Assembly (NCBI RefSeq): GCF_013385425.1
Contig: NZ_JACAQA010000015.1
Coordinates: 62,001 to 126,000 of the forward strand
DNA: 64,000 nt
Direction: 5' to 3'
Origin: Pseudomonas gingeri
GTDB taxonomy: Bacteria; Pseudomonadota; Gammaproteobacteria; Pseudomonadales; Pseudomonadaceae
The notes below the pieces were generated by a model, which made no database searches, was not told where the DNA came from, and worked only from the letters and a program-made list of their open reading frames with translations. How positions within the stretch are numbered: position 1 is the stretch's first letter; each line of letters opens with the position of its first letter. A program made the translations under genes and the position numbers. This document shows positions 1 to 64,000 of the stretch, in pieces.

Positions 1-3000
1 ACCCAGGGCAGCGGAGAAAATATCACGCTGGGAACTGGCAGCACCTTGGATGTGGCAAGCGGCTCCGCTACCGCCACACTCAGTAGTGGTGCGATCACTG
101 CTGCCACCGGCAGTGAGGTCACGCTCAGCGGTAGCACCGATACCATCAGCGGCAGCGGCGCAACGGTCACTATTGAAAACAGTGGCGATACGGTCAGCGC
201 ATCAGGAGACACGATCAATCTGGGTGGTACAGGGCTGTCGGTAGATGCCAACGGCAACAATGACAAGGTCACAGGGGGGATTGACGACACGGTCACCACT
301 CAGGGCAGTGGAGAAAGTGTCACGCTGGGAACTGGCAGTACCCTGGATGTGGCAAGCGGCTCCGCCACCGCCACACTCAGTAGCGGCTCGGTCACTGCGG
401 CCACCGGCAGTGAGGTCACGCTCAGCGGTGGTAGCGATACGATCAGCGGCAGCGGCGCGACGGTCACTATTGAAAACAGTGGCGATACGGTCAACGCATC
501 AGGTGACACGATCAATCTGACTGGCACCGGGCTTACTGTGAATGCCACCGGCAACAATGACACTTTCAGCACTACGAGTAACTCCCCCAGCGATACGATT
601 GATGTGGCGGGAACGGGGGTCACCGTTGATATCAGTGGCGCCACGATCACCATCGCCGCCGGCAGCCAAGTCACCATCGCCGGTAGCAACGACATTATCA
701 ATGCGGGAGGAGATGACACTATCTCGTTCACAGGTAGTGACGACAACCTTACAGGTGGGATCGACGACACCGTCACGACCCAGGGGGCTGGCGAAAATGT
801 CACGCTGGGAACTGGCAGCTATCTGGATGTTGAGAGTGGCTCAACCACGGCAAGCCTCAGCAGCAGTACTTTCGTAGTCGGAGCAGGCAGTGAGGCGACC
901 CTCACCGGTTCAAGCGATACCATCACGGATGGGACCAATACTGCACTGGCCCTAGCCGGTGTGAGCAATAACGACACTGTCACAATGGGCGCTGGTGGCA
1001 CAGTAAGCGTCGCGAACAGCGATCAGGGTGAAGTGATTTACGCGAACGGCGACGCTGTTTCGCTTGGAAATAACACCATTACCACACTCATAGGCAGCAA
1101 CGATCAGGTCAACGGTGGTACTGGCAATACGGTGTCGGTGGTAGGTAACGACACAGTCCAGGGCACGAACGATCTGCTGTATCTCGGTGGCAACGAAACC
1201 CTGACCACCAGCGGCACCGGCATGACGGTTGAAACCAATGCGAACGATGTTGTCGTTGGCTCTGGCGATACGGTCAATGTAGGTGGCAATTTGGCGGCGG
1301 GCCAATCCGCTGGCGATACAACAATGGTGGGAAGTAATGATCTCATCGACGCGACAGGCCGCACGGTGTCGGTGGTGGGTAATGACACGGTCCAGGGCAC
1401 AAACGATCTGCTGTACCTTGGTGGTAGCGAAACCCTGACCACCAGTGGCACCGGCATGACGGTTGAAACCAATGCGAGCGATGTCATCGTTGGTTCTGGC
1501 GATACCGTCAATATAGGCGGCAATTTGGCGGCGGGCCAGTCCGCTGGCGATACAACGATGGTGGGAAGTAACGATCTCATTGATGCGACAGGGCGCACGG
1601 TGTCGGTGGTGGGTAACGACACGGTCCAGGGCACAAACGATCTGCTGTACCTCGGTGGCAGCGAAACCCTGACCACCAACGGCACCGGCATGACAGTTGA
1701 AACCAATGCGAACGATGTTGTCGTTGGTTCTGGCGATACCGTCAATGTGGGCGGCAATCTGGCGGCGGGCCAGTCCGCGGGTGTTACGACGCTGGTGGGA
1801 AGTACCGATATCGTCGATGCGGCTGGCGACGTTATCGATATGAGTGCAGGCAACTCTAAAGATAGCGTCGTCGGTAGTGGTGACAGCATTAATGTGAACG
1901 GAAGTGTCAGCTTCTCGGCTACGAATGACAGCGTCACCGTCGGCTCCGGCGCGAGCCTTAACCTATCGGGTGGCAATGATAGCGTTACCCTCGTTGGGAC
2001 AGGTGATTACCTCGGGCTTCTTGGCGGTACTTACTCGGTAAGTGGCTCGGGCGATACGATTGATACGTCAGCTAACACTCAGGTTGATGCAACAGGCAGC
2101 AACGATGCCTTCAATTTGGGAGTTGATTCCGGGGTAACCGCTGACGGTAGCGGTGATACGTTGAATGGAGAAGGCATCACTAATGGGGATGCCTACGATG
2201 TCAACGGCGGCGGGGACATTTCTGGTGGTGGCGATGAGGGCGGTGGTGATCCCAATCCCAATCCTGATCCCGGCGGTTATGGCTACGGCTATGGCGGCTA
2301 CGGTTTCGCGGTTAGTAAATCCGTGACATTGCCCACGGCAGGCAACAACATTGGTTTCATTGCCCAGTACGACTTGAATCAAGGCAATCAGGCCGCAGCC
2401 GTGGCAGCGGAAAAAGCCTTGCAGCAAGCCGTCGACACGGCGATCTCTATACCGACAGCCGGCAACGGATCGGCCGTACTGGATGGCGCCAAGTTCGATC
2501 AGAAGGTCATCACCTGGAGCCTTGCGGACAGCCAGGGCACTCAGGCCGCACCGTTCAGTGGTTATATGGACAGCACCGACGAATCGGTCGTGCAGGGCGC
2601 ATTCAATACCTGGGCGGCGAGCATGCCAGGCGTGACCTTCGAAGAGGTGTCCGATTCCGCGCAGTCCGATATTCGCGTCGGCTTTGGTGATTTCAACACG
2701 GCCACCACCGGGATTATCGGTTACACCAGCTATCAGGCCAATGACGGCCAGATAGCCCCCGATGCCATCGTCCGGGTAGAGGACCCGACCCAGAACGCGC
2801 TGACGACAGGAGCCGATGGGCAACAGACCTACGTCGGCACCGATGCCACACTTTCTCAGGTGTTGCAGCATGAGATTGGTCATGCGCTGGGCTTGGCAGA
2901 CAACGCCGATAAGAACTCGGTGATGAACTACCAGCTCACGGCCAGCAACCGGACGTTGGACAGCACGGACCTGGTCGGTATCGGTTCGCTCTATGGCGCC

Positions 3001-3159
3001 GGAGCAGGCACCTCACCAGTCGGTAGCAGCGGTGTGAGCCAGTTGATCCAGGCCATGTCCACGTTCAATGCGGATGCCGGGGTTGCCGATACCACGTTGC
3101 TGCCGCCCACCTTGGCGAACAACAACGTGACCTTGAGCGCATCCGCACACGCGGCCTGA
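1..3159 (+). CDS. Repeat-rich secreted protein with C-terminal metzincin-like zinc protease domain (5' end outside window)
   Basis: The frame is open from base 1, so the start lies upstream; 1052 residues are visible. The first ~740 are low-complexity Ser/Gly/Thr/Asp/Asn repeats (SGDT, GSND, GTGL) like a stacked beta-helix or RTX-like stalk, with very few Lys, Arg or Cys. A Gly/Asp/Pro hinge with four tyrosines (Y760, Y762, Y764, Y767) follows. The C-terminal ~280 residues form a globular domain with HEIGHALGLAD (H957, E958, H961, then Asp where serralysins have His) and a downstream SVMNY Met-turn. This fits a matrixin/M10-like zinc peptidase. Length, composition and the TolC-type gene two genes downstream suggest type I export to the cell surface or medium; the export ATPase is not in the window. 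Whether it is an active protease, an adhesin or both cannot be told from sequence. Confidence 0.85.
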   Translation, partial: TQGSGENITLGTGSTLDVASGSATATLSSGAITAATGSEVTLSGSTDTISGSGATVTIENSGDTVSASGDTINLGGTGLSVDANGNNDKVTGGIDDTVTTQGSGESVTLGTGSTLDVASGSATATLSSGSVTAATGSEVTLSGGSDTISGSGATVTIENSGDTVNASGDTINLTGTGLTVNATGNNDTFSTTSNSPSDTIDVAGTGVTVDISGATITIAAGSQVTIAGSNDIINAGGDDTISFTGSDDNLTGGIDDTVTTQGAGENVTLGTGSYLDVESGSTTASLSSSTFVVGAGSEATLTGSSDTITDGTNTALALAGVSNNDTVTMGAGGTVSVANSDQGEVIYANGDAVSLGNNTITTLIGSNDQVNGGTGNTVSVVGNDTVQGTNDLLYLGGNETLTTSGTGMTVETNANDVVVGSGDTVNVGGNLAAGQSAGDTTMVGSNDLIDATGRTVSVVGNDTVQGTNDLLYLGGSETLTTSGTGMTVETNASDVIVGSGDTVNIGGNLAAGQSAGDTTMVGSNDLIDATGRTVSVVGNDTVQGTNDLLYLGGSETLTTNGTGMTVETNANDVVVGSGDTVNVGGNLAAGQSAGVTTLVGSTDIVDAAGDVIDMSAGNSKDSVVGSGDSINVNGSVSFSATNDSVTVGSGASLNLSGGNDSVTLVGTGDYLGLLGGTYSVSGSGDTIDTSANTQVDATGSNDAFNLGVDSGVTADGSGDTLNGEGITNGDAYDVNGGGDISGGGDEGGGDPNPNPDPGGYGYGYGGYGFAVSKSVTLPTAGNNIGFIAQYDLNQGNQAAAVAAEKALQQAVDTAISIPTAGNGSAVLDGAKFDQKVITWSLADSQGTQAAPFSGYMDSTDESVVQGAFNTWAASMPGVTFEEVSDSAQSDIRVGFGDFNTATTGIIGYTSYQANDGQIAPDAIVRVEDPTQNALTTGADGQQTYVGTDATLSQVLQHEIGHALGLADNADKNSVMNYQLTASNRTLDSTDLVGIGSLYGAGAGTSPVGSSGVSQLIQAMSTFNADAGVADTTLLPPTLANNNVTLSASAHAA
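4..560 (+). repeat. 99-residue (297-bp) coding repeat, two copies plus a partial third
   Basis: Copy 1 begins at base 4 and copy 2 at 301, exactly 297 bp apart. The encoded blocks both contain LGTGSTLDVASGSATATL and TVTIENSGDTV. A partly matching unit restarts near 781 after a divergent insert of about 60 codons. The repeats lie within the secreted protein. Confidence 0.85.
1132..1833 (+). repeat. Three tandem 234-bp (78-residue) coding repeats
   Basis: Units begin at 1132, 1366 and 1600, each 234 bp, and each encodes a block opening VSVVGNDTVQGTNDLLYL. The copies are nearly identical at the DNA level, with mostly silent or single changes. The last ~20 codons of copy 3 diverge. This indicates recent duplication or gene conversion inside the stalk. 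Confidence 0.92.
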
Positions 3160-3197
3160 TTGCGCGACCCACGTCATTTCCATCAAAGCGATAAAAG

Positions 3198-3224
3198 CTC
3201 CTGGCTGCGAGTAGCAGCCAGGAG
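3198..3224 (+). terminator. Hairpin after the repeat-protein gene, possible terminator
   Basis: An 11-bp perfect stem (CTCCTGGCTGC / GCAGCCAGGAG) with loop GAGTA lies 39 bases after the stop codon. There is no T-run after it, so it may be a weak or Rho-assisted terminator, or a 3'-end stabiliser that reduces expression of the sulfotransferase. Confidence 0.5.
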
Positions 3225-3293
3225 TATCGCCTGTCAGCACACGGTGATTGCGGCTTGTGACACTTGCAGGCCGTAAGTGCCTAAGGAGATTCC

Positions 3294-4121
3294 TTGGCTA
3301 CTCAGTTTCATGCGATATCAGGTTTACCGCGTTCGGGGTCGACACTGCTGTCGGCACTGTTGAGCCAGAACCCGCGCTTTTCGGCGGCGATGACCAGCCC
3401 GGTTGCCGTATTGGTCGGCTCCGTGCACGGGAAAATGTGCGGTGGCGAATTCGGTGGTTTTTTTGATGACAGCAAGCGTGCAACGATCCTGCGCGCTGTT
3501 GTCGAGTCTTACTACGCCGATAAAATCGGCACGTTGTCCGACAACCCGGTTGTCTTCGATACCAACCGTACCTGGACGGGGCGGGCAGCGTTATGGGGGG
3601 CGATGTATCCCCAGTCACGCATTATCTGTTGTGTCCGCGACGTCGGTTGGATTATCGACAGCGTCGAACGAATGCTCGCCAAGAACCCCTTGCAGTTATC
3701 ACGCATGTTCAAATTTCAGCCGGGTAGTTCGGTCTATGCCCGGGCGGAAATCCTGATGAATTCGGACAGCGGCCTGATTGGATTGGCCTGGAGCAATCTG
3801 CGTGAGGCCTGGTTTGGCGAGCAGGCGAAGCGCTTGATCCTGGTACCCTACGATCACTTGGTCAAAGAGCCGCAGCGTACCCTGAGTCGGCTCTATGCCG
3901 AGTTGGGCGAGCCCTTGTTTGAGCACGATTTGCAAAACGTGGTGTATGACGAGCCGGATTATGACGCCCACCTCGGCATGCCCGGCTTGCATGCCGTACG
4001 CAAGAATGTCGAGTTCCAGGCCCGCAAACTCTGCATCCCACCGGATATTTTCGCTCGATATTCAACGACCGGCTTTTGGAGCAATGCCGAACTCAACACG
4101 CATGGCGTGACGATTCTGTGA
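3294..4121 (+). CDS. Sulfotransferase family protein
   Basis: 275 residues, close to the usual size of PAPS-dependent sulfotransferases. Residues ~9-22 carry the 5'-phosphosulfate-binding loop (SGLPRSGSTLLSALL). The C-terminal part contains the LVPYDHLVKEPQRTLSRLY pattern common in bacterial and tyrosylprotein sulfotransferase-like proteins. The start is a TTG placed five bases after AAGGAG (3283-3288); no ATG fits better. The family moves sulfate from PAPS to hydroxyl groups of sugars, lipids or tyrosines. Its place between a secreted repeat protein and a TolC-type channel suggests the exported protein, or a glycan on it, may be the acceptor. That is inference by analogy with RaxST-RaxX of Xanthomonas. 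Confidence 0.85.
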   Translation: MATQFHAISGLPRSGSTLLSALLSQNPRFSAAMTSPVAVLVGSVHGKMCGGEFGGFFDDSKRATILRAVVESYYADKIGTLSDNPVVFDTNRTWTGRAALWGAMYPQSRIICCVRDVGWIIDSVERMLAKNPLQLSRMFKFQPGSSVYARAEILMNSDSGLIGLAWSNLREAWFGEQAKRLILVPYDHLVKEPQRTLSRLYAELGEPLFEHDLQNVVYDEPDYDAHLGMPGLHAVRKNVEFQARKLCIPPDIFARYSTTGFWSNAELNTHGVTIL

Positions 4122-4126
4122 GCGTG

Positions 4127-5614
4127 ATGGGTTCGGAAAGCATGCTGAAAATTCGTAAAGCCCTGTCGTTCAATTTGAGGTTAGGCGTCACTTTTCTTAT
4201 CGGTACGGGCTCGGTGTGTGCGGCAGGGTTCGGTCCCGCAGATCCACTGCGTCAATTTGGTAGCGTCCCTGCCACTGCGGCCAACCACATGTTCGATTCG
4301 TCGCCGGCAGTCGGCGGCTGCGTGGATAATTCGCAGGTGGACCTGGCCTTGCTGGACATCGTCTCCAGCGCCTTGTGCCACAATCCGAAAACCCGGGAGG
4401 CCTGGGCCAACGTCAAGGTCCAAACCGCCCAGGTCGGTGTCGCCAAGGCGGCCTACCTGCCCACCTTGAACGGCACATTGCAAGAGGCGAAAGACAGTTC
4501 GACCAGTCATGGCACCTCGGCCGATCCCTTTGTCGTCCAGTCCGACAGTCGCTACCAGAACGCCGCGCTGACCTTGAATTGGGTGCTCTACGACTTCGGC
4601 GCCCGCTCGGCGAGCGTCGACTATGCCCAGAGCAAGCTGGCTTCCGCCTTGGCCGGGCAGGACAGTGCCTTGCAGACGGTCTTTGCCAGTACGGTCAAAG
4701 ATTACTATGCGGCCTTCGTTGCCCAGAAAAACCGGCAAGCCACACAACATATCGAAGCTGATGCGAAACAGGTATTGGACGCGGCCACGCTCCGGGTTCG
4801 CCATGGTGTGGCGGCGGTCAGTGATCAGCTACAGGCCCAGACGTCTTATTTCCAGGCCACCTTCAACCGCAACAAAGCGGAAGGGGATTGGAAGACCGCG
4901 TTGGGGCAGGTGGCTATCGATATGGGGCGACGTCCCAATATGCCTTTGCATCTGTTGGGCGAGGATGACGTGGCACCACCTGACACGAGGTTTGAGCAGT
5001 CGGTCGAGGAGTTGTTGCAAACGGCGCAGCAGCGGCATCCCTCGTTGATTGCTGCCCGCGCGGAACTGGCGGCGGCGCAGGCGAACGAGGACATGATCAG
5101 TGCGCAAGGGCGGCCCACCATCAGCTTTGTCGGCAAATACAGCTACGACAATCAACCGCAGAGCTCCGGGGTTGGCCAGCAGTTTCTGGGTGAGACAGTC
5201 CGGGACCGCTCCGTGGCGATTCAAGTCAGCGTCCCGCTTTTCGAGGGCTTTACCCGGACCTATCAGGTCCGCGGTGCGCAGGCGCAAGTTGAAGGCAAGG
5301 AGGCCAGTCTGAACGATGCCGAGTTGCAAGTGGCCTCCAGCGTCTGGTCGGACTATCAGACGTTGAAAGTCGGCACGCAGAACGTGCGGACCAGCCAGGA
5401 AATTCTCGACAGTGCCGACCAGGCCTTTGATGCGGCGCAGGCGCGCTACGCCAAGGGCGTGACTGGCATCCTCGAGGTCATCACGACCCAGACGGCACTG
5501 GCCAACGCCGAGCAGCAACAGATCAGCGCTTTGGCTGGGTGGCAGAATGCACGCATTCAACTGGCATCGAGTTTGGGCAGTCTGGATTTGAGGAGCCTGT
5601 ATCCGACGTTATAA
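4127..5614 (+). CDS. TolC-family outer-membrane channel of type I secretion
   Basis: The frame is open from 4076 but the first part overlaps the sulfotransferase gene. Likely starts are ATG 4127, five bases after that gene's stop, or ATG 4142, which gives the compact signal peptide MLKIRKALSFN... ending near CAAG. The ~470-residue mature part has two outer-membrane efflux protein domains with long Gln/Ala-rich helices, a YDFGARSASVDYAQ segment and a second-half AQARYAKGVTGILEVITTQTAL segment, as in TolC. It would form the outer-membrane tunnel of a tripartite exporter. The inner-membrane ATPase and adaptor are absent from the window apart from adaptor scraps downstream. Tight spacing with the sulfotransferase implies co-transcription. 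Confidence 0.88.
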   Translation: MGSESMLKIRKALSFNLRLGVTFLIGTGSVCAAGFGPADPLRQFGSVPATAANHMFDSSPAVGGCVDNSQVDLALLDIVSSALCHNPKTREAWANVKVQTAQVGVAKAAYLPTLNGTLQEAKDSSTSHGTSADPFVVQSDSRYQNAALTLNWVLYDFGARSASVDYAQSKLASALAGQDSALQTVFASTVKDYYAAFVAQKNRQATQHIEADAKQVLDAATLRVRHGVAAVSDQLQAQTSYFQATFNRNKAEGDWKTALGQVAIDMGRRPNMPLHLLGEDDVAPPDTRFEQSVEELLQTAQQRHPSLIAARAELAAAQANEDMISAQGRPTISFVGKYSYDNQPQSSGVGQQFLGETVRDRSVAIQVSVPLFEGFTRTYQVRGAQAQVEGKEASLNDAELQVASSVWSDYQTLKVGTQNVRTSQEILDSADQAFDAAQARYAKGVTGILEVITTQTALANAEQQQISALAGWQNARIQLASSLGSLDLRSLYPTL

Positions 5615-5724
5615 CGCTAGTCAGTTTGCTAAACCGCGAGAGGATAGATTTGTTTTCGGAGCTATGTGCTGTGAAAATAAATTTACCCTCCATTTTTTCT
5701 GAAACTGAATGAGGGGGCTGCAAT

Positions 5725-6267
5725 ATGAAATTTTCGCTCTTGAAAAAACAGTCCAGTTACCTGTGGTTTACGTTTGGACTGGTGTTATGTCACGGGATAT
5801 ATATGACATATTTTTTTCCACATGAATGGGCGGAGTCCGCCAATGCCAGAACGTTTGTGGATGCGGTAGCTGTTGTTGTTCCAGTGCTTCAGGGTCTAAA
5901 AAATCACACCCCTCCCTATACACCTTATTGGGGCGTTTTTTATGCAAGCTTTTGGTGTTTGGTTCCCCTGTTTTTTGCCGCTGGAGCAATGTCTACATTT
6001 TTCCTTTTTACTAAGGAAAGCTATGAGAAAATCAAGCTTAATAAGCCGCTAGGATACATTATTGGGTTTTTGTTTTTTCTCATCGTCTTTATGATCCCGT
6101 TTTTTCTTCCGTTTATTGGGGATTTCCCCTATCCTCTGATGAATCAAATGAGTCGTTTTTTACCCCTGCGATTATTGGCTTGGGGCACGACAGCGATAAT
6201 CCCATTTGCCTTAGGGTGGTCTGTCGGTTGCACTTATCAACGATTTATTGTTAGCAGAAAATACTGA
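5725..6267 (+). CDS. Unknown 180-residue multi-pass membrane protein
   Basis: I do not recognise a family. There are about four hydrophobic helices (near residues 12-30, 68-92, 107-128 and 148-170), with basic residues between and after them, so it is an inner-membrane protein. The start ATG follows GAGGGGG at 5711-5717. Base composition is much more AT-rich than the TolC gene just upstream, marking the left edge of a foreign-looking block. Its topology and its position beside secretion genes resemble bacteriocin or toxin immunity proteins, but no motif proves this. Similarity to the two paralogous membrane proteins downstream is too weak to claim. Confidence 0.7.
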   Translation: MKFSLLKKQSSYLWFTFGLVLCHGIYMTYFFPHEWAESANARTFVDAVAVVVPVLQGLKNHTPPYTPYWGVFYASFWCLVPLFFAAGAMSTFFLFTKESYEKIKLNKPLGYIIGFLFFLIVFMIPFFLPFIGDFPYPLMNQMSRFLPLRLLAWGTTAIIPFALGWSVGCTYQRFIVSRKY

Positions 6268-6273
6268 AGGGGC

Positions 6274-6396
6274 ACGGGTTTGCCAGCCTCAGAGAGCGGC
6301 AAGCCGAGCATCGAGCGTATCAAGAAACACCTTCGTCTTGCTCGGCGTAAAGCATCTGGAAGGCAGCAGAGCGTAGATCGGCGCAGGAGCGCTGTG
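6274..6396 (-). pseudogene. Duplicated 3' end of a lysR-type regulator gene
   Basis: These 123 bases align without gaps to 9488-9610, the last 35 codons and trailing bases of the intact LysR gene; I count 11 differences by hand (about 91% identity). The reading frame is preserved on the minus strand, ending ARLAAL then stop at 6289-6291. There is no upstream part, so it is a fragment. Homology stops abruptly at the start of the adaptor fragment at 6399, showing a recombination joint. Confidence 0.88.
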
Positions 6397-6398
6397 TC

Positions 6399-6620
6399 AT
6401 GTCGATTTCGCAGGATGCGGTGAAGGATGACAAGTTGGGATTGATTTATCCGGCTCGGATTCAGTTCGGTGCGCATGTTATTGTGGCGGATGGCAAGGAT
6501 GTTTCGTTGGAATCGGGTATGTCGAGTTCGGTGGAGATCAAGACCGAGCAGAGAGGGATTATTGAGTATTTGTTGACACCGTTGTTGAAGTGTCAGCGTG
6601 AGGCATTGGGGGAGCGCTAA
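6399..6620 (+). pseudogene. C-terminal fragment of a HlyD-family type I secretion adaptor
   Basis: The 73 codons match the extreme C-terminus of type I membrane-fusion proteins: DAVKDDKLGLIYPARI, a GMSSSVEIKTEQR block, then IIEYLLTPLLK and a final ER. Full proteins of this family are about 400-480 residues, so about five-sixths is missing. There is no ribosome-binding site at ATG 6399. It is fused at its 5' end to the lysR fragment. It could in principle be translated as a small protein but is best called a remnant. Confidence 0.85.
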
Positions 6621-6710
6621 TTGAGAAAAAGCAGTGTGCATTGCGTTGGCCGGTTGAGCCCGCTGCGGCCATATTTTATGGCAGTACTTTATTAAAAAGG
6701 AACCAAGATA

Positions 6711-7361
6711 ATGGATTTGCCTATTACTCCAGCCCCCGAAGCGGGGCGTCCGATAAAGCCTATTCCTTGGTTTCGAACCGGGCCCTTTGTGCTGATTAGT
6801 TCAGCTACGATTACTGTTTATGCATTGTTGGGTAATTTTTCTCCGTATTATAGAGCTGTTGTGGATGTTTTTATAAGTCCGATAATTGATAGTCTGGGGT
6901 GGGCTTTTCTGAATATTCGAACCTCGCCTATGAGTGGGGAGCTTGACCCTATTTACTATCGTAATTTGATGGGGTTGTGTGTGCTCTTTAGCGCTTTGTA
7001 TAACATTGCATCTGCTTTGTATATGGTTAAGGTTAAGAAAATAGCGGCTGCCAGTTGCGAAGATGCGCATAAAAATATAATGATTATGCAAGGGGTTGGT
7101 GTCAAAAAAGGGTGGGTGTTATTGCATCTTGGTGTGTATTTTATTGTAGGTGGAATTGCAGCTTTTACCACATTTATTTTTTTGAATTGTATGTTTGGCT
7201 GGTTCGAATTTTTGCCTTCAAGGTATGACATGCTATTTACGTTGATCGTCTGCTTGGCATTGATTTTGCCGTCAAGTTTCTGTGTGGCGATGTGGTCGAT
7301 TGTTGGGCAGCTTGTTTTTTTTGATTTTCGGAAAATTTTTGAATTTATTGTAAAAAAATAG
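6711..7361 (+). CDS. Membrane protein, paralogue of the 7793-8434 product
   Basis: 216 residues with about four hydrophobic segments (near 24-48, 84-106, 133-158 and 172-200), an acidic/proline-rich N-terminal tail and a lysine-rich C-terminus. It is preceded by AAAAAGGAA at 6694-6702. The middle section (YNIASALYMVK, SCEDAH, KKGWVLLHLGVYF) aligns residue by residue with the downstream membrane protein, so the two are diverged duplicates. I do not recognise a named family. Very AT-rich DNA and flanking adaptor-gene scraps on both sides point to horizontal acquisition as a cassette. An immunity-like role is plausible but unproven. Confidence 0.72.
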   Translation: MDLPITPAPEAGRPIKPIPWFRTGPFVLISSATITVYALLGNFSPYYRAVVDVFISPIIDSLGWAFLNIRTSPMSGELDPIYYRNLMGLCVLFSALYNIASALYMVKVKKIAAASCEDAHKNIMIMQGVGVKKGWVLLHLGVYFIVGGIAAFTTFIFLNCMFGWFEFLPSRYDMLFTLIVCLALILPSSFCVAMWSIVGQLVFFDFRKIFEFIVKK

Positions 7362-7421
7362 GGAGTTTGGTCATGGCGAAAAAAACAGCTTTCGATATTT
7401 TTTGGGGGAAGTTCACAGCAC

Positions 7422-7535
7422 CTGGAACCGGGGATGTCGAGTTCGGTGGAGATCAAGACCGAGCAACGACGGATTATTGAATATTTGTTGACGCCGTTGT
7501 TGAAGTATCAGCGTGAGGCGTTGAGAGAAAGGTAA
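7422..7535 (+). pseudogene. Second, shorter C-terminal fragment of a HlyD-family adaptor
   Basis: The 114 bases correspond exactly in length to 6507-6620 and differ at about 15 positions by hand count. In the adaptor frame they encode LEPGMSSSVEIKTEQRR, IIEYLLTPLLK and a terminal RER before TAA 7533-7535. Upstream sequence is unrelated. A 35-codon frame starting at ATG 7373 crosses this fragment in a different frame and is probably chance. The residues agree better with a functional adaptor end (EQRRIIEY) than those of the first copy. Confidence 0.85.
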
Positions 7536-7748
7536 ATTCGATATTTGGGTTTCCCATAAGCGCTTTTCTTATTTTTTCTAGACGGGTGATGAAATGTTAA
7601 GTTGGATTGGGGCTGTGCCGAGATTTCGCAAGAAAAGTGCTTTTATTTTTTTGTTAAACCCCAAAGGAAGTCTCTGATGTGTTGCCTTTTTCTTGCAATA
7701 ACTGCTTTGCAAGCCGGAATCATTATCGACCAAGAAGGAAATTTCAGC

Positions 7749-7796
7749 ATGAAAATTCGTACGCGGCTAAAAAAATTTTTGGCAAACCCGCTATGA
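7749..7796 (+). CDS. Possible 15-codon leader peptide coupled to the membrane protein gene
   Basis: ATG 7749 has a good AAGGAA Shine-Dalgarno at 7735-7740 and encodes a basic 15-residue peptide. Its TGA overlaps the ATG of the membrane gene (ATGA at 7793-7796). A run of seven A residues inside it means a one-base slip would fuse the two frames into one protein with a basic N-terminus. It is either a translational coupler or the true, frameshifted N-terminus. Confidence 0.35.
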   Translation: MKIRTRLKKFLANPL

Positions 7797-8434
7797 CGCA
7801 AATTGTGCCTGGCTCATCCGCAGGAGAACTTCGTGAACAGTGGTTTGACGCCACTCCAATATATGTGGTTTTTCCTGTACTTATAGTATTTTATGCGTTT
7901 TCAGGATTTTATTTTCATCGATTAAATGGAGTTATGAACGAGTTCCTTACTCCCCTAATTAATGGGCTTAGCTTCATTGGAATAAAGATCGCCCCCATCT
8001 TGGTAGGACCGTTTGACGAAATCTTTTTAACAAACCTTAGCGGATTATCTTTTCTCGGTGCCGCCACATATAACCTCGCCTCAATTATATATATAATAAA
8101 AAATAAAAGATTTGCCGGGCTAAGTTGTATTGAAACCCATGCATTGCTAATGAAGCGAAAGCAATGGGAGGCAAAAAAAGCGTGGATAATGCTGCATTTA
8201 AACATATATATTGGCGTAAACGCTATCGTAGTATTTATTGTATTGTGCTTTCTGAATAGCATATTCCACTGGCAAGTTTTTACGATAGCTAGCAACGGAA
8301 TACTAACGGCATGCTTAGTATCAGTATATTTTTGTTTCTCGGGCATGATGCCAGTTTATCTGTTCTCTGTGGTTTTAAGGTTTGTAGTGTTTGATGTTTC
8401 TTGCATTTTTAAAGGAAAGCAAACTAATCGGTAA
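7793..8434 (+). CDS. Membrane protein, paralogue of the 6711-7361 product
   Basis: 213 residues from ATG 7793; the frame is open further upstream but without a good ribosome site. About four hydrophobic helices are predicted. It shares with its paralogue the YN(I/L)AS..Y(M/I)(V/I)K segment, a conserved SC-E-H stretch, a lysine-rich cytoplasmic loop and K(K)(G/A)W(V/I)(L/M)LHL. It is AT-rich and has no recognised family. It lies immediately after the second adaptor scrap, repeating the order scrap then membrane gene seen at 6399-7361, as expected from tandem cassette duplication. Confidence 0.72.
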   Translation: MTQIVPGSSAGELREQWFDATPIYVVFPVLIVFYAFSGFYFHRLNGVMNEFLTPLINGLSFIGIKIAPILVGPFDEIFLTNLSGLSFLGAATYNLASIIYIIKNKRFAGLSCIETHALLMKRKQWEAKKAWIMLHLNIYIGVNAIVVFIVLCFLNSIFHWQVFTIASNGILTACLVSVYFCFSGMMPVYLFSVVLRFVVFDVSCIFKGKQTNR

Positions 8435-8435
8435 T

Positions 8436-8648
8436 ATGGACACAATCATAATCAAAGGTGCGTTTTTAGGAGAAATAGCGGCGTTAAGTCAAGATGCTAA
8501 AGCAGCAGGCAATGCCGGAAATTACCTTTTTTGTAGGAAAGTGTTTTTCTTTATATCTCTCGTTCTATGGGGGGGCGTTTTTTATGCTAATCAATTAAGG
8601 TGTTTTGATTCAAAGAGGCGTGACAAGGTCCGAAATGCCAAAAGTTGA
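8436..8648 (+). CDS. Small unknown protein with one membrane helix
   Basis: 70 residues starting one base after the stop of the membrane gene, so likely translationally coupled. The N-terminal ~30 residues are mixed and Gly/Ala-rich (GEIAALSQDAKAAGNAGNY). A single hydrophobic helix (near 35-52) and a basic tail follow. The nearest Shine-Dalgarno-like AAAGGAAAG is too far away, at 8410-8418. It is AT-rich like its neighbours. I do not recognise it; a truncated remnant is also possible. Confidence 0.4.
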   Translation: MDTIIIKGAFLGEIAALSQDAKAAGNAGNYLFCRKVFFFISLVLWGGVFYANQLRCFDSKRRDKVRNAKS

Positions 8649-8998
8649 TACAGTTGGAATTAGCTTGTGGGCCGAGTCATCGCTGCTTTGATACCCCGCC
8701 CGGTCGCGATAGTCGGCGGTTGAAGTGTCTACTCGGCACTTTGTGGGAGCAGTTATAGGGTGACATTCAAACCCCCTATTTTCGCTCTGGATCCCTTGGT
8801 TTTGCTCATCAAGAAGCGCTATATGTAACAGCTCGTATGAAGGTGCTGACTGTTGTCCAAGGTAGAAATTATTATCCGCATGATAGTGGATACGCAGTCT
8901 TCACTGCCCATGAAAGCCTTGAGCGTTCGCTGTGTAAGCTGTTCTCGCTTCTGAGTGCTGAAGCAAACTAATCGCTATTCAGGAAAGGATCCAGACAC
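8649..8998. other. Intergenic stretch with no clear gene
   Basis: This 350-base stretch separates the AT-rich island from the thioesterase gene. The only open frame of note runs 8837-8971 (44 codons) without a good ribosome site or recognisable domain, and it may be the tail of a decayed gene. AGGAAAGG at about 8980 is the ribosome site of the next gene. No tRNA, palindrome or insertion-sequence end is visible. Confidence 0.5.
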
Positions 8999-9442
8999 AT
9001 GGAAGATTTCCACGCCACCAATCCAGATTTTGACAAACATGTCCAAGGCGCCGTGCTCAGTATGCCTGCGGCCAAACTGCTGGGATTTCACTACAACTAC
9101 CTGAAGCCGGGCTATTGCGAAATCGAGCAGCCCACCCGCAAGGAACTCACCCAGCACAACGGATTCTTTCAAGGCGGCATCATCGGTGCGCTGGCCGATT
9201 TTGCCGGTGGCTCGGCCGCTGGCACCCTGTTGCCGCCGGGCTGGATCAATATGACGACAGACTTCACGGTCAAGCTGATCGCTCCGGCAGACGGTGAAAA
9301 GCTGCTGGCCAGGGGGCGTGTCATCAACGCCTCGAACAATACGACGATTGCCGCTGCCGACTTGTTTGCCGTCAAACAAGGCACGGAAACACTATGTGCC
9401 ACCGCACTGGTGACGATGCGCAATATTCCCCTCAAGGGCTGA
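8999..9442 (+). CDS. PaaI-family hotdog thioesterase
   Basis: 147 residues, the usual size of PaaI/YbgC-type acyl-CoA thioesterases. The signature QHNGFFQGGIIGALADFA (H53, N54, G55, D67) is the substrate-binding and catalytic segment of the 4HBT fold. ATG 8999 follows AGGAAAGG. The family hydrolyses aryl- or acyl-CoA esters in the cytoplasm, often as a housekeeping activity. It stands alone and converges on the LysR gene. GC content returns to the chromosomal norm here, so this gene sits to the right of the foreign block although it lies between the two lysR 3'-end copies. Confidence 0.88.
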   Translation: MEDFHATNPDFDKHVQGAVLSMPAAKLLGFHYNYLKPGYCEIEQPTRKELTQHNGFFQGGIIGALADFAGGSAAGTLLPPGWINMTTDFTVKLIAPADGEKLLARGRVINASNNTTIAAADLFAVKQGTETLCATALVTMRNIPLKG

Positions 9443-9502
9443 AGCGTTTGCTGGCTGATTAAAGCCTTTGAGATCGGCAACACCCCTACGGGTTTGCTGG
9501 CC

Positions 9503-10390
9503 TCAGAGAGCGGCAAGCCGAGCACCAAGCGCATCAAGGAACACCTTCGTCTTGCTCGGCGTAAAGCGCCGGGAAGGCAGCAGGGCGTAGATCGGCGCAG
9601 AAGCGCTGTGCCAGTCACGCAGGATATGCACCAGGCGACCTGCCGCCAGGTCGTCTGCCACATCGACACTGGATTTGAGCATGATCCCGTGGCCATCAAT
9701 CGCCCAGTCGCGCACGGCATCCCCGCTGTTGGCGTGCAGCCGTGAGCGCGGCTGCAGCTCAATCACTTCGTTTCCCGGACCTTCCAGGCGCCAGGGCAGG
9801 GACGGGTCGTCGTAGCGCAGACACCCATGACGCTCCAGATCCCGAATACGCTCAGGCTCCCCATGACGTTCGAGATAGGCGGGCGCAGCCACCAGAATCC
9901 GCCGATTCTCAGCCAGCTTGCGCAGGATCGCAGTGCTATCCCGAGGTTGGCCGATACGCACCGCGACATCGATCCGTTCGTACGTCAGATCGATCAGGCG
10001 GTCGTCGAGCCTGAGTTCGATATCCAGCTTGGGATGGCGCTCGACCAGCTCGGCGACCAAGGGCACCAGGTGAATACGCCCGAAAGAAATGGGTGAACTG
10101 ACCCGGAGCATGCCGAACGGCTCTTCACCGCCCATCGTCATGCGGGACTCCGCCGCCTCCAATTCCTCGAGTATCCGATCAACGTGAACCATCAGGGCCA
10201 AGCCCTCATTGGTCGCCGACAGTGTTCGTGTGGTCCGGTTGATCAGCCGTTGTCCTGCTCGTCGTTCCAGTGCCATGAGCCGTTTGCTGACCACCGCCAG
10301 CCCTACACCCAGATCACGCGCCGCCGCTGACAGGCTGCCGCAGACCAGGATCCGTTGGAAGGTACGCAGCTCGTTGAGGTCGTCCAACAT
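9503..10390 (-). CDS. LysR-family transcriptional regulator, divergent from an old yellow enzyme
   Basis: 295 residues. The N-terminal winged HTH spans residues ~5-62 (GSLSAAARDLGVGLAVVSKRL), followed by a LysR effector-binding domain of the class with SGDAVRDWAIDGHGI. This subgroup commonly represses or activates a divergent oxidoreductase. The old yellow enzyme gene starts 127 bp away on the other strand, and the shared intergenic region is the likely operator. Its last 123 bases recur at 6274-6396. Confidence 0.92.
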   Translation of the reverse strand: MLDDLNELRTFQRILVCGSLSAAARDLGVGLAVVSKRLMALERRAGQRLINRTTRTLSATNEGLALMVHVDRILEELEAAESRMTMGGEEPFGMLRVSSPISFGRIHLVPLVAELVERHPKLDIELRLDDRLIDLTYERIDVAVRIGQPRDSTAILRKLAENRRILVAAPAYLERHGEPERIRDLERHGCLRYDDPSLPWRLEGPGNEVIELQPRSRLHANSGDAVRDWAIDGHGIMLKSSVDVADDLAAGRLVHILRDWHSASAPIYALLPSRRFTPSKTKVFLDALGARLAAL

Positions 10391-10517
10391 ACTATCAACC
10401 CTTGTTCAATAATCTATCTACCAATAGCCGTATTCTAATCCTAAAGGCAAGAGGCAACACTTCACACACCGGATCAGAAAACCTCTGTTCATCCCATCCC
10501 TTGTTTGGAGCCTTGCC

Positions 10518-11639
10518 ATGACTGCTGACTCAGCCCTGTTCACACCGACACTTGTAGGCGAACAATCCGTCCTTCACCGCGTCGTGATGGCGCCGATGAC
10601 ACGCGCCCGCAGCACCCAGCCGGGTGACATCCCCAATGCGCTGAACGCCCGTTACTATGCACAGCGGGCGTCGGCGGCCCTGATCGTCTCGGAGGCGGCG
10701 CAGATCTCGCCGCAAGGCAAGGGCTACTCCTTTACTCCGGGGATTCATAGCCAGGAGCAGGTGGCCGGATGGCGCTTGATCACCGATGCCGTACATGCCG
10801 CGGGTGGGCGCATCTTTCTGCAGCTTTGGCATGTCGGCCGGATATCCCATCCCGATTTCCACAACGGCGAGTTGCCGGTGGCGCCTTCGGCGGTTCCCTT
10901 CGAAGCCAAGATCTGGAAGGTGAATCCTGCGACTGGTCTGGGCGAGATGGTGGATTGCCCGACACCGCGTGCGTTGGCCAAAGAAGAAATCCACGGCATC
11001 GTCAACGACTTCCGCATCGCCGCGCGCAACGCCATGGACGCGGGCTTCGACGGTGTCGAGATTCACGGTGCGAACGGCTACCTCGTCGACCAGTTTCTGC
11101 GCACTACCGCCAATACCCGAACCGATGAATACGGCGGCTCGCGGGAGAACAGGCTGCGTTTCCTCAAGGAAGTGGTCAGTGCCGTTGCAGAGGAAGTGGG
11201 GGCTGAACGCACAGCCATTCGCCTGGCTCCCTTCCTGACCGCACGCGGTATGGACTGCCCCGATATTCTGCCGACGATCCTTGAGGCCACTGCGTTCCTG
11301 CAAACGCTGGGCATTGCCTACCTGCATCTGGTCGAAGCCGATTGGGAAGACGCGCCGCAGTTCACCGAAGCGTTCCGGGCCGATATCCGGGCGCGTTTCC
11401 AACGGCCCATCATCGTTGCCGGCAAGTACGATCTGAAACGGGCCAATTGGGTCATCGACAAGGGGTACGCCGATCTGGTCGCCTTTGGCCGTCCTTTTGT
11501 TGCCAACCCTGACCTGCCAAGACGCCTGCTGGAAAATCTCCCCCTGGCCGAGTTTGCCGGCGACACGCTGTTCGGCGGTGACGAGCGCGGTTACTCGGAC
11601 TATCCCGCGTGGCCGGCGTACAACGACGCTATTGCCTGA
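10518..11639 (+). CDS. Old yellow enzyme-type alkene reductase (NADH:flavin oxidoreductase)
   Basis: 373 residues, a typical FMN-dependent TIM-barrel ene-reductase of the NemA/XenB group. Visible are the MAPMTR motif near residue 24, the substrate-anchoring pair in EIHGANGYL (H183, N186), the TRTDEYGGS segment and a C-terminal phosphate-binding FGRPFVANPDL loop. It reduces activated C=C bonds, nitro groups or electrophilic quinones using NAD(P)H in the cytoplasm. It is divergent from the LysR gene, which probably controls it in response to electrophiles. Confidence 0.94.
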   Translation: MTADSALFTPTLVGEQSVLHRVVMAPMTRARSTQPGDIPNALNARYYAQRASAALIVSEAAQISPQGKGYSFTPGIHSQEQVAGWRLITDAVHAAGGRIFLQLWHVGRISHPDFHNGELPVAPSAVPFEAKIWKVNPATGLGEMVDCPTPRALAKEEIHGIVNDFRIAARNAMDAGFDGVEIHGANGYLVDQFLRTTANTRTDEYGGSRENRLRFLKEVVSAVAEEVGAERTAIRLAPFLTARGMDCPDILPTILEATAFLQTLGIAYLHLVEADWEDAPQFTEAFRADIRARFQRPIIVAGKYDLKRANWVIDKGYADLVAFGRPFVANPDLPRRLLENLPLAEFAGDTLFGGDERGYSDYPAWPAYNDAIA

Positions 11640-11733
11640 TACAGGCACAAAAAAACGCCTCCCGTTGGCGAGCGCGTGAGGGACTGAATCGTCACGGTCT
11701 CGCGTGTTTACCCTTTATCAAGGAATCCTGATC

Positions 11734-12279
11734 ATGCAACAACGTTCCAACCTGTTTCGTTTCCGCGTCGCGGCCGTGTTCTTCGCCCTGGCACTGTCGG
11801 GTGCCGTATCTGCCGCGCCCGTGGAGTTGGTGAAGCCCGGCGTCCTGGTCGTAGACAAGAGTCTTGCGCCTGCGCAACTGAAGATCATGGAAACCGCCGC
11901 CCGCCGTTATGACACGTTCTGGAATAGCGGCGACGAAACCTTCGCCCGTGAAGCGCTGGCGAGCAGTTTTATCGACAAGACCCCGCCTGCCGGCCGCAAG
12001 CAGGGGCCGGAGGGGCCCTTGCTGGCCTCCCGGGCGTTTCGTGGCGCGGTGCCTGACCTCCGTTGCGAGGTCGAGCAAATGATCATCGCCGGCGACCGGG
12101 TGGTGGCTCACCTGCATTTTCGCGGACACTTCACCGGCACCTTTGGCGAGACCAAAGGCCGCGGTCAAACCGTGGACTTCATTGCCACCGATATCTACCA
12201 GATTGAAAACGGCAAGATCGCCGCGAACTGGCATATCGAAGACAACCTGACGTTGATGAAGCAACTGGGGGCGTTATGA
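11734..12279 (+). CDS. Exported SnoaL-like (ester cyclase family) protein
   Basis: The start at ATG 11734 follows AAGGAA and gives a 181-residue protein with a clear signal peptide (basic start, hydrophobic core, cleavage near SAAPVE). The mature part is a NTF2/SnoaL fold: an RRYDTFWNSGDETFAREALASSF opening, central VVAHLHFRGHFTGTF, and a C-terminal KIAANWHIEDNL. Family members include polyketide cyclases, but most periplasmic ones have no known substrate. It lies in the same direction downstream of the old yellow enzyme, with a 94-bp gap. Confidence 0.82.
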   Translation: MQQRSNLFRFRVAAVFFALALSGAVSAAPVELVKPGVLVVDKSLAPAQLKIMETAARRYDTFWNSGDETFAREALASSFIDKTPPAGRKQGPEGPLLASRAFRGAVPDLRCEVEQMIIAGDRVVAHLHFRGHFTGTFGETKGRGQTVDFIATDIYQIENGKIAANWHIEDNLTLMKQLGAL

Positions 12280-12343
12280 AGGGCGCAGTGATGAGAACAT
12301 CCATGAACGAAGTCGCTATCAAACGATCAAGAGGGTGCCGAGC

Positions 12344-12760
12344 ATGACGATTCAACATCTCGATCACTTCACGCTGCGTACCGCCAAGGTCGAGGAAACG
12401 GTGGCGTTCTTTCGCGATGCCATTGGGCTCGAGGAGGGCTGGCGTCCTGCATTCCCATTCCCGGGCAGTTGGCTCTACTCGGCGGGCCGCCCACTGTTGC
12501 ATATCGCCAACCTGGAAAGCTGTGGCGCGGAGCTTGACGCCTATCTTGGAACCCGCGCCGTTGCAGCGGGCTCGGGTGCGCTTGATCACGTCGCGTTCCG
12601 CTGCAGTGATTTGCAGGGGCATCGGCAGCGTCTGCTCAGCCTGGGTTTGCACTTCAGCGAACGCGTGGTACCCGAGCTGTTGGAGCATCAAGTGTTCGTT
12701 GAGGACCCGAATGGGATAACGGTAGAGCTGATTTTTGCGGACTCGCTGGAAACACGGTAA
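12344..12760 (+). CDS. VOC-family (glyoxalase/dioxygenase-like) protein
   Basis: 138 residues from ATG 12344, chosen because AAGAGGG ends eight bases before it; a GTG at 12335 is the alternative. It shows two beta-alpha-beta-beta-beta modules. Metal-ligand candidates are the His in LDHFTLRT, the His in LDHVAF and the Glu in GITVELIF near the C-terminus, as in glyoxalase I and extradiol dioxygenase relatives. Substrate unknown. It follows the SnoaL-like gene by about 64 bp and may share its transcript. Confidence 0.85.
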   Translation: MTIQHLDHFTLRTAKVEETVAFFRDAIGLEEGWRPAFPFPGSWLYSAGRPLLHIANLESCGAELDAYLGTRAVAAGSGALDHVAFRCSDLQGHRQRLLSLGLHFSERVVPELLEHQVFVEDPNGITVELIFADSLETR

Positions 12761-12913
12761 TCGGGTGTCTTCAGTCTCGCTGAATCATGTCTGCTGGTGC
12801 TTGTTGAGGCATGCGCGCAGCCCCGACACGTCAAGCTCCGAAGAGTGTAGAAGGTAAGTGCGCCGCTGGTCGAATGCCAGCAGCGGGTGTTTTAACGGAA
12901 TAAAATCGACGGT

Positions 12914-13309
12914 TTAAGTCAGGGGCGCCGGAGCGGGTGGCGGTGGCACCGATTTTTTATGGTGATCATCGGCATTGGACCAGCCTAAGCCTGTGCCGAA
13001 GTCGATTTTCTGTTCGCTGAACGAATAGCCGATATTCGCATCGCCAAAGTAGCCGTCGCCCTGGTAGGCCACGCCGATATTAGGTCGAATGGAGTGATTG
13101 GAGAATACGTAATCCACACCCACGGCTCCTACCCCCCTGTTCTCTTGATTATCCGAAAATGCCTTGATTCCAACAGCCGGCCCCTCACCGAATATATAAC
13201 TGACCCCAATACCGAAACCCACGTCGTGTGCTTCAGCACTTATGGAAAAAACCATCAAGGCTGCGAGGGATAGTAGTTTCTTGGGGGAAGCGCGTAGTTT
13301 TCCTTTCAT
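12914..13309 (-). CDS. Small exported, possibly beta-barrel-like, hypothetical protein
   Basis: ATG 13309 has GGAGAG just upstream and gives 131 residues. A basic N-terminus plus hydrophobic stretch (LLSLAALMVFSISAEA) is a signal peptide. The mature part has alternating aromatic/Gly strands (GFGIGVSYIFG, GAVGVDYVF, PNIGVAYQGD, DANIGYSF) spaced like YadA/OmpA-type barrel hairpins, then a proline-rich tail (VPPPPAPAP). It is too short for a full barrel unless multimeric. No known family is recognised. Confidence 0.7.
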   Translation of the reverse strand: MKGKLRASPKKLLSLAALMVFSISAEAHDVGFGIGVSYIFGEGPAVGIKAFSDNQENRGVGAVGVDYVFSNHSIRPNIGVAYQGDGYFGDANIGYSFSEQKIDFGTGLGWSNADDHHKKSVPPPPAPAPLT

Positions 13310-13441
13310 GATCTCTCCGTGAACTGCTTGGCTTGAGATGCCTTGCGTCGTGATTGTTGTAACGCTTTTCAAACCATAGCAGAGAATTTTTCAGTCGGAG
13401 GCGGATGATGGCGCTTGCTTATAGAACGCTGTGGGGATGGC

Positions 13442-14407
13442 CTACGGCTTGCGCTCAGCCAGCTCCTCCAGCAGATCAGCGGAAGGCACGAAGAACAGGC
13501 AGCCGGTGACCGCAGTGCTGAAATCCAGCAGGCGATCATAGTTGCCCGCGGGCCTGCCGACGAACATGTTCTCGAGCATCTGCTCCACGGGGGCGGGGGA
13601 GCGTGCGTAGCCGATGAAATAGGTGCCGAATTCGCCCGCGCCGGGCCGGCCGAAGGGCATATTGTCGCGCAGGATCTTCACTTCCTGGCCGCCTTCGTCG
13701 AGGGTGGTCAGTGAACTGTGGGAGCAGCTCGGCTTGACCGACTCGTCGAGTTCGATATCGGACAGTTTGGTGCGGCCGATAATACGTTCCTGCGCCTCGA
13801 CGGTCAGTCCGTTCCACGCCGTCATATTGTGCAGGTACTTTTGCACCAGCACATAACTGCCGTTGGTAAACGCCGGGTCTTCATCGCCGACCATGGTGAA
13901 GTCGACCGCCTCGTGACCGGCCGGGTTTTCCGTGCCGTCGACAAAGCCGACCATGCTGCGCATATCGAAATAACGAAAGCCCTGGACTTCATCGACCACC
14001 GTGATCGCATCACCAAGACGGGTGAGCAATTGTGTCGCCAACTCGAAACACAGGTCCATCTGATCGGCGCGGATATGCAGCAGGATATCGCCGGGTGTCG
14101 CCACCGCTCGCCGGCCCTCGACGCCCATCTCGCGAAAGGCGTGCAGCGAGGCCGGGCGTGGGCCGCCGAACAAACGGTCCCAGGCGCTGGAGCCAAAACC
14201 GCAGACACAGGACAGATTGCCGGCGGGCACACGCTTGCCGACGGACCGCGTCAGGGCTGCGACATCTTCGCACCAGCCGCGCACCTTCTCGGCCGCCTCG
14301 CTACCGGGGGCCAAGGTGGCGACGATGAATATCGCGCTGCTGGTGATGGGGCTATAGACCGCTTGCGGGTCAGGCTTGCGCTCGGCCGATGGCGAAAGGA
14401 TTGTCAT
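13442..14407 (-). CDS. Dyp-type haem peroxidase (YfeX-like)
   Basis: ATG 14407 (GGAG six bases upstream) gives 321 residues, close to the 299-residue YfeX. Hallmarks are GFVDGTENP with the distal aspartate D157, the proximal haem ligand in KPSCSH (H230) and the distal arginine region in IGYARSP. The enzyme oxidises dyes, phenolics or porphyrin-like substrates with hydrogen peroxide. No Tat signal is present, so it is cytoplasmic or encapsulin-packaged. No encapsulin gene is adjacent. It stands as a single gene. Confidence 0.93.
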   Translation of the reverse strand: MTILSPSAERKPDPQAVYSPITSSAIFIVATLAPGSEAAEKVRGWCEDVAALTRSVGKRVPAGNLSCVCGFGSSAWDRLFGGPRPASLHAFREMGVEGRRAVATPGDILLHIRADQMDLCFELATQLLTRLGDAITVVDEVQGFRYFDMRSMVGFVDGTENPAGHEAVDFTMVGDEDPAFTNGSYVLVQKYLHNMTAWNGLTVEAQERIIGRTKLSDIELDESVKPSCSHSSLTTLDEGGQEVKILRDNMPFGRPGAGEFGTYFIGYARSPAPVEQMLENMFVGRPAGNYDRLLDFSTAVTGCLFFVPSADLLEELAERKP

Positions 14408-14561
14408 TGAAGGCTCCACAGGCTGCGGGACAGGTTTGAAAGAGTGGAAAATAGCAGATTGCGGTTCTGAGGCTACAATCGAGTGAAGAGCGCGCAAACG
14501 CAGTGGAGAAAACCCAGGCGCAGCCGATACACTGCTGTCCTGATTTCTCGAGTGCGTTTCG

Positions 14562-14762
14562 ATGACCCTCACCGACGCTGTCCTCATCCTCCTGCTGGCG
14601 GCCCGTATCCATGGTACGGATGAAGCCGTGCGGGCATCGGCCAAGAGCTGTGTAAAGAAACTGCCCCGTGGCAAGCGCGAGTTGATCTACAACGTGATCA
14701 ACAGCCGCAGCCCGATGGAGATGGTGGCGTTGATGACCGAGAACCTGCAGCTGGACGACTAG
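14562..14762 (+). CDS. 66-residue conserved-looking hypothetical protein
   Basis: A small helical protein: a hydrophobic first helix (DAVLILLLAARIHG), a basic centre (SCVKKLPRGKRELIYNVI) and a short acidic end. Codon use is normal for the chromosome and the frame sits in a clean gap between the Dyp and iolR genes. I recall similar short proteins in other pseudomonads but cannot name a function. The ribosome site is weak. Confidence 0.6.
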   Translation: MTLTDAVLILLLAARIHGTDEAVRASAKSCVKKLPRGKRELIYNVINSRSPMEMVALMTENLQLDD

Positions 14763-14782
14763 GCAACCTGGTCGCTGCCGGG

Positions 14783-15703
14783 CTAGTCGTCGAAGCCGAC
14801 CTGCTCGTGAATCCCGTCCACCTTCAATTCCAGTCGATAGGCCACGGCGATAAACAGCGCCTGGCACAGGCACAGGCTCGCGCTCAAGGAACGGAAGGCG
14901 AACGAGCTGCCCTCATTGACCAGCAGCGCCGTGCTGGCGCGCTTGACCAGCGGCGACAGGTTGCTGTCGGTAATGGTCAGGGTCTTCGCCTGGTGCAATT
15001 GCGCGATCCGCAGGCACTGCTGGGTTTCCTTGGCGTACGGCGAGAAGCTGATGGCAATCACCAGGTCGTTGGCGCGCACGCTGCGCATCTGTTCACGATA
15101 ACTGCCGCCCAGACCCGAAACCAGGTGAATACGCTTGTTGGTGTGCTGCAGGTTGTAGACCAGGTAATCGGCCACCGCGAATGAGCGACGTACCCCCACC
15201 ACATAGATGTTATCGGCATTCACCACCAGGTCCACGGCGGCGTCGAATGCCTGGTCGTCCAGTTCCAGGCCCAGCCGTTCGATACCCGACAGCGTGGCAT
15301 TGATGCATTCGCGCGCCAGGTCGGCGGCGCTGGCTTTCTGCGACTTGTTGTCGATCAGGCTGCGAATGCGCTGCTGGTAGTTCTGTGCCGGTGTGGTCTT
15401 GTGGGTATAGGCCTGGCGAAACAACGCCTGCATTTCACTGAAACCGCTGAAACCGAAACGCTGGGAAAAACGCACGATGGCCGAGGGATGCACTTCGCAT
15501 TCCTGGGCGATATCGCTGATGCGGTCGACCATGATCCGGTCGCTCTGCTGGCTCATATAGGTGGCGATGCGCTTGAGCTGGCGTGGCAGGCTTTCGTATT
15601 CCTCGGTGATCAGCTGCAGCAGGCGTTCGGCATTGATCGGAGGGCTGGCGATATCGCCCTCGGGTGCGCTGTCGGTCATGGCCGGCTGATCGGTGCGGGA
15701 CAT
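14783..15703 (-). CDS. iolR: MurR/RpiR-family regulator of inositol catabolism (IolR)
   Basis: 306 residues. An N-terminal HTH_6 domain (residues ~30-105, with SQQSDRIMVDRISDIAQE and HPSAIVRFSQRFGFSGF) is followed by a SIS sugar-phosphate-binding domain (residues ~140-280). AGAAGGAT precedes the ATG at good spacing. It is divergent from iolC across 280 bp. In proteobacteria RpiR-type IolR represses iol genes and is released by an inositol breakdown intermediate. GGAA-N6-TTCC sites upstream of iolC and of the ABC importer are its likely operators. Confidence 0.88.
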   Translation of the reverse strand: MSRTDQPAMTDSAPEGDIASPPINAERLLQLITEEYESLPRQLKRIATYMSQQSDRIMVDRISDIAQECEVHPSAIVRFSQRFGFSGFSEMQALFRQAYTHKTTPAQNYQQRIRSLIDNKSQKASAADLARECINATLSGIERLGLELDDQAFDAAVDLVVNADNIYVVGVRRSFAVADYLVYNLQHTNKRIHLVSGLGGSYREQMRSVRANDLVIAISFSPYAKETQQCLRIAQLHQAKTLTITDSNLSPLVKRASTALLVNEGSSFAFRSLSASLCLCQALFIAVAYRLELKVDGIHEQVGFDD

Positions 15704-15844
15704 AGAAAATCCTTCTGGTGTGTGCTTGTGGCTGGGTAGCTGCGCCTAGTCTACAGGGGCGACGCCAATAAAATCTTGAGTGCGGAGTCAGGTAGAGCGA
15801 TGCTGAAACGATCCACCTTGTAGGCTCCGTCCCATTCGAGTGTA

Positions 15845-15886
15845 ATGGAAAATATATTCCATATAAAAAATAATAGAAAATATATT
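15845..15886 (+). promoter_or_regulatory. Putative IolR operator upstream of iolC
   Basis: ATGGAA-N6-TTCCAT is a perfect 6-bp inverted repeat at 15845-15862, containing GGAA-N6-TTCC at 15847-15860. The core GAAAATATATT recurs at 15876-15886, 28 bp downstream, as a degenerate second site. A TATAAA box at 15862-15867 abuts the first site. Position between divergent iolR and iolC fits repression of both. Confidence 0.7.
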
Positions 15887-15983
15887 GAATATCGCCCTGA
15901 GACGTTCTAGTCTGGCCTCACACCAAAAGTGTTCGTGCCTTCATCGCGGCGAACGCAGGCTGATAAAAATAACAGGAGCCAGC

Positions 15984-17927
15984 ATGGGCCAGACTCGTTT
16001 TGCCAGTGGGCGTCAATTGGATCTGATCTGCCTCGGGCGCCTTGGCGTCGACCTCTATGCGCAGCAAGTCGGGGCGCGACTGGAGGATGTCTCGAGCTTT
16101 GCCAAATACCTCGGCGGGTCCTCCGCCAACATCGCTTTCGGCACCGCCCGCCTGGGGGTGAAGTCGGCGATGTTGAGTCGGGTGGGGGACGACCATATGG
16201 GGCGCTTCCTGGTCGAATCCCTGACCCGTGAAGGTTGCGACACCCGCGGTATCAAGGTCGACCCGGAACGTCTGACCGCCATGGTGCTGCTCGGTCTCAA
16301 GGACCGCGAAACCTTCCCGCTGGTGTTCTACCGCGAGAACTGCGCCGACATGGCCCTGCGCGCCGAAGACATCCGCGAGGACTTCGTTGCCTCCAGCAAG
16401 GCCTTGCTGATCACCGGCACTCACTTCTCCACCGCCGGGGTCTACAAGGCCAGTATCCAGGCCCTGGACTACGCGGAAAAACACAACGTCCGGCGCGTGC
16501 TCGATATCGATTACCGCCCGGTGCTCTGGGGGCTGACCGGCAAGGCCGACGGCGAAACCCGTTTTGTCGCCGACCAGCAGGTCAGCCAACATGTGCAGGC
16601 CATCCTTCCACGCTTCGACCTGATCGTGGGCACGGAAGAGGAGTTCCTGATCGCCGGTGGCAGCCAGGACTTGCTCACCGCACTGCGCACCGTGCGCGGG
16701 CTGACCGCCGCGACCCTGGTGGTCAAGCTCGGCGCGCAAGGCTGCACGGTGATTCACGGGCCGATTCCGGCGCGGCTCGAAGACGGTGCCATTTATCCGG
16801 GCGTACGGGTCGAGGTGCTCAACGTGCTGGGCGCCGGCGATGCCTTTATGTCGGGCTTCCTCTGCGGTTGGCTGGAGGAGGCCAGCGATGAACGCTGCTG
16901 CCAACTGGCCAATGCCTGTGGCGGTCTGGTGGTGTCACGGCATGCCTGCGCCCCGGCGATGCCGACCCGCGCCGAACTCGATTACCTGTTCAACAGCCCG
17001 GTGCCGATCACCCGGCCCGACCAGGACATGACCCTGCAACGCCTGCATCAGGTCAGTGTGCCGCGCAAAGCCTGGCGGCAACTGTTTATCTTTGCCTTTG
17101 ACCATCGCGGGCAATTGGTGGAACTGGCCCATAAGGGTGGCCGTGACCTCAATAGCATCGGTGAGCTCAAGCTGCTGTTTATCAAGGCCGTGGAGCGGGT
17201 CGAGGCCGAGCTGCGTCAACAGGGGATCGAGGCGGACGTCGGTCTGCTGGCCGATCAGCGCTTTGGCCAGGACTCGTTGAACGCCGCCACCGGTCGTGGC
17301 TGGTGGGTTGCGCGTCCGGTGGAAGTCCAGGGTTCCCGGCCGCTGGCCTTCGAGCAGGGCCGCTCCATCGGCAGCAACCTGATTGCCTGGCCCCAGGAGC
17401 AGATCATCAAGTGCCTGGTGCAATTCCATCCGGATGACGAGCCGATGCTGCGTCTGGAGCAGGAAGCGCAGATCAAGGCGCTGTACCAGGCGTCGCAGGT
17501 CAGTGGCCATGAGTTGCTGCTGGAGATCATCCCGCCCAAGGATCATCCATCGACCTACCCCGATGTGCTGTATCGCGCCCTCAAGCGCCTGTACAACCTG
17601 GATATCTACCCGGCCTGGTGGAAGATCGAAGCGCAAAGCGCCGCCGAATGGGAACAACTCGATGCCCTGATCCAGGAGCGCGATCCCTATTGCCGAGGCG
17701 TGGTCCTGCTGGGCCTGAACGCGCCGGCCGCGACCCTGGCGCAAGGTTTCCAGCAGGCCAGCCGGAGCCGGACTTGCCGCGGCTTTGCCGTCGGCCGGAC
17801 GATTTTCCAGGAGCCCAGCCGGGCCTGGATGGCCGGTGAAATCGATGATGAAGCCTTGATCCAGCAGGTGCAGGCGACGTTTGTCGGTCTGATCGACGCT
17901 TGGCGTTCGGCGCGTAAAGGTTTGTAG
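15984..17927 (+). CDS. iolC: Bifunctional 5-dehydro-2-deoxygluconokinase / DUF2090 aldolase-like protein
   Basis: ATG 15984 follows CAGGAGC; 647 residues. Residues ~10-330 are a PfkB kinase with YLGGSSANIAFG and the catalytic LGAGDAF loop (D286), phosphorylating 5-dehydro-2-deoxy-D-gluconate. Residues ~345-640 are a DUF2090 domain (FAFDHRGQL, LLEIIPPKDHP, GFAVGRTIFQEP), related to class I aldolases and assumed to cleave the phosphorylated product to dihydroxyacetone phosphate and malonate semialdehyde. The fusion is common in pseudomonads and replaces separate iolC and iolJ. First gene of the iol operon. Confidence 0.94.
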   Translation: MGQTRFASGRQLDLICLGRLGVDLYAQQVGARLEDVSSFAKYLGGSSANIAFGTARLGVKSAMLSRVGDDHMGRFLVESLTREGCDTRGIKVDPERLTAMVLLGLKDRETFPLVFYRENCADMALRAEDIREDFVASSKALLITGTHFSTAGVYKASIQALDYAEKHNVRRVLDIDYRPVLWGLTGKADGETRFVADQQVSQHVQAILPRFDLIVGTEEEFLIAGGSQDLLTALRTVRGLTAATLVVKLGAQGCTVIHGPIPARLEDGAIYPGVRVEVLNVLGAGDAFMSGFLCGWLEEASDERCCQLANACGGLVVSRHACAPAMPTRAELDYLFNSPVPITRPDQDMTLQRLHQVSVPRKAWRQLFIFAFDHRGQLVELAHKGGRDLNSIGELKLLFIKAVERVEAELRQQGIEADVGLLADQRFGQDSLNAATGRGWWVARPVEVQGSRPLAFEQGRSIGSNLIAWPQEQIIKCLVQFHPDDEPMLRLEQEAQIKALYQASQVSGHELLLEIIPPKDHPSTYPDVLYRALKRLYNLDIYPAWWKIEAQSAAEWEQLDALIQERDPYCRGVVLLGLNAPAATLAQGFQQASRSRTCRGFAVGRTIFQEPSRAWMAGEIDDEALIQQVQATFVGLIDAWRSARKGL

Positions 17928-17994
17928 GCACCAGGCTTTGACGACAACGGGTGCGATTTTCAACGGTATATAGAAAACAATAAAAGGTGCAGCC

Positions 17995-18888
17995 ATGCCC
18001 GCTATCCGAATTGGCATCAACCCGATCTCCTGGAGTAACGACGACCTGCCTTCCCTCGGCGGCGAGACACCGCTGAGCACCGCCCTGAGCGAAGGCAAGG
18101 ACATCGGCTACGAAGGGTTCGAGCTCAACGGCAAATTTCCCAAGGACGCCAAGGGCGTCGGCGATGTACTGCGGCCGTACGACCTGGCACTGGTCTCCGG
18201 CTGGTATTCCAGCCGCCTGGCCCGGCGTTCGGCGGCCGAGGAAATCGACGCCATCGCCAGTCATGTCGAGTTGCTCGCCCAGAACGGCGCCAAGGTGCTG
18301 GTCTACGGCGAAGTCGCCGACTCCATTCAAGGCCAGCGCATTGCGCTGGTGGAACGCCCGCGTTTTCACAGCGAACAGGCCTGGCAGGAATACGCTGACA
18401 AACTGACTGAGCTTGCGCGCTTCACCCTGTCCCGGGGTGTGCGCCTGGCCTATCACCACCACATGGGCGCCTACGTCGAATCGCCCGCTGACATCGACAA
18501 GTTGATGGCGCTGACCGGCAACGAAGTCGGCCTGCTGTTCGATTCGGGCCATTGCTACATGGGCGGAGGCGAGCCGCTGGAGGTGTTGCGCAGACATATC
18601 GGGCGGATCTGCCACGTGCATTTCAAGGACGTGCGCAAACCGGTGGTGCAACTGGCGCGCAACAACCTCTGGAGTTTCCCGGACTGCATCGTCAACGGCA
18701 CCTTCACTGTGCCCGGCGATGGCGATATCGACTTTGCCGCGCTGCTGGATGTGTTGCTGGCCGCCGATTATCACGGTTGGCTGGTGGTCGAGGCCGAACA
18801 GGATCCGGCTGTCGCGCCGAGTTATATCTACGCCAAGAAAGGCTTCGACACCTTGCGTGGCTTGCTCGACCGGAGGACCGGACAATGA
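17995..18888 (+). CDS. iolE: Myo-inosose-2 dehydratase
   Basis: 297 residues, standard IolE length. A TIM-barrel AP-endonuclease-2 family protein with INPISWSNDDLP at the start, the metal-site segments HHHMGAYVES and DSGHCYMGGG, and a C-terminal VVEAEQDPAVAPS. It converts 2-keto-myo-inositol to 3D-trihydroxycyclohexane-1,2-dione in the cytoplasm. Its stop codon overlaps the iolB start (ATGA), so the two are translationally coupled. Confidence 0.95.
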   Translation: MPAIRIGINPISWSNDDLPSLGGETPLSTALSEGKDIGYEGFELNGKFPKDAKGVGDVLRPYDLALVSGWYSSRLARRSAAEEIDAIASHVELLAQNGAKVLVYGEVADSIQGQRIALVERPRFHSEQAWQEYADKLTELARFTLSRGVRLAYHHHMGAYVESPADIDKLMALTGNEVGLLFDSGHCYMGGGEPLEVLRRHIGRICHVHFKDVRKPVVQLARNNLWSFPDCIVNGTFTVPGDGDIDFAALLDVLLAADYHGWLVVEAEQDPAVAPSYIYAKKGFDTLRGLLDRRTGQ

Positions 18889-19694
18889 GCCTGCTGGTCA
18901 AGAGCCACGCCAAGGGCCGGACCCTGGTCGAGTTGCCGGCCGGTACCCTGGAGTATGTCGGCTTCGCCGCCTATCGCCTGAGCCTGGGGGAAAACCTGCC
19001 AGTCAGCGCCGGTGATAAGGAGCTGTGCCTGGTGCTGCTCGGCGGTCGGGTCAGCATCAAGGGCGAAGCGCCGGGGCAGGGCGCCTTTGACTGGGACAAT
19101 ATCGGCGATCGCCAGTCGGTGTTCGAAGATAAGTCCCCCTATGCGGTCTACCTGCCGCCCGGCAGCCAGGCCCAGGTGGTGGCCTTGAGCGATGTGCAGA
19201 TTGCCGTCTGTGCCGCGCCCGGCTCAACAGCGGCGGGTCATGGCCCACGGCTGATCACCCCGCAAAGCATGAAGCGCAGCGTGCGCGGCAAAGGCGCCAA
19301 CACCCGTTATGTCTGCGACATCCTGCCGGACACCGAGCCTGCGCACTCGCTGCTGGTGGTGGAAGTGCGCACGCCGTCCGGGCACTCGTCGAGCTACCCG
19401 CCGCACAAGCACGACACCGACGACCTGCCGCACCAGAGCTTTCTCGAAGAGACCTATTACCACCAGGTCAATCCGCCCCAGGGCTTCGTCTTTCAGCGTG
19501 TCTACACCGATGACCGTTCCATCGACCAGGCCATGGCCGTGGAAAACAGCGACCTGGTGGTGGTGCCCAAGGGGTATCACCCGGTCAGCGTGCCCTACGG
19601 CTACGAGTCGTATTACCTGAATGTGATGGCCGGCCCCAAGCGCGTCTGGCAGTTCCATAACGACCCACGGCACAGCTGGTTGCTGGACCTGTAG
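18885..19694 (+). CDS. iolB: 5-deoxy-glucuronate isomerase
   Basis: 269 residues from the ATG overlapping the iolE stop. A bicupin with metal-binding pattern [14 protein letters not shown]...LEETYYH and a conserved C-terminal [19 protein letters not shown]. It isomerises 5-deoxy-glucuronate to 5-dehydro-2-deoxygluconate, the substrate of IolC. The reading frame continues upstream to 18552 inside iolE, but that part is out of phase with iolE coding and is not used. Confidence 0.95.
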
Positions 19695-19734
19695 GTCCGG
19701 CGGCATTTCAACTTTCGGATGGAGAATAAAAATA

Positions 19735-21237
19735 ATGAGTGAGGCTCCGGTTTTAGGCCATTACATCAACGGCCAGGTGCGCGACAGCGGTAGCGAGCGT
19801 TTCAGCAATGTCTTCAATCCGGCCACCGGCAGCGTGCAGGCGCGGGTCGGGCTGGCCAGCCAGCAGACCATCGATGACGCCGTCGCCAGTGCCTTGAAGG
19901 CTTTCCCGGCCTGGTCCGAGCAGTCATCCCTGCGCCGCTCGCGGGTGATGTTCAAGTTCAAGGAACTGCTGGATAAACACCACGATGAACTCGCCGAAAT
20001 CATCTGCCGGGAACATGGCAAGGTGTTTTCCGACGCCAAGGGTGAAGTCACCCGGGGTATCGAGATCGTCGAATACGCCTGCGGCGCGCCGAACCTGCTG
20101 AAAACCGATTTCAGCGACAATATCGGCGGTGGCATCGACAACTGGAACCTGCGCCAGCCCCTGGGCGTTTGCGCCGGGGTCACGCCGTTCAACTTTCCGG
20201 TGATGGTGCCGTTGTGGATGATCCCGCTGGCACTGGTCACCGGTAACTGCTTTATCCTCAAACCCTCCGAGCGCGACCCGTCGGCCAGTCTGTTGATGGC
20301 CCGTCTGTTGACCGAAGCCGGCCTGCCGGACGGCGTATTCAATGTGGTGCAGGGCGACAAGCTGGCGGTCGACGCCTTGCTCCAGCACCCGGATATCGAG
20401 GCCATTTCCTTTGTCGGCTCGACGCCGATTGCCGAGTACATCCACCAGCAGGCCACGGCGCGGGGCAAGCGGGTCCAGGCCCTGGGCGGGGCGAAGAACC
20501 ATATGATCGTGATGCCCGACGCCGACCTCGACCAGGCCGCCGATGCCTTGATCGGCGCCGCCTACGGTTCGGCCGGCGAGCGCTGCATGGCGATCTCGAT
20601 TGCCGTGGCGGTGGGCGAGGTCGGCGATGAGCTGATTGCCCGACTGCTGCCGCGTATCGATCAACTGAAGATCGGCAACGGCATGCAGGGCGACAGCGAC
20701 ATGGGGCCGCTGGTGACCGCCGAACACAAGGCCAAGGTCGAAGGCTTTATCGGCGAGGGCGTGGCCCAGGGCGCGCGGCTGATTGTCGACGGTCGCGGCT
20801 TCAAGGTGCCGGGTGCGGAAAACGGCTTCTTCGTCGGCGCCACGCTGTTCGACAACGTCACCACCGAAATGAGCATCTACCAGCAGGAAATCTTCGGCCC
20901 GGTGCTGGGGATCGTGCGGGTTCCGGATTTTGCCAGCGCCGTGGCGTTGATCAATGCCCACGAGTTCGGCAATGGCGTGTCCTGTTTCACCAGCGACGGC
21001 GGGATTGCCCGCTCCTTTGCCCGCAGCATCAAGGTCGGCATGGTCGGCATCAACGTACCGATCCCCGTGCCCATGGCCTGGCACTCGTTCGGTGGCTGGA
21101 AGCGCTCGTTGTTCGGCGACCACCATGCCTACGGCGATGAAGGCCTGCGTTTCTACAGCCGGTACAAGAGCGTGATGCAGCGCTGGCCGGACAGCATTGC
21201 CAAAGGCCCTGAATTCAGCATGCCCACCGCCAAGTAG
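19735..21237 (+). CDS. iolA: CoA-acylating (methyl)malonate-semialdehyde dehydrogenase
   Basis: 500 residues of the aldehyde dehydrogenase superfamily. The catalytic cysteine is C284 in [10 protein letters not shown]. The [12 protein letters not shown] and [17 protein letters not shown] motifs distinguish the MMSDH/IolA branch. It converts malonate semialdehyde with CoA and NAD to acetyl-CoA and CO2, the last step of inositol breakdown. The same protein type is called MmsA in valine catabolism; operon position supports IolA. Confidence 0.94.
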
Positions 21238-21272
21238 GCGATCTTCATCTTTGTCCGCGGAGAACAAGAATA

Positions 21273-22103
21273 ATGAACCAGCCCCTGCGTTTCGCCCTGA
21301 ACCGTATGGTTGCCCCACGTTTGTCACTGCCGCAATTCATTGAACTGGCGGTGGCCCTGAAGGCCGATGCCATCGAGATCCGCAACGATCTCATGGGTGT
21401 CGAGATCGAAGATGGCACACCGGCCGTGCGGGTCCGCGAGTTGTGCGCGGCCCACGGCATCAAGGTGCTGTCGATCAACGCCCTGTACCCCTTTGATGTC
21501 TGGAATGCCGAGCGCCGTGCGCAGACCCTGGCGCTGGCGGCCTATGCCCGTGATTGCGGGGCCGAGGGCCTGGTGATGTGCCCGTTCAATGATCGCGACG
21601 ATCCACGCTCGGAAGCACAACGCAACGCCGGGTTGCGTACGGCCTTGAGCGAACTGGCGCCGATTCTGCGTGAGTACGGGATTCTCGGTTTTATCGAGCC
21701 CCTGGGTTTCGAAGAGTGCGCATTGCGGCGCAAGCGCACGGCGGTGGAGGCGATCAAGGCGATTGGCGGGCTGGATGTGTTCCGCCTGGTGCATGACACC
21801 TTTCATCATCACCTGGCCGGCGAACAGGAATACTTCCCCGAGCTGACCGGCCTGGTGCATATCTCCGGGGTCGAGGACGCGCAAGCGCCGCTGGCGACCA
21901 TCCGTGACGGCCATCGGGTGCTGGTGGGCGAGGCCGATATCCTCGGCAACGCGGCGCAGATCGAAGCCTTGCGCAGCAGCGGTTACAACGGCTACCTGTC
22001 GTTCGAACCCTTTGCCGAAAGCGTGCATGGGCGGGCGGATATCCAGCAGGCCCTGGGCGCGAGCATGGTCCATCTTCAACAGGCATTGGCGGTGCAAGCA
22101 TGA
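21273..22103 (+). CDS. iolI: TIM-barrel isomerase, IolI-like (inosose isomerase)
   Basis: 276 residues, AP-endonuclease-2 family barrel. Visible are the first strand/motif [24 protein letters not shown], a central IEPLGF with the metal-ligand Glu, [11 protein letters not shown] and a C-terminal [10 protein letters not shown]. Length and order of motifs match 2-keto-myo-inositol isomerase IolI, which interconverts inosose isomers so that other inositols can enter the pathway. The end overlaps iolD by ATGA. Confidence 0.75.
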
Positions 22104-24031
22104 CCACGACCCGACTGACCATGGCCCAGGCGCTGGTGAAGTTCCTCGACAACCAGTACGTCGAGGTCGATGGGGTGCAAAGCAAGTTTGTCGTCGGGGT
22201 CTTCACCATCTTCGGCCACGGCAATGTGCTCGGCCTTGGCCAGGCACTGGAGCAGGACAGCGGCGACCTGGTGGTCCACCAGGGCCGCAACGAGCAGGGC
22301 ATGGCCCATGCGGCCATCGGCTTTGCCAAGCAGCACCTGCGGCGGAAAATCTACGCCTGCACCTCGTCGGTCGGCCCCGGCGCGGCGAATATGCTCACCG
22401 CCGCCGCGACGGCGACCGCCAACCGTATTCCCCTGCTGCTGCTGCCCGGCGATGTCTACGCCAGTCGCCAGCCGGACCCGGTGCTGCAACAGATCGAGCA
22501 GTTCCATGACCTGAGCATCAGCACCAATGATGCTTTCAAGGCCGTCAGCAAATACTGGGACCGCATCAATCGTCCGGAACAGTTGATGAGCGCGGCGATC
22601 CACGCCATGCGGGTACTCACTGATCCTGCGGAAACCGGCGCGGTAACCCTGGCCTTGCCCCAGGACGTCCAGGCCGAAGCCTATGACTACCCCGATTATT
22701 TCCTGCAAAAGCGCGTGCACCGCATCGACCGCCGTCCGGCCACCGAGGCCATGCTCGGCGACGCCGTGGCGCTGCTCAAGGGCAAGCGCAAACCGCTGAT
22801 CATCTGTGGTGGCGGGGTTCGGTATTCCGGGGCGAATGCGGCGTTGCAGGCCTTTGCCGAACGCTTCGACATTCCTTTCGCCGAGACCCAGGCCGGCAAG
22901 AGCGCGGTGGTCTCCAGCCATCCGCTGAACGTCGGCGGCATCGGTGAAACCGGCTGCCTGGCGGCCAACCTGCTGGCCAAGGAAGCCGACCTGATCATCG
23001 GCATCGGTACCCGCTACTCGGATTTCACCACCGCGTCGAAGTGGCTGTTCCAGCATCCCGAGGTGCAGTTCCTCAACCTCAATATCAGCCCCTGTGACGC
23101 CCTGAAACTCGATGGCGTGCAGGTGCTGGCCGATGCCCGCTCAGCGTTGCAGGCGTTGGGCGAGGCGCTGGGTGATTACCGCGCCAGCTGGGGCGAGCAA
23201 ACACGCCAGGCCAAGGCCCGGTTGGACGAGGAGGTCGACCGGGTCTATCAGGTCGAGTACCAGGCCAAGGATTTCGTCCCGGAAATCAACGACCACATGG
23301 ACCCGGCGGTGCTGCGCGAATTTATCGAGCTGACCGGTTCCTGCCTGACCCAGAGCCGGGTGCTCGGCGTGTTGAACGAAACCCTGGCCGATGACGCGGT
23401 GATCGTCGCGGCGGCCGGCAGCTTGCCCGGCGACCTGCAACGCAGCTGGCGCAGCAAGGGCGTGAACACCTATCACGTCGAGTACGGCTATTCCTGCATG
23501 GGCTACGAGGTCAATGCCGCCCTCGGGGTGAAACTCGCGGAACCGGCGCGGGAGGTCTATGCCCTGGTCGGCGACGGCTCCTACATGATGCTGCATTCGG
23601 AGCTGGTCACCTCGATCCAGGAGCGGCGCAAGATCAACGTGATCCTGCTCGACAACATGACCTTCGGCTGCATCAACAACCTGCAGATGGAACACGGCAT
23701 GGACAGCTTCGGCACCGAGTTCCGTTTCCGCGATCCGGCCACCGGCAAGCTCGACGGCGACTTTGTCCCGGTGGACTTCGCCATGAGCGCGGCGGCCTAC
23801 GGTTGCAAGACCTACAAGGTCAACACGGTCGAGCAGTTGCAGGCGGCCCTGGCCGATGCGCGGTTGCAGACGGTGTCGACGCTGATCGATATCAAGGTCC
23901 TGCCCAAGACCATGATTCACAAATACCTGTCCTGGTGGCGGGTCGGCGTGGCGCAAGTCTCCACCAGCGCGCGCACCGATGCCGTGGCCAAAAACCTTAA
24001 CGAGCAACTGGCCAAGGCGCGTCAGTACTGA
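22100..24031 (+). CDS. iolD: 3D-(3,5/4)-trihydroxycyclohexane-1,2-dione hydrolase
   Basis: 643 residues, a thiamine-diphosphate enzyme of the acetolactate synthase superfamily. The N-terminal PYR domain has the cofactor glutamate in [12 protein letters not shown] (E65). The C-terminal PP domain has [12 protein letters not shown] with the Mg-binding [12 protein letters not shown]. It opens the ring of the dione to 5-deoxy-D-glucuronate. It is translationally coupled to the upstream iolI. Confidence 0.96.
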
Positions 24032-25084
<1,053 letters not shown>

Positions 25085-25098
25085 GGCCTTGCCATTGA

Positions 25099-25125
25099 GC
25101 GTTCCCACCCCGCGGGTGGGAACGC
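25099..25125 (+). repeat. Perfect 12-bp intercistronic hairpin between iolG and iolH
   Basis: GCGTTCCCACCC and GGGTGGGAACGC flank a 3-base loop, ending exactly one base before the AAGGAG ribosome site of the next gene. It resembles the GTTCCCAC...GTGGGAAC repeats widespread between genes in fluorescent pseudomonads. Here it could stabilise the upstream mRNA, act as a processing site or reduce iolH translation. Confidence 0.8.
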
Positions 25126-25139
25126 AAGGAGAACCCATC

Positions 25140-26000
25140 ATGCGTATTGCCCTCGACCCCTATATGTACCGCAACTTGCCCCTGGGCAAGATGGTCGACA
25201 AGGTCGCCGAGCTCGGTTACCAACATATCGAGCTGTCGCCCCGGGAAGATTTCCTGCCGTTCTACAAGGCGCCACGGGTTGACCGGGCGCGCATCAAGGC
25301 GTTTCGCAAAGCCCTGAGCGACACCGGGGTGCAACTCTCGTCGCTGCTGCCGATGTATCACTGGGCCGCCGCCGACGAAGGCCTGCGGGTGGCGGCGGTG
25401 CGCAACTGGAAGCGGGCGATCCAGATCGCCGTGGACATGGACTGCGAGCTGGTCAATACGGAGTTCACCGGACAGTCGGACAACCCGCTGGTCTGTGAAA
25501 ACCAGTTCATGCGCTCGATGGACGAGTTGATGCCGGAGTTCGAACGCGAAGGCATCAAGCTGGATATCCAGGCGCACCCCTATGACTTCTGCGAGCGCAA
25601 CAACGAGTCGGTCGACATCATTCGTGGCCTCGACCGCGACTGGATCAACTACCTCTATGCCGCTCCGCACACCTTTTTCTATGACGACGGCAAAGGTGAC
25701 ATCGCCTCGATGCTCAAGTACGCCGGCTCCAAGCTCAGTCACCTGATCATCGCCGACACCTACAACCACAAGGCCTCGTCGAGCCTGCGTTATATCGTCA
25801 ATCCACCGGGGGTCACGGCCACCGTGCACCAGCACCTGGATATCGGCCAGGGCGAGGTCGACTGGGAGGCGTTTTTCGGCACCCTGCGCGAGATCAAGTT
25901 CGATGGCATCGCCACGGTATCGGTGTTCGCCTGGGAGGATCGCCCGGACGAATCGAACCGGATGATGCTCGAACGCGTCACCCGCGAGCTTTGCCAGTAA
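25140..26000 (+). CDS. iolH: TIM-barrel isomerase, IolH-like
   Basis: ATG 25140 with AAGGAG eight bases upstream gives 286 residues. The protein tracks the Bacillus IolH pattern closely: [70 protein letters not shown] and [15 protein letters not shown]. These are metal-ligand strands of the AP-endonuclease-2 fold. The precise reaction of IolH is not established. It is the last enzyme gene of the cluster, before the importer genes. Confidence 0.85.
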
Positions 26001-26039
26001 GGCCCAAAGATGAAAAAGAAAATAAATTTCTAAAACAGA

Positions 26040-26068
26040 TTGATATGGAAATTATTTTCCAATAAAGT
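26040..26068 (+). promoter_or_regulatory. Sigma-70-like promoter with IolR-type operator in its spacer
   Basis: TTGATA (26040-26045) and TAAAGT (26063-26068) are 17 bp apart. The spacer holds TGGAAA-TTAT-TTTCCA, a perfect inverted repeat containing GGAA-N6-TTCC (26047-26060), the same pattern as upstream of iolC. A repressor bound here would block the promoter of the inositol importer operon. Confidence 0.72.
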
Positions 26069-26169
26069 CAATTTCAGGTTGTCGACTGCTGACGATCGTT
26101 CGCTTGCCGGTCACTGAAAGAGTCACGTTTGATCCATAAAACCAACAAGAATGTGGAGAAAGACTTTTC

Positions 26170-27096
26170 ATGAAAACCAAGATCCGTTTCACTTCCCTTG
26201 CCCTGTCCCTGATGCTCGCCAGCGGTGCCGCCTTCGCCGACATGAAGATCGGCGTGAGCATGTCGCAGTTCGATGACACTTGGCTGACCTACCTGCGTGA
26301 ATCCATGGACCAGAAAGCCAAGTCCATGCCCGACGGTGTGAAACTGCAGTTCGAAGACGCCCGTGGCGATGTGGTCAAGCAACTGAGCCAGGTGGAAAGC
26401 TTCGTCAGCCAGAAGGTCGACGCCATCATCGTCAACCCGGTGGACACTGCCGCCACCAAGAAAATCACTGACGCGGCGGTCAAGGCGGGGATTCCCCTGG
26501 TCTACGTCAACCGCCGGCCGGATGATCTGAACCTGCCCAAGGGCGTGACCACCGTCGCTTCCAACGACCTCGAAGCCGGGCAGATGCAGATGCAGTACCT
26601 CGCCGAGAAAATGAACGGCAAGGGCGACATCGTGATCCTCCTCGGTGACCTCGCCAACAACTCCACCACCAACCGTACCAAGGGCGTCAAGGACGTCCTG
26701 GCCAAGTACCCGAACATCAAGATCGAGCAGGAGCAGACCGGTACCTGGTCGCGGGACAAAGGCATGACCCTGGTCAACGACTGGCTGACCCAGGGCCGCA
26801 AATTCGATGCCGTGGTCGCCAACAACGACGAGATGGCCATCGGCGCGTCCATGGCGCTGGAGCAGGCCGGGGTGAAAAAGGGTAGTGTGCTGATTGCCGG
26901 TGTCGACGGTACCCCCGATGGCCTGCGTGCGGTGACAAAAGGCGATATGACGGTCTCGGTGTTCCAGGATGCCAAGGGCCAGGCGGTCGGTTCCCTCGAC
27001 GCCGCGGTGAAGATGGCCAAGCATGAGCCGGTCGAACAGGCGGTGTGGGTGCCGTATCGCCTGATCACTCCGCAAAACGTTGCTCAGTTCAAATAG
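26170..27096 (+). CDS. Periplasmic sugar-binding protein, probably inositol importer subunit
   Basis: 308 residues with a signal peptide (~23 residues, cleavage at AFA-D). It is a ribose-type periplasmic binding protein (Peripla_BP_4): MSQFDDTWLTYLRE, VDAIIVNPVDTAA, VVANNDEMAIGA, IAGVDGTPDGL. The family includes IbpA of Caulobacter, which binds myo-inositol. Its position after iolH behind an IolR-like operator supports inositol as ligand. First gene of a three-gene CUT2 importer operon. Confidence 0.88.
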   Translation: MKTKIRFTSLALSLMLASGAAFADMKIGVSMSQFDDTWLTYLRESMDQKAKSMPDGVKLQFEDARGDVVKQLSQVESFVSQKVDAIIVNPVDTAATKKITDAAVKAGIPLVYVNRRPDDLNLPKGVTTVASNDLEAGQMQMQYLAEKMNGKGDIVILLGDLANNSTTNRTKGVKDVLAKYPNIKIEQEQTGTWSRDKGMTLVNDWLTQGRKFDAVVANNDEMAIGASMALEQAGVKKGSVLIAGVDGTPDGLRAVTKGDMTVSVFQDAKGQAVGSLDAAVKMAKHEPVEQAVWVPYRLITPQNVAQFK

Positions 27097-27166
27097 TCAG
27101 TCCGTTCAATAACAACAATAAACAAGCAAGGTCGCACTGCCCGCCTTGCTGATGGAGTACCTGATC

Positions 27167-28735
27167 ATGTTCGCTTCAGCGACTGCTTCGAGCAACCCGC
27201 TGGTGGGTATCCAGCCAACCGCCCTACCTGTCGATGAGCCGTACCTGCTGGAGATTGTCAACGTCAGCAAGGGTTTTCCCGGGGTAGTGGCGCTGTCCGA
27301 TGTACAACTGCGGGTCCGCCCGGGGTCGGTGCTGGCCCTGATGGGCGAGAACGGTGCCGGCAAATCCACCCTGATGAAAATCATCGCCGGCATCTACCAG
27401 CCGGACGCCGGTGAGCTGCGCCTGCGCGGCAAGCCGGTGGTCTTCGAAACGCCGCTGGCGGCCTTGCAGTCCGGGATCGCGATGATCCACCAGGAACTCA
27501 ACCTGATGCCGCACATGAGCGTCGCCGAGAACATCTGGATCGGCCGCGAGCAGCTCAACGGCTTCCATATGATCGACCACCGGGAAATGCACCGTTGCAC
27601 GGCGAAACTGCTGGAACGGCTGCGCATCAACCTCGACCCGGAAGAACATGTCGGCAACCTGAGCATCGCCGAACGGCAGATGGTCGAGATCGCCAAGGCG
27701 GTGTCCTACGACTCCGACATCCTGATCATGGATGAACCGACCTCGGCCATCACCGACAAGGAAGTCGCCCACCTGTTCTCGATCATTGCCGACCTCAAGT
27801 CCCAGGGTAAGGGCATCATCTACATCACCCACAAAATGAACGAAGTGTTCGCCATCGCCGATGAAGTGGCGGTATTCCGCGACGGTGCCTATATCGGCCT
27901 GCAGCGGGCCGACAGCATGGACGGCGACAGCCTGATCTCGATGATGGTCGGGCGTGAACTGAGCCAGTTGTTCCCGGTGCGCGAAAAGCCGATCGGCGAT
28001 CTGCTGCTGTCGGTGCGCGACCTGCGTCTGGATGGCATCTTCAAAGGGGTGTCGTTCGACCTGCATGCCGGTGAGATCCTCGGCATCGCCGGGTTGATGG
28101 GCTCGGGCAGGACCAATGTCGCCGAAGCGTTGTTCGGCATCACCCCCAGCGATGGCGGGGAAATCCGCCTCGACGGCCTGCCGGTCCGGATCAGCGACCC
28201 GCACCTGGCGATCGAGAAGGGTTTTGCCCTGCTCACCGAGGACCGCAAGCTCAGTGGCCTGTTCCCGTGCCTCTCGGTCATGGAAAACATGGAAATGGCC
28301 GTGCTGCCGCATTACGTCGGCGGCAACGGCTTTATCCAGCAGAAAGCCTTGCGCGCCCTGTGCGAGGAGATGTGCAAGAAGCTGCGGGTGAAAACCCCGT
28401 CGCTGGAGCAGTGCATCGACACCTTGTCTGGAGGTAACCAGCAAAAGGCCTTGCTCGCCCGTTGGCTGATGACCAACCCGCGGATCCTGATTCTCGACGA
28501 GCCGACCCGGGGCATCGATGTCGGCGCCAAGGCCGAGATCTACCGGCTGATCGCCTACCTCGCCAGCGAAGGCATGGCGGTGATCATGATTTCCTCGGAA
28601 CTGCCGGAAGTGCTCGGCATGAGCGACCGGGTGATGGTCATGCACGAGGGCGAGCTGATGGGCACCCTCGACCGTGGCGAGGCGACCCAGGAGCGGGTCA
28701 TGCAACTGGCCTCCGGGATGACCGCGGTTCACTAG
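27167..28735 (+). CDS. CUT2 sugar ABC importer, double ATPase subunit
   Basis: ATG 27167 is preferred because GGAG lies nine bases upstream; 522 residues. Two ABC domains: the first has Walker [13 protein letters not shown] and [14 protein letters not shown]. The second has the degenerate P-loop [13 protein letters not shown] and signature [15 protein letters not shown], typical of RbsA/MglA-type proteins. It energises uptake of the ligand delivered by the preceding binding protein. Confidence 0.92.
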
Positions 28736-28801
28736 TTGTTCAACGAACAGAGGCCGGCGGCGGTGCTCCGCGCCGGTAACGCGATAGAAGGGTGAGTGGT
28801 T

Positions 28802-29824
28802 ATGAACGTGATACTGGAAAACAAGCCTGCAACGGTGCCGGTCAAGAGTCGCCGGCGCCTTCCCACCGAACTGAGCATCTTCCTGGTACTGATCGGCATC
28901 GGCCTGGTCTTCGAACTGTTCGGCTGGATCGTCCGCGACCAGAGTTTCCTGATGAACTCCCAGCGGCTGGTGCTGATGATCCTGCAGGTGTCGATCATCG
29001 GCCTGCTGGCGATCGGGGTCACCCAGGTCATTATCACCACCGGCATCGACCTGTCGTCGGGCTCGGTGCTGGCACTCTCGGCGATGATCGCCGCGAGCCT
29101 GGCGCAGACCTCGGACTTCGCCCGGGCGGTGTTTCCGTCGCTGACCGACCTGCCGGTGTGGATCCCGGTCATTGTCGGACTCGGGGTAGGGCTGCTGGCG
29201 GGGGCGATCAACGGCAGCATCATTGCCTTGACCGGGATTCCGCCCTTTATTGCCACCCTCGGCATGATGGTCTCGGCCCGTGGCCTGGCGCGTTACTACA
29301 CCGAAGGCCAGCCGGTGAGCATGCTCTCGGATTCCTATACGGCCATCGGCCACGGCGCGATGCCGGTGATCATTTTCCTGGTGGTGGCGCTGATCTTCCA
29401 TATCGCCCTGCGCTACACCAAGTACGGCAAGTACACCTACGCCATCGGCGGCAACATGCAGGCGGCGCGTACTTCCGGGATCAACGTCAAGCGCCATCTG
29501 GTGATTGTCTACAGCATCGCCGGGCTCTTGTCGGGACTGGCCGGGGTGGTCGCTTCGGCACGGGCCGCCACCGGGCAGGCGGGCATGGGCATGTCCTACG
29601 AACTGGACGCGATTGCGGCGGCGGTGATCGGCGGTACCAGCCTGGCGGGCGGGGTGGGGCGCATTACCGGCACGGTGATTGGCGCGCTGATCCTCGGGGT
29701 CATGGCCAGCGGCTTCACCTTTGTCGGCGTCGACGCTTATATCCAGGACATCATCAAGGGACTGATCATCGTGGTGGCGGTGGTCATCGACCAGTATCGC
29801 AACAAGCGCAAACTCAAGCGCTGA
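28802..29824 (+). CDS. CUT2 sugar ABC importer, permease subunit
   Basis: ATG 28802 with AAGGG at 28788-28792; 340 residues. About eight to nine membrane helices, with the BPD_transp_2 signatures GVTQVIITTGIDLSSGSVLAL, TLGMMVSARGLARYYT (in two parts) and AAAVIGGTSLAGGVGRITGT. It forms the homodimeric channel of the probable inositol importer and is the last gene before a terminator. Confidence 0.92.
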   Translation: MNVILENKPATVPVKSRRRLPTELSIFLVLIGIGLVFELFGWIVRDQSFLMNSQRLVLMILQVSIIGLLAIGVTQVIITTGIDLSSGSVLALSAMIAASLAQTSDFARAVFPSLTDLPVWIPVIVGLGVGLLAGAINGSIIALTGIPPFIATLGMMVSARGLARYYTEGQPVSMLSDSYTAIGHGAMPVIIFLVVALIFHIALRYTKYGKYTYAIGGNMQAARTSGINVKRHLVIVYSIAGLLSGLAGVVASARAATGQAGMGMSYELDAIAAAVIGGTSLAGGVGRITGTVIGALILGVMASGFTFVGVDAYIQDIIKGLIIVVAVVIDQYRNKRKLKR

Positions 29825-29838
29825 GCGAGATATAAACG

Positions 29839-29862
29839 ACAAGGGCCTTTTCAGGCCCTTGT
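29839..29862 (+). terminator. Intrinsic terminator-like hairpin after the importer operon
   Basis: A 9-bp perfect stem ACAAGGGCC / GGCCCTTGT with a six-base loop (TTTTCA), 15 bases after the permease stop and before the convergent glycosyltransferase gene. The T-tract after it is short (TTGTTGCGTT), so it may serve both strands. Confidence 0.7.
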
Positions 29863-29881
29863 TGCGTTATCGATCAGAACC

Positions 29882-30904
29882 TCAGGCCACTGCCGAGGTG
29901 ATGGGCGCTGAATCCTGTTGCGTCGGTGTCTCCGGTAAATAGCGCACAACAGCCTGATAGACCTCGTCCACCGAAATATTGTCCATCCCGTCTTTTTGAA
30001 TAATGCTGTGATGGGTGTTTGCGGGATAAGGCCCGGTGTGCGCCGGATCGGTTTTTCCGCAGAGCAGGACCATCGGTCGTTCCATTGCACAGGCCACATG
30101 CATCGGGCCGGTATCTCCGGTCAGGAGCAAGTCACAGCGCTTGAGCACCGCCGCGAGTTGGCCGACATTGGTTTTGCCGATGAGATTCAGGATGTTCGGG
30201 TTGGCGGTCAGCGCGTCGGACGCGAAGGCTTCGCTGGGGGAGCCGGTAAGTACGATATGCACAGCAGGGTGCTCTTTTATCAGGCGTTGGATCAGTTGAT
30301 CAAAGCGCTTGAAGGACCAGCTGCGAGTATCTTTTGTCATCAGGAAAGGAAACAGCTTGTACAGGATCCGCTGACCTTTTTTCGAAATCTGATGGCAGCC
30401 CATGTGCAAGGCCAGGATAAACGGCTGTGGGGCGGCTGGAATGGGGCTCAACAGTAAATCGGCCAGCGACTCGTCCTGGGCATTCGTATTGAGCTCATAG
30501 GGGCCCAATGGAAATTGCGCCACGTTCGGCATCTGCTGAATCAGGAATCGATAGAAGTTTTCCGAATAATGAAACGCACCGGCATAACGCGGGGGCATCA
30601 GGACGCGCGGAATGTCTCCCAGGTATTCGACGACGTGGTTGATATTTTGCAGGGGCAAGATGACATCGTATCCGGCGGCCAGTTGCTCGATAGGCTGTTC
30701 TTCCGCACGGTAGAGTGTATCGATGCAGGTATTTTGCGACAGCAGCTCATGGGACAGGGCTGATAACGTGACAACGTCTATTCGGGCATGCAGTTTTGCA
30801 AGGCGCAGCGCGCGGATACCGGGTGTTGCGAACAGGGTATCGCCCAGGCGGTGGGGAGCCACCAGGAGAATTTTTTCTGCGGCCTGTAGCGGGCTGGTTG
30901 TCAT
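29882..30904 (-). CDS. Family 9 glycosyltransferase (heptosyltransferase-like)
   Basis: ATG 30904 gives 340 residues; an upstream ATG at 30961 would add 19 residues and is less likely. The N-terminal HRLGDTLFATPGIRALR is the heptosyltransferase opening. The nucleotide-sugar end has LTGSPSEAF and LLTGDTGPMHVACAM. Members add heptose or other sugars to LPS core or surface glycans from the cytoplasmic side. No LPS genes are adjacent, so the acceptor is unknown. Confidence 0.88.
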   Translation of the reverse strand: MTTSPLQAAEKILLVAPHRLGDTLFATPGIRALRLAKLHARIDVVTLSALSHELLSQNTCIDTLYRAEEQPIEQLAAGYDVILPLQNINHVVEYLGDIPRVLMPPRYAGAFHYSENFYRFLIQQMPNVAQFPLGPYELNTNAQDESLADLLLSPIPAAPQPFILALHMGCHQISKKGQRILYKLFPFLMTKDTRSWSFKRFDQLIQRLIKEHPAVHIVLTGSPSEAFASDALTANPNILNLIGKTNVGQLAAVLKRCDLLLTGDTGPMHVACAMERPMVLLCGKTDPAHTGPYPANTHHSIIQKDGMDNISVDEVYQAVVRYLPETPTQQDSAPITSAVA

Positions 30905-31129
30905 GCAATGGATCCGGTTCGGGTTTGGAGAGGGCGACGGCTCGCAGGAATGACTGGCCACCGAAAAGGAGCGATCTTATCAATTCTGTGGTTTTTTTCC
31001 TACTTTGTGCCCGTTGGTAGGCCTACCTACAGAAAATCGCAACCAAGCCGATAACCTTATGGCCGGGATCGCCTGCTATCCTGCCGCGGCCTGCTGTCTT
31101 CCGTCCCCGTTCAATGCGAGATCCCGCCC

Positions 31130-32752
31130 ATGTTGTTGAGAAATATCCGGATTGCACCCCGAGCGTTTATCGGTTTTGCCGCAATCGCCTTGCTCAGTGT
31201 GTTCCTGGGGCTGTTCGCGTTGAAGCAGATTCGCGACGTGCAGGCCCAGGCCGCCGATATCCAGAACAACTGGCTGCAGCGGGTGCGGGTGCTGGCCTCG
31301 GCGAATGCGTCGCTGGACCGTTACCGCCTGGGCTCCATGGCCCACATCCTGTCTTCCAGTGCCGCGGACATGAAAGTCTACGAGGACAAATCGGCCGGGC
31401 GCTTGCAAAGCGTGCATGAGCAGATGTCGATCTACGCGGGCTTGCTGACCAGCGGCGACGACAAAGGGCGGCTGGACGCCTTCAACCGCAGCCTGGAAGC
31501 CTATGCCAAGAATCACCTCGAATTGCTCAGGCTGTCGCGGCTGGGGGACAAGGCCGGTGCCAACACCTACCTCTCGACCATCCGTGAATCCTATGAACAG
31601 ATGACCAAGAACCTCGATGACCTGATCGAGCATGCCAACCAGGGCGCGGAGCTGGCCGGCAAACAGTCGGCCAGCACCTATGACAGCGCGGTGGCGGGCA
31701 TCGGCCTGGTGATTCTGCTGGTGGGTATCGGCACCGTGCTGGTGGCCTGGCTGCTCACCCGCAGCATTACCGTCCCGATCATCGAGGCGGTGCAGGTTGC
31801 GGAAACCATCGCCAAGGGTGACCTGACGCAACCGATCAATCCGGCCGGCAACGACGAAGCCAGTCGCTTGCTCGCGGCCCTGGCGGTGATGCAGGGCAGC
31901 CTGCTCACCACCCTCAAGCAGATCACCCATTCGTCGACCCAACTGGCCTCGGCGGCCGAAGAGTTGAACGCGGTGACGGCCGAGGGCAGTCGTGACCTGC
32001 AACAGCAGCATGGGGAAATCGAACAGGCCGCCACCGCGGTGACCGAGATGACCAGCGCCATTGAAGAGGTGGCCAGGAACGCCTCGTCCACCTCGGACCT
32101 GTCCCAGGAGTCCCGGACCATTGCACTGAAGGGGCAGCAGCGGATGGTCGAGGCGGTGACGGCGATTGTCGCGCTGACCCGTGGCGTCGAGGTCAGCTCC
32201 GAGCAGATCGGCGGACTGGCGGCGCAGGCCCAAGGCATCGGCAAGGTCCTCGATGTGATTCGTACCATCGCCGAGCAGACCAACCTGCTGGCGCTCAATG
32301 CCGCCATTGAAGCGGCGCGCGCCGGTGAGGCCGGTCGTGGCTTTGCGGTGGTGGCGGATGAAGTACGGGCCCTGGCCCATCGGACCGCGCAGTCGACCCG
32401 GGAAATCGAAGAGATGATCGGCAGCATCCAGACCGGTACCGCCACTGCCGTGAGTGGCATGCACAACAGCAGCAACATGACCCGGCAGACCCTGGAGCTC
32501 GCCGAAGCGGCCAAGACCGCGCTGGCGGAAATCGTCGAGGCGAATGACGAGATCAATAACCGCAACCTGGTTATCACCACCGCCGCCGACGAACAGGCCC
32601 ATGTCGCCCGCTCGGTGGATCGCAACCTGCTGAATATCCGCGAGTTATCGATCCAGTCTTCCGAAGGTTCGAACCAGACCACCGCCGCGTCGCAGTCCCT
32701 GGCCCACCTGGCCACCGAACTCAATACCCTGGTCAAGCATTTCCAGATCTAG
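31130..32752 (+). CDS. Methyl-accepting chemotaxis protein
   Basis: 540 residues. TM1 is near 12-32, followed by a ~155-residue periplasmic four-helix-bundle sensor. TM2 is near 188-211, a HAMP domain at ~212-262, then the long cytoplasmic signalling coiled coil with the invariant tip [22 protein letters not shown] near residue 382 (given here only as [11 protein letters not shown]). Methylation-type Glu/Gln-rich helices flank the tip. Ligand unknown. It is a single gene separated from the glycosyltransferase by a shared intergenic region. Confidence 0.93.
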
Positions 32753-32879
32753 GCGCCCCAAGCAGACCGATTCCCCCTTGGTCCGAGTTCCATCAATGCC
32801 CTGTAACAGGCCAGCCCACCTCCCGGTGGGTGGCTCGCTGTCCGAAAGTCCCATCAGTCAATGGCCACGCAGCGATGCG

Positions 32880-34067
32880 TCACTCAGTCTGCTGCGACGG
32901 ATGCGCCCCCCTTTTGGCAGCACCGCTGAAGAACAGCACTTTTATCGCGATGATCAGCACGGCCAGCCCGGCAAACAGGCAACCGCTGTACAGGGTTCCC
33001 CGCAAGCCCAGGCGAGCCAGGAACCAGCCGCCGGTCGTGGAACCGAGACTCACGCCCAGATTGATGAAGGAAATGTAGAGACCGGTGGCGAACTCAGGTG
33101 CCTCCGGTGCCTCGGACGTGAGCCAGATCTGCGTGACGATCAGCCCGCTGGTATGGGTTGCGCCCCAGATCAGCACGATCAGCAGCATGGCCGGCAGGGA
33201 TGGACTGGCGAACAGGTACAGCAGGCCATAGGCGCCGGCCAGCAGGATCGGATGGAGCAGGGTGGTACGCACCATGTTCTGGCCGATCAGCTTGCCGGCA
33301 TACAAGTTGCCGGCGACTCCACCGATGCCGAATACCACCAGCAGGATACTGATCCACTGTGCGCTCATGCCCGCTTCCTTGGCCAGGTACTCGGCCGAGT
33401 AGCTGTACACGGAAAACATCGCGGCAAAGATCAGGGTCGAGGCGGTGATATTCAGCCACAGCGGGAACTTGCGCAGGATCGCCAGTTGTTCCTTGTAGGA
33501 CGCGTTCGCCTTGCCCGGGGCATCCGGCAATTGCGCAATGATCCCCAGGCCGGCGATGCAGTTGACTGCCGCGCAAAACAGGAACGAAGTCTCATAGGAA
33601 AACTGCGCGGCGATCAGGGTGGTCAGCGGCACTCCCAAAACCATGCCCATGCTGGTGCCGACAAACGCTTTGGCCGCGGCCCGTGTCGACTCCTCGGGCG
33701 GGTACAGCGCGGTGGCGGCGACGAATGCCAGCGAGAAGTACACGGGGTGGAACAACGCCGGGATGATACGCAGCAGCATCAGCGATTCGACGTTCGGGGC
33801 GTAGGCTGATAGCACGCTGGTACCGGCGAACACGAACAGCGCCAGACTGAGCATGTGTTTGCGGTTGAAGCGCGAGAGCAGCAACACCATGACCGGGCCG
33901 AACACCGCGATGATCAAGGCGAACAGTCCCACCAGCAGGCCTGCTTGGGAAGCGCTGATGGTAAAACGTTCGATGATCATCGGCAGGATACCGACCACGC
34001 CGAACTCAAGGGTGTAGACGCCGAACAGGCCCAGGGCGAGGAAGTAGATCGGGTGGAGGATTTTCAT
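32880..34067 (-). CDS. MFS transporter
   Basis: ATG 34067 gives 395 residues with twelve hydrophobic segments, the DHA1-type size. Recognisable are the loop 2-3 basic stretch RFNRKHML and motif-C-like GTSMGMVLGVPL. Substrate is not predictable, but many such carriers export drugs, sugars or arabinose-like compounds. It lies 61 bp downstream of the serine hydrolase in the same direction, so the two probably form an operon facing the LysR gene at 35445. Confidence 0.9.
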   Translation of the reverse strand: MKILHPIYFLALGLFGVYTLEFGVVGILPMIIERFTISASQAGLLVGLFALIIAVFGPVMVLLLSRFNRKHMLSLALFVFAGTSVLSAYAPNVESLMLLRIIPALFHPVYFSLAFVAATALYPPEESTRAAAKAFVGTSMGMVLGVPLTTLIAAQFSYETSFLFCAAVNCIAGLGIIAQLPDAPGKANASYKEQLAILRKFPLWLNITASTLIFAAMFSVYSYSAEYLAKEAGMSAQWISILLVVFGIGGVAGNLYAGKLIGQNMVRTTLLHPILLAGAYGLLYLFASPSLPAMLLIVLIWGATHTSGLIVTQIWLTSEAPEAPEFATGLYISFINLGVSLGSTTGGWFLARLGLRGTLYSGCLFAGLAVLIIAIKVLFFSGAAKRGAHPSQQTE

Positions 34068-34128
34068 CAGAGTGATTCCAGGTTTTGATGCGCGGGGTAC
34101 TGCTCGTGGCACCAGCCCCGGCCCGTTG

Positions 34129-35319
34129 TTATAGGCCGTAGACCGCGTTGCAGAGGTCGACGGTGAATTGCCCGAACATGCCTTCGAAGGCGGTGTTGGT
34201 AAACGCCACCACCGTCAACTCCTGGGCCGGGTCGACGAACCAGGAGTGTCCGTAGGCACCGCCCAGGCGCCAGGTGCCGACGGATTCGACGGTCTGCGCG
34301 GCGGCCGGATCCTTGAGTACCGTGAAGCCGAGGCCGAAGCCGCGTCCCGGCCAGTTGGCCAGTTCCAGGTCGCCGGTCTGGCTGCTGCCCATTTCCGCCA
34401 CCAGGTGCTTGGGCAGCAGCGGCGCGCCGCCTTTGCGCAGGGTTTCCAGAAGCTGGAGAAACTCCCCGGCGCTGCCGACCATGCCCGAACCGCCGGAGTC
34501 ATAGGCCTGGGTGTCCAGGGCGCGGTCCGGGTCCAGCCGGATGCCGGCGGTGCCTTCAAACACCGGGACCACTTCCAGCCCCTGCATGCGCCGTGGCTGT
34601 GGCTGGTCATTGAGATAGGCCGGGCTCAGGCGGTCGACGTCGGTCACCCGGAACCCGCTATCGCGCCAGCCCAGCGGGCGGGCGACCAACTGCTCCACCG
34701 CCTCGGCCAGCGAGGTGCCGTGGGCGGCGGCGATTACCCCGCCCAGCACATCGGTGGCAATCGAGTAGCCCCACTGACTCCCCGGTTTGTAGAGCAGCGG
34801 GGCCTGGCCCAGGCGATGCAGGTTTTCTTCCAGCGAGAGTTCGGTACGGTCCATGCCGTCGGAGACGCCGGCCTCGAGATAAGGGCCGCCTTGATCGCTC
34901 TCCAGGAAACCGTAGGTGAAACCGGCGGTGTGGGTCAGCAATTGGCGTACGGTGATCAACGCCGGGGTGCCGTCGGCCAGGGTCGGCTTGAAGTGCGGCA
35001 GCCAGTGGGTGATGTTGTCGTCCAGGTTGATACGGCCCTGGGCGATCAACGCCAGGGCCGCCACCGAGGTGATCGGCTTGGAGACCGAGGACAGGCGAAA
35101 CAGGGCGTCCAGGTGCATTGGCAGCCTGGCCTCACGGTCGGCCAGGCCGGCCGCGCGCTGATAGACCAGTTGTCCGCGATGGGCGACCAGGACTACGGCA
35201 CCGACCAGGCGCCGGTCATGCAGGGTCTGTTCGAGCACGGCGTCGATGCGCGACGCCAGGCGGGTTGTCTCGACAGGACGAAGGGATTGCAGTGAGCGTA
35301 GCGGTTCGTTGACGGTCAT
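34129..35319 (-). CDS. Serine hydrolase of the beta-lactamase / family VIII esterase fold
   Basis: 396 residues, no signal peptide, so cytoplasmic. The catalytic SxxK motif is S78-V-S-K81 (RLSSVSKPIT). The second motif is Y185-S-I (WGYSIATD), as in EstB-type esterases rather than YxN of AmpC. A C-terminal GGAYGHSWFVDP supplies the third motif. It most likely cleaves an ester or amide. It is divergent from a LysR gene 125 bp away that may control it and the MFS carrier. Confidence 0.9.
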   Translation of the reverse strand: MTVNEPLRSLQSLRPVETTRLASRIDAVLEQTLHDRRLVGAVVLVAHRGQLVYQRAAGLADREARLPMHLDALFRLSSVSKPITSVAALALIAQGRINLDDNITHWLPHFKPTLADGTPALITVRQLLTHTAGFTYGFLESDQGGPYLEAGVSDGMDRTELSLEENLHRLGQAPLLYKPGSQWGYSIATDVLGGVIAAAHGTSLAEAVEQLVARPLGWRDSGFRVTDVDRLSPAYLNDQPQPRRMQGLEVVPVFEGTAGIRLDPDRALDTQAYDSGGSGMVGSAGEFLQLLETLRKGGAPLLPKHLVAEMGSSQTGDLELANWPGRGFGLGFTVLKDPAAAQTVESVGTWRLGGAYGHSWFVDPAQELTVVAFTNTAFEGMFGQFTVDLCNAVYGL

Positions 35320-35444
35320 ATCGGGCCCCGGATGGTGGATGGGTCAAGCTGATGAATCGATGGTAGGGCGGGGCCGATCAGGGAAAAAGAAGTTACAATT
35401 CCGGGCTACACGGACCTTTTTGTCCTTAATCAAGGGAATGAGTG

Positions 35445-36338
35445 ATGGATAAGCTCAATGGCATCACCGTGTTCGTGCAGGTCGCCGAAAGTCGCAGCTT
35501 TGTCGCCGCCGGCCGCTTGCTCGGGGTGTCCGCCTCGGCCGTGGGCAAAAGCATTGCCCGCCTGGAACACAAGCTCAGTGCGCGGTTGTTCCATCGCAAT
35601 ACCCGCAGCCTCAACTTGACCGCTGAAGGCGCGCTGTTTCTGGAGCGCTGCCGGCGGGTGCTCAACGAACTGGAGGCGGCCGAGCAGGAACTGTCCAGCT
35701 CCAGCGATGCGCCACGGGGCAAGTTGCGCATCAGCCTGCCGTTGCAGGGCAATGTGCTGTTTATGCAGTTGTCGTCGTTCATGCGCGAGTACCCGGAAAT
35801 CCGCCTGGAGCTGGACTTCACCGATCGCCTGGTGGACGTGGTCGAGGAGAGCTTTGACGCCGTGGTGCGTACCGGGCAACTGCACGATTCGCGGTTAATG
35901 GCGCGGAAGCTGGGCAGTTTCGCGTTTCATCTGGTCGGCGCACCGGGGTATTTCGCCGCCAGGGGCTACCCGCAGGCGGTGGAGCAACTGCTGGAGCACC
36001 AGTGCCTGCATTATCGGATGCCCTCCACCGGCAAGCTGGAGAAGTGGCCGTTGGAGGGACTGGTCGCGGGGGCCGAGCTGAAGGTGCCGGAGACCATGGT
36101 CTGCAACAACCTGGACATGCTGATCCATAGCGCCCGGCAGGGCCTGGGCATTGCCTGCGTGCCCGAGTTCGCCGTGCGCGAGGCCCTGGCGGCCGGAGAG
36201 CTGGAGTCGATACTGCCGGGACGGATCCTGCGTACGCTACAGATGCAGGTGGTCTGGCCGTCGAGTCGCTACCTGACACCCAAGTTGCGCGCGTTCATCG
36301 ATTTTATCTGCGCCAGTGGCCTGACGTCGTCGGGCTGA
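35445..36338 (+). CDS. LysR-family transcriptional regulator
   Basis: 297 residues from ATG 35445, which has AAGGGA seven bases upstream; GTG at 35442 is the alternative. The winged HTH at residues ~4-62 (SRSFVAAGRLLGVSASAVGKSIARLE, shortened here to SRSFVAAGRLLGVSASAVGK) is followed by a substrate domain. It is of the AaeR/DmlR-like subgroup common next to MFS and hydrolase genes. It is divergent from the hydrolase-MFS operon, its probable target. Confidence 0.92.
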   Translation: MDKLNGITVFVQVAESRSFVAAGRLLGVSASAVGKSIARLEHKLSARLFHRNTRSLNLTAEGALFLERCRRVLNELEAAEQELSSSSDAPRGKLRISLPLQGNVLFMQLSSFMREYPEIRLELDFTDRLVDVVEESFDAVVRTGQLHDSRLMARKLGSFAFHLVGAPGYFAARGYPQAVEQLLEHQCLHYRMPSTGKLEKWPLEGLVAGAELKVPETMVCNNLDMLIHSARQGLGIACVPEFAVREALAAGELESILPGRILRTLQMQVVWPSSRYLTPKLRAFIDFICASGLTSSG

Positions 36339-36343
36339 GGTGG

Positions 36344-37153
36344 TCAGATCGCTCTGAGGACCACGATGCCCGGGGTTTTCTTGACGTAATCCATGAACGG
36401 CGAATCCACCACCTTGTGGTTGGCTTCGCGGGCGGAGGCATTGCGCAGCACCGGGCCTTTGTCGGTCATGATGAAGATGCCGGTGTGGGTGACGTCGAGC
36501 CCTTCGGCCGGGGTGTAGATGCCGATGTAGTCACCGGTTTTCAGGCGGCTGACCACGGCGTCGTCGATCCACTCGCTGGGGATGTAGGTGATGGCGCGCT
36601 TGACCGTGCCCACCGACGGGATCAGCGTGCCGCCGCTGCCGTCCCCTTGCGCATTGAGGATCTTGGTGACGGTGGTCGCCCTGGGGCTCGCCTGGGTCGT
36701 CACATCCCGGGCATTGAGGGGCTGGGTGTGGGCCCAGTCGGTGAAGAAGTGCCTGCGCTCGGTGTAGCTGACCTTGCCCTCGGCGTAACGGGTGCGCACC
36801 AGGTTTTCGACGAAGCGCGGCAGGCTGTCGGATTTGCGCAGGGCCTCGACGTAATCCAGATAGGTGAAGCAATCCAGGCCGCGGAAGTCGATCACCAGTT
36901 GTTCCGGCGCGGTCGCGGAGCCGACCAGCATATGCGCCACATAAGGCGTGCCGAGGAAGTTGGCGGAGATATTCTTGATCCGTTCGCCCTGCTCATGGCC
37001 GGCGTGCTTGAGGATCCGGGTTTCGATGAACTCGATCTTGTGGCGTGTGTAGTCGTCCAGCGTGACCTGGTCGCCTGGGTGTTGCCGGGTGGTAAAACCA
37101 CTCAGCGCCAGCATCAGGGGCAAGCCCGATACCAACGCGATAACCTTCTTCAT
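36344..37153 (-). CDS. DUF1460 family protein, NlpC/P60-like exported amidase candidate
   Basis: 269 residues with a signal peptide or lipid-free leader (VSGLPLMLALSGF). The DUF1460 pattern is clear: FLGTPYVAHMLVG, LVIDFRGLDCFTYLDYVEAL with the candidate nucleophile Cys, and DVTHTGIFI with the catalytic His. The family is placed with N-acetylmuramoyl-L-alanine amidase-like and NlpC/P60 cysteine peptidases acting on peptidoglycan. GGAGAG precedes the ATG. It converges on the LysR gene with a 5-bp gap. Confidence 0.85.
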   Translation of the reverse strand: MKKVIALVSGLPLMLALSGFTTRQHPGDQVTLDDYTRHKIEFIETRILKHAGHEQGERIKNISANFLGTPYVAHMLVGSATAPEQLVIDFRGLDCFTYLDYVEALRKSDSLPRFVENLVRTRYAEGKVSYTERRHFFTDWAHTQPLNARDVTTQASPRATTVTKILNAQGDGSGGTLIPSVGTVKRAITYIPSEWIDDAVVSRLKTGDYIGIYTPAEGLDVTHTGIFIMTDKGPVLRNASAREANHKVVDSPFMDYVKKTPGIVVLRAI

Positions 37154-37382
37154 GCGCTCTCCGCAGGGGCGCAGGGGACTTTAATGGGCCGCCGCGCTGG
37201 GATATCGATTTTACACCTCTGGGGTGACGACTCAATGAAACCTGCCAGCTTTCCCTTTCTTATATCTTAATCGAATAAAATCATTATTATTAATTCCTTT
37301 TATAAGTTGCAGGGCTGGCGCATTTTAGCCTCCAGCACCTGAAGCCCAGGTGCACCGCCCACCACGAAAAGGAAACAGCCCC

Positions 37383-37598
37383 ATGACGATCAAAGCGATC
37401 AACGTTCGTAACCAGTTCCGCGGCGTCATCAAGGAAATCCTCATTGGCGAGGTGCTGTCCGAGATCGACGTGCAGACCGCGTCGGGGATTGTCACCTCGG
37501 TGATCACCACGCGTTCGGTACGCGACCTCGAATTGGCGGTAGGCAGTGAAGTAATCGCCTTCGTCAAATCCACCGAAGTCTCGATCGCCAAGCTCTGA
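37383..37598 (+). CDS. Mop/TOBE-domain molybdate (oxyanion)-binding protein
   Basis: 71 residues, one TOBE/Mop domain ([50 protein letters not shown]). Such molbindins bind molybdate or related oxyanions at oligomer interfaces. AAGGAAAC precedes the ATG. It sits 17 bp before the sigma-54 regulator gene, so the two are co-transcribed. An upstream sulfate/sulfonate sensing or molybdenum buffering role is inference. Confidence 0.9.
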
Positions 37599-37615
37599 CG
37601 TCGCGGTGCATTTTC

Positions 37616-38695
37616 ATGAGCACGCTTGAAGGGCTGCCCAGTCCGATCCTGACCTTGCCCCGGGGCGACAAGGATTCCCTGTCGATACGGGCCAAGGCGC
37701 TGGTCTTCGCCGATCCGCGCTCGCGGCAGTTGCTCGACTATCTGCAGCGCGTCGGTCCCAGTGACGCACCGGTGCTGATCAATGGCGAAACCGGCACCGG
37801 CAAGGAACTGGTGGCGCGCTATATCCATTCCTCCAGCGGGCGGACCGGGGCTTTTGTCGCGGTGAACTGCGGCGCCATCAGCGAAACCCTCGCCGAAAGC
37901 GAATTCTTCGGCCATGAAGCCGGGGCGTTTTCCGGTGCGGTGGGGCGTCGGGTCGGCTGGTTTGAAGAGGCCGATGGCGGCACCTTGTTTCTCGACGAGA
38001 TCGGCGATCTGCCATTGCCGTTGCAGGTCAAGCTGCTGCGTGCCCTGCAGGAGCAGGAGATCGTGCGCGTCGGTTCGCGCAAGCCGATCAAGATCAATAT
38101 CCGCCTGGTGACGGCGACCAATATCGACCTGGAGCAGGCGGTGGAGGCGGGTAATTTCCGTCTCGACCTGTTTTATCGGATCAACGTGGCCCAGGTGCAG
38201 GTCCTGCCCTTGCGCGAGCGCCCGCTGGATATCCTGCCGCTGGTTGAACATTTTCGAAAACTCTACAGCCAACGGCTGAAGATTGCCGAGCCGATGCTCT
38301 CCGAGGCGGCCACCCAGGCGCTGCTCGAGTATCCCTGGCCGGGGAATATCCGCGAGCTGGAAAACGTCGTGCACCTGGCCTTGCTGGTGGCCGGCGACAA
38401 GCCGATCCGGCCTGAACACCTGAAGTTTTCCGCAGGTTTGAGTGGTCGGCATGTGGCGAGCAGTACAGGCGTGTCGCGGGTCCCCCAGGAAGTGATTCGC
38501 GAGCAGTTGCTGCGCCTGTTCGAAGTGCCGGGGGAAACCCTGTTGCATGATATCGAGGACCTGCTGGTGCGCGAGGCGTTTGCCTTTTGCGGCTTCAACC
38601 AGCTGCGCACCGCCGAACTGCTGGGCATTACCCGTAATGCCATGCGCACCTTGCTGGTCAATCACGGCATGCTCAAGGGCCGCGCCAAGCCCTGA
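37616..38695 (+). CDS. sfnR: Sigma-54-dependent activator without sensory domain, SfnR-like
   Basis: 359 residues. The AAA+ domain begins almost at once (Walker A GETGTGKE at 57-64, GAFSGA loop at 103-108, Walker [11 protein letters not shown] at 121-130), and a Fis-type HTH closes the protein ([21 protein letters not shown]). There is no N-terminal receiver, GAF or PAS domain. That build is known for SfnR, which activates dimethyl sulfone and other organosulfur genes in Pseudomonas under sulfate limitation. The loop 1 motif has Ser instead of Thr. Downstream monooxygenase, receptor and importer genes with sigma-54 promoters fit this role. Confidence 0.78.
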
Positions 38696-38720
38696 TCCCC
38701 TTTTTGAAAACACCACAAAC

Positions 38721-38796
38721 CTGTAGGAGCCGGGCTTGCCCGCGAAGCTTGTGGCGATTTCAAGGCCCTCTTCGCTGGCAAGCCCGGCTCCTACAG
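38721..38796. repeat. REP inverted pair after the sigma-54 regulator
   Basis: The arms 38721-38747 and 38770-38796 both read as GTAGGAGC-CGGGCTTGCC-type REP units facing each other with a short spacer. The pair can form a long cruciform and probably terminates or protects the two converging transcripts. Confidence 0.85.
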
Positions 38797-38847
38797 GACG
38801 GTGTCGAACCGAGAGTTTGCATACGACCGAAGATCCAATCAGGGCGC

Positions 38848-39987
38848 CTACAGGACCGTGCGCTGCTCGACGCTCCTGCTTGAGATACGCCGCAATAGCG
38901 GCAACAACTCAGCCCCCAGATGAATCACCTCTTCCAGATGCGGAAAGCCCGACAGGATAAAACTGTCGACGCCCAACTGGTGATACTCCTCGATCCGTTC
39001 CGCCACCTGTTCATAGCTCCCCACCAGGGCCGTTCCGGCACCGCCACGCACCAGACCCACACCAGCCCACAGATTGGCCGACACCTCCAGCTCCCGGGCG
39101 CCGCGCCCGCGACCTTCGGCCAAGCGCGTCTGGCGCGTCTGCCCGACGGACTCATACGCGGCCATCTGTACTTGGGCGCGGTCGATGGCGTCCTTGGGAA
39201 TCTCCGCCAGCAACCGTTCGACATGGGCCCAGGCCGCATCGTCGGTGGGCGCGGCGAAAATATGCAGGCGCAAACCAAAGCGCAAGGTCCGCCCCTGGGC
39301 CGCCGCCAGTTCGCGCATCCGGCGGATACGCTCGGCAATCAGCAAGGGCGGCTCGCACCACATCAGGTGGGTCTGTGCATGGGCCGCGCCGACCCGTTCC
39401 GCGGCCTCGGACGCGCCGCCGAAATAGATCGCCGGGGCGGGCGCCGCAGGGGCAATCGGCGAGGCGTTGACGCTGCGGTAGTAGCGTCCGTGATGGGGCT
39501 GGCCGTTGCCCGCCCAGACTGCCTGGAACACTTCGAGAAACTCGGCGGTCCGCGCATAACGTTCATCGTGCTCCAGAAAATCCCCCAGCGAACGCTGCTC
39601 GAAACGGCTGGAGCCGCTGACCACATGCAGAGCCAGGCGGTTATCGCTGAGCAACTGCAGGGTCGCGGCGCGATGGGCGGTGTAGGCGGGCAGCTCCAGG
39701 CCCGGGCGCAAGGTCAGCAGGAATTTCAGCCGCCGCACTTCCTGGGCCAGCACCGCAGTGATCAGCCAGGGATCTTCGAAGCCGCTGGCGGTGGGCACCA
39801 TGATCGCGTCGAAGCCGCCGTATTCGGCGGCGCGGACGATCTGGCGCAGGTAGTCGAGGGTCGGCGCTCGTTCGCCCTGCTGGAACAACCCGACTTTGGG
39901 CAGGCCGCTGCTGGTCAGGTGGCGACCGTCGCCGTTGGTGGGCAGGAACCAGTCGATCTTGATGTTCTGGCGTGGATCATTCGGCAT
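38848..39987 (-). CDS. LLM-class flavin-dependent monooxygenase (alkanesulfonate-type)
   Basis: ATG 39987 gives 379 residues, the size of SsuD. A luciferase-like TIM barrel: IDWFLPTNGDGRHL, AAEYGGFDAIMVPTASG, KFLLTLRPG, HVVSGSSRFEQ and YFGGASEAAERVGAAHAQ. SsuD relatives use reduced FMN and O2 to release sulfite from alkanesulfonates in the cytoplasm. It overlaps the upstream monooxygenase gene by 11 bp, so the two are coupled. No flavin reductase is seen in the window. Substrate unknown. Confidence 0.9.
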   Translation of the reverse strand: MPNDPRQNIKIDWFLPTNGDGRHLTSSGLPKVGLFQQGERAPTLDYLRQIVRAAEYGGFDAIMVPTASGFEDPWLITAVLAQEVRRLKFLLTLRPGLELPAYTAHRAATLQLLSDNRLALHVVSGSSRFEQRSLGDFLEHDERYARTAEFLEVFQAVWAGNGQPHHGRYYRSVNASPIAPAAPAPAIYFGGASEAAERVGAAHAQTHLMWCEPPLLIAERIRRMRELAAAQGRTLRFGLRLHIFAAPTDDAAWAHVERLLAEIPKDAIDRAQVQMAAYESVGQTRQTRLAEGRGRGARELEVSANLWAGVGLVRGGAGTALVGSYEQVAERIEEYHQLGVDSFILSGFPHLEEVIHLGAELLPLLRRISSRSVEQRTVL

Positions 39988-40993
39988 GCTGGGTGCGCTC
40001 CTTGCGCAGGCCTTGGGCGGTAAGCAACGGCAGGATCTGTTCGCCGAAGCGCAGGACTTCATGCACTGCCGGCTGACCGACCAGGATGATCTGTTCGATG
40101 CCCAGGCCGTGCAGCTCCTGTAGCCGGGTAGCGACCTGATGCGGCGTGCCGACGATAAACACCGGCTGATCGGCACGTGGTTGCCAGAGATTGGGGTGCA
40201 GCTCGAAGTGCCGCACCGGCTGGTGCTCGCGGGTGAGCCGGAGCAACGACGGGGCGCTGTCCGGGGGCTTGATCCCCAGGGTTTCCAGGTGGGCCGCCGC
40301 CGCTTCCCAGGCTTCCTCCTCGGTGTCCCTGAACAGCAGGCCGAAGGAGCAGACGAAGCCAAGGCCCGGGGCATCGGCGCGCAAGCGCTGGATCTCCTGT
40401 TGCAGTGGGTTCGGCGCCCGGCTGCGCAGCAGGCAGGTTCGGGCGTGGCCGGCGATCAGCGCGCTGTCCTGAGAGTCGTCGAGGATGATCGGGGGGGCCG
40501 GGAGCTGGCGCCGCGCGACGCCGGCGCTCTCCAGCTGGAAGTAGCGTCCGTTGTAGTGGAACTCGCTGCCGGCGGGGGCCAGCAGCTGCGTGAGGATGTC
40601 CAGGTACTCGCCGATACGTTCATGGCGCTGGTCACGGTTGAGCCATTCACCGAACACCTGGCGCAGGCTGCCTTGTTCGCCGTCGGGCAGGTGCAGGCGC
40701 ACGCGATTGGCGCTGATCGATTGCAGGCTTTGTACGGTGGCGGCGAGGGCCGCCGGCAACATGACTTCGGGCGGTACGCTGACCGTCAGGTGGACCCGAC
40801 GGGTGTGGGCGCACAAGGTCGCCGCCACGCCGAGGCTGTCGGCGCACTGCGCGCCACCGGGCACCCAGAGCCCATCAAGGCCGGCGTATTCCACGGCCTG
40901 GGCCAGTTGAATCCACTGCGCGGGATGGCGCGCCCAGGAGGTGGTACCGTCGGTGTCGCACAAGGGCAACTGCCAGCTGAACTCAAGGGCCAT
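39977..40993 (-). CDS. LLM-class flavin-dependent oxidoreductase
   Basis: 338 residues, second member of the luciferase-like family. Features: FSWQLPLCDTDG, AVEYAGLDGLWVPGGAQC, VHLTVSVPPEVMLP, and a C-terminal VFIVGTPHQVATRLQELHGLG. Shorter than SsuD. Pairing with a second LLM gene is common where two different sulfonates or sulfones are degraded, or where the proteins act together. Probably part of the receptor-led operon starting at the sigma-54 promoter near 44369. Confidence 0.88.
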   Translation of the reverse strand: MALEFSWQLPLCDTDGTTSWARHPAQWIQLAQAVEYAGLDGLWVPGGAQCADSLGVAATLCAHTRRVHLTVSVPPEVMLPAALAATVQSLQSISANRVRLHLPDGEQGSLRQVFGEWLNRDQRHERIGEYLDILTQLLAPAGSEFHYNGRYFQLESAGVARRQLPAPPIILDDSQDSALIAGHARTCLLRSRAPNPLQQEIQRLRADAPGLGFVCSFGLLFRDTEEEAWEAAAAHLETLGIKPPDSAPSLLRLTREHQPVRHFELHPNLWQPRADQPVFIVGTPHQVATRLQELHGLGIEQIILVGQPAVHEVLRFGEQILPLLTAQGLRKERTQHAE

Positions 40994-41038
40994 GCACGGG
41001 CTCCGTCAAAGGGGCGCAGACCCGCCGCCCGAATTCAC

Positions 41039-41705
41039 TCATCCTACCCTCGATGGGGCGCTCGCCGCCCATGATCGGCTGAACCGGTTGGCCGGACGCG
41101 GCAGCCCGAGGTTTTCCCGCAGGGTGCGGCCTTCGTATTCGCGGCGGAACAGCCCGCGTTCCTGCATCGCGGACGAACGCGTCATCGTCCCAACTGTCCC
41201 ACAGGCCCTTGACCACATCGTGGAATTCCTCGGCGCGCTGATAGCGGTCGCCGTGGTCGATATGGCTTTCCCGGCCGAAATTCCAGGCCTCGTCGGAGAC
41301 CACCGAAGTCACCAGGTTCCAGGCCGCGCGGCCCTTGGACAGGTGGTCGAGGGAGGCGAACTTGCGGGCGATATGGTAGGGCTCGTTGTAGCTGGTGGTC
41401 GCGGTGGCGATCAGGCCGATATGGCGGGTGACGGCCGCGAGGGCGGACATCAGGGTCAGCGGTTCGAAGTGTTCGGCCCGGGCGCAGCGGCTCAGGGCAT
41501 CGTGATGATGACCCCAGAGCGCAACCACATCGGCGACGAACAGCGCGTCGAACTTGCCGCGTTCGGCGGTTTCGGCAATCGCCTTGAAGTGCTCGAAATC
41601 CAGGCTGGCATCGGCCTGGCCCAGGGGATGACGCCAGGCGGCGAGATGATGGCCGCTGTTGGCGAGAAAGGCGCCGAGCTTGAGTTGATCGGTACGACGG
41701 GTCAT
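41039..41705 (-). pseudogene. NtaA/SnaA/DszA-family monooxygenase gene with internal deletion
   Basis: From ATG 41705 about 185 codons match the N-terminal half of this ~450-residue family (LKLGAFLANSGHHLAAWR, RGKFDALFVADVVALWG, RAAWNLVTSVVSDEAWNFG, LWDSWDDDAFVRD). The next bases, near 41170, jump in another frame to the extreme C-terminus (QERGLFRREYEGRTLRENLG then LPRPANRF), ending at 41039. Roughly 235 codons are missing and the two parts are out of frame. The uncorrected frame runs on to 40983 with unrelated residues. The enzyme must be inactive. Confidence 0.9.
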
Positions 41706-41769
41706 TGCAGGCTCCCGGTAAACAAGGTGGCGGCGCCGGGCCATCGGGCCGCGCGTGCCGCCAGGACGG

Positions 41770-44205
41770 TCAGAAGTTGTAGGTCAGGCCGGTGTACCAG
41801 TAGCCGCCCGTGGTGCCGTAGGGCGAGAAGTTGCCGTAGGGGTAGGCCCCCGAGGCACTGGGCAGGTTGGTGCGTTCCGGGTACAGGTTGAAGACGTTGT
41901 TGGCCCCGGCATTGAGGGTCAAGCTCTTGGTCAGGTGGTAGTCGACGTTCAGGTCGGTGATCCAGGCCGCCGAGAAACTGCGGTCGTAGATCGCCGCGGT
42001 GCCGTACTGGGTGTACTCGCCATAGCGGGTCAGGTTCAGGCCGATCTCGAACTTGTCGATGCTCCAGACGGTGCCCAGCAACAGCTTGGAATCCGGCAGG
42101 CCGTGCTTGAGGTTGCCCTGGCGCTGGCGGTCGTAACCGCCGTCCGGGCCCAAGGCCTGCTGGGCGGCGTCGGAGGCGTGGATGGCGTCGATTGCGGTGG
42201 TGTTCCAGTTGAAGCCCAGGGTGTAGCGCAGGTTGCCGTAGGCACCGATGTCCTGCCGGTAGTCGCCGACCAGGTCGACGCCGCGGGTGGTGGTGTCGAG
42301 GGCGTTGGTGAAGTAGGTCACCGCCTGGTTGGTCGGCAGCCCGGCCGCCGCGAGGATCGCCTCGATCTGCGGGGTGCCGCCCAGGTAGCCGGTCTGGGCG
42401 ATGCGGTCCTTGATCTTGATCTGGTAGGCATCCAGGGTGACGCTGGCGTTGTCGATCGGTTGCAGGGTCAGGCCGAAGCCGATGTTGGTCGACTTCTCCG
42501 GTTTCAGGGTGGTGGCGCCGAGGGCTTTGGCCACCGTCGAATCCACCGCGACATTGCGGTAGTCGAACAGGTTGCCGTTGACGCTGGTCTGCGAGGTCGA
42601 GCTGTAGATCTGCTGCGACAGCGACGGCGCGCGGAAGCCGGTGCTGAAGGTGCCGCGCACGGCGAGGATCGGGGTCAACTGGTAACGGGTGGAGAACTTG
42701 CCGTTGGTGGTGGTGCCCGAACCGTCGTTGTAGTGCTCGTAGCGCCCGGCGAGGTCGACGTGCCACTTGTCGGTCAGGTCCTGGCCGATCTCGCCATAGC
42801 CGGCCACGCTGGTGCGGCTTTTCTCCGCGGCGTCGGCCGGGGTGGTGCCGGCACCGGAAATGGTTCCCGGCGCAATCGGCGCGCCGCTGGCACCGGTGCT
42901 GAAGTCGCCGAGGGCATAGGAGTCATAGTCGCCCTTGCCGATCTTGTAGCTCTCGAAGCGTTGTTCCAGGCCCCAGGAAATCTGCGTCGGCTTGGCCAGG
43001 CCGAGGTCGAAGGCGCGGGTCAGGTCGAGGTTGTTGGTCCATTGGCTGAAGGTCTTGGCCCCGGTGTCCACCGAGGTCGGCGAGTCCGGGCCGAAGCTCA
43101 GGTTATAGGTGTGGCGCAGGGTGGCCTCGGCATGATCCTGGCCGTAGGTGCTGGACAGGTCGTAGTCCCAGCCGGCGGCCTTGCCCTTGCCGCCGAAGGC
43201 CACCTGGAAGTCGTTTTCGATAAACCGCAGGGTGTCTTCGATGCCCTCCGGGAACGGCGTGGCGATCCCGTCGAAGCTCGCCGGCTGGTGGAAGGCCAGG
43301 GGTTTTTCCGAGTTGCGCCGGGTGTAGGTGGAGAACGAATAGAGGGTCAGGGCATCGTCCACCGGCAGTTCGGCGTTGTAGCCGAAGCTGAAGTTGCGCG
43401 CCTGGGGCAGGCCGGTGCCGTAGTAGGTATGGCGCTCGCTGGTGTTGCCGGCGCTGTCGGTGTAGGGCGCGTCGTCGGAGCGGTCGGAGGTGTTCTGTTT
43501 CTTCACGTCCAGGGCCAGGTTGATAAAGCCGTCGTTGGGCAGTGACAGCCCCAGGTCGCCGGTTTGCCGGGTGGTGGCGCCGTCGCCGTTTTCAAAGTTC
43601 TGGCCGTAGCGGGTGCTGAGGCTGCCGCCATGGTCGGTCTGCTTGAGCACGATATTGATCACGCCGCCGATGGCGTCCGAGCCGTATTGCGCGGAGGCGC
43701 CGTCGCGCAGCACTTCGACATGGTCCACCAGGGCGGTGGGGATCATGTCCAGGTCCACCGGTTGCGAGCCGGAGTTGAGGTAGGTGCCGTTGTTCAGCAG
43801 TGCGCTGTTGTGGCGGCGCTTGCCGTTGACCAGCACCAGCACCTGGTCGCCGTTGAGGCCGCGCAGGCTGATGGGGCGCACCACCGAGGTCGAGCCGAAG
43901 CCGGAGGAGGTCGGCTGGTTCAGCGAGGGCAGCACCTTGTTCAGGGCGGCGGTGAGATCGCCCTGGCCGGTGGCGAGCAACTGCTTGGAGGAAATCACGT
44001 CCACCGGCGCCGGGCTGTCGGCCAGGGTGCGGGCCTGGCCACGGTTGCCGATGACCACCACGGTGTCCAGGGGGTTATCGCTGGTGGTGTCGGCGGCCAG
44101 GGTCAGGCTGCTGTAGCTCAGTGCCTCGCACACGGCCAGGAACAGCAGGCTGTGGGTGAAGGTGTTGCGGGTGGGGCGCCGGTTGGCGGCACGTGTTGAA
44201 CTCAT
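41770..44205 (-). CDS. TonB-dependent outer-membrane receptor
   Basis: 811 residues with signal peptide (cleavage near LAADTT). The plug begins DTVVVIGNRGQARTLADSPAP (shortened) and holds PISLRGLNGDQVLVLVNGKR and VEVLRDGASAQYGSDAIGGV. The 22-strand barrel ends in WYTGLTYNF with a terminal Phe. It has no extended N-terminal signalling domain, so it is not an ECF-coupled transducer. Upstream is a sigma-54 promoter and below it lie monooxygenase genes, so the ligand is likely an organosulfur compound rather than iron. Confidence 0.92.
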   Translation of the reverse strand: MSSTRAANRRPTRNTFTHSLLFLAVCEALSYSSLTLAADTTSDNPLDTVVVIGNRGQARTLADSPAPVDVISSKQLLATGQGDLTAALNKVLPSLNQPTSSGFGSTSVVRPISLRGLNGDQVLVLVNGKRRHNSALLNNGTYLNSGSQPVDLDMIPTALVDHVEVLRDGASAQYGSDAIGGVINIVLKQTDHGGSLSTRYGQNFENGDGATTRQTGDLGLSLPNDGFINLALDVKKQNTSDRSDDAPYTDSAGNTSERHTYYGTGLPQARNFSFGYNAELPVDDALTLYSFSTYTRRNSEKPLAFHQPASFDGIATPFPEGIEDTLRFIENDFQVAFGGKGKAAGWDYDLSSTYGQDHAEATLRHTYNLSFGPDSPTSVDTGAKTFSQWTNNLDLTRAFDLGLAKPTQISWGLEQRFESYKIGKGDYDSYALGDFSTGASGAPIAPGTISGAGTTPADAAEKSRTSVAGYGEIGQDLTDKWHVDLAGRYEHYNDGSGTTTNGKFSTRYQLTPILAVRGTFSTGFRAPSLSQQIYSSTSQTSVNGNLFDYRNVAVDSTVAKALGATTLKPEKSTNIGFGLTLQPIDNASVTLDAYQIKIKDRIAQTGYLGGTPQIEAILAAAGLPTNQAVTYFTNALDTTTRGVDLVGDYRQDIGAYGNLRYTLGFNWNTTAIDAIHASDAAQQALGPDGGYDRQRQGNLKHGLPDSKLLLGTVWSIDKFEIGLNLTRYGEYTQYGTAAIYDRSFSAAWITDLNVDYHLTKSLTLNAGANNVFNLYPERTNLPSASGAYPYGNFSPYGTTGGYWYTGLTYNF

Positions 44206-44368
44206 GATGTGAATCGCTCCAGTGTGGTCCCCGCTCTGCGCCCTGGTGGGGGGCGATCGTGGCGGGTGAGGCGACGGGTGTGTGGGGCGTCGCCAGTGAG
44301 GTCAGTGGCGGCTTGTTGCCGGGCCGGGGGGGGCGGCCTGCGGTCTCAAGCTCTGGTCAGGGCTGTAG

Positions 44369-44384
44369 AGCAAAGCCTGTGCCA
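44369..44384 (-). promoter_or_regulatory. Sigma-54 promoter of the receptor/monooxygenase operon
   Basis: Read on the minus strand: TGGCACAGGCTTTGCT, with GG and GC ten bases apart, an excellent -24/-12 element. It lies about 164 bp before the receptor start codon. The same 16-mer occurs on the plus strand at 44607. Confidence 0.85.
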
Positions 44385-44435
44385 TTCTTTAAAAGCCTTT
44401 TTAAACAAGTAGTTAGCTCGTTTGTCGGGCAATGG

Positions 44436-44533
44436 CTGGTGTTTTTCTAGCAGCGGCGATTCAGGCTGTTGGTTTTTCTACAGCGCGCCCGTGGCCGGAG
44501 GTTCGGGGGTGTGGGTTGTTGGTTTTCCAGCAG
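44436..44533. promoter_or_regulatory. Three copies of an 18-bp enhancer-like motif between divergent sigma-54 promoters
   Basis: CTGGTGTTTTTCTAGCAG (44436-44453), CTGTTGGTTTTTCTACAG (44466-44483) and TTGTTGGTTTTCCAGCAG (44516-44533) share a CTG...CAG dyad around a T-rich core. They sit 50-240 bp from both sigma-54 promoters, where activator-binding sites belong. The whole 44206-44678 gap holds no credible gene. Confidence 0.72.
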
Positions 44534-44606
44534 TCGCCCGGGGGTGCTGGTGGGTTAGCAACAGTGGTACGGGAGGGGGCGCTAATGAAGTCGGGTGCGG
44601 GAGTGG

Positions 44607-44622
44607 TGGCACAGGCTTTGCT
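44607..44622 (+). promoter_or_regulatory. Sigma-54 promoter of the P1 peptidase gene
   Basis: TGGCACAGGCTTTGCT with GG at 44608-44609 and GC at 44620-44621, ten bases between. It lies 56 bases before the peptidase ATG and is identical to the divergent promoter at 44369-44384. Confidence 0.85.
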
Positions 44623-44678
44623 GGACCGTTGCGATCACGCTCCACTATGGAAGCCAACCACTTGTCAGGAAGTTTTTT

Positions 44679-45689
44679 ATGCCACAACCGGGTTCCCGCA
44701 ATCTGCTCACCGATGTGCCGGGCGTGTCTGTCGGGCATGCCACCGATGAGCATGTCGACACTGGTGTGACGGTGATTCGTACCGACGGCGCCTGGACGGC
44801 GAGCATCGATATTCGCGGCGGTGGTCCGGGCGGTCGCGAGTCGGCGGCCCTGGAGCCGGAAAACATGGTCGGGCAACTGCATGCGCTGGTGTTTGCCGGC
44901 GGCTCGGTGTTCGGCCTGGGGGCGGCGGATGCGGTGGCGGCGGCGTTGTCGCAGCAGGCAGTGGGTTTGCATCTCAAGCCTGGTGCGCCAGCGATTCCCA
45001 TTGTTCCTGCGGCGGTGCTGCACGATCTGGCCAACGGCGGGGACAAGGACTGGGGATTGGAGCCGCCTTATCGCCGGCTGGGTTTCGAGGCGCTGCAAAA
45101 CGCCTCGCAAGACTTTGCCCAGGGCTCGGTGGGAGCGGGGCGGGGGGCTATGGCCGGGGTGCTCAAGGGCGGACTGGGTTCGGCATCGCTGGTGCTGGGT
45201 GATGGTTGGGTGGTGGCGGCGCTGGTGGTCGCCAATCCGATCGGCTCCGTCTATATGCCGGATGGCGAGACGTTCTGGGCCTGGCCCTGGGAGATCGCCG
45301 GGGAGTTTGGTGGTGTGCGTCCGGGGGCACCGATGGACGCCAGCGATCCGATGCCGGAACTGTCCCGGCTGGATTCCATGGGGCGGTTGCAGGCCGGGGC
45401 CAATACCACCTTGGTGGCGGTGGCCTGCAATGCCCGGTTGACCACCGCCGAGTGCAAGCGCGTGGCGATCATGGCCCAGGACGGCATTGCCCGCGCGGTG
45501 CGCCCGGCGCATCTGCCGTTTGATGGCGACACGGTGTTTGCCATGGCTTCCGGCGCGGTCGAGCTGGTGGACGGGCCGCGTCGCCAGGTGCAGATCGGCT
45601 GCCTCGGCAGCGCCGCCGCCGATTGCGTGGCGCGGGCGATTGCCCGGGGTGTTTTCGAAGCCCGGCGCGAGGCGCCGAATGGCCTGTAG
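44679..45689 (+). CDS. P1/S58 family N-terminal-nucleophile amidohydrolase
   Basis: ATG 44679 with CAGGAAG upstream gives 336 residues. N-terminal LTDVPGVSVGHATDEH and VFAGGSVFGLGAADAV are hallmarks of the DmpA/NylC family. The self-cleavage site is probably N242-T243 in AGANTTLVAVACNA, giving a Thr nucleophile as in NylC. The family includes aminopeptidases releasing small or D-amino acids and 6-aminohexanoate oligomer hydrolases. No signal peptide is present. It is driven by its own sigma-54 promoter, so an amide-linked sulfur compound is a reasonable substrate guess. Confidence 0.9.
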   Translation: MPQPGSRNLLTDVPGVSVGHATDEHVDTGVTVIRTDGAWTASIDIRGGGPGGRESAALEPENMVGQLHALVFAGGSVFGLGAADAVAAALSQQAVGLHLKPGAPAIPIVPAAVLHDLANGGDKDWGLEPPYRRLGFEALQNASQDFAQGSVGAGRGAMAGVLKGGLGSASLVLGDGWVVAALVVANPIGSVYMPDGETFWAWPWEIAGEFGGVRPGAPMDASDPMPELSRLDSMGRLQAGANTTLVAVACNARLTTAECKRVAIMAQDGIARAVRPAHLPFDGDTVFAMASGAVELVDGPRRQVQIGCLGSAAADCVARAIARGVFEARREAPNGL

Positions 45690-45718
45690 GTCTGGGATCT
45701 TGAGCATGTCACGAACCT

Positions 45719-45746
45719 TGTGGGAGCTGGCAAGCCAGCTCCCACA
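45719..45746. repeat. Perfect REP-type palindrome between converging genes
   Basis: TGTGGGAGCTGGC and its exact complement flank two A residues. It is a common intergenic palindrome of pseudomonads. It lies between the peptidase and the convergent TPR gene and can act as a two-way terminator. Confidence 0.88.
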
Positions 45747-45757
45747 GTGGATCGCGT

Positions 45758-47137
45758 TCAGCCAGGAATTACTTGTGTTGCCATTACCTGCTTGATTCGC
45801 TCTCGGGCCTGGCTGGCTTGCACAGGCAGCCCGAGTTCGGTGTAAACCTGTTCCAGATGGCGGTTGGTCGGGACATCCAGCGGGTCGTAGCCACGGCGCA
45901 GTTCCAACGTCTGCTGTGCCGCCCGCCAGTCCCCGCCGCGCAGGCGGGCGTCGAGTTCGATTTGCGCGAACAGATCCCGCTGTGCGTGACTGCCGCCGAT
46001 ATCGTTGAGCCGTGGCAGCACACCACTCAGCCGCTGCATAGCCAGTTCCCAATCACCCCGGGCCTGGGCCAGCAAGCCTTGCGCCAATGGCACCGTCACC
46101 TCGGCCCAGGTCGTGCGGCTGAACGCCGGCGCCCTGGAGGCGTGGGCCAGCAGTGACTCAAGCAGATGATCGGCTTCAGGTTTTCCGGCTCTGGCCAGGC
46201 CGTACAGATACTGCACGCTGAGGAAGGGTTGCACCGTATCCTCCGTGCGTTTCTGCAGATAGGGTGCCAGCGCCTGCCAGCGTTCACCGATATCGATGCC
46301 GGTCAGCTCCAGGCGGGTCAGCAGCGATACCGCGCCGACCTGATCCTGGGAGTACTCCGGCAGGATGCCCCAGACATGTCGGTCATAAATCTCCAGGGCG
46401 CGTTGCTCATGGCCGCGGGCCAGGTAGAACAGCGCCAGATGCCACCAGTTGTGGGTGTACATGAAGGAGTTGAGGCCCTGCCAATGGTCCTTCACGTTTT
46501 CCATGAAGTCGATGCCTTCCTCGATCCGGCCCCGGGTCAGCAGCACATGGGCCAGGGCGTGTTGGGCCCAGGGCTCGTCGGCTTGCAGGGCAAGGGCCTG
46601 GCGGGCGGCGGCTTCGGCGTCGTCCAGCAGGTGGCATTGTTCATAGGCGAAGGCCAGCAGGCCGTGGCTATGGGCGATATCCGGCGCCGCGTCGCGGGCC
46701 TTGAGGGCGATGCGCAACAACGCCGGCCAGTTGCCGCGATTGAACTCCACGTATTGGGTGAGCTTGGCGGCGAACAGGTCCCGGGGAAAGCGTTCCAGCA
46801 GTTGTTCGCCGAGGCCGAGCACTTGCCCCAGGTCGTCGGCGATCCAGGCGCGCAGCAGGGCCAGGTATAGGTCGGCCCGGGCATGTCCGGCGGGGGTGGC
46901 GCTTGCCCGCTGCCGGTAGCGTTCGGCCAGGACCGGGCCTTCGGGGGATTCGCTGAACATCAGCAGGATGCCGGCGAAGGCATTGGCCAGGCGTGACTGC
47001 GGATCGGCGTCGGCGGTGGCGAGGATCGACTCGGCGCGAGGGTGGTAGCCGAGAAAACCGCCGATGAACGCGTCGATGCCTTCGCGGGTCGCGGTGTGCT
47101 CGGTGTCGAGGGGGTTGCCCAGGTAATCCAGTGACAT
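45758..47137 (-). CDS. Tetratricopeptide-repeat protein (TTC38-like)
   Basis: 459 residues, almost wholly helical, with TPR pairs such as GLLAFAYEQCHLLDDAEAAARQAL (first part shown as GLLAFAYEQCHLLDDAEA), ALAHVLLTRGRIEEGIDF and LALFYLARGHEQRALEIYDRH. The layout with THNWWHLALFYL matches the TTC38-like family. No signal peptide or enzyme motif is present; it is a cytoplasmic scaffold of unknown role. It is encoded opposite to the sigma-54-driven genes on each side and no sigma-54 site is seen before it. Confidence 0.85.
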   Translation of the reverse strand: MSLDYLGNPLDTEHTATREGIDAFIGGFLGYHPRAESILATADADPQSRLANAFAGILLMFSESPEGPVLAERYRQRASATPAGHARADLYLALLRAWIADDLGQVLGLGEQLLERFPRDLFAAKLTQYVEFNRGNWPALLRIALKARDAAPDIAHSHGLLAFAYEQCHLLDDAEAAARQALALQADEPWAQHALAHVLLTRGRIEEGIDFMENVKDHWQGLNSFMYTHNWWHLALFYLARGHEQRALEIYDRHVWGILPEYSQDQVGAVSLLTRLELTGIDIGERWQALAPYLQKRTEDTVQPFLSVQYLYGLARAGKPEADHLLESLLAHASRAPAFSRTTWAEVTVPLAQGLLAQARGDWELAMQRLSGVLPRLNDIGGSHAQRDLFAQIELDARLRGGDWRAAQQTLELRRGYDPLDVPTNRHLEQVYTELGLPVQASQARERIKQVMATQVIPG

Positions 47138-47240
47138 GCTCTTGAGACTCGGTGGTTCGAAGGCAGCGGGTCTCGCAAGGCTTGTGCCAGTCCTGCACAG
47201 GAGGCCTATCCCTCAAGTCATGCATCGTCAGGACTGACGT

Positions 47241-47391
47241 CTTCGCAGGCAAGCCCTGCTCCTACAGTACGTAGTCGTTCACCGATTTTGTGTACGAGAT
47301 CAGACTGTAGGAGCAGGGCTTGCCCGCGAAGAGGCCCTCGAACCTTGCACCGATCATACGGACGCCATCACCAGCAAGACGGCTCCTACAG
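47241..47391. repeat. Cluster of three REP units
   Basis: REP units occupy 47241-47267, 47305-47331 (inverted to the first) and 47366-47391. The first two form a near-perfect inverted pair around a 37-bp spacer; the third is more diverged. They lie between the TPR gene and the activator sites of the importer operon. The rest of the 47138-47591 gap is regulatory, without genes. Confidence 0.85.
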
Positions 47392-47402
47392 GATCGTGAC
47401 GG

Positions 47403-47450
47403 CTGCTGCTTTTTCCACAGTCGGGCCAGTGGCTGTGGTTTTTTCATCAG
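47403..47450 (+). promoter_or_regulatory. Two copies of the 18-bp enhancer-like motif upstream of the importer
   Basis: CTGCTGCTTTTTCCACAG (47403-47420) and CTGTGGTTTTTTCATCAG (47433-47450) start 30 bp apart, the same spacing as the first two copies near 44436. They lie 56-103 bp upstream of the sigma-54 element, as expected for activator sites. Confidence 0.72.
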
Positions 47451-47505
47451 CGCCAGTGCCCTCGAAAACCGCTAAAAGCCCGCAAAAGACCCCCCTTCCA
47501 GGCCC

Positions 47506-47521
47506 TGGCACAGGCCTTGCT
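47506..47521 (+). promoter_or_regulatory. Sigma-54 promoter of the peptide-type ABC importer operon
   Basis: TGGCACAGGCCTTGCT, with GG 47507-47508 and GC 47519-47520 ten bases apart. It differs by one base from the two promoters near 44.4-44.6 kb. It lies about 70 bases before the binding-protein ATG. Confidence 0.87.
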
Positions 47522-47591
47522 AAACCGCTTCAAAGGGCCGGGCGCCTGTCCGTGGTTGCCTGCCTGATGAATCTTTTCTGCGGAGCCCGCC

Positions 47592-49198
<1,607 letters not shown>

Positions 49199-49202
<4 letters not shown>

Positions 49203-50188
49203 ACCTGTTGCGCTTCCTCGGCGCCCGCTTGAGTCGGGCGCTGCTGATGATCCTCGGGGTGCTGGTGCTGAGCTTCCTGCTGATCCGCCTGACCCCTGGC
49301 GATCCGGCCTTGCTGATGGCCGGCGAGGCCGGCGTCGACGATGTGCACTATATCGACAACCTGCGGCATGACATGGGCCTGGACCAGCCGCTGGCCCGGC
49401 AACTGTTGATCTACCTGGGGCAGGTCGCGCACCTGGACCTGGGGTATTCCTACCGCAACCAGACCTCGGTCTGGTCGCTGATCGCCGAGCGCCTGCCCGC
49501 CACCCTGGCGCTGATGGGCTCGGCGTTCCTGCTCTCGTCCCTGGCGGGGATCGCCCTCGGCGTGCTCGCGGCCCGTAGCCGGGAGCGCCGGCCCTGGTTG
49601 GACGGGCTGATTTCCCAAGGCGCTTTGCTGCTCTACGCCGTGCCGACCTTCTGGCTGGCGATGCTGCTGATCCTGTTGTTTTCCGTACACCTTGACTGGT
49701 TGCCGGCCTTTGGCCTGGAGACCGTGGCCGCGGACTTCCACGGCTGGGCCTGGCTGGCGGATCGGCTGCGCCATCTGCTGCTGCCGTGCCTGTCCCTGAG
49801 TTTTCTGTTCCTGGCCCTGTATATCCATCTGACCCGCGCCGCGACCCTTGAAGCGCTGGGCCAGGAATATGTCTACACCGCCCGGGCCAAGGGCCTGACC
49901 CCACGGCGCATTCTCTGGGCCCATGTCCTGCGTAATGCGCTGCTGCCGGTGGTGACCTTTGCCGGCCTGCAACTGGGACAACTGGCCAGCGGCGCCTTGC
50001 TGGTGGAGGTGGTCTATTCCTGGCCGGGCATCGGTCGGCTGATGTACGACGCCCTGGCGCAACGTGACTACGGCGTGTTGATGGGCGGCTTCCTGGTGAT
50101 CTCGACGCTGGTGGTCGGTTTCAACCTGTTGACCGATCTGGCCTGCCGGCTGCTGGACCCGCGTATCGGCGCCCAGGGTCAGTCCTGA
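49199..50188 (+). CDS. DppB-type ABC permease
   Basis: 329 residues, six membrane helices. The N-terminal LSFLLIRLTPGDPALL is typical of DppB/OppB. The cytoplasmic EAA loop reads EALGQEYVYTARAKGL followed by LRNALLPVVT. It starts inside the end of the binding-protein gene (ATGA) and ends in TGATG with the next permease, showing tight coupling. Confidence 0.93.
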
Positions 50189-51036
50189 TGAATGAGGTTT
50201 CAGTGATTCGACGTTTTCTCGCACAACCTTCGGCGCTGATCGGCGCCGGTTTCCTGCTGTTGCTGAGCCTGCTGGCGCTGGCCGCGCCCTGGCTGACCGA
50301 CAGTACGCCCTGGGAGATGAACACCACGCCGCTGTTGGCACCGTTCCAGGACCCGGCCCATTGGCTGGGCAGCGATATGCTTGGGCGCGATCTCGGCAGC
50401 GGCTTGTTGTACGGCGCCCGGGTGTCCCTGGCGGTGGCCGTCCTTTCGAGCCTGGCGACCTTGCTGGTGGGCGCCCTGGTGGGCGCGGTCGCCGGCTATT
50501 TCGGTGGTTGGCTCGATGGTGTGCTGATGCGTATCGCGGAGTTCTTCCAGATCATTCCGCAACTGGTGCTGGCGGTGATCCTGGTGGCGGTACTGGAACC
50601 CTCGCTGGGCTCCATTGTGCTGGCGATCACCCTGGTGGCCTGGCCAGGAGTAGCGCGCCTGGTACGTGGCGAATTCCTCAGCCTGCGCCAGCGCGAGTTT
50701 GTCCAGGCGGCCCAGGTTTTGGGGCAGTCGCCGCTGGCGATCATCACCCGGCAGATCCTGCCCAATGCCCTGGCGCCTTTGCTGGTGACCCTGACCTTCG
50801 TGATGGCGACGGCGATTCTCACCGAGGCCGCGTTGGCGTTTCTCGGCCTCGGCGATCCCGATGCCATGAGTTGGGGCTACATGATCAATGCCTCGCGCGG
50901 GCTGCTGCGCGAAGCCTGGTGGATGAGCTTGCTGCCGGGCCTGGCAATCCTGCTCTGCGTGCTGGCGGTCAATCGCGTGGGCGAAGGACTGCGGGTGGCC
51001 TTTGAGCCGACCCGTCGGCAGGGAGTCAACCCATGA
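50188..51036 (+). CDS. DppC-type ABC permease
   Basis: 282 residues. An N-terminal membrane anchor is followed by the GSDMLGRDLGSGLLYGARVS signature of DppC/OppC (shortened: GSDMLGRDLGSGLLYGA) and EAA loop LSLRQREFVQAAQVLG. Partner of the preceding permease. Its stop overlaps the ATG of the ATPase gene. Confidence 0.93.
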   Translation: MNEVSVIRRFLAQPSALIGAGFLLLLSLLALAAPWLTDSTPWEMNTTPLLAPFQDPAHWLGSDMLGRDLGSGLLYGARVSLAVAVLSSLATLLVGALVGAVAGYFGGWLDGVLMRIAEFFQIIPQLVLAVILVAVLEPSLGSIVLAITLVAWPGVARLVRGEFLSLRQREFVQAAQVLGQSPLAIITRQILPNALAPLLVTLTFVMATAILTEAALAFLGLGDPDAMSWGYMINASRGLLREAWWMSLLPGLAILLCVLAVNRVGEGLRVAFEPTRRQGVNP

Positions 51037-52676
51037 GCCAGGACCGCACACCGTTGTTGAGCATCGAGCGACTGCGTATCGCCTTGCCCGCGGGCGCCGA
51101 TCGCAGCCATGCGCTGTATGACCTGTCGTTGTCGCTGGTGGCGGGGGAGTGCCTGTGCCTGGTGGGGGAGTCGGGTTCCGGAAAATCCATGCTGGCCAAG
51201 GCGTTGTTGCGCCTGCTGCCAGCCCCCTTGCGTGTCGAGAGCGGAACCTTGCGTTTTCGCGGCGAGGACCTGGCCGGCCGTGACGAGGAGGGGATGCGTC
51301 AGTTGCGCGGCCGGACCCTCAGTATGGTGTTCCAGGAGCCGATGAGTGCGCTTAATCCCTTGTTGAGCATCGGCCGACAGATCGATGAAACCCTGCGTGC
51401 CCATGGCGAGCGCTCGGCCCGGGTGCGCGAGCGGCGGGTGCTCGACCTGCTCGGTTATGTCGGCCTGCCTGATCCGATCCGGCTACGGCGGGCCTATCCC
51501 TTCGAGCTGTCCGGCGGTCAGCGCCAGCGGGTGGTGATCGCCATGGCCCTGGTCTTCGATCCGGACCTGCTGATCGCCGACGAACCGACCTCGGCGCTGG
51601 ATGTGACCACCCAGGCGCAGATCCTCGACCTGTTGCGTCGTATCCAGCGTGACAAGGGCATGGCGATAGTGTTTATCACCCACGATTTTGCCGTGGTGCG
51701 GGCGATTGCCGACCGCGTGCTGGTGCTGGAGCGCGGCCATGTGATCGAGCAGGGGTCGGCCCGACAGGTGCTCGAGGCGCCCCGCGAAGCGTATACCCAG
51801 CGTCTATTGGCGGCGGTCACGGCGCAGCCGCTGGCGCCGCGCCCGTTATTGGCCGAGGCGCCCGAGGTCCTTGGCGCGCGACAGTTGGAAAAGCACTTCG
51901 TCGGTCGTGGCGGTTGGTGGAGTCGCCGCCAGACCCAGGCCTTGGCCGGGCTCGACCTGCACCTGCGTGAAGGCGAGACCCTGGGCATCGTCGGCGAGTC
52001 GGGTTCCGGCAAGTCGACCCTGGGTCGCTGCCTGGTACGCCTGCTGCAACCGGACGCCGGCAGCCTGGAGTGGCAGGGGCATGAGGTGGCGAACCTGTCC
52101 CAGGGCCGGCTGCGGCCGATGCGCGGTGAGATCCAGATGATTTTCCAGGACCCCTTTGCCTCGCTCAACCCACGCCAGACAGTGGGGCAGATCGTTATGA
52201 CCGGCCCCTTGGCCCAGGGCGTTTCCCGGGCGGAGTCGGCCCGGCGGGCCCGCGAGTTGCTGGAGCAGGTCGGTTTGCCCGCCGTAGCGTTCGAGCGTTT
52301 TCCCCATGAGTTTTCCGGCGGTCAGCGGCAACGCATCGGTATAGCCCGAGCCCTGGCCGTACGGCCGAAGATCCTGATTGCCGACGAGTGCGTCTCGGCC
52401 CTGGATGCCCTGGTCCAGGTCCAGATTCTTGAACTGCTGGAGGCCCTGCAACGGCAGTTCCGCCTGAGCCTGGTGTTTATTACCCATGACCTGCGGGTCG
52501 CGGCCCGTCTGTGCGACCGCATCGCGGTGATGCAGGGCGGACGGATTGTCGAGCAGGGCGATACGGCCCGCTTGTTTGCCGAACCGCAACATCCTTACAC
52601 CCGGACCTTGCTCGGGGCCGCCGCGTTGGCGCTGCCCGATACTTCCACCGAACCGGCGATGGCCGAGGCACTGTGA
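51033..52676 (+). CDS. Fused DppD-DppF type double ABC ATPase
   Basis: 547 residues with two complete ABC domains. The first has Walker [13 protein letters not shown] and signature [15 protein letters not shown]. The second has [12 protein letters not shown] and [15 protein letters not shown], with an oligopeptide-transporter C-terminal extension ([11 protein letters not shown]). In most importers these are two genes; here one polypeptide does both, as in GsiA of the glutathione importer. That resemblance fits a sulfur-peptide substrate. Confidence 0.94.
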
Positions 52677-52713
52677 GTGCACCCTTTTTCTCTTGCACAG
52701 GACTGTCACACCC

Positions 52714-53550
52714 ATGACCGAGTTTCGATCCTTTAGTCATCTGCCCGTGGTGCGGGGTGAACGGCTGGAAGTCCGTCCCGGGCGACGCCTCAGCGTGGCC
52801 CATCGTCCGGGAACGGAGAAAGCCGCGACCGTGGTGTTTTTCTGCCATGGCGCGGGGGGCAACAAGGATCAGTGGCGTGAGCAATGGCAAGCCCTCGGCG
52901 AGCAGGGCTACAGCCTGGTGGCCTGGGATCTGCTGGGTCATGGCGAGAGCGACAAGCCGCGGCGGGCGGCGGCCTATGCCTGGAAGGAATTGGTGGCGGA
53001 TGTCGTGGAGCTGCTGCGGCGTTTCGGAGGTGAGCGCAACCTGATCGTGGCCCACTCCTTTGGCACCGGGTTGACCCTCAGCGCGTTGTTGCAGGTGAAT
53101 TCGGTCAGTGGCGCCTTGCTGCTCGGCACGCAACTGCATCGGCCCTTGAGTCGCGGCGGCTTGCTGGCGTTGCCGGCCTGGATACTGGAGCTGATCCGGC
53201 CGGTGTTGGCCAAGGGATTTCGCGAGCGGGCCTGGCATCCGTCCGTCGACCCGCGCTTGCTGGCGCATGAGGAGAAGTTGACCGAGCGTAATCGGCTGTA
53301 TGTGTTCAAGGGGCTGGTGCAGGGTGTGCAGTGGCCCGAGGCCGAGCGGGTGGCGCAACTGAGGTTGCCGGTCCAGGTCCTGGCCGGCGACAGCGACGGC
53401 CTGACCCCGGCCAGCGGTGGTGAGGCGCTGGCGCGGCAGTTGCCGGATGCACAGTTCCAGGTGCTGGAGGCATGCGGGCACCAGGTGATGTTGGAGAAGC
53501 CGCAGCAGGTGCTGGCCGCGTTCGAGCAATTGCTGCAACGCCTCCCGTAA
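52714..53550 (+). CDS. Alpha/beta hydrolase at the end of the importer operon
   Basis: ATG 52714 gives 278 residues. Alpha/beta-hydrolase hallmarks: oxyanion FFCHGAGGNKDQW, DLLGHGESDKP, nucleophile elbow VAHSFGTGL (S115), acid in LAGDSDGLTP and catalytic His in ACGHQVML. No signal peptide is present, so it would act on imported substrate in the cytoplasm. It follows the ATPase by 37 bp. Substrate not predictable. Confidence 0.88.
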   Translation: MTEFRSFSHLPVVRGERLEVRPGRRLSVAHRPGTEKAATVVFFCHGAGGNKDQWREQWQALGEQGYSLVAWDLLGHGESDKPRRAAAYAWKELVADVVELLRRFGGERNLIVAHSFGTGLTLSALLQVNSVSGALLLGTQLHRPLSRGGLLALPAWILELIRPVLAKGFRERAWHPSVDPRLLAHEEKLTERNRLYVFKGLVQGVQWPEAERVAQLRLPVQVLAGDSDGLTPASGGEALARQLPDAQFQVLEACGHQVMLEKPQQVLAAFEQLLQRLP

Positions 53551-54909
53551 TCAGGCGCTGACCATCAACTCGATTCGGCAACCCGGCTGGGCATCCCGCA
53601 CCTCAAGGCGCATATCATGCAGCCGCGCCACCGCCGCCACCATGCTCAACCCCAGCCCGTTGCCCGCCGTATGCCGACTGGATTCGGAACGGTACAGCCG
53701 CCGGAACACCGCCTCGCGCTCGGCTTCGGGAATTCCCGGGCCATTATCCATCACGCACAGGCCGCGTCTGTCCGGAGCGTCCATCACCGTCACCTGTACC
53801 TGGCTGTGGTCAGGCGAAAACTTGATGGCGTTGTCCAGCAGGTTGCAGGTTGCATCGAACAGCAACTGCGCATCGCCGAAAATCAGGCAGGGCGCGGGCG
53901 CGCAATTCAAGGTCAGTTCGATACCACGCTCTTCGGCCAAGGGCTCGAAAAACTCGGCCGCATCGGCGGCGATACGGTTCAGGTCGATCTCGGCAAAGCT
54001 GCTGCGCCGGGCGCTGGCTTCGATCTCGGAAATCCGCAACAGCGCGCGGAAGGTCGACAGCAAACCCTGGGCATCCTCGATGGCGTTGTCGATGGCCGCC
54101 TGGTATTCCTCCTCGCGCAGGTGCCGGCGCTGGGCCCGTTCCAGGCCCGCGAGCAAGCGGGTGAGGGGCGTGCGCAAGTCGTGGGCGATATCGTCGCAGA
54201 CCCCCTTGACCTCGCTCATCAGGCGCTCCAGCTCGTCAAGCATCTGATTCACTACAGTGGCGATACGGTCGATATCGTCACGGTTGCCACGGGTCGGCAG
54301 GCGCTCGTTGAGGTGGCCCTTGACGATGCGTTCGATGGAACGGGTCAGCACATCCAGCCGTCGGCGCGCCGCGTAGCCCAGCCCGACCGCCCCGAGCAGG
54401 CCCACCAGCAGCAGCAGCGAGCCGCCGGAGACCATCGCGTTGACCAGCAACTCGTCGAACTCGCTGAGGTCATGGATATCCTGGGCCACCATCAGGGTCT
54501 GGCCATTGTCCAGGCGATGCATGACGAAGCGGATCGGCCGGCTCTTTTTTTGCGGCTGCTTCCAGTTGAATTCGGCGGGTTTGTCGTAGCCCTTGAAGGC
54601 CGGCATTTCAATGACCGGTCCGGCAATCAGCTGGCCTTGGGCATCATAGAGGCCGTGGGGCAGGCGACCGTCGATATCCTGTTCGGAGTGCTTGCGGATT
54701 TCCGCCAGGCGCAGGTCTTCGGGCTGCGCGCTACGGTTGTCGATCTGCCGATAAAGGGCGGTATCGACCTCGGCCATCAGGTAGCCGGCGGTTTGCCAAT
54801 AGATATAACCGAACAGCGCGAGGAACGAGCAACTGAACAGCGCCAGGGACATCAGCGCCGTGCGGAAACTGATGGTGCGGGGGATTTCACGCAGGTGAGC
54901 GTAGAACAT
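53551..54909 (-). CDS. Two-component sensor histidine kinase
   Basis: 452 residues. TM1 is near 18-38, followed by a periplasmic region of ~120 residues, TM2 near 160-180 and HAMP. The HisKA box is DIAHDLRTPLTRLLAG with the phospho-accepting H243, and the HATPase domain has LLDNAIKFSP, VMDNGPGIP and GNGLGLSMVAAVARLH. It resembles QseC/PfeS-type sensors. Its start overlaps the regulator gene by 23 bp, so they form one operon. Signal unknown. Confidence 0.93.
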   Translation of the reverse strand: MFYAHLREIPRTISFRTALMSLALFSCSFLALFGYIYWQTAGYLMAEVDTALYRQIDNRSAQPEDLRLAEIRKHSEQDIDGRLPHGLYDAQGQLIAGPVIEMPAFKGYDKPAEFNWKQPQKKSRPIRFVMHRLDNGQTLMVAQDIHDLSEFDELLVNAMVSGGSLLLLVGLLGAVGLGYAARRRLDVLTRSIERIVKGHLNERLPTRGNRDDIDRIATVVNQMLDELERLMSEVKGVCDDIAHDLRTPLTRLLAGLERAQRRHLREEEYQAAIDNAIEDAQGLLSTFRALLRISEIEASARRSSFAEIDLNRIAADAAEFFEPLAEERGIELTLNCAPAPCLIFGDAQLLFDATCNLLDNAIKFSPDHSQVQVTVMDAPDRRGLCVMDNGPGIPEAEREAVFRRLYRSESSRHTAGNGLGLSMVAAVARLHDMRLEVRDAQPGCRIELMVSA

Positions 54910-55576
54910 AGCCTGCCCCGCGAATGGTATGGATCATCGGTTCCTCGCCGTCGCCATCGACCTTGCGGCGCAAACGGCCCATATGCACTTCAATGACATT
55001 GGTGCGTTCGTCATAGGCGTAGTTCCACACGGCCTCGAACAGCATGGTCCGTGTCACCACCTGTTCGGCGTGTTGCACCAGGTATTCGAGCAGGGCGTAT
55101 TCCCGGGGCAACAGCTCGACCATCCGTTCGCCGCGCTTGACACTGCGCTTGAGCAGATCCAGCTCCAGGTTGCCGACCCGCAGGCGGTTGACCCGTTCCT
55201 CGCTGGGAGCGACCCGGCGGCGGCTCAAGGCATCGAGGCGGGCGGTCAGCTCGATGAACTCGAAGGGCTTGGTCAGGTAGTCGTCACCGCCGGCCCGCAG
55301 GCCACGCACCCGTTCGTCGAGCGCGCTGAGGGCGCTGAGGATCAGCACCGGCGTGGCGATACCCGAAGCGCGCAAGGCGGTGAGCATGCCCAGGCCATCG
55401 AGGGCACCGGGGAGCATGCGGTCGAGAACGATAACGTCGTAGCTGTCGCTGATGGCGCGCACCAGGCCTTCCCGACCGTTATCGACGTGGGTGACATCGA
55501 AGCCGTGGTCTTGCAGGGCGGCTTCGATCTCCCGGGCAGTGGCGGGGTCGTCCTCGACGACCAGAACATGGGTCAT
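54887..55576 (-). CDS. OmpR-family response regulator, partner of the adjacent kinase
   Basis: ATG 55576 gives 229 residues. Receiver domain with phospho-acceptor D52 (VIVLDRMLPG) and switch Lys in YLTKPFEF; C-terminal winged helix with LLPREYALLEYL, RTMLFEAVWNY and RTNVIEVHMGRLRRKVD. Transcribed with the kinase. It is divergent from a second regulator gene at 55749, with 172 bp between them. Confidence 0.93.
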   Translation of the reverse strand: MTHVLVVEDDPATAREIEAALQDHGFDVTHVDNGREGLVRAISDSYDVIVLDRMLPGALDGLGMLTALRASGIATPVLILSALSALDERVRGLRAGGDDYLTKPFEFIELTARLDALSRRRVAPSEERVNRLRVGNLELDLLKRSVKRGERMVELLPREYALLEYLVQHAEQVVTRTMLFEAVWNYAYDERTNVIEVHMGRLRRKVDGDGEEPMIHTIRGAGYVLRSPA

Positions 55577-55748
55577 GGGCACTTCGCAGAATGAGAGAGG
55601 GTGGTAGTCTTGCATGGACCCCGGAGGAGTCTGGCTGGCCAGTGAATCGTGCTTGGCTGGTCGACCGGCATAGTGTGCCAAACCGGGTTTATCTGAAAGG
55701 TCGCGTCAATATGAAAAAAAGTTTAGCTGAACCAGCGCGGAGCCGGTC

Positions 55749-56471
55749 TTGAGAATCCTGGTCATCGAGGATGACGCCAAGGCAGCCAGCTACCTGGTGC
55801 GTGGTCTCAATGAAAGCGGGCACGTCACCGATACCGTCGACGATGGCCGCAGTGGCCTGGACATGGCCCTGGAAGGGATCTACGACGCCTTGATCGTCGA
55901 CCGCAAACTGCCGGGGCTGGACGGTCTTGCGTTGGTCCAGGAACTGCGGCGCCAGGGCTTGCGCACGCCGGTGCTGATGCTCAGCGCCCTGGATTCCACC
56001 GCCCAGCGGGTCGAAGGCTTGCGCGCCGGGTGTGATGATTACCTGGCCAAGCCCTATGCCTTTGTCGAGGTGCTTGCCCGGCTCGAAACCTTGCAGCGTG
56101 GCCGTGATCCGGTGGTGGGATTGTCGCGGACCTTGCGGGTCGGCCGCCTGCAACTGGATTGTGCCGCCCGCACCGCGACCCGTGAAGGGCAGGTCATTGT
56201 CCTGCAGCAGCGCGAGTCGCTGATCCTGGAAAAGCTGATGCGCCACTGCGATGAAGTGGTGACCCGCAGCATGCTGCTGGAGAGTGCCTGGGACTATGAC
56301 TTCGACCCCATCGACAACGTGATCGACAAACACATCTATCGGTTGCGCCGCAAACTGGATGCCGGCTTCAGCCATTCGTTGATCCAGACCGTGCCGGGGG
56401 TTGGGTACCGGTTGCTACAGGACGACGAAGACCCCCTTGATGCGCCACTGCGGTCAACGCCTCCTCTGTAG
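55749..56471 (+). CDS. OmpR-family response regulator without adjacent kinase, upstream of RND efflux genes
   Basis: 240 residues starting at TTG 55749 (MRILVIEDD after fMet), with GGAG about seven bases upstream; no in-frame ATG serves. Receiver with D51 (ALIVDRKLPGLDG) and K in YLAKPYAF; winged-helix end with SMLLESAWDYDFDPIDNVID. CopR/CzcR-like in sequence. No kinase follows, so it may take phosphate from the neighbouring kinase or a distant one. It probably controls the efflux operon 227 bp downstream. Its TAG stop lies inside a REP unit. Confidence 0.9.
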   Translation: MRILVIEDDAKAASYLVRGLNESGHVTDTVDDGRSGLDMALEGIYDALIVDRKLPGLDGLALVQELRRQGLRTPVLMLSALDSTAQRVEGLRAGCDDYLAKPYAFVEVLARLETLQRGRDPVVGLSRTLRVGRLQLDCAARTATREGQVIVLQQRESLILEKLMRHCDEVVTRSMLLESAWDYDFDPIDNVIDKHIYRLRRKLDAGFSHSLIQTVPGVGYRLLQDDEDPLDAPLRSTPPL

Positions 56472-56566
56472 GAGCGAGCTTGCTCGCGATGGTCGTCCAG
56501 GCTCCGCTGGGTATCAGATGCCCCGCGTTATCGTTGACGTCCATCGCCAGCAAGCTGGCTCCTACA
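56467..56566. repeat. REP inverted pair overlapping the regulator stop codon
   Basis: REP arms at 56467-56492 and 56542-56566 face each other. The first begins CTGTAG, and those bases include the regulator's stop codon (TAG 56469-56471). This suggests that REP insertion or spread has set the C-terminus. The stretch to 56697 has no other gene. Confidence 0.82.
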
Positions 56567-56697
56567 AGGAACCGCGTTCACATGATATTTACCTAAACTA
56601 AAATTTAGCTTTGGAGGAACGGGACGCGGGCCTCTGCCTGATAGCTTCGGAATCTGATCGATGGCTCTGCCACACAGGTTCTGGAGATATTCCGTAG

Positions 56698-58140
56698 ATG
56701 CGTCTCACGCCGAGATTCGAGGTTTTTCATCCACCTCAGGCCCCAAGCCGACTGTTCCGCGCCCTGGCCTTGGTCGGCCTGACGCTGTTGAGTGGCTGCT
56801 CGCTGGTGCCGGGCTACCAGCAGCCGGCCTTGCCCCTGGCCCCGCAGTGGTCGGCCAAGGACCCGTCCGCCGCTTCAGTCGATGCGGCAGGCGGCCCTTG
56901 GTGGCGTGAGTTCCACAGTGCCGAGCTCGATGGCCTGATTGCCCGTGGCCTGAACGACAACTACAGCCTCAAGGCTGCCGTGAGCCGGGTCGACCAGGCC
57001 CGGGCCATTGCCCAGGTGGCCGGTGCCGGGCAATACCCCAACCTGTCCCTGGGCGGCAACTACCAGCGCCAGAACAATTACGGCAGCACGAAAAAATCCA
57101 GCGTCTTCGCCGAAGCCACCTACGAGGTGGACTTCTGGGGCAAGCAACGGGCCACCGCCGATTCCTCCCAGGCCCTGGCCAATGCCAGCCAATTCGATGC
57201 CCAGACCCTGCGCATGACCCTCGGCGCGAGCATCGCCGACACCTACTTCCAGGTCCTCTCGCTGCAGGACCGCGTGCGCCTGGCCCAGTCCATCGCCGCC
57301 GACGCCAGCCAAGTCCTCGATCTGGTGCAGGTGCAGGCCAGCCAGGGCGCGGTGTCGAGCCTGGAAGTCGAACAGCAGCGCAATGCCCAGCAAACCTTCC
57401 AGGCCGCCGTGCCGCTGTTGCAACAGCAGCTCGACGCGGCCAAGTATCAACTGGCGACACTGGTGGGCGTGCCGCCTGAAGGCTTCGAGGTCCAGCAAAC
57501 CGGGCTCGACGCCCTCCAGGTGCCACAACCCAAGGTCGGCCTGCCCGTCGGCCTGGTGCGCCAACGCCCGGATATCCAGGCCGCAGAAGCGCGCCTGGTT
57601 TCAGCCAACTACGACGTCGGCGTGGCCCGGGCAGCGTTCCTGCCCAACCTTTCCCTGGACCTGCTCGGTGGTATCGACACCCTGGCCGGCGGGCATATCT
57701 GGAGCATCGTCGGCAACCTGACCCAGCCGGTGTTCAGCGGCGGCCAACTGACCGGACAACTGCACGCCGACCAGGCCCATGTGCAGGAACTGACCGCCAG
57801 CTATCGCGCCTCGATCATCGAAGCCCTGCGTGATGTGGAAACCCAGCTCAGCGCAGCGCGGCAACTGGACCAGGCCTACAGCCTGAACCAGGCCGCCGTC
57901 GGCTCCGCCCGCGAAGCCGCGCGCCTGGCCCAGGTTCGTTACCGCCTCGGCTCCACCGATTTCCAGACGCTGCTGGTGGTCGAGCGCACCCAGTACCAGG
58001 CCGAAGACAGCCTGCTCCAGGTGCGCCTCCAGCATCTGCAGGCCGCCGTCGGCCTGTTTCGTGCCATCGGCGGCGATTTCAGCGCGCCGACCCTGGCCGC
58101 CGCCACTCCTTCTTCTCCCTTTCAGGTCGTTCAGCCATGA
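56698..58140 (+). CDS. RND efflux outer-membrane lipoprotein (NodT/OprM family)
   Basis: 480 residues. The lipoprotein signal ends LLSGC with lipidated C34. Two outer-membrane efflux domains follow: VPGYQQPALPLAPQW, LGASIADTYFQVLSLQDRV (shortened), LPVGLVRQRPDIQAAEARL and GSTDFQTLLVVERTQYQAED. It forms the trimeric outer-membrane channel of the tripartite pump encoded by the next two genes and overlaps the adaptor gene by ATGA. Confidence 0.93.
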   Translation: MRLTPRFEVFHPPQAPSRLFRALALVGLTLLSGCSLVPGYQQPALPLAPQWSAKDPSAASVDAAGGPWWREFHSAELDGLIARGLNDNYSLKAAVSRVDQARAIAQVAGAGQYPNLSLGGNYQRQNNYGSTKKSSVFAEATYEVDFWGKQRATADSSQALANASQFDAQTLRMTLGASIADTYFQVLSLQDRVRLAQSIAADASQVLDLVQVQASQGAVSSLEVEQQRNAQQTFQAAVPLLQQQLDAAKYQLATLVGVPPEGFEVQQTGLDALQVPQPKVGLPVGLVRQRPDIQAAEARLVSANYDVGVARAAFLPNLSLDLLGGIDTLAGGHIWSIVGNLTQPVFSGGQLTGQLHADQAHVQELTASYRASIIEALRDVETQLSAARQLDQAYSLNQAAVGSAREAARLAQVRYRLGSTDFQTLLVVERTQYQAEDSLLQVRLQHLQAAVGLFRAIGGDFSAPTLAAATPSSPFQVVQP

Positions 58141-59342
58141 AGCACTCACCCCAGGCGCCATCCCAACCTCGTCGTCTGCGCCTCGGCCTGCTGGTCGTCG
58201 CCATGCTCGGCGCTTCGCTGTTGATCAAGACCCAATGGATCGACCGCGTCCAGGCGGCACCGACAGCTCCTGTTGATAGCGCTATCCCGGTGGTGATGCA
58301 GGCGGCGGGGCAAAAGGATCTGCCGATCTGGATCGACGCCATCGGCAACGTCCAGCCCCTCAACACCGTCAATGTGCGGGTGCGGGTCGACGGCGAGCTG
58401 CAGAAAGTCCTGTTTACCGAAGGCCAGATGGTCAACGCCGGCAGTCAGTTGGCGCAGATCGATCCACGGGTCTACCAGGCGCAGGTGGCCCAGGCCCAGG
58501 CGCTGGTCAGCAAGGACCAGGCGCAGTTGGCCAACCTCAAGGTCAATCTCGACCGGGCCAGCAAGCTGGCAGCGGCCAAGGCCGGCCCGACCCAGGATGT
58601 CGATACCTATCGGGCCCAGTTGGCGGCCCAGCAGGCCACGGTCCAGGCCGACCAGGCGGCCCTGGAGAATGCCCGCCTGCAACTGGCTTTCACCCGGATC
58701 GACGCGCCGTTCACCGGCCGGACCGGGCAACGCCTGCTGGACGTCGGTTCGATTGTCCACGGCACCGATGCCACGGGCCTGGTGACCCTGACGCAGATGG
58801 ACCCGATCTCGGTGGCCTTCGCGGTGTCCCAGGACGACCTGGCGCGGATCCTCAAGGAAAACGCCGTGGCCCCCTTGCAGGTGCTCGCCATGAGCCGCGA
58901 CGGCCATCAGCAACTGGCGAGCGGCTCCCTGAGCTTTATCGACAGCCAGGTGATCGCCGCCAGCGGGCAGATCCAGCTCAAGGCGCAATTTCACAATGCC
59001 GGCCAGCAACTCTGGCCCGGCCAACTGGTGGGCGCGCGTCTGCTGGTGAATACCCAGAAGGCCGTCACCGTGGTGCCGGCCAATGCGGTGCAGCAAGGGC
59101 AGAAGGGCGACTTCGTCTATGTGGTCAATGCCGACCAGCGGGTCGAGCCACGGCAGGTGACGGCGGCGACGGTGGTCGACGGCCAGCAGTGGATCAAGGA
59201 CGGCCTGGCGCCGGGTGAAGTGGTGGTGGTCCAGGGCCAGTCGCGGATCGCCCCCGGGCTCAAGGTCAAGCCGGTCAGCCTGGATACGGACCCGGCGGCA
59301 CCTGAGGTGGCGTTGAGCGGCAGCGCCGGAGGCAAGCCATGA
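58137..59342 (+). CDS. RND efflux periplasmic adaptor (MdtA-like)
   Basis: 401 residues. An N-terminal membrane anchor (LRLGLLVVAMLGASLLI) is followed by lipoyl/barrel-sandwich halves (IGNVQPLNTVNVRVRVDGEL, shortened, and FTRIDAPFTGRTGQRLLD), a helical hairpin rich in Ala/Gln, and beta-barrel domains ending VVPANAVQQGQKGDFVYVV. It bridges the inner-membrane pump and the outer-membrane channel. Coupled at both ends by ATGA overlaps. Confidence 0.93.
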   Translation: MKHSPQAPSQPRRLRLGLLVVAMLGASLLIKTQWIDRVQAAPTAPVDSAIPVVMQAAGQKDLPIWIDAIGNVQPLNTVNVRVRVDGELQKVLFTEGQMVNAGSQLAQIDPRVYQAQVAQAQALVSKDQAQLANLKVNLDRASKLAAAKAGPTQDVDTYRAQLAAQQATVQADQAALENARLQLAFTRIDAPFTGRTGQRLLDVGSIVHGTDATGLVTLTQMDPISVAFAVSQDDLARILKENAVAPLQVLAMSRDGHQQLASGSLSFIDSQVIAASGQIQLKAQFHNAGQQLWPGQLVGARLLVNTQKAVTVVPANAVQQGQKGDFVYVVNADQRVEPRQVTAATVVDGQQWIKDGLAPGEVVVVQGQSRIAPGLKVKPVSLDTDPAAPEVALSGSAGGKP

Positions 59343-62300
59343 ACCTGCTCGCCGGTCTGATCCAGCGCCGCACGGGCCTGTGCCTGCTGGCCCTGGGGGT
59401 GATGCTGCTGGGCACTTTTGCCTATTTTCAACTGCCGGTGGCGCCGTTGCCGACGGTGGACTTTCCCACCATCCAGGTCACCGCCAAGCTCTCCGGGGCC
59501 AGCGCCGAAACCATGGCGACCTCGGTGGCGACGCCGCTGGAACGGGCCTTCGCCGCCGTGCCCCAGGTCACCTCGATGACCTCCTCGAGTTCCTCGGGCA
59601 AGACCCAGATCGTCCTGCAGTTCGACCTGTCGCGTAATATCGACGGCGCGGCCCAGGACGTGCAGACGGCGATCAACACCGCCAGCGCGACCTTGCCGAA
59701 AACCATGACCAGCACGCCGACCTTCAACAAGGTCAACCCGGCGGAGTTCACCGTGCTGTCCCTGGCCCTGACCTCGCCGACGCGGACCTTGCCGGAGCTG
59801 GATCGCTACGCCGACAACTACCTGGCCCAGCGCCTGTCGCAGATGCCCGGCGTCGGCCTGGTGGATTTCCATGGCGAGCAGAAGCCGGCGGTGCGCATCC
59901 AGATCGACCCGGATGCCCTGGCGGCCCGTGGCCTGACCCTGGAGGAAGTGCGCAGCATCGTCGGTCTCAGCACCCTCGATCAACCCAAGGGCAACCTCAA
60001 CGGCCAGTATCGCTCGGTGACCCTCGATGCCACCGACCAACTGCTCGACCCCAAGGGTTATCGCGAACTGGTGGTGGCCTACAAGGCCGGGGTGCCGATC
60101 AAGCTCGGCGACCTGGGCCGGGTCATCGATGGTGCCGAGGACACCCAGCAGGCCGCCGGTATCGACGGCCAGCCGACGGTGATCGTCGACATCCACAAGC
60201 AGCCGGGCTTCAACGTGCTGTCGACCATCGCCAATATCAAGGCCAGCCTGCCGGCCCTGACCGCGTCCTTGCCCCGGGATGTGCAGGTCCAGGTGGTCGG
60301 CGACCGCACCCAGACCATCAATGCCTCGGTCAACGACGTGCAGTTCACCTTGCTGCTGTCCATCGCCCTGGTGGTCGTGGTGATCTTCGTGTTCCTGCGC
60401 AAGGCCACGGCGACCCTGATCCCGACCCTGACCATCCCGCTGTCGCTGGTGGCGACCTTTGCCGTGATGTACCTGCTGGGCTACAGCCTGGACAACCTGT
60501 CGATCATGGGCCTGGCGATTGCCGTCGGCTTCGTGGTGGACGACGCCATCGTGGTCATGGAAAACATCGTCCGCCACCTGGAAATGGGCAAGTCGCGGAT
60601 CCAGGCGGCGGTGGACGGTTTGCGCGAGGTGGGTTTCACCATTGTCTCGATGACCGTGTCGCTGATCGCGGTGTTCCTGCCGATCCTGTTGATGGGCGGC
60701 ATCGTCGGGCGGCTGATGCGTGAGTTCGCGGTGACGGTCAGCGTGGCGATCCTGATGTCCGGCGTGGTCTCCCTGACCGTGACACCGATGCTCTGCGCCT
60801 GGTTGCTCAAGCCGGAACACGAGTCGCGCCCGAGCCGTTTCGGCGATGCCTGCGAGGCGGTCTACAACCGGATTCACGAGGGCTACCGACGCAGCCTGGA
60901 GTGGGTGCTCGATCACCAGCGCCTGACCCTGGCCGTGGCGGTCGCCACCTTCGTCGCCACGGCCATGCTCTACCTGTATATCCCCAAGGGCTTTTTCCCG
61001 CAGCAGGACACCGGCCTGATCCAGGGCGTCGCCGAAGCCGCCTCGGATATCTCGCCGGAGGCCATGCGCCAGCGCGTTGCGCTGCTGGCCGATATCGTCA
61101 GCGCCGACCCGGCGGTGGCCAAGGCCTATTACTGGATCGGCCCCAACCCGACGGTCAGCCAGGGCCGGGTGATGGTCAACCTCAAGCCGTTCGACCAGCG
61201 CACGGCCAGCGCCCAGCAGGTGATCGCGCGCTTGCAGCCGGCCCTCGACAAGGTCCAGGGCATCAAGCTGTTCCTGCAGGCCAACCAGGATATCCAGATC
61301 GGCGGCCGGGCCAGCAAGACCCAGTACCAGTACACCTTGCAGGACCCGGACAGCCAGGAGCTGGACCATTGGAGCGGGTTGCTGCTGGACCGTCTCAAAC
61401 AGTTGCCGCAACTACGCAACGTCACCTCCGACCAACAGCGCGCCGCCCCCCAGGCGACCCTGGTGATCGACCGGCCCTCGGCGGCGCGGTTGGGGGTCAA
61501 TGTGCAGGCGATCGACGACGTGCTCTATGACGCCTTCGGCCAACGGCAGATCGCTACCATGTTCACCCAACTGGACCAGAACCACGTCATTCTCGAACTC
61601 GATCCGCGCTGGCAGATGTCCATCGACACTCTCAAGCACCTGTATGTGCGTTCCACCTCCGGAGAGATGGTGCCGCTGGATATGCTGGCGAGTATCCGCA
61701 ACGAGCTGGCGCCGATCATCATCAACCACCAGGGTGTGTTCCCGGCCATTACCCTGTCGTTCGACCTGGCCCCGGGGCAGGCCTTGAGCGATGCGGTCAA
61801 CGCCATCGAGAAGGCTTCGCTGGCGGTGGGCCTGCCGGACACGGTGTCGGGGAGTTTCCAGGGCACCGCCCAGGCGTTCAAGGATTCGCTCAAGTCGCAA
61901 CCCTGGCTGATCCTGGCGGCGATCCTGACGGTCTATATCGTCCTCGGGGTGCTCTATGAAAACGCCATCCATCCGCTGACGATCATTTCCACCTTGCCCT
62001 CGGCCGGCTTCGGCGCCTTGTTGGCGTTGATCATCTGCGGGCAGGACCTGTCGGTGCTGGGCATGATCGGGATCATTCTGCTGATCGGCATCGTCAAGAA
62101 GAACGCGATCATGATCGTCGACTTCACCCTGGAGGCCGAGCGTGGTGGCATGGCGCCGCGAGAGGCGGTGCATGAAGCCTGCCTGCTGCGCCTGCGGCCG
62201 ATCCTGATGACGTCGCTGGCGGCGTTGCTCGGTGCCGTGCCCCTGGCCTTCGGGCATGGCGCGGGTTCGGAATTGCGTCAGCCCCTGGGGATCGCCATTG

Positions 62301-62458
62301 TCGGCGGGTTGGCGGTGTCGCAACTGCTGACGCTCTACACCACGCCGGTGGTCTACCTGTGGTTCGACCGGTTGCGCGGGCAAAAAAAAGCCCGCAACGA
62401 AGGCGAGCTGAATCAAGTTGAAACGAGGAGTGAATCCATCCTAGAGGGGCAGAAGTGA
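59339..62458 (+). CDS. RND multidrug efflux pump (MdtB/MdtC-like)
   Basis: 1039 residues, twelve helices in two repeats, the normal HAE-1 length. Proton-relay aspartates D401-D402 lie in GFVVDDAIVVMENI. Other RND blocks: PLPTVDFPTIQVTAKLSGAS (start), IAVGFVV, FFPQQDTGLIQG and the late GIILLIGIVKKNAIMIVDF. It exports drugs or metabolites with the two upstream products. Sequence resembles MdtC/MuxC more than MexB. Only one pump gene is present, unlike the two in MdtABC. Substrate unknown. Confidence 0.93.
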   Translation: MNLLAGLIQRRTGLCLLALGVMLLGTFAYFQLPVAPLPTVDFPTIQVTAKLSGASAETMATSVATPLERAFAAVPQVTSMTSSSSSGKTQIVLQFDLSRNIDGAAQDVQTAINTASATLPKTMTSTPTFNKVNPAEFTVLSLALTSPTRTLPELDRYADNYLAQRLSQMPGVGLVDFHGEQKPAVRIQIDPDALAARGLTLEEVRSIVGLSTLDQPKGNLNGQYRSVTLDATDQLLDPKGYRELVVAYKAGVPIKLGDLGRVIDGAEDTQQAAGIDGQPTVIVDIHKQPGFNVLSTIANIKASLPALTASLPRDVQVQVVGDRTQTINASVNDVQFTLLLSIALVVVVIFVFLRKATATLIPTLTIPLSLVATFAVMYLLGYSLDNLSIMGLAIAVGFVVDDAIVVMENIVRHLEMGKSRIQAAVDGLREVGFTIVSMTVSLIAVFLPILLMGGIVGRLMREFAVTVSVAILMSGVVSLTVTPMLCAWLLKPEHESRPSRFGDACEAVYNRIHEGYRRSLEWVLDHQRLTLAVAVATFVATAMLYLYIPKGFFPQQDTGLIQGVAEAASDISPEAMRQRVALLADIVSADPAVAKAYYWIGPNPTVSQGRVMVNLKPFDQRTASAQQVIARLQPALDKVQGIKLFLQANQDIQIGGRASKTQYQYTLQDPDSQELDHWSGLLLDRLKQLPQLRNVTSDQQRAAPQATLVIDRPSAARLGVNVQAIDDVLYDAFGQRQIATMFTQLDQNHVILELDPRWQMSIDTLKHLYVRSTSGEMVPLDMLASIRNELAPIIINHQGVFPAITLSFDLAPGQALSDAVNAIEKASLAVGLPDTVSGSFQGTAQAFKDSLKSQPWLILAAILTVYIVLGVLYENAIHPLTIISTLPSAGFGALLALIICGQDLSVLGMIGIILLIGIVKKNAIMIVDFTLEAERGGMAPREAVHEACLLRLRPILMTSLAALLGAVPLAFGHGAGSELRQPLGIAIVGGLAVSQLLTLYTTPVVYLWFDRLRGQKKARNEGELNQVETRSESILEGQK

Positions 62459-62628
62459 AATCGGCGTGAAAGGCCCGGCCAGGAAAATGAAAGTTTCGTG
62501 ACCGGGTGGTCATTCGTCGGAACCTTGCGCCAGGGGCTGCGTGTCGCTGCCGGTCGACTACGCTCAATATTTTTGAAGCCGCCGGGGATTTGCCGGTGGG
62601 GATCCATTATGTTGATGAGGAGATGGCT

Positions 62629-62838
62629 ATGAAGGATGCGTACATTTACGACAACGGGGATGAGTTTCCGATCAACAATCGGCTGCGTTGCGGCCAGACG
62701 GCCTATGTGGCGGAGTTTGGTGGGGAGGTGCCGGTCGAGGCGGCTGAGGTCAAGTCCGTGAGGCCCGCGCCCACGCTGCTGGTCAAGCCACCGTATTTTC
62801 CCAAGGCGGCCAAGCCGCGTTTGAAAAAGCACGCCTGA
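62629..62838 (+). CDS. Small conserved-looking hypothetical protein
   Basis: 69 residues from ATG 62629, chosen because GAGGAG at 62617-62622 is six bases upstream; ATG 62623 touches the ribosome site and is less likely. The N-terminal half is AYIYDNGDEFPINNRLRCGQ, the rest is proline- and lysine-rich (PYFPKAAKPRLKKHA). I do not recognise a domain. Codon use is normal for this chromosome. It lies downstream of the efflux operon with its own ribosome site. Confidence 0.65.
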   Translation: MKDAYIYDNGDEFPINNRLRCGQTAYVAEFGGEVPVEAAEVKSVRPAPTLLVKPPYFPKAAKPRLKKHA

Positions 62839-62867
62839 CCCCGTTCAGCCAGGTCTGAACACGGTCC

Positions 62868-62958
62868 CTGTAGGAGCCGGCTTGCTGGCGATGGCGGTAT
62901 TCCAGGCGACGGCGATGTCGACCATCGGATCGCATCGCCAGCAAGCCGGCTCCTACAG
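62868..62958. repeat. REP inverted pair
   Basis: Arms 62868-62893 and 62933-62958 (CTGTAGGAGCCGGCTTGC and its complement) are a perfect 26-bp inverted pair around 39 bases. They separate the small protein gene from the convergent PLP enzyme and probably serve as a bidirectional terminator. Confidence 0.88.
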
Positions 62959-63010
62959 GTTGTGTGGTGTCTTCAAGAGCCCATTTCCGTAGTTGGCCGG
63001 CATCGCGCTT

Positions 63011-64000
63011 TCAGCGCCGACGCAAACTCTGCTCCATCCGGCTGATGCCTTCCTCCAGCAAGGCCCTCGGGCAACCGAAGTTCAAGCGCACGAACTGCTG
63101 CGCGTCGTCGCCAAACTCGATCCCCGCGCTCAACCCCACCTTGGCCTCTTCGAGGAAAAACCGGTACGGGTCCGCAAGCCCCAACGCGCTGCAATCGAGC
63201 CAGGCCAGGTAAGTCCCTTGAGCCGGGTGCAGGACCACACCCGGCAACCGGGTTTCCACCGCGTGTTGCAGGTAGTCGCGGTTGGCCTGCAGGTATTGCA
63301 CCAGGCCAGCGAGCCACGGCCCGCACTCGGTGTAGGCCGTGCAGGTGGCTTCCAGCCCCAGGGCATTGACGCTGTCGACCATCCCCCCGCGTGCCGCGTT
63401 GAAGCGCTCGCGTACCGCCGGATCCTGGACAATGGCGTAAGCAGTCTTCAGCCCGGCGATGTTATAGGCCTTGCTCGCCGACATCAGGGTGATGGTGCGC
63501 CTGGCGATCTCCGGGCTCAGGGAGGCGATCGGTACATGACGACGGCCATCGAAGCAGAGGTCGGCATGGATCTCGTCGCTGATAATCAGCGCGCCCTGTT
63601 CCAGGCAGATATCCGCCACCTGTTGCAGTTCTTCCCGGGGGAAGACCTTGCCCAGCGGGTTGTGCGGGTTGCTCAGCAGCAGCGCGCCGCCGCCTTGCAA
63701 GGCGGTACGCAGGGCACCGAAGGGCGTGACATAGTCACCCTGGACATCGCGCTCGAACGCCAGCTCGACTTTCGGCAGGTTCCAGTGACCCGGCGCCAGG
63801 CGCAGCGGGCGGTAGTTGGGCGTCTGCACCACGACGTTCTGGCCCGGTTGCACAAACGCGCGCAGCGCCATGTTGAAACCCGGTTCGACCCCTGGGAGGA
63901 AAATCAGCTCCTGGGGCTCCACGTACCAGGCGTACTTGGCCCGGAGGTCGGCGACGATGGCCAGGCGCAGGGCGTCCTGGGCCACGCTGTAACCCAGTTG
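63011..64000 (-). CDS. MalY/PatB-type PLP-dependent C-S lyase or aminotransferase (5' end outside window)
   Basis: 330 residues are visible and the frame is still open at 64000, so the N-terminus is missing. Fold-type I aminotransferase class I/II of the PatB branch: FLPGVEPGFNMALRAFV, VQTPNYRPL, LLSNPHNPLGKVF, ISDEIHADLCFDG, and the PLP lysine in MSASKAYNIAGLK. The C-terminus has VRLNFGCPRALLEEGISRM. Relatives cleave cystathionine or other C-S bonds, which would suit the sulfur theme, but transamination is also possible. Confidence 0.9.
   Translation of the reverse strand, partial: QLGYSVAQDALRLAIVADLRAKYAWYVEPQELIFLPGVEPGFNMALRAFVQPGQNVVVQTPNYRPLRLAPGHWNLPKVELAFERDVQGDYVTPFGALRTALQGGGALLLSNPHNPLGKVFPREELQQVADICLEQGALIISDEIHADLCFDGRRHVPIASLSPEIARRTITLMSASKAYNIAGLKTAYAIVQDPAVRERFNAARGGMVDSVNALGLEATCTAYTECGPWLAGLVQYLQANRDYLQHAVETRLPGVVLHPAQGTYLAWLDCSALGLADPYRFFLEEAKVGLSAGIEFGDDAQQFVRLNFGCPRALLEEGISRMEQSLRRR

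What the first reader, a model, noticed from the sequence alone, without database searches (positions are those of the whole stretch)
6711..8434. Two diverged paralogous membrane proteins in a cassette array
The products of 6711-7361 and 7793-8434 align through their central regions (YN.AS..Y..K, SC-E-H, KK.W..LHL) though overall identity is low. Each gene is preceded by a scrap of the same adaptor gene. Repeated scrap-plus-membrane-gene units look like serial capture of immunity genes for different toxin alleles, as in CDI or bacteriocin loci. I do not know this family as described.
Basis: partly seen in the sequence, partly recalled or inferred. Interest (0 to 1): 0.75.

Follow-up and report, generated by a model that had tools for sequence, protein, structure and literature searches.

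The report
Orphan immunity-gene array beside toxin exporter
Two related membrane-protein genes in a Pseudomonas genome look like leftover antidotes to rival versions of a giant secreted toxin, each still carrying torn ends of the exporter gene and the toxin gene that once flanked it.

Summary
The two genes (6711-7361, 7793-8434) are full-length paralogues (32% over 209 aa, E 5e-32). Each follows a scrap of the same hlyD 3' end; the intact hlyD of a type I secretion (T1SS) locus lies about 17 kb upstream of the first scrap. In intact loci of two other Pseudomonas genomes the relatives sit exactly between hlyD and the giant gene. There exporter proteins are 84-92% identical, but the slot membrane protein 30% and the substrate's hydrophobic N-terminus about 28-32%. 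A close relative lacks 18.9 kb of the secretion locus yet keeps both genes. Best reading: orphan immunity genes of a T1SS-exported polymorphic toxin with its variable domain at the N-terminus, a mirror image of CDI/Rhs, left by exchange of toxin-immunity cassettes through hlyD homology. Toxicity and protection are inferred, not shown. It is a new variant of a known kind (orphan-immunity arrays of CDI, Rhs, T6SS); no family searched fits the membrane proteins.

The parts
46..3159 (+). 3' part of the giant T1SS-substrate gene (repeats, C-terminal matrixin/M10 domain); the gene begins upstream of the window (G000:C7 about 54.0-54.4 kb)
   Evidence: Pfam PF00413 E 2.6e-14; upstream part read in L003
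3294..4121 (+). sulfotransferase-family gene, present in 4 of 4 loci that keep the substrate C-terminus (G000, G044, G333, G394)
   Evidence: PF13469 E 3.7e-16; tblastn 83-97%
4076..5614 (+). tolC-like outer-membrane channel gene of the T1SS (start may be 4133)
   Evidence: PF02321 E 5.5e-54; tblastn 84-96% at the same place in G044, G333, G394
5725..6267 (+). P0003, unrelated 180-aa membrane protein, possible further orphan immunity gene
   Evidence: of G044, G140, G333, G362, G394 found only in G140; no Pfam family
6274..6399 (.). 126-bp copy of the LysR 3' end region (window 9488-9613, 90%)
6396..6620 (+). hlyD 3'-end scrap 1 (HlyD residues 400-473 and stop)
   Evidence: tblastn 89%, E 7e-35; alignment
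6711..7361 (+). P0001, 216-aa membrane protein, proposed orphan immunity protein type 1 (G394 type)
7373..7420 (+). 5' scrap of a giant substrate gene of G394 type (FWGKFTA)
   Evidence: 27-bp local DNA alignment within 7393-7419, score 34; 0 of 500 mononucleotide shuffles reach it, best shuffle 22
7421..7535 (+). hlyD 3'-end scrap 2 (about HlyD residues 436-473 and stop)
   Evidence: (D5)
7793..8434 (+). P0002, 213-aa membrane protein, proposed orphan immunity protein type 2 (G333 type)
8436..8531 (+). 5' scrap of a giant substrate gene of G333 type (codons 26-57)
   Evidence: blastn 88.5% over 96 bp, E 2.7e-29; tblastn 78%, E 2e-9
8539..8648 (+). 3' scrap of FamB, a third slot-gene family that is intact at this place in G140
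9503..10390 (-). intact LysR gene whose 3' end matches the copy at 6274-6399
   Evidence: PF03466 E 2.2e-36

Best explanation
The two genes are orphan immunity genes of a type I secretion-based polymorphic toxin locus. In an intact locus the order is ABC transporter, hlyD, slot gene(s), giant substrate, sulfotransferase, tolC (shown). The substrate has a conserved matrixin C-terminus, a divergent repeat region and an N-terminus that differs most, in kind, between loci (shown). A C-terminal secretion signal would explain why the variable part is N-terminal and the immunity gene upstream (inferred). New immunity-toxin cassettes enter by recombination through the hlyD 3' end; the old cassette is pushed aside as hlyD scrap + immunity gene + toxin 5' scrap (inferred from junctions). 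For the P0001/P0002 family the cognate N-terminal domains are hydrophobic and glycine-rich, so the likeliest action is insertion into a rival's inner membrane, blocked by the multi-spanning immunity protein there (inferred). Retained orphans would protect against kin that still fire the older toxin (inferred).
For: A P0001 relative (59%) in G394 and a P0002 relative (64%) in G333 lie directly between hlyD and the giant gene. Between these two loci: ABC 92%, HlyD 90%, TolC 84%, sulfotransferase 87%, M10 domain 72%, but slot protein 30% and substrate residues 1-165 28% (32% in a whole-protein alignment). The two N-termini are homologous (local score 119 against 45 +/- 8; 0 of 2000 shuffles reach it), while that of G044, which has no P0001/P0002 relative, shows no similarity to either (633 and 866 of 2000 shuffles reach the score). 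Each window gene is followed by the toxin scrap of its own type. G140 lacks 18.9 kb from abc codon 85 into tolC and has no full HlyD of this kind, yet keeps P0003, P0001, P0002 (97.6% DNA over the stretch) and an intact FamB. dN/dS 0.16 (P0001) and 0.17 (P0002) between G000 and G140. G362 shows the same build on a larger scale: two units of distinct genes, each ending in a 748-bp piece (97% alike) made of repeat tail plus the last 386 bp of hlyD. Of six genomes examined, hlyD scraps occur in the three with arrays (G000, G140, G362) and not in G044, G333, G394. Slots also hold an LprI-type gene (Pfam 'Lysozyme inhibitor LprI', E 2e-14).
Against: No toxicity or protection was measured. The substrate N-termini have no Pfam match; the AlphaFold2 model of one is unusable (pLDDT 35); the P0001 model is weak (pLDDT 61) and finds no PDB fold. 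Cognate pairing rests on two intact loci. The repeat region of the substrate diverges too (34-56% between G394 and G333 in 300-residue bins), so variability is not confined to the N-terminus, and unrelated N-termini also show 28% in forced global alignment. One of seven family members (G333:C4) lies away from any such locus, on a stretch with phage tail genes. Only 11 and 18 DNA differences underlie the dN/dS values, and time before the loss in G140 cannot be separated from time after. The 257 bp before P0002 match only G140 among the other stretches searched, so its unit is not a simple copy of the G333 one. No promoter-like excess near the genes (5 found, 7.2 expected).
Confidence: 0.7

Rival explanations
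1. The slot membrane proteins are toxin-specific accessories (chaperone, maturation or export helper, as hlyC is for RTX toxins; recalled), not immunity proteins; they vary with the substrate because they must recognise it.
For: Position between exporter and substrate genes and co-variation with the substrate fit an accessory as well.
Against: The genes stay open and under apparent constraint where the matching substrate, and in G140 the exporter, is gone. Slot proteins differ in kind from locus to locus (multi-span membrane, two hydrophobic stretches, LprI-type, weakly propeller-like), which suits neutralisation of different toxins better than one export task.
Confidence: 0.15
2. The units are decaying debris of recombination; the membrane genes are intact by chance and do nothing.
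For: Surrounding hlyD, LysR, toxin and FamB pieces are plainly broken. FamB is a scrap in the window genome but whole in G140. No promoter excess.
Against: Both genes are full length in G000 and G140 with dN/dS 0.16-0.17, while the three changes in the neighbouring hlyD scrap all alter the protein (dS 0, small numbers).
Confidence: 0.1
3. The giant proteins are surface adhesins or matrix proteins with antigenic variation; the membrane proteins serve display or anchoring.
For: Long repeat regions and T1SS export recall giant adhesins (recalled). No toxin domain is recognised by Pfam. The repeat region varies as well as the N-terminus.
Against: N-termini differ in kind (hydrophobic glycine-rich; GHSLGG motif; others), slot genes change with them, an LprI-type gene is present in 3 of 5 loci with intact hlyD, and old slot genes are kept without the substrate.
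Confidence: 0.09

Closest known systems
Orphan immunity-gene arrays of Vibrio cholerae T6SS clusters (Kirchberger 2017, PMC5361080; passages read)
   Same: Arrays of heterogeneous immunity genes beside the secretion locus, explained by new effector-immunity modules displacing old effectors while old immunity genes stay.
   Different: Here the exporter is T1SS, cassettes follow hlyD, each window orphan carries scraps on both sides (hlyD 3' end before, toxin 5' end after), and the variable toxin part is N-terminal.
[quoted passage not shown] passages read)
   Same: Constant gene fragment plus polymorphic toxin piece plus immunity gene in serial modules.
   Different: CDI/Rhs toxins are C-terminal with immunity downstream; here the order is reversed, the constant scrap is the adaptor gene hlyD and, in the window, the toxin is reduced to a few dozen codons or fewer.
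Cdz system of Caulobacter (Garcia-Bayona 2017, PMC5380434; passages read; gene order from PMC7690452)
   Same: T1SS exporter with membrane-active toxin and a small inner-membrane immunity protein.
   Different: Cdz toxins are small (about 5-10 kDa) with immunity after the toxins; here the substrates are 1806-1953 aa in three intact loci, with the slot gene before them. The word 'orphan' does not occur in the main text of that paper.
CDI ionophore toxins and CdiI proteins (PMC11630599; passages read)
   Same: Membrane-acting toxin with very hydrophobic immunity proteins that typically share about 30% identity within a group and are type-specific.
   Different: CdiI there are 72-100 residues, two helices; here 209-219 residues, four hydrophobic stretches in each of the two measured, and delivery is not by CdiA/CdiB.
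Colicin V-like microcins (recalled, no call)
   Same: T1SS-exported antibacterial peptides with a small membrane immunity protein.
   Different: Small peptides cleaved from a leader, not giant proteins with a variable N-terminal domain.

Membership tests
Polymorphic toxin system with orphan immunity modules (works like) | constant secretion parts, hypervariable toxin region and adjacent variable gene | tested here: met
   G333 against G394: 84-92% for exporter proteins, 30% and 28% for slot protein and substrate N-terminus; caveat: the repeat region is 34-56%
Polymorphic toxin system with orphan immunity modules (works like) | orphan modules flanked by fragments of the constant or toxin genes | tested here: met
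   window, G140 and G362 arrays
Polymorphic toxin system with orphan immunity modules (works like) | toxin activity neutralised by the cognate immunity protein | not testable with these tools
   needs expression and competition assays
Type I secretion system | ABC transporter + HlyD adaptor + TolC channel in one locus | tested here: met
   PF00664, PF00005, PF03412 and PF13437; PF02321 outer membrane efflux protein
RTX proteins | GGxGxD nonapeptide repeats in the substrate | tested here: not met
   no match in 4 of 4 substrates examined
Cdz bacteriocins | toxins of about 5-10 kDa, immunity gene after the toxin genes | tested here: not met
   substrates of 1806, 1940 and 1953 aa with the slot gene before them
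CdiI immunity to CDI ionophores | encoded after cdiA of a CdiB/CdiA two-partner system, 72-100 residues | tested here: not met
   T1SS locus; 209-219 residues
LprI lysozyme inhibitor (another slot gene) | Pfam PF07007 profile | tested here: met
   E 2.1e-14, 54.2 bits against cut-off 22, for the G000 copy; inhibition of lysozyme not tested

The most novel reading that the evidence does not exclude
A type I secretion-borne polymorphic toxin system of inverted polarity: toxin domain at the N-terminus, constant metalloprotease-bearing C-terminus for export, immunity gene upstream, and cassettes exchanged through the hlyD 3' end, so that strains accumulate immunity arrays and can lose the weapon while keeping the shields (G140).
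Probability: 0.58. Interest if true: 0.75.

Novelty: new variant of a known kind. Interest (0 to 1): 0.62.

Why it matters
If true, cassette exchange with immunity memory extends to type I secretion, for which a review passage I read names Cdz as the contact-dependent example (PMC7690452). It gives a ready experiment: naturally matched pairs (G394 type, G333 type), naturally mismatched orphans, and a natural non-producer (Pseudomonas sp. QS1027) that should be immune. It would also show that the adaptor gene serves as the recombination anchor, and give a role to membrane-protein families that Pfam and NCBIfam do not cover.

Tried and rejected
Family and structure look-ups for P0001/P0002 led nowhere: no Pfam match, only far-below-cut-off NCBIfam matches, no PDB sequence match with the 7-row profile, AlphaFold2 model of pLDDT 61 with no PDB fold at E below 1. 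A model of a substrate N-terminus had pLDDT 35 and was not used. The idea that phages or plasmids carry the family was not supported: no relative in viral contigs, none in phage records with the G333:C4 gene as query, none in plasmid records with P0002. Relatives of the LprI-linked N-terminal domain of G362 were not found in PDB, plasmids or phages, and 1 of 298 genomes gave one weak, stop-broken hit; a lysozyme nature of that domain is only a guess. The substrate N-terminus of G394 had no plasmid relative. Promoter scan: no excess. The T1SS on plasmid Rms149 (45% HlyD) has a glycosyltransferase and a hypothetical gene between hlyD and a giant gene; set aside as a different system. CDI membership was rejected because the locus is T1SS; RTX membership because the nonapeptide repeats are absent. 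On checking, I found that the substrate's repeat region diverges as well as its N-terminus; I lowered the main confidence from 0.72 to 0.70 and the novel case from 0.60 to 0.58 for that.

Paper searches listed no description of a T1SS polymorphic toxin with orphan immunity genes; several lists were capped (for example 20 of 168 papers, 25 of 162, 15 of 103), only open-licence PMC papers are held, and I saw listings plus found passages of eight papers and the outline with abstract of one (PMC9484751). The held text of Zhang 2012 (PMC3482391) has no occurrence of 'type I secretion', 'T1SS' or 'HlyD'. [quoted passage not shown]

Full report
Check. The window is G000:C7:62001-126000 of a 7.13-Mb genome. 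P0001 (6711-7361, 216 aa) and P0002 (7793-8434, 213 aa) align over 209 residues at 32%, E 5e-32. By a plain Kyte-Doolittle scan each has four stretches above the threshold, though not at the same four places in both, so the number of membrane spans is not settled. No Pfam family matches either; the NCBIfam hits are far below their cut-offs.

The scraps. At E <= 0.001 the HlyD end encoded before each gene occurs three times in the genome: in the intact gene at C7:50279-51697 and in the two scraps. Intact hlyD follows an ABC transporter with a C39-like N-terminal domain. Behind it come a weakly propeller-like protein (Pfam hits below cut-off), an LprI-type protein, a 137-aa protein and a giant gene that runs into the window and ends at 3159 with a matrixin domain. 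After P0001 27 bp resemble the start of the giant gene of G394 (0 of 500 shuffles reach the score) and the likeness stops where the second hlyD scrap begins. After P0002 96 bp match the giant gene of G333 at 88.5%. So each unit reads hlyD 3' end, membrane gene, toxin 5' end.

Homologues. A profile of the two genes found 7 members in 4 of 398 Pseudomonas genomes: two in G000, two in G140, two in G333, one in G394. Six of 7 lie in this locus or its remnant. One (G333:C4) lies on a stretch with phage tail genes, about 4.4 kb from the nearest one tested (4 of 4 such neighbours tested match PHROGs tail families), with no hlyD scrap. HlyD of this kind (E <= 1e-150) is in 5 of 398 genomes. A search with the substrate C-terminus in 293 relatives spanning 81 genera found it in G000 and G044 only; G333 and G394 also have it but are not among those matches, so that sample does not cover the genus.

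Intact loci. G333 and G394 have one ORF, a P0002-type and a P0001-type respectively, between hlyD and the giant gene. G044 has an LprI-type gene, a 124-aa ORF, FamB and a 169-aa ORF there. G362 keeps abc and hlyD, followed by FamB with a 132-aa ORF, then a 138-aa gene, the propeller-like gene and a GHSLGG-motif substrate start, then an LprI-type gene with another substrate start, then ORFs of 289 and 173 aa; no M10 domain or TolC was matched in the fetched 31.9 kb. Its two substrate starts end in the same kind of junction: 748 bp at 97% identity made of repeat tail plus the last 386 bp of hlyD. FamB was found in 2 of 298 genomes (G044, G140) and in G362, each time in this locus, with a scrap in the window. 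The 137/138-aa and propeller-like genes accompany the GHSLGG-type domain in both G000 and G362. The lipase reading of that motif is recalled; Pfam gave no match for the G362 protein.

Co-variation. G333 against G394: ABC 92%, HlyD 90%, sulfotransferase 87%, TolC 84%, M10 72%, slot protein 30%, substrate residues 1-165 28%. In a whole-protein alignment the first 165 residues are 32%, the repeat region 34-56% and the last 284 residues 72%, so the gradient runs along the protein rather than breaking sharply after the N-terminus. The two N-termini are nevertheless homologous (BLASTP E 8e-7; 0 of 2000 shuffles) and rich in glycine and alanine with hydrophobic stretches. G044's N-terminus shows no similarity to either (633 and 866 of 2000 shuffles reach the score).

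Shield without weapon. In G140 a junction joins abc after codon 85 to the window-5299 position inside tolC, so that 18,929 bp of the G000 arrangement are absent; no full HlyD of this kind is in the assembly, whose only other match is a 44% HlyD on another contig. Yet P0003, P0001 and P0002 are intact, and FamB, which in the window is a 3' scrap, is complete. G000-G140 dN/dS: P0001 0.008/0.051, P0002 0.014/0.082, P0003 0.012/0.044; thioesterase 0.009/0.090 and LysR 0.017/0.136 for comparison; the hlyD scrap has three changes, all altering the protein. The counts are small, and the G140 assembly is a draft.

History. The array with the thioesterase-like gene lies between two direct copies of the LysR 3' region (6274-6399 and 9488-9613, 90%), as single-crossover integration of a foreign version of the locus would leave; 10% divergence speaks against a fresh duplication (inference). 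The arrangement is shared with G140 and so probably predates their split.

Mechanism. Shown: gene order, co-variation, scraps, persistence. Inferred: that the substrate is an antibacterial toxin, that the N-terminal domain acts on membranes, that P0001/P0002 neutralise it in the inner membrane, and that cassettes move by recombination through hlyD and repeat homology. Compared with known kinds it works like orphan-immunity arrays of T6SS (PMC5361080, passages) and CDI/Rhs (PMC3150448, passages), but on T1SS and in mirror orientation; it is not a Cdz system or a CDI system by the tests listed.

Noticed in passing
L003:11019-11390 (G000:C7:54019-54390): The start of the window strain's giant substrate gene lies in another frame than the rest (ORF 11019-11348, then the long frame), so it may be frame-broken or misassembled.
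   Followed up: partly
L003:13478-14380: The same giant protein (3589 aa from its long frame's first start codon, nearly twice the others) contains internally a domain 73% identical to the N-terminal GHSLGG-motif domain of a G362 cassette, as if a new N-terminal cassette had been stacked on an old one in frame.
   Followed up: partly
window 5725-6267: P0003, a 180-aa membrane protein after tolC, present in G000 and G140 but not in G044, G333, G362, G394; possibly a further orphan immunity gene.
   Followed up: partly
window 3294-4121: A sulfotransferase-family gene lies between substrate and tolC in 4 of 4 loci that keep the substrate C-terminus; its role in the operon is unknown.
   Followed up: no
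L016:14335-14994 (G333:C4): A P0002-type gene on a stretch with phage tail genes, with no hlyD or toxin scrap found, in a genome that also has an intact locus with its own P0002-type gene.
   Followed up: partly
window 1109-1810: Three tandem 234-nt repeats (86-88% identity to the first) inside the substrate's repeat region.
   Followed up: no
L039 (plasmid Rms149, NC_007100): A distinct T1SS locus with the order ABC, HlyD, glycosyltransferase, hypothetical, giant calcium-binding protein.
   Followed up: no
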